Shown in pieces: positions 1 to 64,000 of a DNA stretch of 64,000 nucleotides. A program made the translations under genes and the position numbers. Source of the DNA: Parapristionchus giblindavisi. Taxonomy: Eukaryota; Nematoda; Chromadorea; Rhabditida; Diplogasteridae. The notes under the pieces were generated by a model. It was not told where the DNA came from. It saw only the letters and a program-made list of their open reading frames with translations, and did no database searches. The stretch spans positions 186,001 through 250,000 of the forward strand of contig CALSFV010000363.1 in NCBI GenBank assembly GCA_943737045.1, given 5' to 3'. Every line of letters begins with the position of its first letter. Within the stretch, counting starts at the first letter, position 1.

Positions 1-159
1 GACGTCATCGTCTAATCTCCGATTCATACACAATTCTTCTATTCCTCATCGTGTTAAAGTTTACACTTACTGATAAGTTCAAGGGTGTTCTCTTTTCTGA
101 TTTTCATAATCACAGCAAGATATTTCGACAAAAATAAAATCAGCAAAAGAAATCTGCTG

Positions 160-229
160 CAAGGAGGATCGAACCCCTGACAGTCAAAAGCAAATGCTGA
201 CACCTTATCCACTACACTACCTAGTCACT
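160..229 (-). tRNA. tRNA-like sequence, probably a pseudogene or tRNA-derived SINE head
   Basis: Read on the minus strand, an A-box-like TAGTGTAGTGG (209-219) is followed by a B box GGGTTCGATCC (166-176) at normal tRNA spacing. The acceptor ends do not pair and the anticodon arm is weak, so this is more likely a tRNA-derived repeat than a working tRNA. Confidence 0.45.
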
Positions 230-310
230 TGTTGTGAAGGTGGATAGGTTAGCTCACCAACCAATCTGGATGGTTTATGTATGAAACTACACGAATTTCC
301 CAATCAAAAA

Positions 311-779
311 AAACTTGAAATGATCATATCTTTCGAGCGCACTTAAATAAAGTATAGGTTCAGCATACCATTGAAAAGCTCTGGTCGAGATCTATCGAAT
401 AAGCTATTGTAAAATTTCGGCTTCTATATTTTTAAGAAAACTAATCAATAAAAACGATTTACAAAAATACTAATTAAAAATTCGACCTGGCAATGATGCA
501 GGCGTATTCTCCTTGACATTCCGGGAAATTCTTCTGTTGACGACTCGATACCAAAACCAGACCCCGAAGAGCTATAGAGCTCCAAAGTCGGCCGATTTCG
601 CCGTCCAAAAATTTTGACGACATCTCTCGACGTTGAAAATGAAGATATGCAAAAAAGCTCGACGGTACCTTGTTAGGCACCATATGAGCTACCGAAAAAT
701 GCAATAATATGTGGGGGTCAAAAAATGTGCCAACCACCCCCAGATTTTACTCGATTCTTCAGTGACACGCGTGATATGT
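311..779. repeat. Dispersed repeat, copy 1 of 2
   Basis: About 450 bp aligns collinearly with 21661-22097: shared segments include CTTTCGAGCGC, TTCAGCATACCATTGAAAA, AATCGATTTACAAAAATACT, GAGCTCCAAAGTCGGCC and GACACGCGTGATA. Neither copy has a convincing open frame or terminal inverted repeats. The family is not recognised; it may be a non-coding part of a larger transposon. Confidence 0.7.
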
Positions 780-1038
780 TTGATAGTCAACAATATGTCA
801 TTCCATGAGAGAAATGCGCTAAAGAGAAATGTTTGAAAATAATTTAAAAAAAAGCTTTTATTCTGTTAATTTCTCTTCAATGTAAAGACTTTTCGTACAA
901 AATGAGTTGAGCAAATTTAAGGAAAATCATGAATACCTTAATGAAATAGGAAATGGCATTTGACGATCTCTCTGGTATGTTCTCCTTGACATACATCTTC
1001 ATTGCAGCACCACAGAATACGATGCTGAAATATTTCTT

Positions 1039-1135
1039 TTAAACTCTCCTCTCTGGCCACACTCTCTCGCTTTCTTTGTCTACGAAAGAGTATTGCCAAT
1101 GCGGAGAGTAAAATTAGCTTGGGGTGTGCCTTTAA
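1039..1135. mobile_element. MITE family A (TTAA-bounded), left end truncated
   Basis: Family A is a short hairpin element: TTAA, then about AGGCACACCCCAAGCTAATT, the palindromic core CTCTCCGCTCTGGC, and the mirror image back to TTAA. This copy lacks the outer left arm. Its right TTAA (1132-1135) is also the left TTAA of the next element. The TTAA target is typical of piggyBac-type transposition, but no transposase is seen in the window. Confidence 0.8.
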
Positions 1136-1254
1136 AGGGACTGAAAGTTTTGCCAACAGTCTCTTCAAGGGTCTACGCTCTCTCTCGTTGTTAGAGAACA
1201 GAGAAATAGTGTGCGCAATGAAGATGCCATTGAGAGAGGTCACTCTCCTTTTAA
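1132..1254. mobile_element. MITE family B (TTAA-bounded)
   Basis: Family B also starts and ends at TTAA. It carries GGTCTCTTCA-type arms and a shared core, CTGTTCTCTAACAACGAG or its complement. This copy sits between two family A copies and shares one TTAA with each. Confidence 0.8.
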
Positions 1255-1375
1255 AGCGACACCCAAAGCTAATTTGAAACTCTCCGCTCTCCACACTCTC
1301 TCACTTTCGTTGTCTACGAGTATTGTCAATGCGGAGAGCAAAATTGGCTTGATGTGTGTCTTTAAAGAGCAACAA
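1251..1375. mobile_element. MITE family A
   Basis: A nearly full-length copy with outer arms and core, bounded by TTAA at 1251-1254 and 1372-1375. It is the third member of an A-B-A chain. Confidence 0.85.
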
Positions 1376-1487
1376 TATATTAGCCCTTTTTTGAGAAAAA
1401 AATTTAAAAGCTGCCACATTAGAGCTCTTTGAAGCTTGCTTTGATTTGAATATTATTGTAAACCAGAGTTTACAATGAAGGATGTAA

Positions 1488-1601
1488 TTAAAGGCACTCC
1501 GAGCTTATTTTACTCTCCTCTATGGCAACGCTCTCTCGTTTACACAGAAATCCAGAGAGTGCTACCAGAGCGGAGAGTTTCATATTAGCTCGTGCCTTTA
1601 A
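1488..1601. mobile_element. MITE family A
   Basis: TTAA-bounded copy with GGCACTCCGAGC and GCTCGTGCC ends and the usual CTCTCCTCTATGGC core. Confidence 0.85.
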
Positions 1602-1807
1602 TGATTCGAACTTACGCGATAATGGAGGAAAGCGAGAGCATCTCTGCACAGAGATAAGCAATGTACGGAATAACGAGGACGAATACCGGATTCAGAATAT
1701 CCACTTCACGAGTATACCTTTAATGTCCATCATCAATCATCCTATATAATTTAATTTATTGATCTCTTCTGTACCGTGTTTTCTTGTAAAACGCATAAAT
1801 ATTACAA

Positions 1808-1808
<1 letters not shown>

Positions 1809-1879
<71 letters not shown>

Positions 1880-1887
1880 TATTATTA
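1809..1887. repeat. (TTA)n microsatellite
   Basis: About 26 nearly perfect TTA units with one interruption. The long leucine or asparagine frames here are artefacts of the repeat. Confidence 0.98.
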
Positions 1888-1900
1888 ATGTTTAATACTT

Positions 1901-2052
1901 TGGCCGTATGCATGAACAACGGAAAACCTTTTTTACGGGAAAATGTGACGTCATTAGAGTAGGTGGAGGATTTTTGGAAAACGCCTCCGCCTACAATAAT
2001 GACGTCACATTTTTTCGGAAAAGGATTTTTCCTTTGTTCATGCATACGGCCA
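1901..2052. mobile_element. 152-bp palindromic MITE
   Basis: TGGCCGTATGCATGAACAA at the left is matched by its reverse complement at the right. The arms also pair through GGAAAA and AATGTGACGTCATT. No clear target duplication is visible. Confidence 0.75.
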
Positions 2053-2138
2053 CTGTTTGAAATAACCAAATTAATTAAAAGAATTTTCAAGAAATGCTTT
2101 CGCACTAACTACATATAAGAGGAAAATATTGACTCTAA

Positions 2139-2144
2139 TTTATT
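2139..2144 (-). terminator. Poly(A) signal AATAAA for the exchanger gene
   Basis: AATAAA on the minus strand, about 30 nt after the TGA of the exchanger reading frame. This fits a short transcript ending here rather than continuing to further exons. Confidence 0.5.
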
Positions 2145-2171
2145 TTGCATCGATTTTATAAAATAAAGAAT

Positions 2172-5100
2172 TCAGGAAAAATGATCGAACTTGGTAATGA
2201 ATGCAGATATGGCAGCGAATATCAAACCGATTGCAAGACCTCCGAAACATACGACGAAATATGAAATCACACCTGAATAGATGCGATTTAATTACACATT
2301 TGTTTTAAATAGGGTCCCATCTTTAAAAGCATACCCCAAGATACTTTGACTCTCCGTATTGGCAATACTCTCTCGCAGACAAAGAAAACGAGAGAGCATT
2401 GCCAGAGCGGAGAGTTTCAAATTTACTTGGGTTGTGCCTTTAATATATAGGCACTTTTAGCTAATAACCATTTTCAACCATTTTTTCCAACCATGCACTT
2501 TTTGTTAGGTTTTATCGCACACGGCTAAGTACCCCTCCCTTATAAGCATGACAATGAACGAAGTCCCACCATTAATAATATCTGTACTGATGATATTCTC
2601 TGGTCCGATCTCCACGAAAGCCTTGAAGATGTTGTAGAAGACCTCAACATGAACCATTTATTCATTTTTTTATATTAAAGTCCGATAGAAAATACGAATA
2701 TGTACTATCAAACTGATGAAAAAGATTGTATCACGATTAAAGCATGAATAATATTGTAACGTCAAAAATATCACTTACAACAGAGACACCATCGTTGAGG
2801 AGAGACTCTCCGAAGACGGAGATGAATAGTAGATCATTCACCTGCAATTATCCATTTTATGATGTAGCAGATGACATTTTAGCAATACCACAATTGTCAT
2901 ATCATATCAGATAACAATAGTGCAATTGTCAGATCATATCAGATGACAATAGTGCAATTGACAGATCATATCAAATATCGAACTCTGTAGATATTTTGAG
3001 CAATCGAGAACAGCAGTAAAATTATGCCAGGATGCTCTCAACAAAGTAAACGTTGTATACTTTACAATGCGTACATGAGACCTTTGTACTTGAATCGTAA
3101 CATATTCATCACATGTCTTTCAATGATCTTCCAAAATCGTACTCTTTCCGACCAATATTCGGTGATAATTGTAAACTTTTCATTCCGCAAATCACTAATC
3201 AATGGGATTAGCGTGATAAGAGAGACTAACGATGAATAGTCGTAAACTGTGGAGGCACTCTTATCATTCCTATCACATTATCTATGACTTGCAACCGGCA
3301 GAAATTAGGGTTGGATAGTGAAGGGAAAGTAGAAGAGGAATAGCGATAATGACGCACTATCGAGAGACGTCATACTTTGAGACGTTTAATATCTAATAAA
3401 GTGTTGAAGAAGAGATCGGAGTAATTGTTTTTGAGTGAATAGAGACAGATAATACGGACTTGAAACATTCGTGTATGCGCTGTTCAAGTAAATTTCAAAA
3501 CAACTATAGCCCAAAATGTCAATTTCTATCAGTAATAAGCTTCGCAGTCTGATTGCAGTTTAAAATCGGAATATTTCGACCGTATCAACATTTTAAAGTT
3601 TATTTGAGTCCTCCCGGTAAATGTAATACATGTGTCATGTCCAAAATGACAGTTAAAGATTGTCATGCTCACGACCCCGAAAAGTAGTCAGTAGATTATA
3701 ATAATCAGAAATGAGACAGTTTTGGGATCTCATCTATACAGTTTTCTGTGAAAAGTGTTGAGTATCTACCCAGTATAATAATCATCTTTATTTCCCTTTG
3801 GTGGTTGATTAGACTTTGTCTTCAGTATACATAGGAATATGTTATTCAGTACTTTTAACAACGAAAAGTATAGATCCTATCGCTTCTATATTCGCTGCCG
3901 CACCTGTCACGAGTGTATTAAATATTAAAAAAAAATAGATGACATTCCAAAACTGTCTCATATCTGATTACTATCATCGATTGTCTACGAGAAAAAACTA
4001 TGACTGGTTAGAGTTCTTTTCATATTCACGAGGAAACAGATACGACAGAGTGCGCAAAACGAGGGGTTTCTGGATTTCTCGCCCATTTCTTGACCTTTGA
4101 ACGACTCAGAAGTATAAAAGATTAGAAATACTTACTCCAAGTTCTTCGAAGATGACGATGACTGCCACAGGATCGACGTCAGCTGCGACAGATCCGAAGA
4201 GGAGCAACTGTCAAAGTAAAATTCATAAATTATTTATATTATTAACATTTTTTTTAAAATTTTTATTTTTTATAACCTAAACTTCATTGGCTACTGAAAA
4301 CTGTCGATAAAAATACCAAGAACCCTTGTCAACTCTAAGTCGTTTTTTTTAAAATTGTTTTTAAAGGCAAACTTCGAGTAAATTTTACTTTCCGCTCCGG
4401 CAACGCTCTCTCGTAGACAACGAAAGCGAGGGAGCATTGTCAGAGCGGAGAGTTGCAATTTAGCTTGGGTATTATGTATTCAGATCGTTGATTACCTGGA
4501 CGATATCGAGTTGTACGGAGAATATCCCCGTTAGCGAGACTGCCCATAAGGATAAGGCTGCAAAGAATACATTTATTATTAATTATTATTGAAATTATTA
4601 TAAAATAAGAAATTATTATTTTTAATTGTTATTAGCTTATTCTAATATGAAAACTCTGACACTTCAGATTCAGTTGCAATATTACAATAAGCTAAACTTT
4701 TACAAGAAAAAAATTGTCAAATATGAGGCACGATTTGGAAATGAGCTTAATTTTAATTATTCTTTATAGTAGAGAAATCTAAAATTGCCTCTTCAATATG
4801 CTCTACTTGCTTTGGAAGAAAGTTAAACTTGCAAATCAGAATGAGTAATCTTTTAATGTTTGCGGAACAAAATTAACAAATAAAATTAAATTTAAAAAAA
4901 AAAACTAAGAACCAACCGATAGCGACGATATTGAAAGTGGTTCCGATCATGGCAAACATAAGAATCGATCCAAGATTATCGAAGAATTGTCTGGCGGGCA
5001 TGAAATATCCGGCATCGAACACAAGAGGAGGTAGAAGATACATCATGAAGACCTGCAAACGTTCAGATTTCTTATTTTTGTACGGTTCTCGAACTTCGCA

Positions 5101-6502
5101 AGGGATCGAACTTCGATAAGATGCAAAAATAGAATGTTTTCATTGCACTAAAATATCAAGAGAAGGGTTTCAAAAGTATATTTGACTTAGACGATGTTAT
5201 TTGTGCAGAGGATCGATGAGATCTCTCAAAGCTAGCCACAAAGATTGTTTCCAATGACTCTCAGAGACCGAAGGATAGATCTTGTGGATGTGAAGATACA
5301 GTGGGCTTTGACCCCTGTGCATATGATATGCTGACAGGATAAAGTATTGTATTATACTGACCTCATTGTTGAGATAGAATTGATTCTTGTCTACGTTCAG
5401 AAGGTTCAGAATGATTCCAATCACAAGACCAAGCATAATCAATAGTGACGAGTCCGGGAACATCTCGGCCAGATGGGGAACTTGGTGGAATACTGAAATT
5501 TTATCGGATGAAAACAGCTATATCGATTTTTCAAAACCGGTTATTGTATATCCTTTGTAATCATAATATTGATTTTGTGTCAATTTCTCTCATTAAAATG
5601 GTGCCAACTGTCTCTTCTATTCTATGTCTCTGTATGGTCAATGATACATGCATTTCGTCCTATCTTTATGGACATTTTTGTGAGCATTCCTTATTGATTC
5701 CACATCATTCTTTCGATAGTAACACGATTAGGCATAGTACTTTCAATTTGACTAGAAATTGTAAGAAACGATGAATATTTATTATTATTATTACTATTAT
5801 TATTACTACATACAGTTTATCTGTGCGATAGAGTTTAAAGGCGCTCCCTGGGCTAATTTAACACTCTCCGCTATGGCAATGCTTTCTTTGACTACGAGAG
5901 AGTCATGCCAAAACGGTCGAGTAAAATTAGCTCGGGGTGTGCTTTTAACTGCAATAATTTGCGCCCTCAAATTGCAGTAGTAACTAAGAGAATTTGAAAT
6001 TCTGGTTTCGGAAAGTGCCAAAACAACAACAAAAAAAGATACAAATCTTTGCAACGGCAGCCGTTATCAACCAAATGGCAATGACCAAAGGGACTTGAAC
6101 TTCGTCCAATGATATTCTCGCAATAGGATATCGGGTCAATTTCTCCTCCTCATCGTCCTAGAATCAGAGAATTACTTTAATTAATTAATTAAAATTATTA
6201 AAAATTATAAAATTAAATTATAAATTACTTTAATATTTTGTACACTATTATAATTTACTAACTATATAGCTCGAATATTAAAGGTACTCCCTGGGCTAAT
6301 TTGAAACTCTTCGCTCTGGCCTCACTCTCTCGTTTTATTTGTCTACGAGAGAGCATTGCCAGAGTCAAAATAGCTCGGGTAATGCCTTTAAACTGGCACT
6401 AACATCATAATCCTCCATATCGCTTTCTTTAGCTCCAGCCGGAACCAGGCATGCCGCCAGAACGAAAAGGGTCAGCAGCACCCATTTCCTCTTTAGCCCC
6501 AT
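2172..6502 (-). CDS. NHX-type Na+/H+ exchanger, 9 exons, C-terminally short (283 aa)
   Basis: A membrane antiporter of the CPA1/NHE family, expected to exchange H+ for Na+. Exons, minus strand: 6502-6404, 6157-6043, 5492-5362, 5052-4917, 4557-4496, 4207-4136, 2841-2779, 2642-2570, 2272-2172. Phases agree at every junction and no frameshift is needed. Residues 1-25 are a signal-like segment ([17 protein letters not shown]). Family hallmarks follow: [32 protein letters not shown] and [12 protein letters not shown] (N221/D222, the ion-site pair), then [19 protein letters not shown]. Family members usually exceed 500 residues. Here TGA comes just after this helix, with a poly(A) signal beyond. 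A donor at 2190 (AA|GTTCGA) leading to exons outside the window cannot be excluded. Introns carry MITEs and a 32-bp minisatellite. Likely trans-spliced (see 6508). Identity as NHX is secure; whether it is functional is not. Confidence 0.88.
2323..2443. mobile_element. MITE family A in exchanger intron 8
   Basis: Full-length TTAA-bounded hairpin between exons 8 and 9 of the exchanger gene. Confidence 0.85.
2869..2977. repeat. 32-bp minisatellite, about 3 units
   Basis: Units begin with CAATTG at 2891, 2923 and 2955, each followed by TCAKATCATATCA-type sequence. It lies in exchanger intron 6. Confidence 0.8.
3702..3970. mobile_element. Element with about 24-bp inverted ends
   Basis: TAATCAGAAATGAGACAGTTT at the left is mirrored near 3947-3970. 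The interior at about 3885-3940 (CGCTTCTATATTCGCTGC, CACCTGTCACG, A-rich tail) resembles the retroposon tail at 30535-30611. It lies in exchanger intron 6. Confidence 0.5.
4361..4472. mobile_element. MITE family A in exchanger intron 5
   Basis: Left TTAA is present at 4361-4364. The right end has decayed after GCTTGGGT and no longer has TTAA. Confidence 0.75.
5776..5812. repeat. (ATT)n microsatellite
   Basis: Short imperfect ATT/ACT repeat in exchanger intron 2. Confidence 0.95.
5835..5948. mobile_element. MITE family A in exchanger intron 2
   Basis: TTAA at 5835-5838 and 5945-5948, with GGGCTAATTT and AAAATTAGCTCGGGGTGTGC arms. Confidence 0.85.
6278..6391. mobile_element. MITE family A in exchanger intron 1
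   Basis: TTAA at both ends (6278-6281 and 6388-6391). It ends 13 bp from exon 1 of the exchanger gene. Confidence 0.85.
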
Positions 6503-6507
6503 GAGCC

Positions 6508-6510
6508 CTG
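6508..6510 (-). promoter_or_regulatory. Putative trans-splice acceptor of the exchanger gene
   Basis: On the minus strand TTTTTCAG ends here, leaving a 5-nt leader (GGCTC) before the ATG at 6502. A strong acceptor so close to the start is the usual sign of spliced-leader addition in nematodes. Confidence 0.55.
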
Positions 6511-6932
6511 AAAAATCGATAATCTGAACGAAAACCTAAGGCCAAAAGCGATTATTAAAGGCTACCAAATGGAATAAACGATGGGAAGAGAAAGTGAATC
6601 AATGTCTCCTTTTTCTGCTTGCAAACTGATAAGTCCCTCGATCATATCAGAGAGCCTGTCGTAAATTGCGTCGTTGACTCGAGAGAAATGAGAGTCGATC
6701 ATTTCTATTAAATATGCAGTGTGCCTAATCATTTCATTAAGGTCGACCGACAGTAGGTGGTTGTATATGAGACAATAATGGTAGGAGGTTGTCAATGGAC
6801 ACCTTATCATGACCATGCCTCTTATCAGATAAGTAATCCGCACAATCGACTCAACCCCGGTGGGTTTAGGTGTGAGCACGACAACGATCCAGTCGGCACT
6901 CAATTCTCAATTTCTTCAAGTCGCTCGTTACG
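6511..6932. other. No recognised gene (exchanger upstream region)
   Basis: A 113-codon frame runs on the minus strand from 6903 to 6562 and a 60-codon frame on the plus strand. Neither has recognisable motifs or splice signals. This is the likely promoter side of the exchanger gene. Confidence 0.4.
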
Positions 6933-7071
6933 GCACTAGGTCGAATCGATGAATAATAACCGACTGGATGATAACCATTTGCATATGAGAGACAAGTGAT
7001 AATGAAGAGACAAAATAATGGCTATCATCGAGTCGGTTATTATTCATCCGGTACTCATCCGACCTAGTGTC
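6933..7071. mobile_element. 139-bp TIR element with 9-bp target duplication
   Basis: CACTAGGTCGAAT...AATAATAACCGACT is mirrored by AGTCGGTTATTATT...CGACCTAGTG. The flanks repeat CTCGTTACG at 6924-6932 and 7072-7080. A 9-bp duplication is typical of Mutator-like elements. It is too short to be autonomous. Confidence 0.75.
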
Positions 7072-7080
7072 CTCGTTACG

Positions 7081-7318
7081 ATTGCAATCCAGGGAGACAT
7101 CTTATGGTAGCCCAGCTGGCATAACACCAATAACCATCTGATGGAGTGTTTTAAAATGTAAAAGGGAAGTATACGACAAAGGCCATCCGTAGGTCGTATC
7201 TAATGTAGGTTAGGTCCTCCGGACTGAATTGGCCTTGAAAGATCGCTGGCCTAGCAGCGATCACCCACATGGCTTCGTGTGCCTTGAATAACGGGTTGTA
7301 CCTTTACCTTTTTACGAC
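7081..7318 (+). mobile_element. Decayed 3' end of a non-LTR retrotransposon
   Basis: The start (TGGTAGCCCAGCTGGCATAAC) matches the coding end of the element at 14814-15395 (TGGCAACCCAGCTACGTAAC). The tail, with GAATTGGCCTTGAA and CTTCGTGTGCC then GAATAAC, recurs at 53745-53870. No open frame remains. Confidence 0.65.
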
Positions 7319-8312
7319 ATAGGACATTCTCGATTGAGACAACAGATATAATATATCAAAGAGACTACTGTGTAGTGTGTTTCGATGATACATTTTTGAT
7401 GATAGATTGTCTTCCCGCCCAGTGGCACATATGACTCGTGATGACTGTAGATAATGGTCTAATATCTTTTATTCTCCAATAATCTTGAAACTGAATTAGG
7501 CTTATCACTGTCACAAGTTCTCCTCTCTTCACACTCGTTGTTAGAGCTTGGAAAATACATATATTTAATAGCATATTCAATTAAGAGATGTTTGGTTGAG
7601 GCAATTCAATAACCCATTTCAATATATGAGGAATTTGGCACTGTTTGAGATGTTAAACCAGATATATTTATATGCAAAATAACATTTTGAAAATATATTT
7701 GGTCTTGATCTCATTATCGATGAGAGTCGCTCTTATCAATTACATGATACAATTGAACGACAAAAGACAACCACATGTAATTGACTATTACGTGGCTTTA
7801 TATTACTAAAAATAATAGAAATAGACGTTCCGATTATTACGATCTACACACTTTATAAGGTCAATATATGGAGATGATATCAGTATGAATGTTTGGACTG
7901 AATGCTCCGTTATCACGGTCATTAAACAGTCATCAAGGTAGACATAGGAAACAGTTTCTACGATTGACAAACTTTTCGAATCACGAACTGAGTTTATTTC
8001 GTTCACATAAAAGCAATTCTGAAATAATTCAATAGATTTTGGTCGATGGGTGCTGCAATAAACATACACAGTCATTGTCACTGTGTTTCAATTTGAGAGA
8101 AGGTCAAGTTATAGACAATGTGCAAATGTCAGCCAATCCGAGGAGACCATGGAACTGAATAAACATATATAGATCATAAACATGCAAATATGCTCATATA
8201 ATTAAATATTGGTAAATCAAAAGCAAATTTCCAAGAACACTTTTTCTAGGCTAATTTGAGGTTTCGACAGACCTTCATTCGTTTTGCATGGCGATGTCGA
8301 ATTATCTATTCG
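7319..8312. other. No recognised gene
   Basis: AT-rich unique-looking sequence. A 91-codon minus-strand frame (8081-7806) has no recognisable motif or splice context. Confidence 0.5.
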
Positions 8313-8424
8313 TTAATCCCCCGAGCTATTTTTTCTCTCCGTTCTGGCAACGTCCTCTCGTAGACGAGGGAAGCGAGAGAGCATTGCCAGAGCGGAGAGT
8401 TTTTTTTGCACGGATGTGCCTTTA
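8313..8424. mobile_element. MITE family A, decayed right end
   Basis: Left TTAA at 8313-8316 and an intact GCATTGCCAGAGCGGAGAG core. The right end reads TTTAG in place of TTTAA. Confidence 0.8.
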
Positions 8425-8718
8425 GAATATCTATTTTTCTCTCGAAACTCTTCTCACGTGCGGCGCACATCTTTCATCTTACTGTAACAGCATATATCTA
8501 AGGTCTCCCTAGATACAGTGAGAATTTGGATAATATATTTTGAAATATATTGCCTTAACAACGATATTTTTTACATTATTTTCATTTGATCTCACCGACA
8601 AATATAGCTCATGAGCTCCTTTTCCTCTATCCTCATTGCACACTACATTTGTGAAATGATCTTCCGTCTTCTACTTTTGATCGCTCAGGTTAGAATTAAG
8701 ATCAAAACGCATCGATGG

Positions 8719-8838
8719 TTAAATGCACACCCGAGCTAATTTGAATCTTTCCGCTCTGACCCCACTCTCTCGCCGTCTTTGTTTGCGAGAGAGAACTATC
8801 AACGCGGAGTGCAACATTAGGTTGGGGTGTGCCTTTAA
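8719..8838. mobile_element. MITE family A
   Basis: TTAA at 8719-8722 and 8835-8838 with both arms present. Confidence 0.85.
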
Positions 8839-9822
8839 TGATCAATAAGAACATTAGGCTTCTGGAGAGTATCTTCGATATAACGCCACTCAACCACGGG
8901 AAGTCCTGAAACAAGCCACAAATCTCGATGATGTTTCTCTATGTGAACTATCCTGCGACTGCGCTCGTGGATCTCGAACAGAGTTATTTTTATACATTTA
9001 CTGTATTTTCCAATATTGATCCTTTGAATAAACGTGTTAGGCGTTATTCATGAAGTACAAAATGTTCGAGTGCCAGTAGATTATGCTAAATACAAAATAT
9101 CAAAATTACCATAAAAGAGCTACAGCAAAACCATCTCTGACAATGAGCAAATGTTTTCTTAATGAATATCTTTAAAAATTTTTCTTTTGAGAGGATGTCC
9201 CAATGATCTTCCCTCATCTTGCGAGGCATATGTTTACAGGAATAATAAGTGTGTCCTTCTTGGAGCCCAGATACCGGGATCATGCATTTCTCCTACGGTA
9301 TGAAATTCACATAATCATATTTTAAACATCTGTATCTCGTATATAATTTTAATGGCAATATCTTTTTAGTAGCAATAGCGACCTAACGATCAACTCTTGA
9401 TAAATGTACTCTAAATGAAAAAAATAGCGATTTAGTCCGACAAATATTTTCGTAGATAATATGTGAAGACAGATTAAATCTTCTGCGTATTGATCGTTAT
9501 AATAGGAGTATAGAATCTGGCTCGCGGCCGGAAACTGGTGCGCTTTTTGAAAATTGGCTTTCCCATCTCATAAGCAAAAATTATTTGTAAAATATGAAAT
9601 GTGCATGATTACCACGTATTTAATTTTTTTGTCGCTAATATCTTCTTAAGGAGGAATTCATGTTCTTGACTCCGATTCGACCTGACTCTAATTCGAAGAA
9701 CGTGAGCTGTGGTCTCCAGAGAAATGTTACAGAAGGAACCATTTGGGGTGAGATTGCCGATACCGCTAACAATAACTTGCAAGGCATCATAATAATCTTG
9801 GAAAAAATATTTCGGTTTGACA
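8839..9822. other. No firmly recognised gene
   Basis: Mostly AT-rich. A 60-codon plus-strand frame at 9660-9842 overlaps the start of the C6-like gene in another frame and has no recognisable motif. The promoter of that gene should lie here. Confidence 0.45.
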
Positions 9823-10791
9823 ATGAGCGCATATTTATATAATATTGTTATTAATTTTGTGATCGTTAATGCTATGTATGTAGGTGACGATTGTGGTTGT
9901 CCCGCATTTGTGAAGCCAACTTACGTGAACTTGACAACTTGTCCTTTGACATCGTACTCGACCTGCAATATCGAAAATTTGATTCAAGTCGGTAGCGAGG
10001 TGAAATGCAGTGGAGCAAGAGATCAACTCATAGTGAGTTTTTTACCGTGTTAGTGACTCTTTGGAGTGTGAACTGGTAAGTGAAAAGGAAGTTATACACA
10101 ACAGAAAACATTAATCTAACTGTACTATTGTCATCCTTACATCTATTTCATATTTATTAATGTAACCATTCTCATCGATTACATTGAGCTATGCATTTCG
10201 CAAGGCTTCGCAGGGAAACCTCCTAGGTGATGAACGTAAAGCTATGCTATTTTACATCAACTGTTGCCTGTTTTCCTTTATCGGAGTAATCATTCATTGC
10301 AGTACCAAAACGCTACAACAATATGGAAGGAGACGAGCTCTCTATCGTGTATCAATGGAGTAATTTTCACAGCTAGTAATATCGCTTTTTCTAAGGTAGT
10401 CATGATCAACTGTGCGCTGAAAAAACGTGAGAAAATTTTTGCTTCATTTCTCCAGTGAAAGAAAGTTAATCATCATTTGCAGCTTGTGATATATGTAATT
10501 TCACCCGAGAAAACGATCTGTGCCCAGATGGTATGATCTGCAATTCTGCGAACATAGACGTGGCGCCAACCGAGTACGGCTGTGCGCAGGTCGCATGTTC
10601 CAAAGGCGCGCTTGTGGTGAGTTTTTTTTCTAAAAAATTATTTTCGCTTTGAAGAACCTTACCGTCGTTGTTTTCAGGTGTATCAAAATGATACGAGAGT
10701 CAACTATACGTCTACGATTACATTATCCTGTACAACAAAGAACCAATGGCTAGTCACTGAATTGTTGTGTATAATAAAAATAAAAAAATAA
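9823..10791 (+). CDS. C6-domain-like cysteine-rich secreted protein, 4 exons, 193 aa
   Basis: Exons 9823-10032, 10303-10426, 10483-10616 and 10678-10791, with GT/AG borders and matching phases (0, 1, 0). It starts MSAYLYNIVINFVIVNA, a plausible signal peptide. Two similar cysteine-rich units follow. The first has CGCPAF, TCPLTSYSTC, VKC and SLSCINGV. The second has CDICNF, LCPDGMIC, GCAQVAC, LSCTTKNQW and LLC. Each unit has a YQN tripeptide at the same place, just after an exon border, which points to duplication of a two-exon module. Cysteine spacing and TIT-LSC resemble the extracellular nematode C6 domain (PF01681), whose function is unknown. The end reads LLCIIKIKK then TAA inside an AATAAA-rich stretch. 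The structure is well supported; the family name is tentative. Confidence 0.65.
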
Positions 10792-10842
10792 TATTAATAC
10801 TTTATGAATATGATGAGTCGAATGTGATCGATACAAATACAG

Positions 10843-10944
10843 GACGAACAGTTCCGCGGATGGTATCAACGATGGTATACCATTGAGATCCGAACCGATA
10901 ACGGCAACCTGCGCCCTACGAGATGGTACGACGGAGTTGATGTA
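10843..10944 (+). pseudogene. Orphan C6-like exon cut by a Tc1-type insertion
   Basis: After ACAG an open frame reads TNSSADGINDGIPLRS then EPITATCALRDGTTELM. The TATC-x(4)-DGT pattern resembles the last C6 exon just upstream. The Tc1-type element begins immediately after TA at 10943, and beyond it the host frame meets a stop. It is either a broken paralogue or an alternative last exon of the upstream gene. Confidence 0.35.
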
Positions 10945-11289
10945 CAGTACTGGCCAAAAGGTTATTGACTTTTGGTTTTTTCGTCATAACTTTTTTCAAA
11001 CTCAACCGATCGAGTCCAGCTTTTCAGGGATTATTTTGAGTGCTTTTACGTGTTTTACACAAAAATCACCCTGGTTGAGCACTTATGGTAAAAATTATTT
11101 CGAATTTATCAAAAGTCACAAAAATGAGATTTTCGTTTTGTTCGATTTCTTCGATTTTTTAGACTCATATTGACACCATTGTGTGTTATATTGTTTTAAA
11201 AGCATGATACGGATTCTTGGGAGCAAGAATCTATCAATATCTGAGCCAGAATAAATTCCACATGGACGTCAGATAGGACTGTCCCACGC

Positions 11290-11910
11290 ACACACTGTCA
11301 CAGCAGTTCCTAGTGTCTGTTTCGACTATCCTGAAGGCCATCAAAACTTCAATTCGTGCTCAAACAATGAAGAATGTTAATGTACGACCTCGTAAGACGA
11401 CCACTACATCTGATCGTCTGATTTCCTGCATCTCGAAGGAGAAACTGAGGCTCACTACAATGGACATGAAACGAGCACTAGCGATGTTTCGCTAAATTGA
11501 GGTGCCTGAAGCTTCAAAACTTGCCTGAAAAGATGTTTGTGGTGTCCGTGTACATTGTGCAACTTCGTTTTCGTGCGTCGGGACTATTCGGATGCCAGCA
11601 TATCATAATACCGTGATCAATGAAAAGAATCGCAAAGCATGGACCACATGTGCAAAACAGCACTTGCATTGAACCCCCTAACAATAGAAGTAGGTCGTAT
11701 TCTCAGACGAAAACAAGTTTCTTATGATACGTACGGTGGGAATAAAGCATGTTCGTCGTCAGGTTATCACTAGATAAGATGTGAAGTACGAGCTGTCCTC
11801 CTTGAAGCATGGAGGAGGATCATTAATGTTGTGGGGTTGTTTCTCTGAACATGAGGCTGGCCCCCTGGTTCATTTGAAGAGAATTATGAAGAAGGTTATA
11901 TTATAGAGAC
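11290..11910 (+). pseudogene. Tc1-type transposase pseudogene
   Basis: The N-terminal part reads VSVSTILKAIKT then RPRKTTTTSDRLIS and KLRLTTMDMKRAL. After stops and shifts, the catalytic region SLKHGGGSLMLWGCFS appears at about 11795-11845, followed by EAGPLVHLKR. The rest of the DDE domain is missing, replaced by the inverted 5' copy. It cannot encode an active enzyme. Confidence 0.85.
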
Positions 11911-12318
11911 CCATTTCCATCCTTCAAACATCTTTTCAGGCAAGTTTTGAAGCTTTACGCACCTCACTTTAGCGAAACTCCGCTGGAGCTCGTTTCATGT
12001 CCATTGTAGTGAGTCTCAGTTTCTCCTTCGAGATGCAGGTAATCAGACGATCAGATGTCGTGGTCGTCTTGCAAGCTCGTACATTAAACTTCTTCATTGT
12101 TTGATGACCTTCAGGATAGTCGAAACAGACACTCGGAACTGCTGTGACAGTGTGCGTGGGACAGTCCTATCTGACGTCCATGTGGAATTTATTCTGGCTC
12201 AGATATTGGTAGATTCTTGCTCCCAAGAATCCGTATCATGTTTTTTAAATCGATATGACACACATTGGTATCAAAATGAGTCTAAAAAATCGAAGAAATC
12301 GAACAAAACGAAAATCTC

Positions 12319-12424
12319 AGCACAGGTAGCTTAATGGTAGAGCAATGCCCCGGATAGGCAGAGGTCGTGGGTTCGACTCCCTCCTTGTGCCAATCATTTG
12401 CCAACCTGTATCAAAGAAAATCTC
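12319..12424 (+). mobile_element. Retroposed tRNA (SINE-like) with 9-bp target duplication
   Basis: The Tc1-type arm is continuous in its left counterpart (around 11120). In the right arm it is split by this insert, and GAAAATCTC is repeated at 12310-12318 and 12416-12424. The insert is the tRNA plus about 24 nt ending TATCAAA. An insertion of processed-tRNA-like sequence with a direct repeat indicates RNA-mediated retroposition. Confidence 0.8.
12320..12391 (+). tRNA. tRNA-like cloverleaf inside the retroposon
   Basis: GCACAGG pairs with CTTGTGC (one G-U). D stem GCTT/GAGC, B box GGGTTCGACTCCC. The anticodon stem TGCC/GGCA closes loop CCGGATA, giving anticodon GGA if read conventionally, but position 33 is C instead of the near-invariant U and one T-stem pair is mismatched. 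Probably a tRNA-derived SINE head. Confidence 0.6.
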
Positions 12425-12675
12425 ATTTTTGTGACTTTTGATAAATTCGAAATAATTTTACCATAAGTGCTCAACCAGGGTGATTTTTGTGTAAAACACG
12501 TAAAAGCACTCTCAAAATAATCCCTGAAAAGCTGGACTCGATCGGTTGAGTTTGAAAAAAGTTATGACGAAAAAACCAAAAGTCAATAACCTTTTGGCCA
12601 GTACTGTAGTCTCAATAGAAAACAAGATGGTTTTTCAATCATATTGAATTTAAAAAAAAAAGCTGTTAAAAGCCG

Positions 12676-12790
12676 TTAAAGGGACCTCTCTCAATAGCCT
12701 CTTCATTGCGCACACTATTTCTCTGTTCTCTAACAACGAGAGAGCGTAGACCCTTGAAGAGGCCGTTGACAAAGGTTTCGGTCGTTTTAA
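12676..12790. mobile_element. MITE family B
   Basis: TTAA at 12676-12679 and 12787-12790. Core CTGTTCTCTAACAACGAG. Confidence 0.85.
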
Positions 12791-12899
12791 AAATGACAGG
12801 ATGATCTGACAAGAATTATCGGGGCTACATGGTGGAGTTTCAATAGTCCCGACTTTTCTCGTTCCATCCCCACCTAGCGATGATCGCATGACGAGAATA

Positions 12900-13048
<149 letters not shown>

Positions 13049-13284
13049 TGAATTACAGCGCAGTTTGAGGCGGGTATACATTTTACAGGATGCAGAAAGT
13101 GTTCTTGGCCCAAGTTCTATCATGACAGATCCGAACTCGACGACGCGATCAGAGATAAGTATGATATTGTTGAGGTTTGTAATCATTTCATCGTTAAAAA
13201 TGACGTGTTTATGGGAATTTCAAAGATCTGAAAGGTCAAAGATCAAAGATTAAAGACCTATATGAAAGAAAGCTGCCGTATCTC

Positions 13285-13781
13285 CTCTGGTAATTCCAAA
13301 CTAGTAGTTTACTTACGTTACGTCACACACTAGCAGTTTGCTGTTAGTTTACTACTAATGAAAGAGCATTTGACGAAATGCATTAGAGTATAACTCTGCA
13401 ATTTTAGGTGGGCCAATAATTTGGTCGAACATTTTTGGGTGCCTAAAATTTGGCTACCAGACAAGCCCCACTTTTAAGTTGGGTCAATAATTTGGTCCTT
13501 GAGCCAATAATTTGGTTCGAAGTGGGGCTGTTATTTTAGTCTAAAATTTTAGCCCCACTTCGAACCAAATTATTGGCTCAACCACCAAATTATTGACTCA
13601 ACTTTAAAAGTGGGGCTTGTCTGGTAGCCAAATTTTAGAGTCAACTTTTGCGATCCAACAAATTATTGGCCCCACTTCGACCAAATTATTGGCCTCCCAA
13701 AAATTGCGGAGAATACACCACTAGCAGTTAACTTACGTATAACGGAATGATAAGTAAACTACTAGTTTTAAAATACCAGAG
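13285..13781. mobile_element. MITE family C with a nested palindrome
   Basis: Family C has ends like CTCTGGTATTTCGAAACT. This copy starts CTCTGGTAATTCC and ends AAATACCAGAG, with AAACTAGTAGTTTACTTACG arms. It is split by the element at 13394-13711. Confidence 0.75.
13394..13711. mobile_element. 318-bp near-palindromic MITE nested in family C
   Basis: The left arm, CTCTGCAATTTTAGG then GGCCAATAATTTGGTCG, is mirrored on the right around a centre near 13550. The arms repeat the CCAATAATTTGG motif several times each. Confidence 0.75.
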
Positions 13782-13873
13782 TCCGCTCAATGAGTGTTTC
13801 AGCCTGTGTTCACTGATGAAAGTAATGACTGTCGTGAGGTTGAATGCCCCGAAGGAACCGATCTTTTCGTACG

Positions 13874-13996
13874 TTAAATGTACACCCCAAGCTAATTTAA
13901 ATCTCTCCGCTCTGGCCACACTCTCTCGTGGACAAAGAAAGCGAGAGAGTATGACCAGAGCGGAGAGTTTTAAATTAGCTTGGGGTGTCGCTTTAA
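13874..13996. mobile_element. MITE family A, best-preserved copy
   Basis: TTAA at 13874-13877 and 13993-13996. The arms CACCCCAAGCTAATTTAAA and TTTAAATTAGCTTGGGGTG pair perfectly, so the element can form one long hairpin. Confidence 0.9.
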
Positions 13997-14041
13997 AGAA
14001 AGCATGACACGTAGTTTCTGAATTCAGCACAAACTCACTCA

Positions 14042-14068
14042 CTCTATCTCTATCTCTATCTCTATCTC
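14042..14068. repeat. (CTATCT)n microsatellite
   Basis: Four to five hexamer units. Confidence 0.9.
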
Positions 14069-14325
14069 TCAACCTCTCCCGTAGAAATGCAACGTGAGAA
14101 CTTTAGCAAATTGGCTTTAAAATCCATTAATTACATTTTAAATAAACACATGGATAGTATCAATATGGCCATAAAAACAAGGCCATTAATTAAATACGAT
14201 GCAATGCGTTTATTTGTACCAATGCGGTTTGCCTTCAATCGTATTTTATCATGAATATATATTTCATTTCATTTTCCTTATTTATTTAGTCATTTTTTAT
14301 CAAAGAAATTCATGATTAAAGGTAG

Positions 14326-14431
14326 TGTAACCTCTCTCAATGGTCTCTTCGACTTGCAATGCGTTGTTAGAGAACAGAGAAATAGTGTGCACAATGTAGA
14401 TAACATTGTGCACAGATAACGCTCACTTTAA
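14326..14431. mobile_element. MITE family B, rearranged
   Basis: TTAA at both ends, CCTCTCTCAATGGTCTCTTC left arm. The core is partly deleted. Confidence 0.75.
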
Positions 14432-14579
14432 GACTTTAAGAATCGAAAAATGTTCATACGCACAAAACCAGACTATAATGCAGCTTTCTTGCAGGGCATT
14501 AACGGCACTGCAGGAGAGACACTAAATCACTACGATCGCATTGCCTGTGATTCAGAATCGTGAGCGAATTCTCTATATT

Positions 14580-14669
14580 TTAAAGACACATCCTAACAAT
14601 ATTTGAAACTTTCTGCTCTGGCAAGACTCTGTTGCTTTATTTGGCTGCGAGAGAGCGTTGCCAGAGCGG
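14580..14669. mobile_element. MITE family A, right arm truncated
   Basis: Left TTAA at 14580-14583. It stops after GTTGCCAGAGCGG. Confidence 0.7.
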
Positions 14670-14813
14670 TTACGCAGGATGGAGATCTTTGTTGCCCACC
14701 AGATTGCGGACTTTGTTCGCAGAGATGACAGTAGCTGAATATCCCAAGCTGAATAACTAGTCTATAATAATATTTATACGTACTATAAACAATAAACAAA
14801 TAAACAATAAACA

Positions 14814-15395
14814 GTGAAACAAAAACGGCTGTTTGATGGGGTGGTCCTCCCTGCATTCCTTTATGGCGCCGAAACATGGTATCTCAGTAAACGTGAAAAG
14901 CAAAGGCTGTCAGTTGCCCAGCGTAGACTCGAACGTAAAACTCTCGGGGTTTCAATTCTGGACCGAATATCCAATGAGCGAATCCGTGACATTACAAATT
15001 TCAAGGACGTTGTTAGGGAAGCGGAGAGACGGAGGTGGTTGTGGGTGGAGAGGCTCTCGAGACTGCGACATGATCGATGGTCGCTGAGTGTGCTCAATTG
15101 TCCAATTCTCTTGACTGGGCGTCCCTTTTCCCCAGTTGTAAGAGGAAACAGGGACGCCCAGTCAAGAGATGGAGGGACGATTTCGTGAAGGCTGCTGGTC
15201 CTCAATTCATGCAAATTGCGAGGCACAATCGTTCAGAATGGAGAAATTTCATGGCAACCCAGCTACGTAACACCCATTAGCTGATAAAGTTGTTCAATGT
15301 CAAAAATGTTAAAAAGGTTAAAAAGGTTAAAAAGGGTAAAAGGGTTAAAAGGGTAAGGTTAAAGGTTAAGGTTAAAAGGTTCACAGGTTAAAAAG
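14814..15395 (+). pseudogene. 3' end of a non-LTR retrotransposon (reverse transcriptase C-terminus)
   Basis: The frame reads KRLFDGVVLPAFLYGAETW, then QRLSVAQRRLERKTLG and VSILDRISNERIRD, then RRRWLWVERLSRLRHDRW. This is the family-typical end of RTE/CR1-like polymerases. The frame then breaks at a short hairpin (GACTGGGCGTCCC and its mirror, about 15114-15164). It resumes one frame over as GRPVKRWRDDFVKAAG and stops after TQLRNTH. The tail from 15303 is a run of GGTTAAAAA-type units. This copy is 5'-truncated, as is usual. Confidence 0.85.
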
Positions 15396-15506
15396 TAGAA
15401 TAATGGACGATTCTTTGGAATAATAGACACAGTCTAATGTACAAAAGACAAAAAAATGTTCAAGCCGAGTCTTTATGTAGATTATTGATGTTGCTTATAT
15501 TTTCAG

Positions 15507-15571
15507 AAGATGGACGGCGCCTCCTCTACCTGCATGGCTTCCAAACACTCTCAACTTTGTGTGTCTGAAAT
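15507..15571 (+). CDS. Possible single exon, unknown protein
   Basis: A 65-nt open stretch with a good acceptor (TATTTTCAG) and donor (GTAAGC). One frame reads RWTAPPLPAWLPNTLNF. No partner exon could be placed, so this is tentative. Confidence 0.2.
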
Positions 15572-16239
15572 GTAAGCGCATTTTCATCATTTAAAAATTT
15601 TTTCTCTATTTAGGGCAATCACATAAAAATTTGAACAACACAAACACAACTTTTTTAAACGATTTATACTTTTCAGCTCAACGATTATAACTGGAACTGG
15701 AGATGTGTGAATTATTATATGTATTGTATGCAATAAAATTTGTAATAAAATGTTTTATTTGTATTATTTATTTGTAAGTCATATTACTCGTATGTATATC
15801 CAGTTCTTGGGTATTGACTACAAATCTGTTGAATTTGGATAGTACCAAGAAAATCTGACAATGAGAACTAAAAAAAACTCAAAAAGAAAGAAAAATCATT
15901 GCTCTCTACTCCTTTCGTCCCAACTTCTTGTTTTAAATGTATTTTAATTGTTTATGAAAAATCTCTTTTATCGTTTCTCCAATATGCGATAAATATAAAT
16001 TATTATAGCGATGCTCTGTATCTTCACTCATGGTATCGTGCAGTCTCTAGCTCTCTTATGATATTTGAATGTTCTTTTTGTAATATAAATTTTTTAGATT
16101 CAGTCACTCAACGCCCATCGGAGGTTATGTACACATTTCACTTTTACAAATATCATGAAACATATTGCAACTTTTAAGCGTTTTCACTTCCATATCATAC
16201 ATATGGATTTGGATTTGATTATTAATCCTTGATCATTAC
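15572..16239. other. No recognised gene
   Basis: AT-rich sequence. A 92-codon plus-strand frame at 15899-16177 shows no recognisable motif. Confidence 0.5.
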
Positions 16240-16369
16240 CCGCAGAGATTGCTCAAAAATTTCGTAGTCTGTGGTGTAGCGCCCCCGGCAATATCTGCCA
16301 GCATCAGCAAAACCATCTATAACACCAACAACAGTATCGGCGTTGCTATCACGTGGATCTCCAGAATTT
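16240..16369 (-). CDS. Possible internal exon, unknown protein
   Basis: On the minus strand, acceptor CACGCACAG and donor CGG|GTAATG bound an open frame. It reads NSGDPRDSNADTVVGVIDGF, then ADAGRYCRG and YEIFEQSLR. Composition and codon use look protein-coding, unlike the surrounding AT-rich DNA. No neighbouring exon was found and the family is not recognised. Confidence 0.35.
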
Positions 16370-16444
16370 CTGTGCGTGGCAATCGATGTCCAAGTTGTAC
16401 ATAGTAGAAAAAGTGATTATATTCGTTCAACATCGAAGTTGATG

Positions 16445-16512
16445 TTAAAGGCGTGCTAGTTTAACCTCTGCTTTTGCAACGCTCTCGCGTAGAAATCGAG
16501 AGAGCAATTTGA
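16445..16512. mobile_element. MITE family A fragment
   Basis: TTAAAGGCGTGCTAGTTT left end and GCAACGCTCTCGCG core. The right half is lost. Confidence 0.6.
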
Positions 16513-16567
16513 GATATCGACAATGTATAATATAAAAAAAAGCATGGGCCCGAGAACAGAGCCTTGG

Positions 16568-16728
16568 CTCTGGTATTTGAAAAGTTTAAGTCTACTTAAA
16601 ATACCCCACTGACTGGAAGTTTACTTTAAGTACTTTTTCACCTTAAGTAGACTTGCGTCTCACTTGAAGTAGACTTGCAAGTCTACTTAAAGTGAAAGTG
16701 CAAGTAGACTTTAGGTTTTTAAATGGCA
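16568..16728. mobile_element. MITE family C adjoining the foldback element
   Basis: Starts CTCTGGTATTTGAAAAG. The body is repeated AAGTCTACTTAAAGTGA units. The right end is degenerate (GGTTTTTAAATGGCAG) where the foldback begins. Confidence 0.7.
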
Positions 16729-16732
16729 GTAC

Positions 16733-18316
16733 GACATTTTGGAACGGCCGTTTTGGAACACGGCCGTTTTGGAACGGGCCGTTTTGGAACGGGACATTTT
16801 GGAACGCGGACGTTTTGGAACACGGACGTTTCGGAACGGGACGTTTTGGAACGGGACGTTTTGGAACACGGACGTTTTGGAACACGGCCGTTTTGGAACG
16901 GGACGTTTTGGAACACGGACGTTTTGGAACGGGACGTTTTGGAACACGGGCGTTTTGAGGGGGGTGGGGTGACATTTCAGCAACCGCATTTCGAAAACCG
17001 ACATCTCGGCAACGGGGTATAACTCGGTTAGTAAACATGAGGTGGGTATCAATGTGATCAGCATCAGCAACGCTGGAGTAATCTACCGTAATCCGGTTCG
17101 GTGGGTCAGATCAAGTCCGGTGGGTCAGACTTAACCAAAAATTGTCGGAATGGCCACTACGTGTGCGTTATCATTATGAGCTATTGCAAAATGCCGTAAT
17201 CTACCGTAACCCTGTTCGGTGGGTCAGATCAAGTTCGGTCGGTCAGATTTGACTAAAAATTGTCGGAATAGTCACTACGTGTGCGATATCATCATGAGCT
17301 ATTGCAAAATACCGTTATCTACCGTAATCCGGTTCGGTGGGTCAGATCAAGTTCGGTGGGTCAGATTTCACTAAAAATTGTCGGAACAGCCACTACTTGT
17401 GCGAAATCATTATCAGCTATTGCAAAATACCGTAATCTACCGTAACCCGGTTCGGTGGGTCAGATCAAGTCCGGTGGGTCAGACTTAACTAAAAATTGTC
17501 GGAATGGCCACTACGTGTACGTTATCATTATGAGCTATTGCAAAATACCGTAATCTACCGTAACCCTGTTCGGTGGGTCAGATCAAGTTCGGTGGGTCAG
17601 ATTTGACTAAAAATTGTCGGAATGGTCACTACGTGTGTGATATCATCATGAGCTATTGCAAACTACCGTTATCTACCGTATTCCGGTTCGGTGGGTCAGA
17701 TCAAGTTCGGTGGGTCAGATTTCGCTAAAATTGTGTGTGTCAGATTAGAGTAAGCATAACTGTACCTAACAACAGGGGTATGCGGCAAATGACGTTAAAA
17801 TATCAAAATTAAAAAAATTGTTTCAATTTTCAAATTTTATTTGAAAAAAAAGTACCCGACAAGCTAGTTATGGAACGTTACCGGAATGCCGGTTGTGTTA
17901 TTACTAATATCTGACCCATCGCACTTGATCTGACCCACCGAACTGGGTTGCGGTAGATTACGGTAGTTTGCAATAGCTCATGATGATATCACACAGGTAG
18001 TGGCCATTCCGACAATTTTTAGTCAAATCTGACCCACCGATTGCCGAAATACGGTTACTGAAATGTTACCCCCCCCCCCCCCAAACGTCCAAAACGTCCG
18101 TGTTCGAAAACGTCCCGTTCCAAAATGTCCCGTTCCAAAACGTCCGCGTTCCAAAACGTCCCGTTCCAAAATGTCCCGTTCCAAAATGTCCGTGTTCCAA
18201 AACGTCCCGTTCCACAACGTCCGTGTTCCAAAACGTCCCGTTCCAAAACGGCCGTGTTCCAAAACGGCCGTGTTCCAAAACGTCCCGTTCCAAAACGTCC
18301 GTGTTCCAAAACGTCC
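16733..18316. mobile_element. Foldback-type element with tandem-repeat arms
   Basis: Both ends are arrays of a 14-16-bp unit, GTTTTGGAACACGGAC or GTTTTGGAACGGGAC. The left array (about 16735-16955) is on the plus strand and the right (about 18085-18316) is its reverse complement. Inside each array lie a G- or C-run and CATTTCAGCAACCGNATTTCG, again mirrored. The centre holds a 118-bp satellite on the left and one inverted unit at about 17905-18045 on the right. Long inverted arms made of short tandem repeats define foldback elements such as FB/Galileo. The long frames in both strands come from the repeats and are not genes. Confidence 0.75.
17079..17735. repeat. 118-bp tandem repeat with three-unit higher-order period
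   Basis: The same point in the unit (CTACCG) falls at 17083, 17201, 17319, 17437, 17555 and 17673, exactly 118 bp apart. Units 1 and 4, 2 and 5, and 3 and 6 share private variants: ACTTAAC in 1/4, CCCTGTTCGG in 2/5, GTTATCTACCG in 3/6. The array therefore grew by copying a 354-bp trimer. Confidence 0.95.
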
Positions 18317-18401
18317 AGAGGGGGTACTCCAGAAACAACAGGTTGAAAATCTGAAAAAGATTCATGCCTAGTTTAACAATTTTAGTATATCTTCATTCCA
18401 A

Positions 18402-18517
18402 ATGAACATACATACTAAAAAGTATACTAAAATTGGAACAATACAGAGAAGATTAGCATGCCCCCCCCCCCCCCCCGCCAAGGATGACACGCAAATTTGT
18501 GAAGCGTTCCAAATTTT
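18402..18517 (+). pseudogene. U6 snRNA copy with a poly(C) replacement
   Basis: Matches U6 through ATACTAAAATTGGAACAATA, the ACAGAGA box (18443-18449), the AGC triad (18455-18457) and AAGGATGACACGCAAATTTG to GCGTTCCAAA and a T-run. The normal GGCCCCTGCGC segment on the 5' side of the internal stem-loop is replaced by 16 C and GCC. The 5' stem is altered, with a duplicated TACTAAAA. Loss of the stem-loop strand should abolish splicing function. Confidence 0.85.
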
Positions 18518-18546
18518 TTGTTCTCGTTGCGCTCTCGGGCGTCGAT

Positions 18547-18547
18547 A

Positions 18548-18632
<85 letters not shown>
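18547..18632. repeat. (TA)n microsatellite
   Basis: About 42 TA units with one G. Confidence 0.98.
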
Positions 18633-18636
<4 letters not shown>

Positions 18637-18688
18637 AGATTGAATAAACGATCAATTGTTCTCCAATCAATTAACTTTTGCTAAGTGG

Positions 18689-20072
18689 TAGGGTTGCCGG
18701 TTCGAATTCGAATTCGAATTATTCGCACCCCTTTCCCATCTCTCACCCTCTCTCCCCTTTCCCTTCAAAGAATTCGACACACCTGCCAGACGGAACGAAT
18801 AGTTCGGGACAGACCGAATTATTCGGTCTCTCTCACTCTCTCGTATCCTTTCTCGACCCTCCCTCCTCTTCCTCCGCCTCGTCCCCCAATGAGATACGTT
18901 TCAAGAGATGGCTAATTCCCCTCGCATCTGAGAGCTTAGCAGTCAGCAGCAAAGTTGTAGCTCACATCATCCCCCTTCTGATTCAATTTTGAAAAAGTCG
19001 ATACGATAACCACGAACAAAATTACATCCGTTCTACGAATTCAGGGAGAAGTTTGAATTATTCACTGTAGCCATGTATCTTACTCTATTACTCCGTCTTA
19101 CTCCACATTGCTTTATCATTCTTTACAGAAGTAATTACACAAAAACAAAAACAAGTAAATGGGAAGAGACAGTCACGAAAAATAATGACGTATAACATAC
19201 ATATAGTAACGTAGCTCAAAGTTTATATTTTGACTTGATTTTTTTTTGCCTGGAACTACGCCAACATCAGCTATCGAATGAGCCTAAACATGGACAGATT
19301 CGGAGAGGATATTCATCACGTAAATATCTGACTGACCTACTCGTGATCAGCTCAAAATCTGGTATAAAATGCCCGCTGAGTTATCATCTGTTACATTTTA
19401 AAATATCGGACTGACATACTCGTGATCAGCACAACATTGTCATAAAATTGTCATAAAATGGCCGCTGAGTTCCCATCTGATACATTTTGAAATATTGTTC
19501 ATTTCAATATTTTGAAATGTTATTGTTCAGATTATACTAGAGTAGATATGCATTTTTTTCGTGACTTTCTCTTCCCATTTACTTGTTTTTGTTTTTGTGT
19601 AATTACTTCTGTAAAGAATGATAAAGCAATGTGGAGTAAGACCGAGTAATGGAATAAGATTCATGGCTACAGTGAATAATTCAAATTTCTCCCTAAATCC
19701 GTAGAACGGATGTCATTTTGTTCGTGGTTATCGTATCGACTTTTTCAAAATTGAATCGGAAGGGGGATGATGTGAGCTACAACTTTGCTGTTGACTGCTA
19801 AGCTCTCAGATGCGAGAGGAATTAGCCATCTCTTGAAACGTGTCTCATTGGGGGACGAGGCGGAGGGAGAGGAGGGAGGGTCGAGAAAGGATACGAGAGA
19901 GTGAGAGAGACCGAATAATTCGGTCTGTCCCGAACTATTCGTTCCGTCTGGCAGGTGTGTCGAATTCTTCGAAGGGAAGGGGAGAGAGGGCCCGTCTCAA
20001 ACGAATTGCCGAGAGAGAAGGGAAGCGACTGACAAGGGGCACGAATTATTCGCCCTCGTTCCTGCAACCCTA
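18689..20072. mobile_element. hAT-type non-autonomous element 1 (1384 bp)
   Basis: Ends TAGGGTTGCC and its mirror, flanked by CTAAGTGG at 18681-18688 and 20073-20080. An exact 8-bp duplication is the hAT signature. The arms pair for about 500 bp. The centre (19210-19560) has two similar segments (about 80 bp) with GACTGACMTACTCGTGATCAG. No transposase is encoded. Confidence 0.9.
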
Positions 20073-20080
20073 CTAAGTGG

Positions 20081-20431
20081 TATCTTACTGGGCACAGGGA
20101 CACCCACGCCTAAGATGGAAGAATATGTTCATGCGTATCACCGGTCCTTCTTTCCTGAGACAAGCAAGAAGTCAGAAGTGGTCCCACATGCACATCAGAG
20201 CATACTCTTGATAAATGTGTTCAAACTGTAAACCTGTAAGTGGTAATATTTTAATAGTAGCGCTCGCTATTTTACTAATAATACTAATTATTAACAGGAC
20301 AGTGTTAGCACAAAGCAGTGTTGTTATTGATTTTAATGATTAACGATTACGGTAGTTCCACGGCATCTTTATATTCATTTAAATATCTCACATGTAAATT
20401 GGTTTTCAACTGTTCTTGTAAAAAAACCTCT
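20081..20431. other. No recognised gene
   Basis: Short unique sequence. No splice-bounded frame was seen. Confidence 0.5.
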
Positions 20432-20567
20432 GGGGTCCGTCCAATCTGTCACTTTCGATCGAAAGTTCAGAAGAAAGTTCGCAACTTTCTAGCGAGAGTT
20501 CAGCAGAAAGATGCGAACTTTCCTCGCAACTTTCTTCGCATCTTTTTTGACAGATTGGACGGACCCC
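20432..20567. mobile_element. 136-bp MITE
   Basis: GGGGTCCGTCCAATCTGTCA is mirrored at the right end. The interior repeats AAAGTTCGCAACTTTC-type motifs. Confidence 0.8.
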
Positions 20568-21117
20568 TGATCTTTTGTTTGTTTCTATTGATTGTATCGT
20601 GTTACAGTATGTACTGATTGACGTTTTATCCATTGTTTTGGTATGATTTTTCCGTTGCAAGTAATAGTAATGCTATGGTAAATTTATGATGAAGGATGGT
20701 TGAATATGATACACAAGGAGACAAATCTCTATAGAATTGATTCCAAGATAGGAAGCGACTCCCTTTCAATGCTAGATCAGTGATAGAGCAGACAGACCAC
20801 GAGATTAGATCGATGGGTAGAGACGCAGAGTGTCATCGCGCGCGCAGAACCCCATATATACGACCACTGATGAGACGGAAGGCGGGCGGGGATAACTACA
20901 CAAAATGAGAAAAATTGAAAATTAATATTTTTATTAATTTTTTAATTGCATTAATTGTAAATAATTTTAACCATTTCATAAGATACTTTCCGTATTTTTA
21001 AAAATGAGAGAAATTGAAAATGAAATTTTATAAATTTTGTAATTTCATATATGATAATTTATTTGCAATACATGATTTTTGAGCAAGCAATTTGATGGAA
21101 CCTTCTGAATACATTAA

Positions 21118-21342
21118 CAAGGGAACGTTCCCAACTTGTCCTGGCCATATGAGATGGCAATAGCATGAATAGAATCAGTTATCGATGCTGATTACGAATC
21201 CGCTTTCAAACGTTGCCCAATCGAGCCGGGCTTCGAGAAAATCGATATTGAAAGCGGATTCGTAATCAGCATCAAAAACTAAGTCTATTCATGCTATTGC
21301 AATCTCATATGGCCAGGACAAGTTGGTAACGTTCCCTTGTAA
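21118..21342. mobile_element. 225-bp palindromic MITE
   Basis: ACAAGGGAACGTTCCCAACT, TTGTCCTGGCCATATGAGAT and AATAGCATGAATAGA on the left pair with the right arm. An inner stem GATTACGAATCCGCTTTCAA closes around 21220-21250. Confidence 0.8.
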
Positions 21343-21612
21343 GATGAGACGTATAATAGATATTTATTGAATTTTATGGGAGCTATCGACATATATCTTG
21401 CATACAATTATCTTATTTTGGGATTGTAATTTTTTACAATATGTGTGACTATTGGTTCTTTTTTTTCTTTTTCGAAAGCCAACGCGCAGCAAATTAATTG
21501 TAAAAAAATAGTTTGTTCACGGTATTTTTAACGAAGGATAGAAAGGAGATAGGGATGCGCTATTCTCACAGATGGATATGCGTGATGATCAAAGAATAAT
21601 TATATTAATAAT

Positions 21613-21646
21613 TATATATATATATATATATATATTTATCGACATG
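21613..21646. repeat. (AT)n microsatellite
   Basis: Short AT run. Confidence 0.95.
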
Positions 21647-21660
21647 CTGAGCATGAAACA

Positions 21661-22097
21661 TAATCTTGAAATGAACATAACTTTCGAGCGCAACTACACA
21701 CAAAAACGTTCAGCATACCATTGAAAAACTGGCGTCGAGTTCTATCGATTGAGCTATCGAAAACCTTTGGCTTCGATTTGTGTTTTGAATCAATCAATAA
21801 AATCGATTTACAAAAATACTAATAAAAATATCGATCGGCCAATAATGCAGATGTATTCTCCTGGTCATTCCAGTAAATTCTTCAGTTGATGACTCGATAC
21901 CAAAACCTCTCCCCGAAGAGCTACAGAGCTCCAAAGTCGGCCAATTTCGGCGTCAAAAAAGTTTGACGGCGTCTCTCGACGCCGAAAATGAAGATATGCA
22001 AAAAAGCTCGTGCACCCGTCTTAGGGACCATATGGACTACCAAAAAATGACCTCTGTGCCACCGTTTATTCGATTCTTACGCGACACGCGTGATAGA
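21661..22097. repeat. Dispersed repeat, copy 2 of 2
   Basis: Collinear with 311-779, with point changes and small indels (for example ATATCGATCGGCCAAT here against AATTCGACCTGGCAAT there). Confidence 0.7.
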
Positions 22098-22154
22098 TAG
22101 CTTTGCAAGTTGATTAATTCGACTGGTATTTTCTATTTGTATTTTCTTGTCGTC

Positions 22155-22240
22155 CAGGGATGGGATTTAAGGTTAACGGATTTAACGGAATTAAGGAAAT
22201 CCGTTAAAATTTTTCCGTTAAATCCGTTAAAAATAAATTT
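22155..22240. repeat. Short inverted repeat array
   Basis: TTAACGGATTTAACGG is followed by CCGTTAAAT and CCGTTAAAA copies, giving a small hairpin. Nature unknown. Confidence 0.5.
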
Positions 22241-22362
22241 AATGTATTTAAGTAAAAAATGTTGAAAAAATGTTATTTTAATAATTTTCATGCTTTTTAA
22301 ATGTAACAATGAGTATTTGTATTTTAAGGCCCTTTATGAAGTACATTCTAGCTACATCAAAT

Positions 22363-22673
22363 CACGGCGGCTCAATGATAGTAACTAAGAAGCTCTTGCC
22401 TGAGAAAGAAAGTATCGCAAACTGAGTGATGATGAGCAGCGCAAAAGTTGATTACGGTATATCTGGGCGCTCGCTTCTGACTAGACCTATCATCGAGTTT
22501 TACGATTCGCGAGACATGCCGAGATGGCTTAGTGGATAGAGCTTTTGTTTAGAGATCCGAACCTCGTAGGTTCGAATCCCGCCCAGTGCAAATCAACTTT
22601 GCCGATTTTTCGTAATGCAAGAGCCTTCAAGCCAAAGTTAAATGTAGGGATTTCTCTTCATTGAACCGCCGTG
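22363..22673 (+). mobile_element. 311-bp TIR element carrying a tRNA-like gene, copy 1
   Basis: Ends CACGGCGGCTCAATGA and TCATTGAACCGCCGTG (one mismatch), flanked by CAAAT at 22358-22362 and 22674-22678. A second copy at 51712-51994 has the same ends and its own 5-bp duplication. Both have the tRNA-like unit at the same internal place. Confidence 0.9.
22518..22587 (+). tRNA. tRNA-like unit with perfect A and B boxes
   Basis: A box TGGCTTAGTGG and B box GGTTCGAATCC both fit the Pol III consensus. The D stem GCTT/GAGC pairs. The acceptor (GCCGAGA against CCAGTGC) does not pair and the anticodon stem is weak. It could act as an internal Pol III promoter without giving a usable tRNA. Confidence 0.65.
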
Positions 22674-23470
22674 CAAATGAGCTGTTTAAAACATTGCAAT
22701 GTAACATCAAAAACGATAGTGAGAATCACAAATTATGTATTGTCTTTATGGCTTATTCATTTTCTCGATAAACTTAGTGAAGATATTTGTTGCAATAGCT
22801 TTCCATATAAGAAGAGCATCATCAGGGTGCTTCTCGTAGACCCTTACATACTAGGGTTGCCGTTGCGTAGGCGTAGTCGAATTTACCGCGCCCTCTTTCC
22901 ATCTCTTGCCCCTCTCTCGGCATTTCCCGCACGACAGATTAGTGACAGCCGGAGGGTGCGTAGTCCCCGCACCTTTGCGGGGACTACGCACTCTTTCTCG
23001 CCTCTCCCTGACCCTATCCCTACTCTCTCTTCGCTCCACCCGCCTCGCCCCCATAAAGGCACGTTTGAAGACATATCCAACTCCCCTCTCATCTGAGAGC
23101 TTGGCTATCAACAGAAAAGTTGTAGCTCACATCGACCCGGTTCTGATTCCTTTTTTGGAAGAGTCGATACGATCAAAACAAACGAAATTACATTCGTTCT
23201 ACGGTTTCTGATGGAAATCGAAAAAATTACCGTTGAAATAAGTGTTGGTGTCTACATTTGAATTTCTCTCAATGATCATAGGAATCAGATTTCCCCCTGA
23301 ATATTTATTATGTTGAGTTCCTGTCATTCCATATATTTTTCATTTCAATGATTCAATGTCTCGAGAGGGACATTGTTAACATCTCATGGTCCGCTCTTCC
23401 ACTCTCGTCGTTCTTCTGGTTGTGAGATTATCTATGACAGATCAATAAAAATTCGCATACCATAAATATA

Positions 23471-23900
23471 CGATGTCACGGTGTCCGAGACTGTTACATT
23501 GTTTTCATTTTTCACGGTCATAGTTTGTTCATTATCAGTCATAGTAGCCTACAATAGATATGTGATCCTTTTTCGTTGTTCTGTTTTTTTTGTTTTCGGC
23601 TGTTTTCGTGATCGAGACTGTTTGTTTGTTAGTTATCTATCACTTTCGTAAAGACTGATAAAGTGATATTTTTAATGGAAAAAGACTGGCGACTGAATGA
23701 TGTTTACAGAACTATTATTCAGTATGCTATAGTACACCTATTTTGCTCCGCTGCGCTAGCTGTTACTTTTTTCACTTTTTATTATTATACATAAGAGCAT
23801 TGGGCAAACAAATCTACACTAAAAACACTTAGATAATAAATACTGCATCAAGTCCGTGAAAAATGAAAACAATGTAACAGTCTCGGACACCGTGACATCG
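23471..23900. mobile_element. TIR element nested in hAT element 2
   Basis: 47-bp inverted ends beginning CGATGTCACGGTGTCCGAG, flanked by TA. The TA target suggests a Tc1/mariner-type MITE. Confidence 0.8.
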
Positions 23901-23913
23901 TATACACCCCCCT

Positions 23914-24384
23914 AGAATCTCCTTTCGTGCATGTGATCCCGGGGATCCCCGGGATCCCTCCGTGTTCCTCGAATTATTGTGCTTTCAATATTGAATATCA
24001 GATGTTGCAATTGTTACTATTGTTTTCCTCTTTACGTGACCTATTTTATCAAGGAAAGTTTGGAATTTTATCGATTACGTATCCCGAGAACAAATATTGA
24101 AAATATTAATTTTTGGCAAATGCCGCGCGATAATCTTGAAGAACTCGCGCACGGTTCGGCAATATCAATCTCAAAGTGACTTTTCCGGCATTTCTATTTC
24201 TTAGCACCGTTTAGTCGACAAGCTTTCAAAAATTCCAAACTTTCCTTCATAAAATAGGTCAAGTAAATTGGAAAACAACAGTAACAATTGCAACACCTGA
24301 TATTCATTATTGAAAGCACAATAATTCGAGGAGCACGGAGGGATCCCGGGGATCCCCGGGATCACATGCACGAAAGGAGATTCT
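23914..24384. mobile_element. Palindromic element nested in hAT element 2
   Basis: AGAATCTCCTTTCGTGCATG, GATCCCGGGGATC and GTGCTTTCAATATTGAATAT on the left are mirrored on the right. Arms are about 160 bp around a unique core at about 24075-24215. Confidence 0.8.
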
Positions 24385-24833
24385 GCGGTGCTGTATTTAT
24401 GGTATGCGAATTTTGTAATTTTTTCGATTTCCATCTGAAACCGTAGAACGAATGTAATTTCGTTTGTTTTGATCGTATCGACTCTTCCAAAAAAGAATCA
24501 GATCCGGGTCGATGTGAGCTACAACTTTGCTGTTAACTGCCAAGCTCTCAGATGAGAGGGGAGTTGGATAAGTCTTAAAACGTGCCTCAATGGGGGTGCC
24601 TCAATGTGAGGCGGTTGGAGTGAAGAGAGAGAAGGGATAGGGGAAGGGAGAGGCGAGAAAGAGTGCGTAGTCCCCGCAAAGGTGCGGGGACTACGCAGTC
24701 TCTCGCAGTGATAGACCAAACTACGAATTTAGGAAGGGAGAGAGTGTCTCTCACGGGCGATTACTAGAGAGAAGGGAAGGGATGGCAATTGGGTGCGTAG
24801 AATTCGCCCCCGTTCCAGCAACCCTATTACATA

Positions 24834-24946
24834 CTATGGTATTTCGAAACTAGTAGTTTACTTGTCATTCCCACTTGCAACAAACTTGCAGTAAACGTCT
24901 AGTCAGTGAAGTAATTTAAGTTGACTAGTAGTTTAGAAATATCAGA
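24834..24946. mobile_element. MITE family C abutting hAT element 2
   Basis: Starts CTATGGTATTTCGAAACTAG and ends TTTAGAAATATCAGAG. The hAT target duplication ends exactly where this element starts. Confidence 0.65.
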
Positions 24947-24998
24947 GTAGAGTACGTTTGTTGAAGAAAAGAACAATTTCTTTCAAACTATGAATTAC

Positions 24999-25196
24999 CT
25001 TTTGATGAATATCCATTAAAACAATAGCAAATAGGTCACCGTCCTCTTTTGACACGAACTCCTTATACTTTGGATCGATAAACTCGTCAAACTCGCCAAC
25101 AAGACCCTTAACCGCCTCTTCTTCGACTTTAGTCAGACTATACGAAGCTGCCTCAAGAAGGGCAACAGAGAGCATGAGAACAATGAACAGTTTCAT
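24999..25196 (-). CDS. First exon of a small secreted protein, possibly FAR-like
   Basis: ATG at 25196, 66 codons, then donor AAAAG|GTAATT. MKLFIVLMLSVALLEAAS is a clean signal peptide. The rest (EFDEFIDPKYKEFVSKEDGD, LFAIVLMDIHQK) resembles the start of nematode fatty-acid and retinol-binding proteins, which read roughly 'IPxExxxFxxxLTxEDxxxL'. Downstream, a family C MITE and hAT element 2 occupy the next 2.1 kb, and no second exon was found. The gene may be broken or have a very long first intron. Confidence 0.45.
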
Positions 25197-25249
25197 TTGA
25201 AATAGTGCATTCTTATATGGGTTTCACAATATGGATTATGTATGTATGG

Positions 25250-25952
25250 TAGGGTGGCGAGAATGACTCTTCACTCACCTGTTTTGCCTCCCTCCAACTG
25301 GTGAGCAGTCTCTCTAACTGCTCACTCGTTCCCCCTGGCAGCCGTTCGCTGAGGTCACAAGTGAGTCGAAAAAACAGTTCTTTTTCGATTCACTTGGTTT
25401 TTCTCTGCTCTGAGTGGTCGAAATGTGCAAATGTGAATATTTTTGGAATCTACATGTCAGTGGCTATTCAACATGCATAAAATCGACTGTCAAAGTACAC
25501 TTTTAAATTTCGTTGATTTCTCATGTAATGAATACTATCAATTAGAGAGTCTCTCAGAAGACGATGAAGAAGAGTTTTAATTATAATTCGAGTTTACTGT
25601 ACTAACATAATAAAAATATATGATATTATCATAGTCTGATCCGAATTTATGGCATGCATAACATGACAAATCAACGAAATTTGAAAGTGTACTTTAACAG
25701 TCGATTTTATGCTTGTTGAATAGCTATTGGTGTGTAGATTCCAAAAATATTCAGATGTGCACATTTTGACCACTTTGACTAGAGAAAACCCAAGTGAATC
25801 GAAAAAAGAATTGCTTTTTTCTGCTCACCAGTGTTTTTCTGATCTCATTGCAAGTACTTGACGAGAGAGAGGTCGTAAATGACCTCTCTCGCGAGTACTT
25901 GCACAAGACTGCCAGGGGAACTGGTGAGTGAAGAGTCATTCTCGCCACCCTA
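25250..25952. mobile_element. hAT-type non-autonomous element 3 (703 bp)
   Basis: Ends TAGGGTGGCGAGAATGACTC and its mirror, flanked by ATGTATGG at 25242-25249 and 25953-25960. Inner arms (TTTTTGGAATCTACA, AAATCGACTGT, AAATTTCGTTGATTT) also pair. The ends differ from elements 1 and 2 after the first few bases. It lies about 45 bp upstream of the secreted-protein exon and may affect its promoter. Confidence 0.9.
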
Positions 25953-25960
25953 ATGTATGG

Positions 25961-27140
25961 TATATGGGTTTTTCAGTATCAGGAAACGATATTCCAACTG
26001 AAAAGTAACTGACTAGATAGTATATGTTTTACTAAAGAATTGCTATCAAGATTAAGATTGAAGAAGGGAAATAAAATGCTTAAAAGATAATAAAAAAAAT
26101 AACTCACATCGTGTCAGCCCACTTGAGGAAGATACGAGTAACACATGAGATGGTTCTTATAAAGAACAAAATGCATGTAAATCAGAAATTTACGTGAACA
26201 TGTCTCATCATAATTGCTGTAACTAAATCATAAACTAAATATACAATTATATAAAATTGGTTTTTTTCATAAACTAATTTAATATATAATTAAATTAAAT
26301 TAGTTTATGATTTAATTCTATTGATCGATCAACAGTTTTACATCATAGCCCCACTAGTGGCCCAACATCAGAGCCCACTAGAGATCCGTAATCGTGAGGT
26401 CGCGCGAAAATGATTTCTCACTGTTTGATAATTTAAAAGAATTGCTTGCAAATTCGAGAAGTCGACTTATTCTCATTCATTTTCAGTCTTCGAACGGTGG
26501 ATTTTTTCTTAACTCTAGAGATGCTCTCAAAAAATTGCCATTGCGTGACTTTGCACGAAATTAAGAGTCAAAATCGTGCAATTGCATTAATGCGGATCGC
26601 TGATACATCATAGCAGGACAAAATTATTGTGTAAAAGAGCAGTTGATATAATATCTTGAAATTAATTATAAAGGAAAAGGAAAGAAAAGAAAAAAGAAGG
26701 ATAGAAGAAAAGGGAATCCCAGACAATAGACAAAAAGAGGAGACAAGAGCAAGAATAGACTACTGCATAGATCAATATCGTACATCGAAAAATCCTTGGA
26801 TCATGAATCGCCAGAAGCACTCTGAGCCACTCTGGTGATTCAACGGCGATTATGGCCGAAAGGGGCATTTTGGTGCTTATTTTTTCTTTTCATTGTTTTT
26901 CTTTTCCTCTAATCTAGCTAGTCCGCGAGAATCATGATAAAATATTGCGTTTTCATTAAATAATGCTGGTTCGTAAATGAATAAATCGTTCCGATAATCT
27001 CACATTAGGATGGACTTTTCGTACTAGAGATTATGTGACATAACGAAATATTGGACTTTTCACTGCATTTAGCAAACCTCGTATTGTCTATAAATACTCT
27101 TATTTCTTCTCTATTTTTTCCAATACAATTTAGATTGCTT
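25961..27140. other. No recognised gene; purine-rich dispersed repeat
   Basis: AT-rich. The stretch 26640-26735 (GATATAATATCTTGAAA then AAGGAAAAGGAAAG and GGGAATCCCAGACAATA) has a relative at 28145-28275. These look like remnants of one repeat family. Confidence 0.5.
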
Positions 27141-27149
27141 CAGTGTTCG

Positions 27150-27330
27150 ATCTCATCAAAGATTTAAAACGCGTTCTCCGTAAGAGCGGCGGGGATATGG
27201 CACAACGTTTCAAAATCATCCTAGGTGACTCATATTTGATGGATAGAGTCCCTAGGGGCGGTATACAGTTCAGACAAAAAGTTGACCCAAATTATCGATT
27301 TTTGATCTACCAAAAGTCGAAAAATCAAAG
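27150..27330. mobile_element. Fragment related to the TIR element at 60125
   Basis: TATGGCACAACGTT, AGAGTCCCTAGGGGCGG and CAAAAAGTTG line up in order with the left end of the element at 60125-60777. The right end is not evident. A B-box-like GGTTCGAATCC occurs downstream at about 27641. Confidence 0.6.
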
Positions 27331-28600
27331 TGTGAATTCCATAGCATGTTATATACCATTCGATAGAGGACCCAAAGTTATATAACAATACCAAGTTTCA
27401 TAAATTTTCATAACTTCGTGTTCGAGAAATTACCGATTTTCCAATTTTTGACCAGGTTTTTTTGTTTTGATCTCATCGCTTACTATGTTACCCTTATTTC
27501 CCATTCCTGGATCTTTGACATGTTATGTAAAAATGGATGGGCTATCCGAATATCACACTTATTTGAACTTCCTGCGTGACAGTCATAGTGATATCTGCTG
27601 AAATCTAAGCCCAAAATGACGCCCAAACGCCGACGCTGGTTCGAATCCGGGTCCAGGCTTAAATTTTTGCAAATTTTTTTCACGCCCAAATTAGACTTTA
27701 AATTATATTGTCATGTGTTTTAATGTGTTTTCACTGGTTCGTTGTACCATGCCCCCACCGACGCCCCTCCGCTGTAAGGGAGAGTGCGTTTTAAGTAAAA
27801 TAAATACATGAAAATACAAAATTTTGAAGAAATAAAAATAATTTCCAAAGTCCGGATCTGCGAATTAGGATGTTCCTAGAACGTGCGGTGGCGTGTATAT
27901 AGTGTGCGGCAATTTGCTGAGCCGCATTTGTCCCGACCGTGGCTTTTTAATTGTTTTTTCTCATAAATAAAAATTTTGTTTCATTTTCTTTACAATTAGT
28001 CATTAAAAGAACTTTTATCACGGAAACTCATGATTAAGTGCTTGAGAAAACAAAAATATTCGTACGCACGAGAAATAAATGATGCGTCCAAATGCGCGGA
28101 GCGCAGTAGAGCACGTGGGCAAAACACGACCGGGCTGTGCAGTATTGTGTAAAAAATAAGATATAATAACTTGAAAGATATGAAAAGAAAATGAAAAGAA
28201 AAGAAAAAGAAGGAGAAAAAAATACTTTATTAAATAATTATTAAGAAAAGGGATACCCCAGACAATATGGAGTGACCTCTTTCGGAAGACAGTTGGAGCA
28301 AAAAAAGAGAAGCTAAGCACGAGAATTGGGACGATTTGCCTAGACTTCTGCTTGATAGGTCTACATACTGGAACAGACTAGGGGTTTCCGTGATCGCACA
28401 TGGAATCAAACCCGTGCAACAATGTTGGCTTTCGATCATAATCGTTTTGATTACGGTTGTGATGGACTCATCCTAGACATTATTGATTGATTCGTCCTAA
28501 ATTTTCTATATATTTTGTTTTTTTTCTTGCAGTGAGAATGCCCTGAAAATTTTACACGTTCAAAACGATCAATTGTATTGCGATATGAATGTATCGATAA
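27331..28600. other. No recognised gene
   Basis: Decayed repeat remnants, including the purine-rich segment at 28145-28275. Frames here have no recognisable content. Confidence 0.5.
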
Positions 28601-29206
28601 CTCTGGTATTTGAAAACTTAAAGTCTACTTAAAATACGTCACTGACTTGAAGTTTACTTTAAGTCTACTTCAAGTGAGTGACGTCACATTTACTCTTTAA
28701 AGAAGGGGAACCAGGAGATTTAGTGTGCACTAATGTCATGGCTAACGTGGGAGATAGGAAGTGGCGCTATATTCTCTATTAGAATTGAGAGGTGGTGCGC
28801 ATAGAGCGTGTAGCTCACTGGTTAGTAGTCGGCGCTTGTAACCGCGCCACGCGGGTTCGATTCCCGTTTGCAATTCTTAATACATTTGTCTTTCATATTT
28901 GAAATTGCGCGCTTTCCCTGAGGACATCTTGGGGAATAACGAGCGTTGAGCTCGGATTGCGGTATTCCAGTGTACCTATAATTTTAGAGAAAATTGTTTT
29001 TGGATGCAGGGAAATGTGATCTATATTTCTGCCTGACCAGTTTAGTCACGAAAAAACTCGTGGGTCCCCGTAGACTTACGTCTCACTTTACGTAGACTTG
29101 CATAATGACGTCACACTTTAAGTACGCTTACGTTTCACTTTAAGTGGACTTACAAGTTTACTTAAAGTGAAAGTGTAAGTACACTTCAAGTTTTGAAATA
29201 CCAGAG
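28601..29206. mobile_element. MITE family C interrupted by a segment with a tRNA-like unit
   Basis: Starts CTCTGGTATTTGAAAAC and ends TTTTGAAATACCAGAG, with AGTCTACTTAAA arms. About 390 bp in the middle (28695-29085) is unrelated to other family C copies and holds the tRNA-like unit. Confidence 0.75.
28804..28874 (+). tRNA. tRNA-like unit, probably pseudogene
   Basis: A-box-like TAGCTCACTGG, B box GGTTCGATTCC, strong anticodon stem GGCGC/GCGCC around an 8-nt loop TTGTAACC, and T stem GCGGG/CCCGT. The acceptor ends do not pair. Loop size and acceptor argue against a working tRNA. Confidence 0.5.
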
Positions 29207-30396
29207 AAGTAGCATGAATAAATATAAAACCCAAACAATCGAAGAAAAAAAGTTACATGGTGCAAACGATATATGTTGAACCGCGAATTCTCAATGAAGG
29301 CAAATATCCAGTTGAAAATTTCTGGAACCAATGTGAGACATTTCTGTTTTCTTTCAATCTCACAAAAGTTGGGTTGATTATTCCATCAATGTTATCTTCG
29401 CCCCTCATATGAAGTTAGAGCAGACAAGAGAAAGATGATGCCAAGACCCAGATCTGGCCTAAACGTCAATACTATTTTTGAAACAGATAATAAAGATGGC
29501 GGTTGAGCCGGCGAGGCATTTGAACACTCTACGCTGCATCTCGTAGGGTATTTTTGAGGCGCGCGTATATCGGTCGTCGGAATTATCGATGAGTATCTAG
29601 GTCCGCGGTGTAGCTTTTGATGACAGTTTTGGCGGTCCCCCTTTCAACCCTAAAGACCCATCCATATTGGCGCTTTCAGAATTGTTTCCGTCGCAACTGG
29701 TGTTTCCCTTGTTAGTGTGAGCGTCGATTGATCTAAGTTGGTTTGGTGTCAGTATTTTAAAGTGAAAAAATAACATAATTGGCTGCTATTCATGATGCGT
29801 TTGAGAGTTTATTTTAATAGTGATAATGGAATGAGATCAAGTAGAACGATGCCATCGTTGTCCTCTTATTCTCATCAGTACAACGTTATTCTCAAGGGAA
29901 TACAAATACTGCTTATACTACCTAGTGTGAGAGGTATACGCATAAGGCGGCAAAAAAGCCATGCTTATCGACAAGTCAGAAATTTTCCATTTTAAAATTA
30001 TCATCTGAAAAATTTCCCAGTTTACCGCATACGGTCAGCCGAAGGCTATACCCAAATATATTGTTTTTGGCTGTAGTTTCCCGTAAAACCAATGACCACT
30101 GAGGAGGCGTTATCTTTATATTAGAACGATTTCCCCGCTGGTAACGATTGCGGATCGTGTTGACCATGCTCAGATTCTTAAGAATTAGATCAACATCGTA
30201 ATTCTTCGCGTAATTTTCTCGCGTTATGTGCGTGCTAAGCAAGGAATTGTTACAAATACTTTAAATCCTTCAATTTATTGGAATAACAGTTTTTCTTGGA
30301 CTGATTGTGGATATATCCATAGGGCACATTATGAGATAACTTATTTATTTTAAAATTTACATTTAAAGTGCATGCATACTTATTCTTGTACGTCTA
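29207..30396. other. No recognised gene
   Basis: Mixed-composition sequence. Frames at 29792-29995 (plus) and 30242-29976 (minus) lack recognisable motifs or splice context. Confidence 0.45.
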
Positions 30397-30513
30397 TTAA
30401 AGGGACTGGCACATTTGTCAGCGGTCTCTTCAAAGCTCTACGCTCTCTCGTTGAGAAGAGAGAAATAGTGTGCGCAATGAAGAGACCGTTGAGAGAGGTC
30501 ACTCTTCCTTTAA
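30397..30513. mobile_element. MITE family B
   Basis: TTAA at 30397-30400 and 30510-30513, with GCGGTCTCTTCA and TGAAGAGACCGT arms. Confidence 0.85.
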
Positions 30514-30534
30514 TATGATTAATTTAATACTACT

Positions 30535-30611
30535 ACTTCGCTTATCACTTCTGTATTTGCTCCCCCACCTGTCGCGGGTGTATCAAATAAATAAATAAAT
30601 AAATAAATAAG
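30535..30611 (+). mobile_element. Retroposon 3' tail with (AAAT)n
   Basis: CGCTTATCACTTCTGTATTTGC, CACCTGTCGCGGGTGTATC and then AAATAAATAAAT. The same tail, less the tetramer run, is at about 3885-3940. A tetramer tail fits a non-LTR or SINE 3' end. Confidence 0.55.
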
Positions 30612-31732
30612 TATGATTACATAGGTGGTGCAAGAATTATGACGTCCATTTATCCTGGCTTATGATTGAAGTAGTCATTTGCATCATAATCTGTCATATG
30701 AGTCATTCGCTCAGAATTGTATTAACTTTTCATTTTCACCATTCACTTTTAGGCTAGCTAATTTTACTTTTTTACTTGTTTTTGTTCATTATCAAAGTAA
30801 TAAGGGCGTACCGCATTTTACCTCAATATTTGTTTACGATTTCCTACAAATGGTATTACATTGATTGTATTTGATTATGCGTATCCCACCCTTCAGATTT
30901 TTTTCAAATTAAAAAAAAATGATGTTACTTTGTAATACATTGATTTTTTACAGTTTTTTAAAAAGCTCCGACTTCTGCATGGCAGGGTTTTTAAAATGAA
31001 TATATTGGAAGCGTAAAAATAATGTTTAAAAATATTTTGATTCTAAAGTCAATCCTTGCTGAAACAAAAGAGTTGAAAATGTTTGGAATAATCATTAAAA
31101 GAACTGTCGAGACGGAAAGGTAAAAATGATGGATGGGGCAATGGAAATGAGGCATGTTATAGGATTCAACGAATTCCAGATTCCATGAATGTGTATTCAT
31201 TTAACTCTACTTCATAATATGAAATATATTTATCAAATACGTGCTAAAATAGAAGCCATATTCATTGACCTATTCTACGAATAGCATAAAGTGGTCTTCC
31301 ACGATATATTTTTTCATTGTTTTTATGAAGAAGTGAATTCAGAAACTAGTAAGAATACTCGAAAACCTTATAGATGTTTAGTCACGTATCTCATTCTGTG
31401 TTCATAGCACGTATCTAATATATCGGAAGTCCGCATAACTGTGTAGTTATATCAGCTTGATATGATCTCATTTGTGCCACCATTCTATTGCATTGCATTT
31501 ACACTTTCCATTAACTGATACTTATCAACCATGTTATTTTTGAGCAATATTCTGCACATTTCACCCACTTGTTGACCGAGCATTGCGATATTCACTTATT
31601 TTTTCAATCTTCTTTTTAAATGTTGTCACATCTTTATTGATGATAAATAAAATAAATAAATAAAAATATATAACTATAAGAGATTGAAGTTTTCGTCCCT
31701 TCAAAAAATAATATTTTAAAAATCACTTCCAG
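30612..31732. other. No recognised gene (upstream of chemoreceptor A)
   Basis: AT-rich. It contains the presumed promoter of chemoreceptor A. No motif is firmly supported apart from TTCCAG directly before the start codon, a likely trans-splice acceptor (31727-31732). Confidence 0.45.
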
Positions 31733-33499
31733 ATGATGATATCGGATCCGGGTGTTCTTGTATTGTGGGCAATCGAATTTATTCTTCTTATAATCGCTTC
31801 AGCCTACACTGTGCTGTGTTTCATACGAGTCGGACGAGATTCTGTTCTCCATTTCACTTTTCGGTTCAGTATTTAGGATGAAATATCGAGTAGTTTATCC
31901 TATTTTCAGATCACTTTTAACAATCATATCTCTGCGTTCGTTTGTCCATATCACACGATTTATGGCAATGGCCATTGGAAGATTAGCCTTATATGGTATA
32001 GATGGACAAATGCCATATCAAGTCGGTTTTTTTGCTCTTTGTGTTCTTAGAAAACCCGAAATTTTCATTCCATTAGTATGGCTTAAAGAAGAGGAACCTG
32101 GAGATTAGGGGCTATTAACGTGCAAAACGTGGTAGAAACGATACATGGTGCGGGGCAATTACGGCAACATGATCTTTGATCTCCCATCGCATGTACTTGA
32201 TTCGAAAGGCTTCCACGTGGGCTTCGATTACCGTTTCCAATTAGCTTTGAACATCTGAACAACAATATTATTACAATCATCACGTATCAGTCAATTATTT
32301 CAGGTAGTTCTGGACAGTTTCGCAGCCTTTGAAGTGTACGAAGTTGCGTTTACTCAATTGGCACTATCAATAGAACGAGCTATCGCTCTCTTCGACAAGA
32401 GATACGAGAGCAGATGCGGTGGAGTAATCTCACGCATTCTTATTATAGTGTTTGTGGTAACTTTTCATTCGCATAACGTGACAAAATTGGGGCCTAATGT
32501 CTTGTAAAAATCAGCAAACCCAAAGAAAGCAAATTTGTTGCAATTTTTTCGAAGAATATTTAGAGCTTTACTGTTACACCGTAAAAAACCACAAAAAAAT
32601 CATTTAAAAAGAATTTTGCAGATATCTCCCGGTGTAGTCATGTTTATTTCCATCATTGGTGGATATACCCATTCAACAGGGCGAACAGCTCGATTTATAT
32701 TACTAGCATCGTACATAATCTCATTGATCGTACGTAACTCCTTGTTTTATTATATTAATATTATTATTTTTATTGATTGCCAATGTTGGTAAACAAAACT
32801 CCAGCTTTCACACATTACTATAAACGGCGAGAATTGCATTACACACTGATATTATACACTCATATTTATAGATAAAATAATGTGTTTCTGAATAAGAAAT
32901 ATTATTGAATAAAACATTTAAATAATATAATTTAAGACCATGATTACTTCATTCTATAGTTCATCTCGTAGTAGGAGTCGACGCCATAAACTCGGATTGA
33001 ATTTGGCAGCGCGATTTGCAACGGAAGAAAATCTGAAGGTTTTTTCTTTGAAAGATGCAATATTATTAGTGTGCATAGATGATTTATTACTCGTATGTTA
33101 ACGACATAACATGTATCAATATTCCTTGTGTCTCAGTTCCGAACACTTTTCAAACAGAAAATTATGGATTTTTTTAAAATTATGGAAATTATGAATTATA
33201 TAAAATGAAATTTATGGATTATATAAAAATGCTTATGATCAACTTCAGGCGACCAAACTTTACCTCCCCTGCATTCTCAACGAATTAACCTGTGGAATCG
33301 TTACCGTAAGATTCTCATTTCCTTGTTTTCTAACAAGTTCCCCTACTTCAGACAATTCTTGTCTATGCTATTATACCACTTAATGTTTGGCCTTACCTTC
33401 CCTACATAGTTGAAGTGGTAAGTATACACTTTTTCACACTTCAAACGCGTATTCATATTGTTTTTGGCATAGGTTTATGAATCTCTAATACTTTCGTGA
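31733..33499 (+). CDS. Chemoreceptor A: Sre-like seven-helix GPCR, 8 exons, about 251 aa
   Basis: Expected to be a sensory-neuron membrane receptor for small odorants. Exons 31733-31863, 31910-32021, 32304-32456, 32622-32729, 32937-33038, 33249-33305, 33352-33417 and 33473-33499, phases consistent. Helix-like segments include VLVLWAIEFILLIIASAYTV, FVHITRFMAMAIG and ISPGVVMFISIIGGY. LSIERAIALFDKRYE (E105-E116) is the ER-x(2)-A-x(6)-YE motif of the Sre family. RRHKLGLNLAARF and YLPCILNELTCGIV match the paralogue B exon for exon. The final exon gives only VYESLILS before TGA, where B continues for about 40 residues, so A has a shortened tail. The palindrome begins 128 bp later. Confidence 0.8.
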
Positions 33500-34213
33500 G
33501 AATTTAACCTTCCATACACTGACTTGTGAGTGATAAATCGAGGGAATTATTACCTCTCAAAGTCTCTTTAGTGAATTCGTCCCCCGTACACGGTGGGCCG
33601 AAATGTAATTTCAATTCCGGATCTCGTGAGTAGTATAGTACTGGCTCGATAACATAAAAAACAGCTGTCTATAGGATGTTTTTTTGAGATGTTTTTTGAG
33701 ATGTTTTTTGTTTGTTTTTTAAGTTGTTTTTTGTTTGTTTTTTGAGATGTTTTTTAAGTTGATTTTTTGTTTACATTATCGATTTTTTTGTAGATCAATC
33801 AAAATGATAATAATGATTGACAACTCTTATCAGCCAATCAATAAAATCACTCTAATCAATTACTACAATAATCATCAGTAGTAAACAATAATCAACAGTA
33901 ATAAACAGTAATCAATAATACAGTAATCAATTTGAAAAAATCAATACATTATCGATTTTTTGTAGATCAATGATTCATATTATTGATTATTTGAAGATAA
34001 AAAACAATTGAAATCACAGTAATCAACAAAGACTTACCAGACAGACGCAGCCGCACGGTCGACTAATGAAGCTATAGACTGATCTACCTAGGGGCGGGGC
34101 CTCCTCCCATATATTGAAACTCCTCCCCTTCCCCTTCACTTCGCTCGGGACCGCTCGGAACCACTTTGCTTCTCTATACCCTCTTGCTTTTACATTATCT
34201 CTCTGCCTAATAG

Positions 34214-34216
<3 letters not shown>

Positions 34217-34270
<54 letters not shown>
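34217..34270. repeat. (GA)n tract present in the left arm only
   Basis: About 27 GA units. The mirror position in the right arm (near 48195) has only a few CT units, which contributes to the 177-bp difference in arm length. Confidence 0.95.
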
Positions 34271-34281
<11 letters not shown>

Positions 34282-37200
34282 GACAGAGATATGGATACCA
34301 AGAGAGTGAGTGAGAGAGAGAGGATTTCAAGAGAGTGAGAGAGAGAGAGAGAGAGGATATCCATTACACGTCTGCTTGATTATGAAGAATGTGCAATATG
34401 ACCCTACACCTGACACCTCTAGATAGCTAGAAAGAGACAGATATACCGTAATCTCCAATCACTCCAGTTACCAGTCATAACGAATTGAATACAGTATAGT
34501 ATATAATATTTATATACTGAAGCTAAAGGGTGAATGATGGAGAGATAGGTGCCAAGATAAACGAAGGCCCGGATTAAAGAGGTTAAAGTCTTTCCCGCTC
34601 ATCGGTATTGAGAGATATAAACACTCAAACCAGACAACTTGCGAGGCCGTGATTATATGGGTACAGCAAGAGTCATTTCGTAAAAATGAAGAAGGGATTG
34701 TGGCAGTACTCTTTTATCCAGAAGATGATTAATTACTCTCATCCATCTCTTCCTACTCACTAATTCTACAATCCTTTCTCATACTCTAATTCAATCACAA
34801 CAACAACAACAACAGATATAAATATAGGCTTACGAATGATTAAATACAAGTTGACAAGGTAATCATTACATCAAGATAGCACATGTAATACAACCTTCTC
34901 TCTCTCAGTAAAACCACTCTCATGATATATCTCATCTTTATTATCAGAGCATATGTCGAACATAGATTTATTAAAGGAAACAATTAACACCCCCTCATTC
35001 TACTGAATGGCAAGAGTCATTTCGTAATATGAGGAAGAGATTTAGACTGTACACAAATGATTACTTACCCTTATACCACTATTCCTTCTTAGTAGTTCCA
35101 TTCCCATAATCAATCACAACAACAAAAAAAAGAGATATTAATTTATGTTTATGAATGATTAAAGACAAGTTGATCGAGACAAGTTGATCATCACATTAAA
35201 ACAACGCATAAAATAAAACCACTCTCATGAAATATCTCATCATCATTAGCAGTGCATATAACACACATACATATATTTTAAAGTCATCAATGCAAGATGA
35301 TCGAGACAAGGTTACATCAAGACATGAAATACCTTCTCTCAGCAAAACCACCCTCATGATATATCTCATGTTCTCTAGCAGGGCAAATGTCGACCACAAA
35401 TTTATTAAAGGAAAGAATGAATTTATTAAAGGAAAGAATTAGGCGGGTATTAAGAGTATACGTTGTTTACTATAGCTGTTACAATATCTCATTCTAATGA
35501 ATTCTCTTCATCTATTTCTTAGATCACCCTGACAATTAACAACCAAAGAGATATGACATTCACTTTCTGTGAACGCATTCATAATGAAGAAAAAACACCT
35601 AGCAGATAAATACTAAGATAAACCTAATGAAACCATGATTTAGCTAGTGATTACTTAATTAGGTTATTCCAACTGAAATTAGTAGAGATGAGGTATGCTA
35701 AACAAAAAGGAAAGCTAAGACGAGACCCTTCGTTTCTATCTCTGCCGAAAGGAATAAAGGAGAGGGAGACGCTACTATAAAAACCACATAATGAGTAGAG
35801 ATTTTCAAATGTTACAAATGAAATATGTGAATTGCATAACTAATATTTTAAGAGAGGTTTTTAGTCTCTCTCACTCATCAGTAGTGAGGGATATAAATAC
35901 TCAAACCAGACAACCTGCCAGACCGTGAATATATGGGCGGATGGTATGTCAAGAGTCATTTCGTAATATGAGGAAGAGATTTAGACTGTTCACAAAACGA
36001 TTACTTACCCTTATACCACTATCCCTTCTTAGTAGTTACATTCCCATATTCAGTCACAACAACGACAAGAGATATAAATATAGGCTTATCAACGATTAAA
36101 GGCAAGTTGGTCGAGAAAAGTTAATCATCCCATTAAAACAACACATAAAATAAAAACCACTCTCATGAAATATCTCATCATCATTAGCAGTATATCACAC
36201 ATACATATATTTTTAAAATCAACAATGACAATCGACTGATTACAACCTACGGTGATCAGCATTGCTATTACAATACACTAATCTAATCAATTCTCTACTT
36301 ACTACACTATCATGACAATAGCAGTCAGAGAGATACAGCAGCCAAATCATTTATTCACTTTCTTTGATGACACACATAATAAACAAATCCATTAAATATA
36401 AACTGCGACAACCATAGTAAAACCTTAATCTAACTAGTGATTACGTAACTAGGATATTCCAACTGAAATTAGTAGATATAAAGTATAATATAAATACTCA
36501 AACCAGACAGCTCTCCAAAAAGCGTAATGCCATATATCGTGGTTGAGAAAGAGAAGCGGAAAAGCAGAGAGGGTCATAAAACCAATGAAAGAGACAAAAA
36601 AAAATAAACGTGTAAATCATTAATTCATAGAAAGAGCACATCTCTACAGTGATTCATTCCTTTTTAGTAACTAAATCAGACCATCATTCTATGAACATGG
36701 AAATCTAGAAACATCAACTCAACTGGAGCACCGATAATGCAAATGTATGAAAAGTTATATTATTGATATAGAGGTGAAATTAACGGTTTATGAGTGAAGA
36801 CACATCTCCAATTAGTATGACCATACAAAAAAATACAGTCCACTATTATTACTCCGAATTCACACAGACGCTACTCAACACTAACTAATAAAGAAAATGT
36901 TTTGATGAATAGTGCATTGCATACGAATTATATATTGATTTGATCAAGCTACTGAAATTAAAAGAGACAAATCTCAATGCAAATGCGCGGAAGATATTAC
37001 GGGAAAAGATTACACGAAGGAATATAACAGGAATATTACAACCATACAAGTGTCATATCCTTACTTTCAAAGTTCGACCCTATCCAGCGCTACTTCTCGG
37101 TTGAATCGACGAGTGGCCAATTCACATTCTCCTCAAAATGTTCCAACAAAAAATCATATTTTTACTAGAGTACATTTGCATGCTTTTTATATACTGTACT

Positions 37201-38164
37201 TCACGTTGAATTATCGTTCCTTTCTTTATTCATAGGGTCAGAGATCGACCTCGAATCATCGCCTTGGGACTTTATTTATTCATACAGAGCGAATTCAGCC
37301 CGGATCAAATAAAGGTGGCGGTAAATAAGAAGTGAGAGAGATAAACCCCTCAACAATACTAAAAATCTAGAAAGCAACCACTAATGATGCATTTGTGCGT
37401 TAGAAACAATACATATTGGAAATCTTAATAGTAGACATACGCTAAGATAGTTATTTATTTGTATAATAGTACTAACGCTGTGACACACAACTATGTTTCT
37501 GTTCATTTCACTGGATTTGCATGGGATATCACTAAAGGTGAATAACTAAAGAATGTAGATCTTGCAGTACACACCCTATCGATATTGGATGATCGGTGGT
37601 GGTTGATATGCTGGGTTTATACACTTTCCATTATGTAAATACACTTATATGAAACATAGTCCAAACCTGTTGTCCCGTTTGTTTTTTCTATTATTTTGAG
37701 ATGTGCTCTGATGAAATACATGTTTAATACATGTATATGGCACACTGTCTATAGGTGAAATCATGGTCTTCTATAGTGTTTTCGTTGTCAAAGTCTTTTC
37801 AGGTAACGAACGTCCAAACCTCACTTATTGATATAGTGTACATAGCTATTCTAACTAGAATGGTCAGAACCCCTTATTTATATAACGATGTTTCTTGATG
37901 ATGAACACTAGGCGTATTTACATTTTTACGATATCTAAAGTTGATTGAACATCGTAATAATACATATAAACACCATCTCTGCCTCTTTATCTATATCGTA
38001 ACATCGCATTTATGCGGACTGAACTAATCATGCACTGCACTATACTAATCATATTTTAGCGGCAGATACACTCTACTTTTCCACAACATAAAGTGTGTTT
38101 TTATTATTGTTTCGTATGCAGTAATAAACGGGCAAAAATCATTCTACATATCGTGCACTATTTC

Positions 38165-38470
38165 TCGCTCTCTCGCCTACTCCATCAACAGAAAAGGATC
38201 AACAGACGAATCCCCTCCTAGAAGGATTTGGAATGCCTGGAGGTGTACTTCCAACTGTCAAGCAGGCCTAATGGACGATAGCGGAACGTTTTCGTGGGTT
38301 TTCTACTCCAATCAACAAGTTTTAGTTCGATCGTTTTCTTGAATGGAGAATAACATCTCTCAGAGACGGAAGAATAAGAACTTGCAAGAAAATTCCCCCT
38401 GCCCCTGACTTACTCTTCTGCACTTAGTGCTGATAAGATAAATGTATTGTATTGTATCGTGCACTATTTC
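38165..38470 (+). mobile_element. Retroposon copy in the left arm, 15-bp target duplication
   Basis: ATCGTGCACTATTTC is repeated at 38150-38164 and 38456-38470. The insert ends GATAAGATAAATG then TATTG repeats, a non-LTR-style tail. Broken coding traces precede it. The same insertion is at 44097-44402 in the right arm. Confidence 0.8.
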
Positions 38471-40069
38471 ATTCAAGTTATTGTCCGCTAGAATCATGAA
38501 TGAATAACACTGAATGTTAATTTCTATAACCGGTAAAAAGCACGATTTTGAATGGTAAAGATATCGAAAATATAAGTGGGAACCCTCCCGGTACGGTATT
38601 TTCTACTTACTGAGCTACACTGATACCTCTCGAATCTAGTAGTAGTAAACAGAAATCAACATTGTTGGACTCACATATTACACCAAATCAGCCTTTAATA
38701 CTTCATTACCACGAGTAACTTTCACAATGTAGGACATCTTAACTGTTTCAATCAACACAAACAATCATGACAAATCTTTATAATTATTTGATCACATAGT
38801 GAATTTATGTAATATAGTATAATCATGAGTCATTTAATTGTCGAACTATGTACTAATTTATGTAGTCAAACATTGCAATATAGAACCATGGTATATCGCG
38901 TATATCACGCAAGAGTGTACAGAACAGCTCAACTCTGCGTAATCATATTATTAAATGCATATCATTACATGATCAAACATGACATTAACGCGATCATACA
39001 TGAAAATACCAAAATCCTAATTAAGTTTGCATTTATCCATGGTAATTCAAGCATCTATGTCAGTTCTAAATGATTTATCGAACAATATGTAGATAGATTC
39101 GCTTTGCAGGGAGTTATATCTCAATGTAATGTGTTACAAATTTATGTTATACTTGGAGGATCATGAGGTATTTACTCGAACAACTATGTTGTCCCATTAA
39201 TAATTCAAACAATATGCTTTTCTATTATAAGAAATGGCCCAAAATATGGATTTATAGTAGTATTGGTCACTTGAAAATCGTCATGTTGTAAATTCCGGGT
39301 ACAACCAACCAGTTTCCGATATACTATACTATTAACTTGAACAGGACCTTCCAACAGACTACCTAGAACCTCACAACCGCATAGCTTAATCATCACAACT
39401 TCAGCTGATTTTGAGAAAATGAGACACTATTGATACCGTTAATTTATGGTAGAAAGTGAGAAAGGCTTCCCGTTTTCTATATTACACAACACCAATCTGC
39501 TTACAAAAGAAATCTACAATCGTTTACTCCAACACCGGATAGCCAGAGAAGAATTTCAAGAACAGGTTCTTCAAGAATACAAAAATATACCAGCCATATT
39601 AGTGATTTCTACGCTAGCAACACATCCCAGTAGATAACTGACTACATATTCAAAAGCTGCATGAGTAGTGATATTACAGAAATGGATTCTTTATGTATGG
39701 CTAAGTTTGTCAAACTTTTGAATAATCCATAATATAACCATGAATTAATAAACAAAATAGAATTACAGGTATATAATTGATTATGTAGTGCAGCTTTACA
39801 TTACACACTAATGAACACCTTTCAATCCTATCAATAGTTGCCTTATTTATTGATGAGGAGAGAAATATCCACAAATCTTACATTTATTCGATCAATAGGT
39901 TGATATATCATTAACCGGTGATATGAAACACCAATGAAACTATTACCATATACCAATTACATCTAAATATTGTCTATGATGTTTATTCAAAATGATCAGT
40001 ATGCAACAAGCTCAATGAAGACACATAGATGTATGGTCTATTAACAAATCTTCAATTAAAATCTAAATA

Positions 40070-40930
40070 TTATATTTTATCTGCTATGCATTCAGACGTA
40101 AAGATATGTCAAAATCTTTCAAGGTACACATAATAACCAATACATAACCATGACATAACCAAACATAACATAACCATGACTTAACCAAACATAACATAAC
40201 CATGACATAACCAAACATAGCATAACCATAACCATAACATGACATTGATTACTGTATTCTATTTTATCTGCTATGCACTCACACGTAAAGATATGTCAAA
40301 ATCTTTCAAGGTACGCATGATAACCACTACATAACCATGACATAACCAAACATAGCATACCCATAACCACTACATAATCACGACATAACTAAGCCTAAGC
40401 CTAAGCATGTATTATATTTTATCTGCTATGCACTCACACGTAAAGATATGCCAAATTCTTTCAAGGTATACATGATAACCAATACATAATCATGACATAA
40501 CCAAACATAACATAACCATGACATAACCAATCATAACATAACCATCACATAACCAAACATAGTATAACCATAACCATAACATGACATTGATTACTGTATT
40601 CTATTTTATCTACCATGCACTCACACGTAAAGATATGCCAAAATCTTTCAAGGTACGCATGATAACCACTACATAATCATGACATAACTAAGCCTAAGCC
40701 TAAGCCTGTATTCTATTCTATCTACTATGCACTCAGACGTAAAGATATGCCAAAATCTTTCAAGGTACGCATGATAACCACTACATAATCATGACATAAC
40801 TAAGCCTAAGCCTGAGATGTCGTTCATTTTGATTTATCTGCAAAAATCGATAATGCCGTAAATATTGCTCTTTCAACTGCATGGTTTTAATAAGTTCATT
40901 ACTGCACTTATCCTAAGCCTAAGCCTAAGC
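40070..40930. repeat. Repeat block with interstitial telomere-type tracts, left arm
   Basis: Five copies of a unit with CTATGCACTCACACGTAAAG and TCTTTCAAGGTACGCATG (anchors near 40091, 40271, 40431, 40618, 40731), separated by ATAACCATGACATAACC runs. Tracts of two to three CCTAAG units (complement of nematode TTAGGC) occur at about 40390, 40690, 40801 and 40915. The mirror block is 41637-42497. Confidence 0.85.
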
Positions 40931-41129
40931 AGGGGCGTATGAAGCGATTCCGAGCGAAGCGAAGGATGTTTTTTTGCGGTGGTTTCTTCTTTTGTTGCTT
41001 CTTCTTCCTAGATTGCCCCTTATCATCATTTGGTTTAAAAATCGTTACTTACAAGTAACCTCAACCTTTATCTTATTTACAGAAACTGTAAACTGACACA
41101 AAAAACTGTTTACTCTAAACTCATTAGCG

Positions 41130-41221
41130 TTAAACATCTGAACTATTTTTACCCTCCGCTCTGGCATACTCTCTCGCAGACAAAGAAAGAGAGAGAGAGT
41201 GGTCAGTGCGGGGAGTTTCAA
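41130..41221. mobile_element. MITE family A at the inner end of the left arm
   Basis: TTAA at 41130-41133, CCTCCGCTCTGGCATACTC core and GTGCGGGGAGTTTCAA. The mirror copy is 41346-41437. The arm-spacer boundary falls inside this element's right arm. Confidence 0.8.
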
Positions 41222-41345
41222 GTTAGACTTATGCTAAAGTCAATCCATCTCTTTATTTCACACACTGTTTCTTCGTTTTCTGATCACGAGAGAGAGTTGG
41301 AGGTTGATAAGTTCACTCATAAATGCTTTTTCGCTCTTAAATGAT
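41222..41345. other. Palindrome spacer (124 bp)
   Basis: The only non-mirrored sequence at the centre. It contains CATCTCTTTATTTCACACAC, TTCTGATCACGAGAGAG and a TTAA near its right edge, which look like a diverged family B MITE. The centre of the palindrome is thus A, B and mirrored A. Confidence 0.7.
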
Positions 41346-41636
41346 TTGAAACTCCCCGCACTGACCACTCTCTCTCTCTTTCTTTGTCTGCGAGAGAGTA
41401 TGCCAGAGCGGAGGGTAAAAATAGTTCAGATGTTTAACGCTAATGAGTTTAGAGTAAACAGTTTTTTGTGTCAGTTTACAGTTTCTGTAAATAAGATAAA
41501 GGTTGAGGTTACTTGTAAGTAACGATTTTTAAACCAAATGATGATAAGGGGCAATCTAGGAAGAAGAAGCAACAAAAGAAGAAACCACCGCAAAAAAACA
41601 TCCTTCGCTTCGCTCGGAATCGCTTCATACGCCCCT

Positions 41637-42497
41637 GCTTAGGCTTAGGCTTAGGATAAGTGCAGTAATGAACTTATTAAAACCATGCAGTTGAAAGAGC
41701 AATATTTACGGCATTATCGATTTTTGCAGATAAATCAAAATGAACGACATCTCAGGCTTAGGCTTAGTTATGTCATGATTATGTAGTGGTTATCATGCGT
41801 ACCTTGAAAGATTTTGGCATATCTTTACGTCTGAGTGCATAGTAGATAGAATAGAATACAGGCTTAGGCTTAGGCTTAGTTATGTCATGATTATGTAGTG
41901 GTTATCATGCGTACCTTGAAAGATTTTGGCATATCTTTACGTGTGAGTGCATGGTAGATAAAATAGAATACAGTAATCAATGTCATGTTATGGTTATGGT
42001 TATGCTATGTTTGGTTATGTGATGGTTATGTTATGATTGGTTATGTCATGGTTATGTTATGTTTGGTTATGTCATGATTATGTATTGGTTATCATGTATA
42101 CCTTGAAAGAATTTGGCATATCTTTACGTGTGAGTGCATAGCAGATAAAATATAATACATGCTTAGGCTTAGGCTTAGTTATGTCGTGATTATGTAGTGG
42201 TTATGGGTATGCTATGTTTGGTTATGTCATGGTTATGTAGTGGTTATCATGCGTACCTTGAAAGATTTTGACATATCTTTACGTGTGAGTGCATAGCAGA
42301 TAAAATAGAATACAGTAATCAATGTCATGTTATGGTTATGGTTATGCTATGTTTGGTTATGTCATGGTTATGTTATGTTTGGTTAAGTCATGGTTATGTT
42401 ATGTTTGGTTATGTCATGGTTATGTATTGGTTATTATGTGTACCTTGAAAGATTTTGACATATCTTTACGTCTGAATGCATAGCAGATAAAATATAA
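41637..42497. repeat. Repeat block with telomere-type tracts, right arm
   Basis: Mirror of 40070-40930. Reads GCTTAGGCTTAGGCTTAGG at about 41638 and again near 41860 and 42160. Confidence 0.85.
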
Positions 42498-44096
42498 TAT
42501 TTAGATTTTAATTGAAGATTTGTTAATAGACCATACATCTATGTGTCTTCATTGAGCTTGTTGCATACTGATCATTTTGAATAAACATCATAGACAATAT
42601 TTAGATGTAATTGGTATATGGTAATAGTTTCATTGGTGTTTCATATCACCGGTTAATGATATATCAACCTATTGATCGAATAAATGTAAGATTTGTGGAT
42701 ATTTCTCTCCTCATCAATAAATAAGGCAACTATTGATAGGATTGAAAGGTGTTCATTAGTGTGTAATGTAAAGCTGCACTACATAATCAATTATATACCT
42801 GTAATTCTATTTTGTTTATTAATTCATGGTTATATTATGGATTATTCAAAAGTTTGACAAACTTAGCCATACATAAAGAATCCATTTCTGTAATATCACT
42901 ACTCATGCAGCTTTTGAATATGTAGTCAGTTATCTACTGGGATGTGTTGCTAGCGTAGAAATCACTAATATGGCTGGTATATTTTTGTATTCTTGAAGAA
43001 CCTGTTCTTGAAATTCTTCTCTGGCTATCCGGTGTTGGAGTAAACGATTGTAGATTTCTTTTGTAAGCAGATTGGTGTTGTGTAATATAGAAAACGGGAA
43101 GCCTTTCTCACTTTCTACCATAAATTAACGGTATCAATAGTGTCTCATTTTCTCAAAATCAGCTGAAGTTGTGATGATTAAGCTATGCGGTTGTGAGGTT
43201 CTAGGTAGTCTGTTGGAAGGTCCTGTTCAAGTTAATAGTATAGTATATCGGAAACTGGTTGGTTGTACCCGGAATTTACAACATGACGATTTTCAAGTGA
43301 CCAATACTACTATAAATCCATATTTTGGGCCATTTCTTATAATAGAAAAGCATATTGTTTGAATTATTAATGGGACAACATAGTTGTTCGAGTAAATACC
43401 TCATGATCCTCCAAGTATAACATAAATTTGTAACACATTACATTGAGATATAACTCCCTGCAAAGCGAATCTATCTACATATTGTTCGATAAATCATTTA
43501 GAACTGACATAGATGCTTGAATTACCATGGATAAATGCAAACTTAATTAGGATTTTGGTATTTTCATGTATGATCGCGTTAATGTCATGTTTGATCATGT
43601 AATGATATGCATTTAATAATATGATTACGCAGAGTTGAGCTGTTCTGTACACTCTTGCGTGATATACGCGATATACCATGGTTCTATATTGCAATGTTTG
43701 ACTACATAAATTAGTACATAGTTCGACAATTAAATGACTCATGATTATACTATATTACATAAATTCACTATGTGATCAAATAATTATAAAGATTTGTCAT
43801 GATTGTTTGTGTTGATTGAAACAGTTAAGATGTCCTACATTGTGAAAGTTACTCGTGGTAATGAAGTATTAAAGGCTGATTTGGTGTAATATGTGAGTCC
43901 AACAATGTTGATTTCTGTTTACTACTACTAGATTCGAGAGGTATCAGTGTAGCTCAGTAAGTAGAAAATACCGTACCGGGAGGGTTCCCACTTATATTTT
44001 CGATATCTTTACCATTCAAAATCGTGCTTTTTACCGGTTATAGAAATTAACATTCAGTGTTATTCATTCATGATTCTAGCGGACAATAACTTGAAT

Positions 44097-44402
44097 GAAA
44101 TAGTGCACGATACAATACAATACATTTATCTTATCAGCACTAAGTGCAGAAGAGTAAGTCAGGGGCAGGGGGAATTTTCTTGCAAGTTCTTATTCTTCCG
44201 TCTCTGAGAGATGTTATTCTCCATTCAAGAAAACGATCGAACTAAAACTTGTTGATTGGAGTAGAAAACCCACGAAAACGTTCCGCTATCGTCCATTAGG
44301 CCTGCTTGACAGTTGGAAGTACACCTCCAGGCATTCCAAATCCTTCTAGGAGGGGATTCGTCTGTTGATCCTTTTCTGTTGATGGAGTAGGCGAGAGAGC
44401 GA
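44097..44402 (-). mobile_element. Retroposon copy in the right arm
   Basis: Mirror image of 38165-38470 including its target duplication, so it was inherited through the arm duplication and not inserted independently. Confidence 0.8.
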
Positions 44403-47400
44403 GAAATAGTGCACGATATGTAGAATGATTTTTGCCCGTTTATTACTGCATACGAAACAATAATAAAAACACACTTTATGTTGTGGAAAAGTAGAGTGTA
44501 TCTGCCGCTAAAATATGATTAGTATAGTGCAGTGCATGATTAGTTCAGTCCGCATAAATGCGATGTTACGATATAGATAAAGAGGCAGAGATGGTGTTTA
44601 TATGTATTATTACGATGTTCAATCAACTTTAGATATCGTAAAAATGTAAATACGCCTAGTGTTCATCATCAAGAAACATCGTTATATAAATAAGGGGTTC
44701 TGACCATTCTAGTTAGAATAGCTATGTACACTATATCAATAAGTGAGGTTTGGACGTTCGTTACCTGAAAAGACTTTGACAACGAAAACACTATAGAAGA
44801 CCATGATTTCACCTATAGACAGTGTGCCATATACATGTATTAAACATGTATTTCATCAGAGCACATCTCAAAATAATAGAAAAAACAAACGGGACAACAG
44901 GTTTGGACTATGTTTCATATAAGTGTATTTACATAATGGAAAGTGTATAAACCCAGCATATCAACCACCACCGATCATCCAATATCGATAGGGTGTGTAC
45001 TGCAAGATCTACATTCTTTAGTTATTCACCTTTAGTGATATCCCATGCAAATCCAGTGAAATGAACAGAAACATAGTTGTGTGTCACAGCGTTAGTACTA
45101 TTATACAAATAAATAACTATCTTAGCGTATGTCTACTATTAAGATTTCCAATATGTATTGTTTCTAACGCACAAATGCATCATTAGTGGTTGCTTTCTAG
45201 ATTTTTAGTATTGTTGAGGGGTTTATCTCTCTCACTTCTGATTTACCGCCACCTTTATTTGATCCGGGCTGAATTCGCTCTGTATGAATAAATAAAGTCC
45301 CAAGGCGATGATTCGAGGTCGATCTCTGACCCTATGAATAAAGAAAGGAACGATAATTCAACGTGAAGTACAGTATATAAAAAGCATGCAAATGTACTCT
45401 AGTAAAAATATGATTTTTTGTTGGAACATTTTGAGGAGAATGTGAATTGGCCACTCGTCGATTCAACCGAGAAGTAGCGCTGGATAGGGTCGAACTTTGA
45501 AAGTAAGGATATGACACTTGTATGGTTGTAATATTCCTGTTATATTCCTTCGTGTAATCTTTTCCCGTAATATCTTCCGCGCATTTGCATTGAGATTTGT
45601 CTCTTTTAATTTCAGTAGCTTGATCAAATCAATATATAATTCGTATGCAATGCACTATTCATCAAAACATTTTCTTTATTAGTTAGTGTTGAGTAGCGTC
45701 TGTGTGAATTCGGAGTAATAATAGTGGACTGTATTTTTTTGTATGGTCATACTAATTGGAGATGTGTCTTCACTCATAAACCGTTAATTTCACCTCTATA
45801 TCAATAATATAACTTTTCATACATTTGCATTATCGGTGCTCCAGTTGAGTTGATGTTTCTAGATTTCCATGTTCATAGAATGATGGTCTGATTTAGTTAC
45901 TAAAAAGGAATGAATCACTGTAGAGATGTGCTCTTTCTATGAATTAATGATTTACACGTTTATTTTTTTTGTCTCTTTCATTGGTTTTATGACCCTCTCT
46001 GCTTTTCCGCTTCTCTTTCTCAACCACGATATATGGCATTACGCTTTTTGGAGAGCTGTCTGGTTTGAGTATTTATATTATACTTTATATCTACTAATTT
46101 CAGTTGGAATATCCTAGTTACGTAATCACTAGTTAGATTAAGGTTTTACTATGGTTGTCGCAGTTTATATTTAATGGATTTGTTTATTATGTGTGTCATC
46201 AAAGAAAGTGAATAAATGATTTGGCTGCTGTATCTCTCTGACTGCTATTGTCATGATAGTGTAGTAAGTAGAGAATTGATTAGATTAGTGTATTGTAATA
46301 GCAATGCTGATCACCGTAGGTTGTAATCAGTCGATTGTCATTGTTGATTTTAAAAATATATGTATGTGTGATATACTGCTAATGATGATGAGATATTTCA
46401 TGAGAGTGGTTTTTATTTTATGTGTTGTTTTAATGGGATGATTAACTTTTCTCGACCAACTTGCCTTTAATCGTTGATAAGCCTATATTTATATCTCTTG
46501 TCGTTGTTGTGACTGAATATGGGAATGTAACTACTAAGAAGGAATAGTGGTTTAAGGGTAAGTAATCATTTTGTGTACAGTCTAAATCTCTTCCTCATAT
46601 TACGAAATGACTCTTGACATACCATCCGCCCATATATTCACGGTCTGGCAGGTTGTCTGGTTTGAGTATTTATATCCCTCACTACTGATGAGTGAGAGAG
46701 ACTAAAAACCTCTCTTAAAATATTAGTTATGCAATTCACATATTTCATTTGTAACATTTGAAAATCTCTACTCATTATGTGGTTTTTATAGTAGCGTCTC
46801 CCTCTCCTTTATTCCTTTCGGCAGAGATAGAAACGAAGGGTCTCGTCTTAGCTTTCCTTTTTGTTTAGCATACCTCATCTCTACTAATTTCAGTTGGAAT
46901 AACCTAATTAAGTAATCACTAGCTAAATCATGGTTTCATTAGGTTTATCTTAGTATTTATCTGCTAGGTGTTTTTTCTTCATTATGAATGCGTTCACAGA
47001 AAGTGAATGTCATATCTCTTTGGTTGTTAATTGTCAGGGTGATCTAAGAAATAGATGAAGAGAATTCATTAGAATGAGATATTGTAACAGCTATAGTAAA
47101 CAACGTATACTCTTAATACCCGCCTAATTCTTTCCTTTAATAAATTCATTCTTTCCTTTAATAAATTTGTGGTCGACATTTGCCCTGCTAGAGAACATGA
47201 GATATATCATGAGGGTGGTTTTGCTGAGAGAAGGTATTTCATGTCTTGATGTAACCTTGTCTCGATCATCTTGCATTGATGACTTTAAAATATATGTATG
47301 TGTGTTATATGCACTGCTAATGATGATGAGATATTTCATGAGAGTGGTTTTATTTTATGCGTTGTTTTAATCTGATGATCAACTTGTCTCGATCAACTTG

Positions 47401-48762
47401 TCGTTAATAATTCATAAACCTAAATAAATATCTCTTATTTTTGTTGTGATTGATTATGGGAATGGAACTAGTGCTAGAACTAGAACTAGTGAGTAGGAAG
47501 TATAGGGATAAGGGTAATTAATCATTTTATGCATAGAAGTGTACAGTCTAAATCGCTTCCACATATTACGAAATGACTCTTACCATTCAGTAGAATGAGG
47601 GGGGTGTTAATTGTTTACTTTAATAAATCTATGTTCGACATATACTCAGATAATGAAGATGAGCTATATCATGAGAGTGGTTTTACTGAGAGAGAAGGTT
47701 GTATTTCATGGGTTATCTTGATGTAATGATTACCTTGTCAACTTGTATTTAATCTTTCGTAAGCCTATATTTATATCTGTTGTTGTTGTTGTTGTTGTGA
47801 TTGAATTAGAGTATGAGAAAGGATTGTAGAATTAGTGAGTAGGAAGAGATGGATGATAGTAATTAATCATATTCTGGATAAAAGAGTACTGCCACAATCC
47901 CTTCTTCATTTTACGAAATGACTCTTGCTGTACCCATATAATCACGGCCTCGCAAGTTGTCTGGTTTGAGTGTTTATATCTCTCAATACCGATGAGCGGG
48001 AAAGACATTAACCTTTTTAATCCGGGCCTTCGTTTATCTTGGTACCTCTCCGTACCTCTTGACACCTATCTCTCTCTCTCTATCATTCACCCTTTAGCTT
48101 CAGTATATATTATATACTATAATGTATACAATTCGTTATGACTGGTAACTGGAGTGATTGCACTATAAGCTATCTGGGAAGTATTGTTGGTTCTCTCTCT
48201 CTTTTCTATTAGGCAGAGAGATAATGTAAAAGCAAGAGGGTATAGAGAAGCAGAGTGGGCGGAGTTTCGATGTGTGGGAGGAGGCCCCGCCCCTAGGTAG
48301 ATCAGTCTATAGCTTCATTAGTCGACCGTGCGGCTGCGTCTGTCTGGTAAGTCTTTGATGATTACTGTAATGATGATTTCAATTGTTTTTTGATCTTCAA
48401 ATGATCGATAATATGAATCATTGATCTACAAAAAATCGATAATGTGATGATTTTTCAAATTGATTACTGTACTTGTTTATTACTGTATTATTGAATACTG
48501 CACTTGTTTATTACTGTTGATTATTGTAGTAATTGATTAGAGTGATTTTATTGATTGGCTGATAAGAGTTGTCAATCATTATTATCATTTTGATTGATCT
48601 ACAAAAAATCGATAATGTAAACAAAAAATCAACTTAAAAAACATCTCAAAAACAAACAAAAAACAACTTAAAAAACAAACAAAAAACATCTCAAAAAACA
48701 TCTCAAAAAAACATCCTATAGACAGCTGTTTTTTATGTTATCGAGCCAGTACTATACTACTC

Positions 48763-49276
48763 TCGTGTTTTCATTAATCATATCATGAAACTCCGGTTTT
48801 GAAAAAGAGAAGTCGTAATGAGATTCCCGGAACCGCTTGGAATTAGTTATATCCTTATAGTGATCCCTTATAATGGATGAATACCATAAAAAGACGCTGG
48901 TTATGAATTTTGAGTATTTAATCGATGACTATTAAGATATCAGCATACCAATCGCTGTTCTTCCCTGCATTTCTCTATTATAAACATAATCGGATGAAGA
49001 TGATTGGGACAAGGAAACAGACCAATCAAGAAGTTCATGCCACTGACAATTACTTCAAGATAATCGCCGATGCATGGAATTAAAGAACAATATTAGGCGC
49101 TTTAAATAATTCGCTTTTCTCAATGAAGCATTCAATGTATATATCACTATAGAAATCATGATTTGTCCACTGAAGCTTCCGTTCTTTGTATTACCATATG
49201 TAAGTATACATCCACGGAAGAAAATTGTTGATAATTGTTGGATTGGATGAGCGATTGTATATTCAATAAACGCTAA
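48763..49276. other. No recognised gene (right flank of palindrome)
   Basis: Immediately outside the palindrome. A short frame at about 48797-48844 ends with a TAW-type tail, vaguely like the chemoreceptor B C-terminus (STWA). This is too weak to call as a displaced exon of chemoreceptor A. Confidence 0.35.
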
Positions 49277-49762
49277 TTGCTCACAATTTTCGCTTTTTTC
49301 GTTTCGAAAAAGTTGGTCGAGTGTTGTGAAAGAATGTGGCGTACAACATGTAGGTATGGTATGGCCTACAACAGGTATGCCAACCATCGCTGCGTTAGTG
49401 TTTATCAGGTTGAAAATGTCCATCTACGGATATTCTCGTTAGATCACGCTAATGGCCCGTGTAACGGCGAATTAAAAATATTTGAAAGCCGAGGTATTAA
49501 AAAGCACATAGTAAATCGGAAAAAAAAGGTCCAAATTCGCATTGTTTGGAAAGAACGCGAGATTTGTCTACGAATTTGCGACAATCTCGGAAAAGTCGTT
49601 CTAGAACACGGTACGTTCTGGAACAACATTAGGAACAATAATAAAATGTATTGGATTTTGACACCCAGAAGCTTATGGAGCAATTTAGAAGCTTGTGTAA
49701 TAATTAAGGAAAGAAGATCCCCTTTTATGACACTTCAGATTCATGAAGTGTTTCACTGTTAA
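49277..49762 (+). CDS. Hypothetical protein, 161 aa, single exon
   Basis: The longest non-repetitive frame in the window, from ATG to TAA. The first third is irregular and overlaps a 122-codon minus-strand frame. The part from residue 50 looks protein-like, with alternating hydrophobic segments (VQIRIVWKEREICLRIC, GKVVLEHGTFW, YWILTPRSLWSNLEACVII) and a basic patch (KKHIVNRKKK). This suggests a beta-sandwich fold. No signal peptide and no recognised family. The true start may be an upstream exon or an internal acceptor near 49365. It lies between the palindrome and chemoreceptor B on the same strand. Confidence 0.45.
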   Translation: MLTIFAFFVSKKLVECCERMWRTTCRYGMAYNRYANHRCVSVYQVENVHLRIFSLDHANGPCNGELKIFESRGIKKHIVNRKKKVQIRIVWKEREICLRICDNLGKVVLEHGTFWNNIRNNNKMYWILTPRSLWSNLEACVIIKERRSPFMTLQIHEVFHC

Positions 49763-49933
49763 AAGATCTCTCCCATAGTGTATCATCATATATATTAATT
49801 GTTTCATCGTTCTCACCAGGTGTAACTATCTAGACTAGAACCCATATTTATATACATTTTTTCTCAAAATTGTCGCGTTTGATTCAATCTTACGCCTTCT
49901 TACGATTAAGGGAGATCTTCATCGTTGCAATTC

Positions 49934-50862
49934 ATGCAACTTATGTACGATTGGATATCGATAGCTTTATGGGTCTTAGAACTTGCAATATTGGGTGCAG
50001 CCATAATCTTTACTGTGCTGGCTGTGAAAGAACTTTCCACGGATAACTTGCTTCATTATAATTTCAGGTATGTTCACGCACGGGTTCACACTTATATAAA
50101 ATACATTCAATATCTTTCAATTTGTCTAACATTAGTGTATATATTACTCGCTTCCCTTCATTTTTAATGTTTTTTTCCATGTAATTCTCAAATAGTAATC
50201 ACTCATTTAGTGGCAACCATCCTCAATTGTTTTTTCCTTGATAATGAAAAAAATATATTGATAAAATTGGCTGTATTTATGAATGCCTTTTTAGAGCTCT
50301 GACAATAATTCTCGTTCTCCGCACTCCTTTTCAATCAATAAGTAGATTGACTGTCATCTGCAATCGTGTATTCATCTACGGAGAAGAAGATCTACCTATA
50401 TTTGTAAGGCAATTAACATTGTACAGGTTAAACGACTCTGGTATTTTTCCGAGTATTAATTTTACTTCAAGAACAGTTCGAAATAGTTTCAATTCTAATC
50501 CACAAAAATTACAATAACTTATTAATCAACTTTTAGCCGGTAATTCTCGCTGGTAAGCGCTTTCAACAGTCTGTCGTTGGATTCACTCTTCTGTTTCTAT
50601 CGATTGAACGAATAGTGGCACTGATGGATAAAAGATATGAAGAACGATCGAAAGGAATCATAACTAGAATCATAATACCGATTGTTTTTGTAAGTTCCAA
50701 TTTGTACACTTTTTAATGCTGTCATGAATTATGACATTTGTTACTAGCTCCACCCATTTTGGAAGTTGTGTTTGGAGCACAGACGTTTTATAACGATATC
50801 TTTTACTCCGGGTAGGATGTTTAAAGCAAATCACGATGCGAAAGCTCAAAAATTAAGTGTAT

Positions 50863-50922
<60 letters not shown>

Positions 50923-50967
50923 ATATACTTAATTTGAGCGCTACAGAACATGGTATATTGAAGCGTC

Positions 50968-51009
<42 letters not shown>

Positions 51010-54000
51010 GACGCTTCAATATACCATGTTCTGTAGCGTTCAAATGTGGCTAAAGCAAGACTAGAGAACATGTAACGAGAAAGAAAAAACGTCCTTTGCA
51101 AGTTGAAAAACGTAGGGTGTTTTCCGAGAACCTAGTTAAATTATACATTACTGAGATTCCATTTTTATGCAAGTACACAATAATTAGATTCTTTCATATA
51201 AAGCAAATGTCACGAACACATTATGATTTATAAAACAAACAACAATATTAACAATTCTAAAAAAAATATTCAAAACAATTAAAATATACATTAAAATTAT
51301 CATAATTTCAGTTATCTCCGGGTGTTGTCATGCTTGTTCTATATCTTCTTGATTTCTGTAAGTTCTTCGTTTTACACCTTATAAAGCAGTACACTAAATA
51401 ACACAATGGAAGAGATTTTACCTTGGATTTCCCTAATTCACAACTTACAATGCTAATGTAATGTGGAACTATACATGCTCGTAAAATTGACCGCACACTT
51501 CAGGAAGCGGCCAAATTTCGTTTTATTCGACGTTTGATCTATATTTGCCAAATGAATTAACCAAAGAGTTCTGCAAATAGTATTTAATCATCAGATATCA
51601 TGGCAGGACGAATTGACAAATGCACCAAGAATTCATATTTAAAAATGTGTTTTTTTTAAAACACTAAAATAATGCGTGATCAGAGTTACATACATTGTCG
51701 AGAGAGTTACACACGGCGGCTCAATGATAGTAACTAAGAAGCTCTTGCCGGAGAAAGATAGTATCGCAAACTGAGTGATGATAAGCACTAAAACATCTAG
51801 GTTCCCAGCGCGAAAGTTGACTACGGTATTTCTGGGCGCTCGCTTCTGACTAAACCTATCATCGAGTTTTACGATTCGCGAGACATGCCGATATGGCTTA
51901 GTGGATAGAGCTTTTGTGTATCTATCCGAACCTCGTAGGTGTAGTTAAATGGCCAAAGTTAAATGTAGGGATTTCTCTTCATTGAACCGCCGTGTTACAA
52001 GAGTGCAGCGATGCGCCATGATAGCGAATATGATCTCGAATCAGTCTCTCAATTTATTGTTCTTGCTTCATATCAGCCCTTCAGCTCATGCTAAACACAC
52101 ACTTTTTACACATTCCTTGCGTTACCATTATGCGATTTAGTATTTGCATCCGATATTCTTTTTTCATTTAAATTTAAAAAAAGTTAAAAGTTAAAGTTTC
52201 TGTTAATAAAATATCAACTTTTCTGAGAAACTTTGCAATGATGAAATATGCTCGTAGTTCGTTAAAGGAATAAATATAGATTTTATTATAAGATCCACCG
52301 GTTGCAGCATGGCTCGGAGGATCGTCAGAGAGAATATTCATAGTTCTATCTTATCTAGCTGCACTACTGGTACGCGTTAATAATAATAATAATATTTATA
52401 CGTATTCAAACAGTGAAACGTGTGATCGAAGAAAAAGAGATCTGTTTGAGATATGTTCTACAGTTACGAAAGCTCAGGCGCCTCCTGAGCTAATATAACT
52501 CTCCGCATTGGCAACACTCTGGCGCAAACAAAGAAAGTGAGAGAGTGTGGCCAGAGAGGAGAGGATTAAACTAGCTCGGGTGTTCCTTTAAGACTGCGAT
52601 TCTCTCTACATTCTGCATTTTACTCCTACTTTGTTCAATTCTTTTCGAAACTTAAAATGTCGCATAATATTATTCAAATCATTTCCAAAACTATTCATAT
52701 CAATATTTGCAGACAACTTTGGTGGCTCGACAAATATCCACATATACTCTGAAACACCGCCACAAACTGGGATTACGGTTAAGGTTTATCCCAAACTATT
52801 AATTCATCATTATTTGCTGGCAATGCCAACATGGCCTTTTGACATGGCAATAGCTAGGTGGCAATAGCATGCCTTGTTTTCGATGATGATGACAAATCCT
52901 TTTTCAACAGTTGCTCCATCCTCCAGGCTGAAAACAAATTCGAATTTATGATTTTAGTGCCAAATTCACTTCAACGTCGAATCTTCGAGCGTCTCAAATG
53001 ATCCTTCCTTGTATATGCAATGAGGTTTTTTGCTACATGTTCACTGTAAGTTTGATTCTCTCTTTTCGCTCGCTTTCTTGTCCACTATGTTTCATTCTTT
53101 TTAAATTTAAATTTTATTTAAATGTTTGCTTTCTATTTTCCGCCCATAAGTTCCGATTCATGACTATGGTCCTTATAGTCCGTATAAAATGTACTTGTCT
53201 AATTGCCTTACTACTGCCTGCTAAACAGAGAAAGAACTATCGATTAAATCTTCCTTCTTTCCTCCCTTCCTTCCTCGCTTTCTCTGATCTAACAATAAGT
53301 ACTCTCTCACTTGTGCTCTCTCCCTAAACATAGAAACACATTGTGGCTGTGGCTAGTACTCTCGTACCAAATAAACAAGTGTATTTTATACGGTCAATGT
53401 TGATAAGGGTACTTGCAGGTATTCCTAAGTTTGTATGCCCTCTATGTCAATGGATATCCCATAGGAACAGATCCAACTAAGATCAGTCATATCTTCGATT
53501 TGGTTTGTCAATCCGATACCAACACATCTTTCAACTTTTTAAGGGAGAGTAACCTCTCTCATAGTCAAAGGCCTCTTCATTGCACACTATTTCTCTGTTC
53601 TCTAACAACGAGAGAGCGTAGCGCGTTGAAGAGACCGTTGATAAAGGTGTCGGTCTCTTTAACTCAAACTTCTCATTATCAGTGCTGAATTTTTTTTAGC
53701 TTTTGTAAACTTTTCGGAGTATAGCATTGTTTATTTTATGTGTATATTTGAACGAAACTGAATTGGCCTTGAATTATCATTTGCCTAGAAGTGATCTCAC
53801 GAAGGACTTCGTGTGCCCTGAATAACTTGATATCCTTTACCCTTTTCCTTTATTTAAAGATATGAGTGGAAATAAGAGAGAACACAGGCCGAAACACTGG
53901 ATCGTTTTATGTTCTTTCTAGTTCTTTATTAAAAATTTGCAACACAACCCATTTTCAGTCTTTCTCTTTGTCTCTTTCCTTATAATAGAATAAACATCAA

Positions 54001-54159
54001 CCTTTTCAGGTAGCAGCCTATCAATGTGTCTTCATCTCGTTCTTTCTCACATATCGTCGACGTCATTTCAAACGGGAAACTACATCGTCTCTGAATTCGC
54101 AAAATCGATCGAATGATGCCGATACTTACTTTACTTTATACAAGTCCACATGGGCGTAA
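49934..54159 (+). CDS. Chemoreceptor B: Sre-like seven-helix GPCR, at least 9 exons
   Basis: Paralogue of chemoreceptor A. Exons 49934-50067, 50295-50403, 50537-50689, 51312-51357, 52293-52369, 52713-52783 (end uncertain), about 52989-53045, 53419-53502 and 54010-54159. Starts MQLMYDWISIALWVLELAIL. FLSIERIVALMDKRYEE carries the Sre ER-x(2)-A-x(6)-YE motif. LSPGVVMLVLYLLDF, KHRHKLGLRLRF and MILPCICNEVFCYMF align with A. The last exon (VAAYQCVFISFFLTYRRRHF to TLYKSTWA, then TAA) gives the cytoplasmic tail that A lacks. Compared with A, A's exon 4 is split here by a 935-bp intron holding a TIR element. Around 52784-52988 the match to A (RF-x-EEN) is interrupted by about 140 bp and in-frame stops, so B may be damaged there or use splice sites not recognised here. 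Confidence 0.75.
50849..50938. repeat. Palindrome with (TA)n loop, first of two
   Basis: AATTAAGTGTATCAAATATA, a TA run (about 50866-50920), then TATATTTGATATACTTAATT. A perfect hairpin, in chemoreceptor B intron 3. Confidence 0.9.
50938..51043. repeat. Palindrome with (TA)n loop, second of two
   Basis: GCGCTACAGAACATGGTATA and TTGAAGCGTCCCATATATA, a TA run, then the mirror image through CCATGTTCTGTAGCG. It directly adjoins the first palindrome. Confidence 0.9.
51712..51994 (+). mobile_element. TIR element carrying a tRNA-like gene, copy 2
   Basis: Same 16-bp ends as 22363-22673. Target duplication TTACA at 51707-51711 and 51995-51999. The tRNA-like A box is near-intact at about 51890 but the B box is lost in a deletion (CTCGTAGGTGTAG). 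It lies in chemoreceptor B intron 4. Confidence 0.9.
52476..52591. mobile_element. MITE family A in chemoreceptor B
   Basis: CCTGAGCTAATATAACTCTC left arm, CTAGCTCGGGTG right arm, right TTAA at 52588-52591. The left TTAA is decayed. Confidence 0.75.
53540..53662. mobile_element. MITE family B in chemoreceptor B last intron
   Basis: TTAA at 53540-53543 and 53659-53662. Core CTGTTCTCTAACAACGAG. Confidence 0.85.
53745..53870 (+). mobile_element. Retrotransposon 3' tail remnant
   Basis: CTGAATTGGCCTTGAA, then CTTCGTGTGCC and TGAATAAC, as in 7235-7300. It lies in the last intron of chemoreceptor B. Confidence 0.6.
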
Positions 54160-54439
54160 AGATGGTGTCCCGCGAATATTTTTATTTATAATAGTAGAGG
54201 AGCTAATAAATAACATAATAAATACTCTCTGCACTAATGATAATGATTTAAAAGTGCGAAAAAAACTAATGTGTTTTTTCGTACCAAAACTGTGAAGATC
54301 TCCAAAGTTACTTTCTGCTAATTAATAATATTTATATATTTATCGTTTCTTGTACAAGAGAAAATTACTATATTGTTTGCATAATATATATTGATTAAAA
54401 AGGAAGAACAACGAAAAATACTGTTATAACTAGTTAACT

Positions 54440-54983
54440 AGCAGCTTTGATTCTATTTCAAAAATCCGCGGGGTTAGGGTAGTTTGCAATAGATAAATCA
54501 AGAATATTCCATTTATTAACATCTCGATTGGACAAGAAAGATCTAAATCTGCGACTGGAAATTCTATGAAAGAGTAGTTTTTGGGAATGTCCGCGGTTTC
54601 GGTGGCGTGAATTGGAGAAATTGAAGATTTTTCGGGGCCAATATCGATAAAGCCATTAATGATCTTGAAAGTAGTTGGGAAATGGCTGATGTTTCTACGG
54701 GTGGAAAGGGAATGGAGATGAAGAAGAGACAGCATGTGGGGGTAGAGGCTACTCTCCCTTTAAGGACAGATTCAACATACTCTTCCATTGATGAGGACGA
54801 CGGGGACCAAAATTCACTACAGTACTCGAGCAGAGGACGGACAAAGGTACAGAAAAGACGACTGTATACAGATACACTACGAGATGTAAACGATCGATAA
54901 ATATAACAACTTCTGGATTCATCTTTCCTAACTATGCTAGTAATGTGCTCAGTAGAGCAAGGAATCGTTGTAGGCTTTTCCAT
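54440..54983 (-). pseudogene. Non-LTR retrotransposon reverse transcriptase fragment
   Basis: On the minus strand: FVRPLLEYCSEFWSPSSSSM then EEYVESVLKG, the conserved thumb-region signature of CR1/Jockey-type polymerases. One frame over it continues HSLSTRRNISHFPTTFKIIN then GFIDI, and ends near ESKLLVN. At least one frameshift is needed. It is unlike the RTE-type fragment at 14814. Confidence 0.8.
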
Positions 54984-55845
54984 ATCTGAATTGTGACACT
55001 ATAGGCAGTGGGAATTAAATTTTCATTGATCGCTGGAATCATTAATGAATAATCCTTCATACGAAAGGCGCGAATTTTGAAAATTGAAAAGTTAGGCTAT
55101 AGGTTCTAAACCATTGATGTTGCTCTAACTACACCGAAGGAAAATTCTCTTAGAGTTAGGCTTTCTAACTGGACTACCACAGATAAAGGCTAGCTTACTC
55201 TAAACAATCTCAAAATACACGTTGGATAACATTATCAAACTCGAGATAGTGCCTAAAAACCATTGCCGCACATCACTGGTATTCACTATATTTATCCTTT
55301 CTTTATCCCAGATTTCATCTTGCAAATGTTTTATTCTAAGCTCATTTTGTCGCAGTAACATCCAGAGCCGTCACATTCCCTCCTCCTCCTCCCATTAACT
55401 CCACCTACTGCATAATTCCCGATGCTTTCTCACTATTTTCTCTTTCCTCCGTCTTCCATAGAGTTGGAATACTAAATTCCGGAACGTCCAGTCCCTAGTA
55501 TTTCTCTGTTTCTAAAAAAACTTTATTACATCAACAATTTGATATATGAACATTGTTTTCAATAAAACGCGAATACCAATGATGATTCTTTTCAGTTGTA
55601 TGTTGTATACAGTCATTTATTAAGTGATAAATAAGGAAAAATATTAAAATGAACCGTATACTTTATGTCATTCTTCTTAATTTTACGTATGGAACAAAGA
55701 ATAAGAATAAGAATAAGCATAATTGCATTTTATTGTATTTTCCCAATTGTAAATGTATTGATAGAGAATGAGAGAGGAGTTCACCAATCACTCGCTTTTC
55801 ATTTCTGTTTGCCATAGCCTTCACTGTCTAATCCGATTCTCGCTC
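54984..55845. other. No recognised gene
   Basis: AT-rich sequence with no splice-bounded coding frame that could be supported. Confidence 0.5.
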
Positions 55846-56277
55846 ACTTCTGTACCTCTTCTCTCCCTCTACCTCTTCTTCTCTCCCTCTACCTCTCCTT
55901 CTCTCCCTCTACCTCTCCCTCTGCCTCTTCTTCTCTCCCTCTGCCTCTTCTTCTCTCCCTCTACCTCTTCTTCTCTACCTCTCCTTCTCTCCCTCTACCT
56001 CTCCTTCTCTCCCTCTACCTCTCCCTCTGCCTCTTCTTCTCTCCCTCTGCCTCTTCTTCTCTCCCTCTACCTCTTCTTCTCTACCTCTCCTTCTCTCCCT
56101 CTACCTCTCCTTCTCTCCCTCTACCTCTCACTCTTCCTCTTCTTCTCTCTCTCTGCCTCTTCTTCTCTCCCTTTACCTCTTCTTCTCTCCTCTACCTCTT
56201 CTTCTCTCCTCCACCTCTTCTTCTCTACCTCTTCTTCTCTCCCTCTTACTCTCTCCCTCTCCTTCCGTCATTCCCAT
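55846..56277. repeat. CT-rich minisatellite
   Basis: Irregular array of CTCTACCTCTCCTTCTCTCC-like units. A roughly 117-bp block (CTCCCTCTGCCTCTTCTTCT and neighbours) occurs twice. The 171-codon frame across it is low complexity and is not a gene. Confidence 0.95.
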
Positions 56278-56569
56278 ACGTAAGATACGTCAAGCACCCT
56301 CTGCTCTTCCACTTACTTTATCACTCATCGTATTATCTCATTATTGCGCCATATTTCAATTCCAATTCCATTTATCTTATCAGCGCATCGACATACGAGT
56401 AGATCATTTAAATTAATAATATAAATGGATGTATTATTATATGTTTACTAGCACGTTAAAAATAATTTATATATGTTATTGTTAGTAATAATGTGCCCTA
56501 TGGTGTCATGTAGCGGAAATCTGCTGGCAACTCCTTCTCTCTGAGAGATTTCTACTTCATTCTAGATAC

Positions 56570-56690
56570 TTAAAGTCACACCCCAAGCTAATTTTACTCT
56601 CCGCATTGGCAATACTCTCTCGTAGACAAAGAAAGCGAGAGAGTGTGGCCAGAGCGGAGAGATTCAAATTAACTTGGGGTGTGGCTTTAA
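56570..56690. mobile_element. MITE family A, first of an adjoining pair
   Basis: TTAA at 56570-56573 and 56687-56690. Near-perfect CACCCCAAGCTAATTT arms. Confidence 0.9.
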
Positions 56691-56784
56691 AGCGATACCA
56701 CAGGCTATTTTGAAACTCTCCGCTCTGGCCACACTCTCTCACTTTCTTTGTCTAGAGAAAAATTAGCTTGGGGTGTGCCTTTAA
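56687..56784. mobile_element. MITE family A, second of pair, sharing a TTAA
   Basis: Starts at the right TTAA of the preceding copy and ends at TTAA 56781-56784. Part of the right core is deleted. Confidence 0.85.
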
Positions 56785-57005
56785 CAGTACGATAAATTCG
56801 TGTTAGTTCGTGTTGCGTTATATAACTTTGCACACTTTCTCCCCACTTTTTATGATTTTATAAAATAATTTTTTTGTGAATTTTGAATCCACGCAATATT
56901 CCCTACATATCTGTTGATTGGTAGTAGCCAAAAGTGATAGAGATAGATAGAGAATAAAGGGATGAAGAAGAACAACACTCACTCCCATTCCTTTCAAAGA
57001 TGGAT

Positions 57006-57204
57006 GGGAGAGGGAGAGGGAGAGGGAGAGGGAGAGGGAGAGGGAGAGGGAGAGGGAGAGGGAGAGGGAGAGGGAGAGGGAGAGGGAGAGGGAGAGGGAG
57101 AGGGAGAGGGAGAGGGAGAGGGAGAGGGAGAGGAAGAGGGAGAGGGAGAGGGAGAGGGAGAGGGAGAGGGAGAGGGAGAGGGAGAGGGAGAGGGAGAGGG
57201 AGAA
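57006..57204. repeat. (GGGAGA)n repeat, about 33 units
   Basis: About 200 bp of nearly perfect hexamer with one A substitution. One strand is pure purine. The Gly-Glu, Gly-Arg and Ser-Leu frames here are artefacts. Confidence 0.98.
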
Positions 57205-57757
57205 GCCCGGAAACTCTTCTATCTTAGTGACTTGATCGAATTTGTGCACAGCAGCCCATCCGGGGTGGAGAGATTGTGGCTCTTCTCAGAAAGGACTTTG
57301 TTTTACCCTCTCCTCTTCTCTTCTTTTCTCACGAATATAGATAAAGTATCATTCACTTCCTTCACTCATCCACTCATCTCATCCCTTACTTCTCAATTTG
57401 TTGTTTGTTCTCAGTATTTTGAGTAGATCTATCAATATTTTGGTAAGATTTCTTTATCACTCTCTGTCTAGCCACTGTTTTTTTTATATTTTATTTCTTA
57501 TTGGTTATGTTAAGTTGTTAAGAAAGTAAGAATTAATCGATATTTCGACCTCTATCTCGATATAACCGCACAGTATCAGCATGATATCTGCGCCCTCACA
57601 CTCTTCCGTTACGCTGTATATTATTACCATTCGTTAGTTCGTCGTCTAAATACGTCTAAATACGTTCACCGAAAGATTTCCCTTCACAAGGAAGATATTT
57701 TTTTATAAAGGATATTTTGGACCACCAAGCCTCTCGTATACAAATCAATCCGTTGTG

Positions 57758-57965
57758 CTCTGGTATTTCGAAACTTAAAGTCTACTTAAAGTTTTCACTT
57801 GAAGTAGACTTGTAAGTCTACTTAAAGTTAAGCGTAAGTCTACTTTAAGTGGTGTGATATACTGTAATGCATTTCGTCAAATGTTCTTTCACTTTAAGTT
57901 TACTTAAAGTAAACTTTAAGTCAGTAACGTAGTTTAAGTAGACTTTAAGTTTCGAAATACCGGAG
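57758..57965. mobile_element. MITE family C, intact copy
   Basis: CTCTGGTATTTCGAAACTTA to TTTCGAAATACCGGAG, with arms of repeated AAGTCTACTTAAAGT. Confidence 0.85.
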
Positions 57966-59643
57966 TGGGGACACTTCAAGGCAACGAATAGGTACCAAGG
58001 GTCTGAGAAGCCATTCAAAGTAGTTATTACACTTCTATGAGCGATAAAACAAAAATTGATCGAACCTTCTTAATAACCATATAAAAAAGGTGAGAGAATA
58101 ATGTGTTATTGATATTGTTTCATTGTTTCGTTGTGAGTGTTGTCGTGTTCGAAAGAGAGAGCAATGGTCTGAAAACGATCGCGAGAGCGAAATCTGATAT
58201 GTCTATGTCGCGCTCTTTTTTCTCTCTCTCAACAAGCAGTCAAGTAATAAATTTCTTGCCACGTTTAAATACTCAAATCTATGCCACGTTCATATGAATT
58301 GTTATATTCTTTCAAGTTGTTATCATTACCGCTTTTGTATATAATAGGCAAAAAGTAAAAATTGTTCCTCGACAGCAGAGAATAGAGAAATTGAGTACGG
58401 AATGAGGAGAGTGAAAGAGTTACGCTCCGTTTAGCATTGATTGTGTTCTAGTTACTGAGAAGATGACATCATTTCTAAAATCAAAAGTTCCGTCTCTGAT
58501 ACTTTTGAAATTATTTTTGCTCACACTATTGTTGGACGAGGAAATTTCTATTTACAATGGCAAACGTCAGAAGGAATAATCTCATATCGTATTTCTCTCA
58601 TCATTCGTTTCTCTTTTCTTCCATTCCATTCCATTGCTAAGCCTTTCTCCCTCTCGTGCGCCTAAACAATCAAAGATCAACAGATTTTTTAACGACGAAA
58701 CGAAAAGTGACAATAAAACGACGAAACGAAATTTTAGAAGAACAGTCTGCACACATATCTCAATCGGAAATTATATAATTTTATTCATAAAAAAGATCGT
58801 CACTTATAGTTAGGAATATTTTATTTGATATAATTTCCCCGTTTTTTTTCGTGTCACACGCGAGAATTTTGTTAGCTGCAATAATAATAATATTTAGAGG
58901 TTTTCATGAATATATAATGAATCGCGTATGATTTTTAAAAAATGAAATCGCGTCTGTCATATTGAAAGTGTACCCAATTATTCCTATTCCACGGTATTAA
59001 TCTTTCTACTCTACTACTCTACTCAACTACATAATAATATCCTTCCTATGTCCATTGACATAGTCCTCAAACAACTCTGACTTCCTTCCGCACTACTTGA
59101 TCTTTTACATCAACCTTTTCTCTCACGATACTTATGTTCTGTTGCTCGTTCTAATCTTGTCTGGTCTGTTCCGGGTGCGTAAAGCTATTTCTAAATCCTG
59201 TATTTCCCGTATTTCCTTTTCCATCTAACGCCAAAACATTCATTGCATATTCAAAGCTTTGTGCATGTCTGTTCCTCTCGTGAGATTAAACATCTTCTAA
59301 TACTACCTTGGCCATTTTTCACTATGTTTTTTTTGTCAATACGACCATTTTTTGCTTCTAGAAAATAGATTTTTAAAAAATCGATATTCCCTTATATGAG
59401 ACATTATATCATGTTTCGATGATTTTGAGGCCTACCTTTTTCATGTTTATTATTTTTTCCATAGTCCGATCCAGTGCCTAGGACCAGGGCTGAAACACTG
59501 GATCGCTGTTTACTAGTCTTTACCGTTCCCTCAAAAAATTGCCTAGCATGTTTCTAGTTTCTACTTCATCGCTTTCGAGTTTTCCACACGTTCATTGAGT
59601 CAAAATTAATCTATTATAATAGAACGTCAAAGAATCCATATCC
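57966..59643. other. No recognised gene
   Basis: AT-rich. A 64-codon frame at 58103-58297 has no motif. CAGTGCCTAGG and AAACACTGGATCG near 59470-59505 echo sequence near 53890, possibly a shared decayed repeat. Confidence 0.45.
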
Positions 59644-59649
59644 GTGATT

Positions 59650-59767
59650 ATGCATGATTTCCATAATGGACTATATTTTAAGCAAAATGAAAGCGGGTAC
59701 GGAAACTATCGAATTGATAGCGAATGGGAACGGGAGTGGAACGAGATCACCGAGTGGACAAACGGAG
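59650..59767 (+). CDS. Possible first exon, unknown protein
   Basis: Reads MHDFHNGLYFKQNESGYGNY then RIDSEWEREWNEITEWTNG, up to a donor GGAG|GTATTA. Acidic and protein-like. The next candidate exon with a good acceptor is at 60798 but the frame across the join gives an early stop, so the pairing is unproven. Confidence 0.3.
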
Positions 59768-60124
59768 GTATTATTATAATTAATTTTTATGAATTTAATA
59801 TATGCTGCTTATTTCAAATGTTTTTAATCAAAAATTTTGCAAACACATAATATCTATCTTTTTGCTCTTATCTTGGAATTTTAAACACCGGGAAGAGCAT
59901 TTGAATTAATTTTCTTTAAAGAATGAATGATTGTCTGACAACGAGAATCAGTATATGTAGTAGTACTACTTTTTGTATAAAATCTGAGCATCAATGATTA
60001 CTCACTACGTCAATACTACTTATCCAATTATCTATCTACAAATGAATGCGAAATAATTATATATTTTCTTTTTCTCATTTCTTGATATACGAACACAACG
60101 CTGATTTTGTTATTCTCATTGCTT

Positions 60125-60777
60125 TAAAAGGCATTCTCGGTAAGAATGCAGTGAATGGGATGTAGGATGGCACAGTTGGTGAAAACCATTTCTGTGTACT
60201 CAAACTTCACAGGTGGAGTCCCTAGGGGTGGGATACACTTCAGCCAAAAAGTTGGGCAGCATTGGCAGCTCGGGCAGCATTGGTAAGTCTGCGAAAAATC
60301 TGCAAAAATCCCTGCTCTGGGTGGGGTTCGAACCTGTGAGCTAAAATAGGGCGATAGATTTGCTCGAAAAAACGTAAATAGAGTATTTAGATTTTTCCCG
60401 AAATATTTTTATTAAATTCTACATTAAATTTGCTACAAGATTGAATTTCCCCGGAGATTATCGTAAAGTGGTGATTTATTTTTTTTTGAAAAAAAAATGT
60501 CCCAAAAAATTGGTTTTTCGCGCATTATGGGCTATGTACTTAACACTTTGAAAATTTACCCTCAAGTATAACTTATTGCGCTCTTTCGAATGGTATATGA
60601 CACGATAGGTATGTCTCAAATTTATTTTTCGCGAGATCAAAGATCAAAGATCACTTTTGGAGTCCAACTTTTTGGCTGAAGTGTATCCCACCCCTAGGGA
60701 CTCCACCTGTGAAGTTTGAGCACACAGAAATGGTTTTCACCAACTGTGCCACTTTGCTTTAGAGAGAACACCTTTTA
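60125..60777. mobile_element. 653-bp TIR element with about 85-bp ends
   Basis: AAAAGGCATTCTC, GGCACAGTTGGTGAAAACC, CTTCACAGGTGGAGTCCCTA and CACTTCAGCCAAAAAGTTGG on the left are mirrored on the right. The interior has a minus-strand GGTTCGAACCC (about 60326) directly next to TAGCTCA, possibly a collapsed tRNA. A related fragment is at 27150. Confidence 0.8.
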
Positions 60778-60797
60778 ATACCTTTTGTGTTATTCAG

Positions 60798-60864
60798 GAG
60801 ACCATAGTGGAAACGTCGACTGTCGCTACTCCCACTGATGAAGAAAGGAGAAAACAGGTTCGAG
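60798..60864 (+). CDS. Possible exon, unknown protein
   Basis: After TTATTCAG the frame reads ETIVETSTVATPTDEERRKQ, with candidate donors at AAACAG|GTTCGA or CGAG|GTTCGT. Ser/Thr- and charge-rich. No family recognised. Confidence 0.25.
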
Positions 60865-62305
60865 GTTCGTTCCGATTTTTAATGTTAATTTTGATTTTGA
60901 TTTATTTAATTCGCCAAAATACCAACAAAAATATGCTTCTTCTTCAAGTAATAAAGCAACATTATTGTTTTTTCACAAACGGGTTAGTTAGAAAAAGTAA
61001 TTTTCCCGAGAGAAAAAGGCAAGCTCTTGTATCAGCAAAAGAATAACGACTGTGTGTTGTAATACTCACGTCACCTAACGATACACTGTCTCCATGGTGC
61101 ATTCTCAAACTATTTATGGTACATGAACCAGGCTTTCAACGCTCGTACATAATGTTATTTTGTTGAAAATCGTATCAATCATAAATCTTCGTCGCGTAAA
61201 GAGCATATCCGTCCTCCCACTTGCACTATATCGGTTATACATAACAATTACACTTGACAATACACGCAAATTGTATATTTCCATCTTCTGTGATCACTCC
61301 ACAATTGAATCTAATTTTGAAGTATTATTAATAATAATATACATAAAAAAATGCGTAAATAAAAGTTGATCTATTGCATATACTCGCTATGAAAAAAACT
61401 GGTCTTGCATACTATCGCCGGTTTGGCAGAAAAACTACAAAATTCTCAGCATTTCAAATTCTTCACACTTACGTAATATTTACGCATGCGGGCGTAGTTG
61501 CTAATTAGCTTGTGTTTAAAACTTTTAAAAAAATCGAAAAATCAAAATAATAAAATAGTCTCCATTCACTGTTTCTGTGGTCTTACGATCACTTCACAAT
61601 TGAATCTATCCCAATATCCTCGGGATAGGGGTAAATTCAATTTCATCATCTTCTTCTTCCTATCTGCTGGTCACTTACAACAACAGGCAATATATGGCTA
61701 TTGAGAAGAAGAAGAAGTAATAGAAGAAGAAGAGGACTCACTCCCTCTTTTCATTTCCCCCTCTCCCTCTCCTTTTCTATCTCTTCCCCTCCCTCTCTCT
61801 CTCTCCTTTTCTATCTCTCCCTCTGCCTCTCCCTCTCCTTTTCTATCTCTTCCTCTCCCTCTCTCTCTCCTTTTCTATCTCTCCCTCTCCCTCTTAGTAC
61901 CACGGAATGAAAAGCTGACTGCGTCTCTCTCTCCCCATATCACACAGAGTATGCCTTCCTTCTCCGTCTAACCATCAGTCACAAGAGGATTCAGTCAACC
62001 ATCTATCTATTCCTTCTAAACCCTTCGACTTCCCCCTAATCTCCTTACTACTTTCCTACTTCGCTATCGACACAAAGTGTCGCCCAATCAACCAAAACTG
62101 GAGCACAAAACGGTTGCCCGTATGATGGCTCCGCGCAATATCGCGGAGATTTGGATTCCGAGGAGTGAGAACGTTTCTTCTCTATGTAATTGTAGCGTCA
62201 TAGGTTAAAAAAAATACGGCTCAAATAGTTTGGCCTCATTGTCGGTTTAAGAAAATACGGTTGTTTACTGGTGCCGTCTTCTGATGGTGATGCACAATAA
62301 TAAAA
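60865..62305. other. No firmly recognised gene; CT-rich tract inside
   Basis: 61735-61890 is a CTCCCTCTCCTTTTCTATCT-type polypyrimidine array. A GC-richer stretch at about 62065-62190 has two overlapping open frames, one reading RHKVSPNQPKLEHKTVARMM, but no splice context that decides. Confidence 0.5.
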
Positions 62306-62421
62306 TTAAAGGGAGCGTTACCTCACACAATGGTCTCTTCATTGTGCACATTATTTTTCTGTTCTCTAACAACGAGAGAGCATTGAGAAGAGACCATTGA
62401 GTGAGGTTATGCTTCCTTTAA
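62306..62421. mobile_element. MITE family B, well-preserved copy
   Basis: TTAA at 62306-62309 and 62418-62421. Arms CCTCACACAATGGTCTCTTC and GAAGAGACCATTGAGTGAGG. Confidence 0.9.
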
Positions 62422-63288
62422 TAATATATTTATCTTCTCTAAACGGATCTAAAAGGAGCTGTCTACAAACATGCGTTACCGTGCTGTGGCCGATAATCAC
62501 ATATAATTTATTTGCATTTTTACATATTCAAAACAACTTTATCTGCTCGTTTAGTGTTATCTCTCTTATCCATCATATGACTTACAGAACTTGAAAATAT
62601 AGCACGTTAGACACGTTAGTTCAAAATGCGAGGGAGAGATGGGAATACCGGGGTCTGAGGCGAGTTTTCCCAACACTGTTCCAGAGTCTTCCAGAGTTGG
62701 AAAACGGGAGTTGCCCTTCCTTCATCGTCCCCCTGCTATTACAGAGGCTGAACTAACGTGTAGATATTTAGAATGCGTTAAAATGAACTTGAGCAAAATA
62801 GTGACGACGTGCTGCCTATTCCATTGTTTCTGCCTAATTATTATATGATATTTACCGCCGGAGAAAGAAAAGAAGGCGGAATTGGGTGAAAATAAGAAAT
62901 AAAAAATTTAAATGAAAGAAAAGTCTCCTAAATTCGAAAAAAAGTATTAATGATAGATATTAATCCTCGAATCTGACCTTATCATTAGATCATAAATGAA
63001 TTCATCTAGACGATGGAGGGAGTGAATTCTAAAACGATTCCCATTTAAAATGCATCCGGTCAAGAGTGGTAGATAGATTAAGCGAGTTATTTACTCGTTG
63101 AGGTCCCGTGAGCTTAAAATAAACTGGAAAATCCATATTCACAATTTTTATGTCGCTTCAGACGCTGATGTCGCTTTATTCGATGCAAATGTGTTTCGAA
63201 TTAGTCATTTCTCCCTCTCCCTCTGCCTCTACTTCAATATCCCTCTTGAATCTCATCTCAAATCAACCATAGTGCCGCTTAAAGGCAC
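62422..63288. other. No firmly recognised gene
   Basis: The best frame, 62639-62848 (MGIPGSEASFPNTVPESSRV and onward), is GC-richer than its surroundings at first but turns into AT-rich filler. No splice partners were seen. Confidence 0.4.
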
Positions 63289-63395
63289 AACCCAAGCTAA
63301 TTTCACTCTCCGCTTTGACGCTCTCTCGCAAGTAAAGAAAGCGAGAGAGTGTGGCCAGAGCGGGGAGGTTCAAATTGGTGTGGAGTGTCACTTAA
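63289..63395. mobile_element. MITE family A
   Basis: TTAA at 63289-63292 and 63392-63395 with a slightly diverged right arm. Confidence 0.85.
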
Positions 63396-63642
63396 GTCAA
63401 TCCATTCCATAATTTGGTATAATTTCCATTAGTAACAGTTCACAACTACCTATTCAAAAAATATACAGTGAGAAATTAATCTTATTTAGTTTTTAATTTC
63501 CGGTTGAAAAACAACACCGACTCTTCTCTTCACAACCTTAACTCTTCCAATCATTGTTTTACCTTGTACTCATCTATTATTTCTCATAACTTCTGTCGCT
63601 TCCGTTGTTCTCAAACGAATAGAGGTCCCGCTAGTCTTTGCA

Positions 63643-63870
63643 GTCTACCTCTCCCTCTCTCTCTACTTTTCTACCTCTCCTTCTCGATTTTCTACTTTTC
63701 CCTCTCCACCTCACTATCTTGCCTCCCTCTGCCTTTCTGTCCATCTACCTTTCTACCCCTCCCTCTGCTTCTCTCTCCCCATCTACCTTTCTACCTCTCC
63801 ATCTGCCTCTCCATCTCCCTTTGCCTCTACCTCTGCTTCTCCCTCTCCCTCTACCTCTACCTCTGCCTTC
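63643..63870. repeat. CT-rich polypyrimidine array
   Basis: Irregular CTACCTCTCCMTCTGCCTCT-like units, similar in style to 55846-56277. Frames across it are low complexity. Confidence 0.9.
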
Positions 63871-64000
63871 TTCTCTTACTTATTCATCGGCTTGTCACCT
63901 GCCATCCATGAAATGGCGAATGAATACGAATTCACGCCCCCTTTCACTCCACTTCTGCTGGTGTGTGCACAGAACTAGTAAACGTCGCCCATAACTTTTA

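Follow-up and report, generated by a model that had tools for sequence, protein, structure and literature searches.

The 15.1-kb palindrome in this stretch of Parapristionchus giblindavisi DNA (the window, 64,000 nt) is an insertion and belongs to a set of 20 or more giant palindromes with Polinton-kind ends dispersed in the genome. These palindromes are very probably non-autonomous Polinton/Mavericks, gene-free-looking satellites of the genome's own coding Polintons, as judged by their ends and target site duplications (TSDs). The window copy (C363) occupies positions 33629–48761, with bounds fixed from the sequence with the AGTAGT boundary, and its parts and surroundings are:

33592..33628, no strand: left piece of the target dispersed repeat (~113 bp), found at 38 other places at 88–93%
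33623..33628, no strand: left 6-bp target site duplication CTCGTG, from the edge sequence and the insert-free target repeat
33629..41221, + strand: left arm, starting AGTAGTATAG, with ORFs not beyond chance
33629..33638, + strand: terminal motif AGTAGTATAG, with bases 1–8 common to the elements with edges read
40393..40933, + strand: stretch with the telomere-type repeat GCCTAA in three short runs; the right arm holds its mirror image
41222..41345, no strand: central loop, 124 bp, asymmetric, recurring in 17/20 TSD-verified palindromes, C363 counted
41346..48761, - strand: right arm, mirror of the left arm by arm comparison
47372..48761 (approximate), - strand: outer right arm, unlike the left in C363 by copy comparison
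48762..48767, no strand: right 6-bp target site duplication CTCGTG, from the edge sequence and the insert-free target repeat
48768..48843, no strand: right piece of the target dispersed repeat, by joined-flank match

The first-pass annotation had described a near-perfect 15.1-kb palindrome with a 124-bp spacer, and had suggested aligning its arms and searching for their sequence elsewhere. The palindrome is real, with arms and spacer (41222–41345) as claimed. Aligned, the inner arms (~35.1–41.2 kb) are ~99.9% identical with indels almost absent; the outer 1.5 kb diverges by ~5–7% and carries indels of up to 131 bp, so that "near-perfect" applies to the inner 80% and not to the outer part. The search found diverged copies of the palindrome at numerous further loci. 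Tandem subrepeats are present in the long inverted arms. An exact 6-bp direct repeat, CTCGTG, brackets C363, and when its flanks are joined in silico they align uninterrupted over the junction with 38 copies of the dispersed repeat, showing that the palindrome was inserted there. A 4-bp duplication, TCGT, was rejected in favor of CTCGTG, as the boundary is fixed by several copies. The target duplication and uninterrupted target repeats, together with the dispersed family, rule out a fold-back inversion, which had been one earlier proposal.

Exact 6-bp duplications, all different and including AACATG at C36, were seen at 20 of the 22 palindromes with both edges read (6/7 and 14/15; C93, with one edge read, was left out of the count), and AGTAGTAT begins the ends of these 20. 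The other two, C203 and C110, are without a clean TSD. Lengths are 13.1–18.5 kb for 18 of the 20 TSD-verified palindromes and 21.2 and 24.1 kb for the remaining two. MITEs are short (under ~1 kb), and at 13.1–24.1 kb the palindromes do not fall among them. The loop of the window palindrome recurs in 17 of the 20, with the same junctions and in a central position (among the matches listed, which include none for C281, C226 and C28), pointing to one old palindrome.

Ends of the AGTAGTAT type also bracket three elements with matches to protein-primed DNA polymerase (C312, C583 and C66), which measure 17.2, 17.7 and 18.0 kb and have a 6-bp duplication in 3/3 cases. DNA_pol_B_2 is above cut-off in all three, the matches being short pieces. 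C312 further carries a retroviral-type rve integrase (37.4 bits vs a cut-off of 32.6) and weak, below cut-off ATPase-like and capsid-like matches, and its proteins gave no match in PDB and PHROGs; C583 and C66 were examined for polymerase only. The excerpted text of PMC8969392 gives a 6-bp target duplication for the Polinton/Maverick class, and together with that of PMC4046053 it gives long inverted ends and a length of 15–20 kb. Measured against these excerpted values, the palindromes resemble the class in their 6-bp duplications (20/22 palindromes, 3/3 coding elements), their long inverted ends and a length in or near that range, and they share their ends with coding copies of the same genome. 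They differ from it in having no evident genes, an inverted repeat that is nearly the whole element, homogenised arms and mostly one common central loop. Polymerase B, taken as a mark of membership, is found in the three coding elements but not in the palindromes (of 15 PF03175 matches, none falls inside a palindrome), which therefore qualify only as non-autonomous Polintons; integrase is likewise found in C312 but not in the window arm, where no frame goes beyond chance.

Both ends of C226 are the first 1000 bp of C312 at 100%, and its left arm tracks the C312 left end as far as element position 1253 (99.7% beyond the first kb) before continuing as palindrome-family sequence. At least 16 other family-sequence loci match the first 1000 bp of C312 at 82–94%, mostly over positions 82–1000, and 13 of these 16 do so at both ends (scores cover 40 of the 129 candidates). 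C80 and coding C583 are identical over the first 60 bp of the left end, and C212 differs from coding C66 by 1 base over the same length. The Polinton-type long inverted ends are thus a property of the family, C363's own shared stretch being short and diverged: it matches the C312 end over 40 bp at 87.5% and ~400 bp at 77% only, it is absent among the listed matches to the first 1000 bp (40/129 scored), and its link to C312 runs via the terminal motif, the TSD and other palindromes. It is the TSDs, the ends common to C312, C583 and C66 and the C312 end in C226 that argue for non-autonomous Polintons of Polinton length and, given ends of this kind, the palindromes are probably moved and copied in trans by Polinton machinery. 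The earlier idea of a giant foldback element was the closest of three guesses, correct as to a mobile two-arm element, but it overlooked the Polinton/Maverick type of the ends. We found no description of palindromic or foldback Polintons in the titles and abstract openings among the papers listed, and none under "non-autonomous polinton".

The longest stop-to-stop frame of the left arm is 118 aa, within chance expectation (longest frame per sequence in 100 simulated sequences: mean 100 aa, 95th percentile 124). Third-position bias was not found between copies of the window arm, and a Pfam search with two of its frames gave no match. These results, which agree with the earlier remark that the arms hold no known transposon gene, led us to reject hidden coding capacity for the window arm. 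A frame above the 95th percentile of chance occurs once in C281 (209 aa) and once in C203 (186 aa). A centre frame of C281, mariner-like in appearance, gave only a weak HTH_5 match below cut-off in the profile search. The flanking genes had been called chemoreceptor paralogues, a reading that finds slight backing: one of three left-flank frames resembles 7TM_GPCR_Sra below cut-off, and the profile search matched 0/3 on the right.

Arm against arm, identity within copies is 97.6–100%, and between most copies 84.0–92.6% (the C363/C231 comparison excludes a 1264-bp gap). Because arms agree within copies yet the copies differ, the arms of one copy evidently evolve in concert, rewritten from each other. 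With copies ~10% apart while their own arms agree, this likeness has been maintained for longer than one insertion's lifetime; of the earlier alternatives, very young arms or gene conversion, the keeping alike is borne out, and its route may be conversion in the chromosome or rewriting in the course of replication. Private substitutions in both arms vs one arm number 40:6 in C655a, 52:4 in C37, 57:2 in C231, 353:12 in C281 and 404:146 in C203. For the near-twins C36 and C363 the counts are 1:2 and 0:22, and the tree does not separate the C363 arms from C36. In the outer tract of C363 the left arm matches C36, and the right arm is mostly nearer C37, C655a and C231. In C363 the outer 1.5 kb has 65 one-arm sites, with six more lying just inside it, and a cluster of four one-arm changes falls within ~34 bp. 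At inner sites C363 and C36 differ twice in both arms and 16 times in one, six of the 16 lying at the tract edge (numbers small).

For the homogenisation we favor, at no better than even confidence, a full-length hairpin formed in helper-driven replication. The same non-autonomous Polinton might instead have its arms equalised by chromosomal gene conversion, a reading that rivals the hairpin step and not the identity and that we consider rather unlikely. Private changes that are mostly both-arm, with 2–12 one-arm changes in 5/7 copies, fit a conversion-mutation balance. However, the one-sided outer tract retained by C363 (the 65 sites and the six just inside) argues against rapid in-place conversion, as do the four-change cluster and, small as the numbers are, the 2 vs 16 inner sites separating C363 from C36. 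Identical arms would need no homogenisation at all if each palindrome were made anew by fold-back replication of a single-arm progenitor. Such an origin, which we regard as improbable, would account for arms that are the same within copies and different between them and for the coding-element end that C226 carries at either side, and C281, C226 and C28, without a listed loop match, could have re-formed in this way; but an asymmetric loop with its junctions central in 17/20 would call for a repeated, identical fold-back point, and the matches listed are mostly inverted pairs with no clear single-arm progenitor.

Long inverted arms, tandem subrepeats and the lack of evident genes would also suit a transposon of the foldback kind (FB/Mutator or Tc4) that encodes its own transposase, and the palindromes share with foldback elements (Tm1, FB, Galileo, Tc4) long arms and many copies with little or no coding. 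FB and Tc4 are far smaller than the giant palindromes. We judge this reading very improbable, as the ends are those of polymerase-bearing Polintons. In addition, the excerpted text of PMC3169594 gives 9-bp target duplications for the Tm1 foldback elements of root-knot nematodes, and the palindromes, with 6 bp and Polinton ends, do not share this feature of the group. Assembly artefact, with fold-back reads joined into palindromes, is extremely unlikely as their source given the exact TSDs at 20/22 loci, the asymmetric loops, the arm-specific differences and indels, the target repeats without insert and the dispersed family. C110 does have the same sequence, inverted, on both flanks, so this relative may be misassembled and some contigs mis-joined at palindromes, and in C203 the symmetry continues ~150 bp past the terminal motif.

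Under the hairpin reading, the shared ends would be recognised by the integrase and protein-primed polymerase of a helper Polinton. Strand displacement would release a single strand which, being palindromic, could fold into one full-length hairpin, and mismatch correction or recopying inside it would restore the identity of the arms with every cycle. Since such rewriting equalises the arms, a helper end exchanged onto one arm would be copied onto the other. Following integration, one-sided changes would accumulate, as in C363. Element length would be held near that of the helper (17–18 kb), perhaps through packaging in helper capsids, a suggestion drawn from the agreement in length and put forward tentatively.

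Mammalian Y-chromosome palindromes have near-identical long arms kept alike by gene conversion; those described here likewise have long, near-identical arms evolving in concert, but the Y palindromes are immobile, gene-bearing and without target duplication. Palindromic defective genomes of adenovirus, by-products of virus growth, consist of linear, protein-primed DNA that bears a single kind of viral end at either side. The palindromes parallel them in having one viral-type end on both sides and would do so in a protein-primed linear DNA, but form an inherited, dispersed family; we found no paper on the adenovirus genomes.

Polintons are considered viruses as well as transposons (excerpted text of PMC4028283). 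It is conceivable, although we would not call it probable, that the family comprises long-lived, gene-free satellites of an animal polintovirus, of capsid length, each having a single giant hairpin as its genome, which the helper replicates and packages, with arms rewritten each cycle and fresh helper ends put on both. Natural derivatives that keep the ends, mostly the loop, and the length, while having no evident genes, give a direct readout of the DNA needed by the Polinton machinery; the way Polintons replicate in animals is largely inferred. Palindromes of 15 kb are normally unstable, and the family shows a route by which one can be passed on and multiplied. Should the hairpin reading be true, arm differences would serve to time the latest replication cycle, and similar palindromes may sit broken or collapsed in other assemblies.

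Comparison of the window with itself recovered the two mirrored arms flanking a 124-bp spacer (41222-41345) that the first-pass annotation had described as a near-perfect 15.1-kb palindrome. In base-level alignment that likeness holds for the inner 6.1 kb (~99.9% identical) but not for the outer 1.5 kb, which is ~5-7% different and carries several indels. With the boundary placed at AGTAGTATAG the element spans 33629-48761, with CTCGTG on either side. When 200 bp from each flank, joined by a single CTCGTG, were searched against the genome, 38 of the 40 places listed (the best 40 of 59 candidates scored) aligned in one piece across the junction, the other two being the window flanks themselves; these matches run from about query position 164 to 276 at 88-93% identity, with indels of a few bases at most. 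The element therefore occupies a dispersed repeat that is found elsewhere without it, and we conclude that the palindrome is an insertion.

The longest frame in the left arm is 118 aa, not above chance (the 95th percentile of the longest frame per sequence was 124 aa in 100 simulations), and no codon periodicity was seen among between-copy substitutions. Across six copies examined, above-chance frames appeared once each in C281 (209 aa) and C203 (186 aa). Short runs of GCCTAA, which we take to be the nematode telomere repeat unit, lie in the window arms at 40393, 40692 and 40917 and at the mirror positions; other copies have runs of at most five units, and C281 has none of two or more. Elsewhere in the window, smaller inverted repeats with arms 79-96% identical (18746-19990, 11125-12319 and 25361-25828) are possibly unrelated short transposons. 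Long open simple-repeat frames within microsatellite-like tandem repeats (55843-56263 and 57006-57203) do not have the appearance of genes.

Searching the genome for the arm sequence, a check proposed in the first-pass annotation, returned many further places, mostly inverted pairs; with the best 40 of 396 candidates scored in one search and the best 28 of 2712 in the other, these counts are lower bounds. The pattern AGTAGTATAGKWCHR was found 77 times, compared with 28 times for its reversed version as a control. Its inverted pairs include 18 spaced 13.1-24.1 kb, two at 32-33 kb (C114 and C12) and three short ones (2.2 kb in C326, almost abutting in C223 and C8). An exact 6-bp target site duplication (TSD) flanks 20 of the 22 palindromes with both edges read, a count that leaves out C93, C13, C205, C114, C561, C673, C12, C56, C682 and others, and all 20 duplications differ. 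These 20 comprise 6 of 7 palindromes in one set and 14 of 15 in another. C203 shows no clear TSD because its mirror symmetry passes the terminal motif by ~150 bp. C110 (147282-163448) has the same flank, inverted, on both sides, and so may be mis-assembled at the palindrome; this flank also occurs in C397, C114 and a tandem array on C72.

A 181-bp query comprising the asymmetric loop and its edges matched 21 other places over its full length, 18 of them at 91-100% and three (C655a, C211, C150) at 79-84%. Partial matches were seen in C383 and C1 (98%) and C203 (74%), and weaker ones at C273, C320 and C257, none a known palindrome. The loop is present in 17 of the 20 TSD-verified palindromes, with no listed match in C281, C226 and C28. 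Its conservation suggests that the palindromes descend mostly from one ancestor.

Polinton termini begin with AG. Polintons (Mavericks) are further described in PMC8969392 as having 6-bp target duplications and long inverted ends, and the palindromes likewise have both. Fifteen matches to the protein-primed polymerase family PF03175 occur in this genome, against none in 14 control genomes; none of the 15 lies in a palindrome. Those at C312, C583 and C66, the three coding elements, are bracketed by AGTAGTATAG ends in inverted orientation and by exact 6-bp duplications. C312 adds an integrase core domain scoring over cut-off and weak, sub-cut-off matches to FtsK-type ATPase and double jelly-roll domains. 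Among the best 40 of 129 candidates scored against the first 1000 bp of C312, both ends of the C226 palindrome are 100% identical, and at least 16 other family-sequence loci match at 82-94%, mostly over positions 82-1000:

Both ends matching (13): C3, C237, C212, C29, C80, C203, C28, C383, C397, C655b, C114, C110, C150
One listed end matching (3): C561, C93, C673

The window copy is not among these 40, and its resemblance to C312 is lower (40 bp at 87.5%, ~400 bp at 77%). The C226 left arm tracks the C312 left end as far as element position 1253, at 99.7% beyond the first kb, before turning into palindrome-family sequence. Its arms are 99.95% alike across 2 kb of this end region while the two C312 ends are only 87-96% alike, so C226 has one coding-element end twice. 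At their left ends, C80 and C583 share an identical first 60 bp, and C212 differs from C66 by a single base. The palindrome family is a Polinton derivative.

Adjoining the C226 palindrome, two more 349-bp pieces 100% identical to the C312 end (C226:304541-304889 and 306202-306550; spacing 1661 bp) form a tandem of ends. At C384:94463-96397, polymerase matches lie inside a 1207-aa frame, with a stop read through in one of three pieces; they exceed those of C312, C583 and C66 in length and are possibly from another Polinton lineage or a plasmid. C312 also holds a 285-aa frame (L037:2144-2998) with no Pfam family over cut-off and, by eye, a signal-peptide-like stretch near its start, a possible captured membrane protein.

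In seven full copies, arms of the same copy are 97.6-100% identical across the aligned part, whereas different copies share 84.0-92.6% across 3.3-7.9 kb, two pairs excepted: the near-twins C363 (the window copy) and C36 (97.5-99.7%), and C281 and C203 (93.6-94.1%). A tree built from a single 1-kb block pairs the two arms of every copy but one of the seven, the exception being C363, whose arms do not separate from C36. Private substitutions mostly occur in both arms; the low both-arm counts in C36 and C363 are expected because these copies are twins.

Private substitutions (both arms:one arm) at columns present in at least four copies
C655a, 40:6
C37, 52:4
C231, 57:2
C281, 353:12
C203, 404:146
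C36 (near-twin), 1:2
C363 (near-twin), 0:22

Per 400 bp, C363 and C231 show 1-6 differences at ~2.0-4.8 kb into the arm but 25-33 past 5.2 kb, a patchiness suggesting that elements exchange sequence and that both arms then receive the copy.

The window copy bears on when this happens. Its outer left arm is almost the same as C36; its outer right arm is unlike the left and mostly nearer C37, C655a and C231. The outer 1.5 kb contains 65 one-arm sites, and six more lie just inside. Further in, C363 and C36 show two both-arm sites versus 16 one-arm sites (those six included), four of them clustered within 34 bp and the innermost possibly an alignment edge effect. Slow in-place rewriting of the arms is possible, but rapid in-place conversion would erase such one-sided tracts; these small numbers thus favour rewriting of the arms during replication or transposition.

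Lengths of the 20 TSD-verified palindromes run from 13.1 to 24.1 kb, with 18 falling within 13.1-18.5 kb; the three coding elements are 17.2-18.0 kb long. C397 (21.2 kb) has ~5 kb extra between matching blocks on one side relative to the other, so a later insertion probably accounts for some of its length; in C211 (24.1 kb) both sides are longer. Polintons are predicted to make capsids (PMC4028283). That elements with no evident genes stay long, and that few short pairs were seen, suggests that their length is constrained, for example by packaging in Polinton capsids. By title or abstract start, in a partial literature coverage mostly missing subscription papers, we found no description of palindromic or foldback Polintons. 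The element class is already known; what appears new is the form it takes here, that of a giant palindrome whose arms evolve in concert, whose loop is mostly conserved and whose ends match those of a helper.
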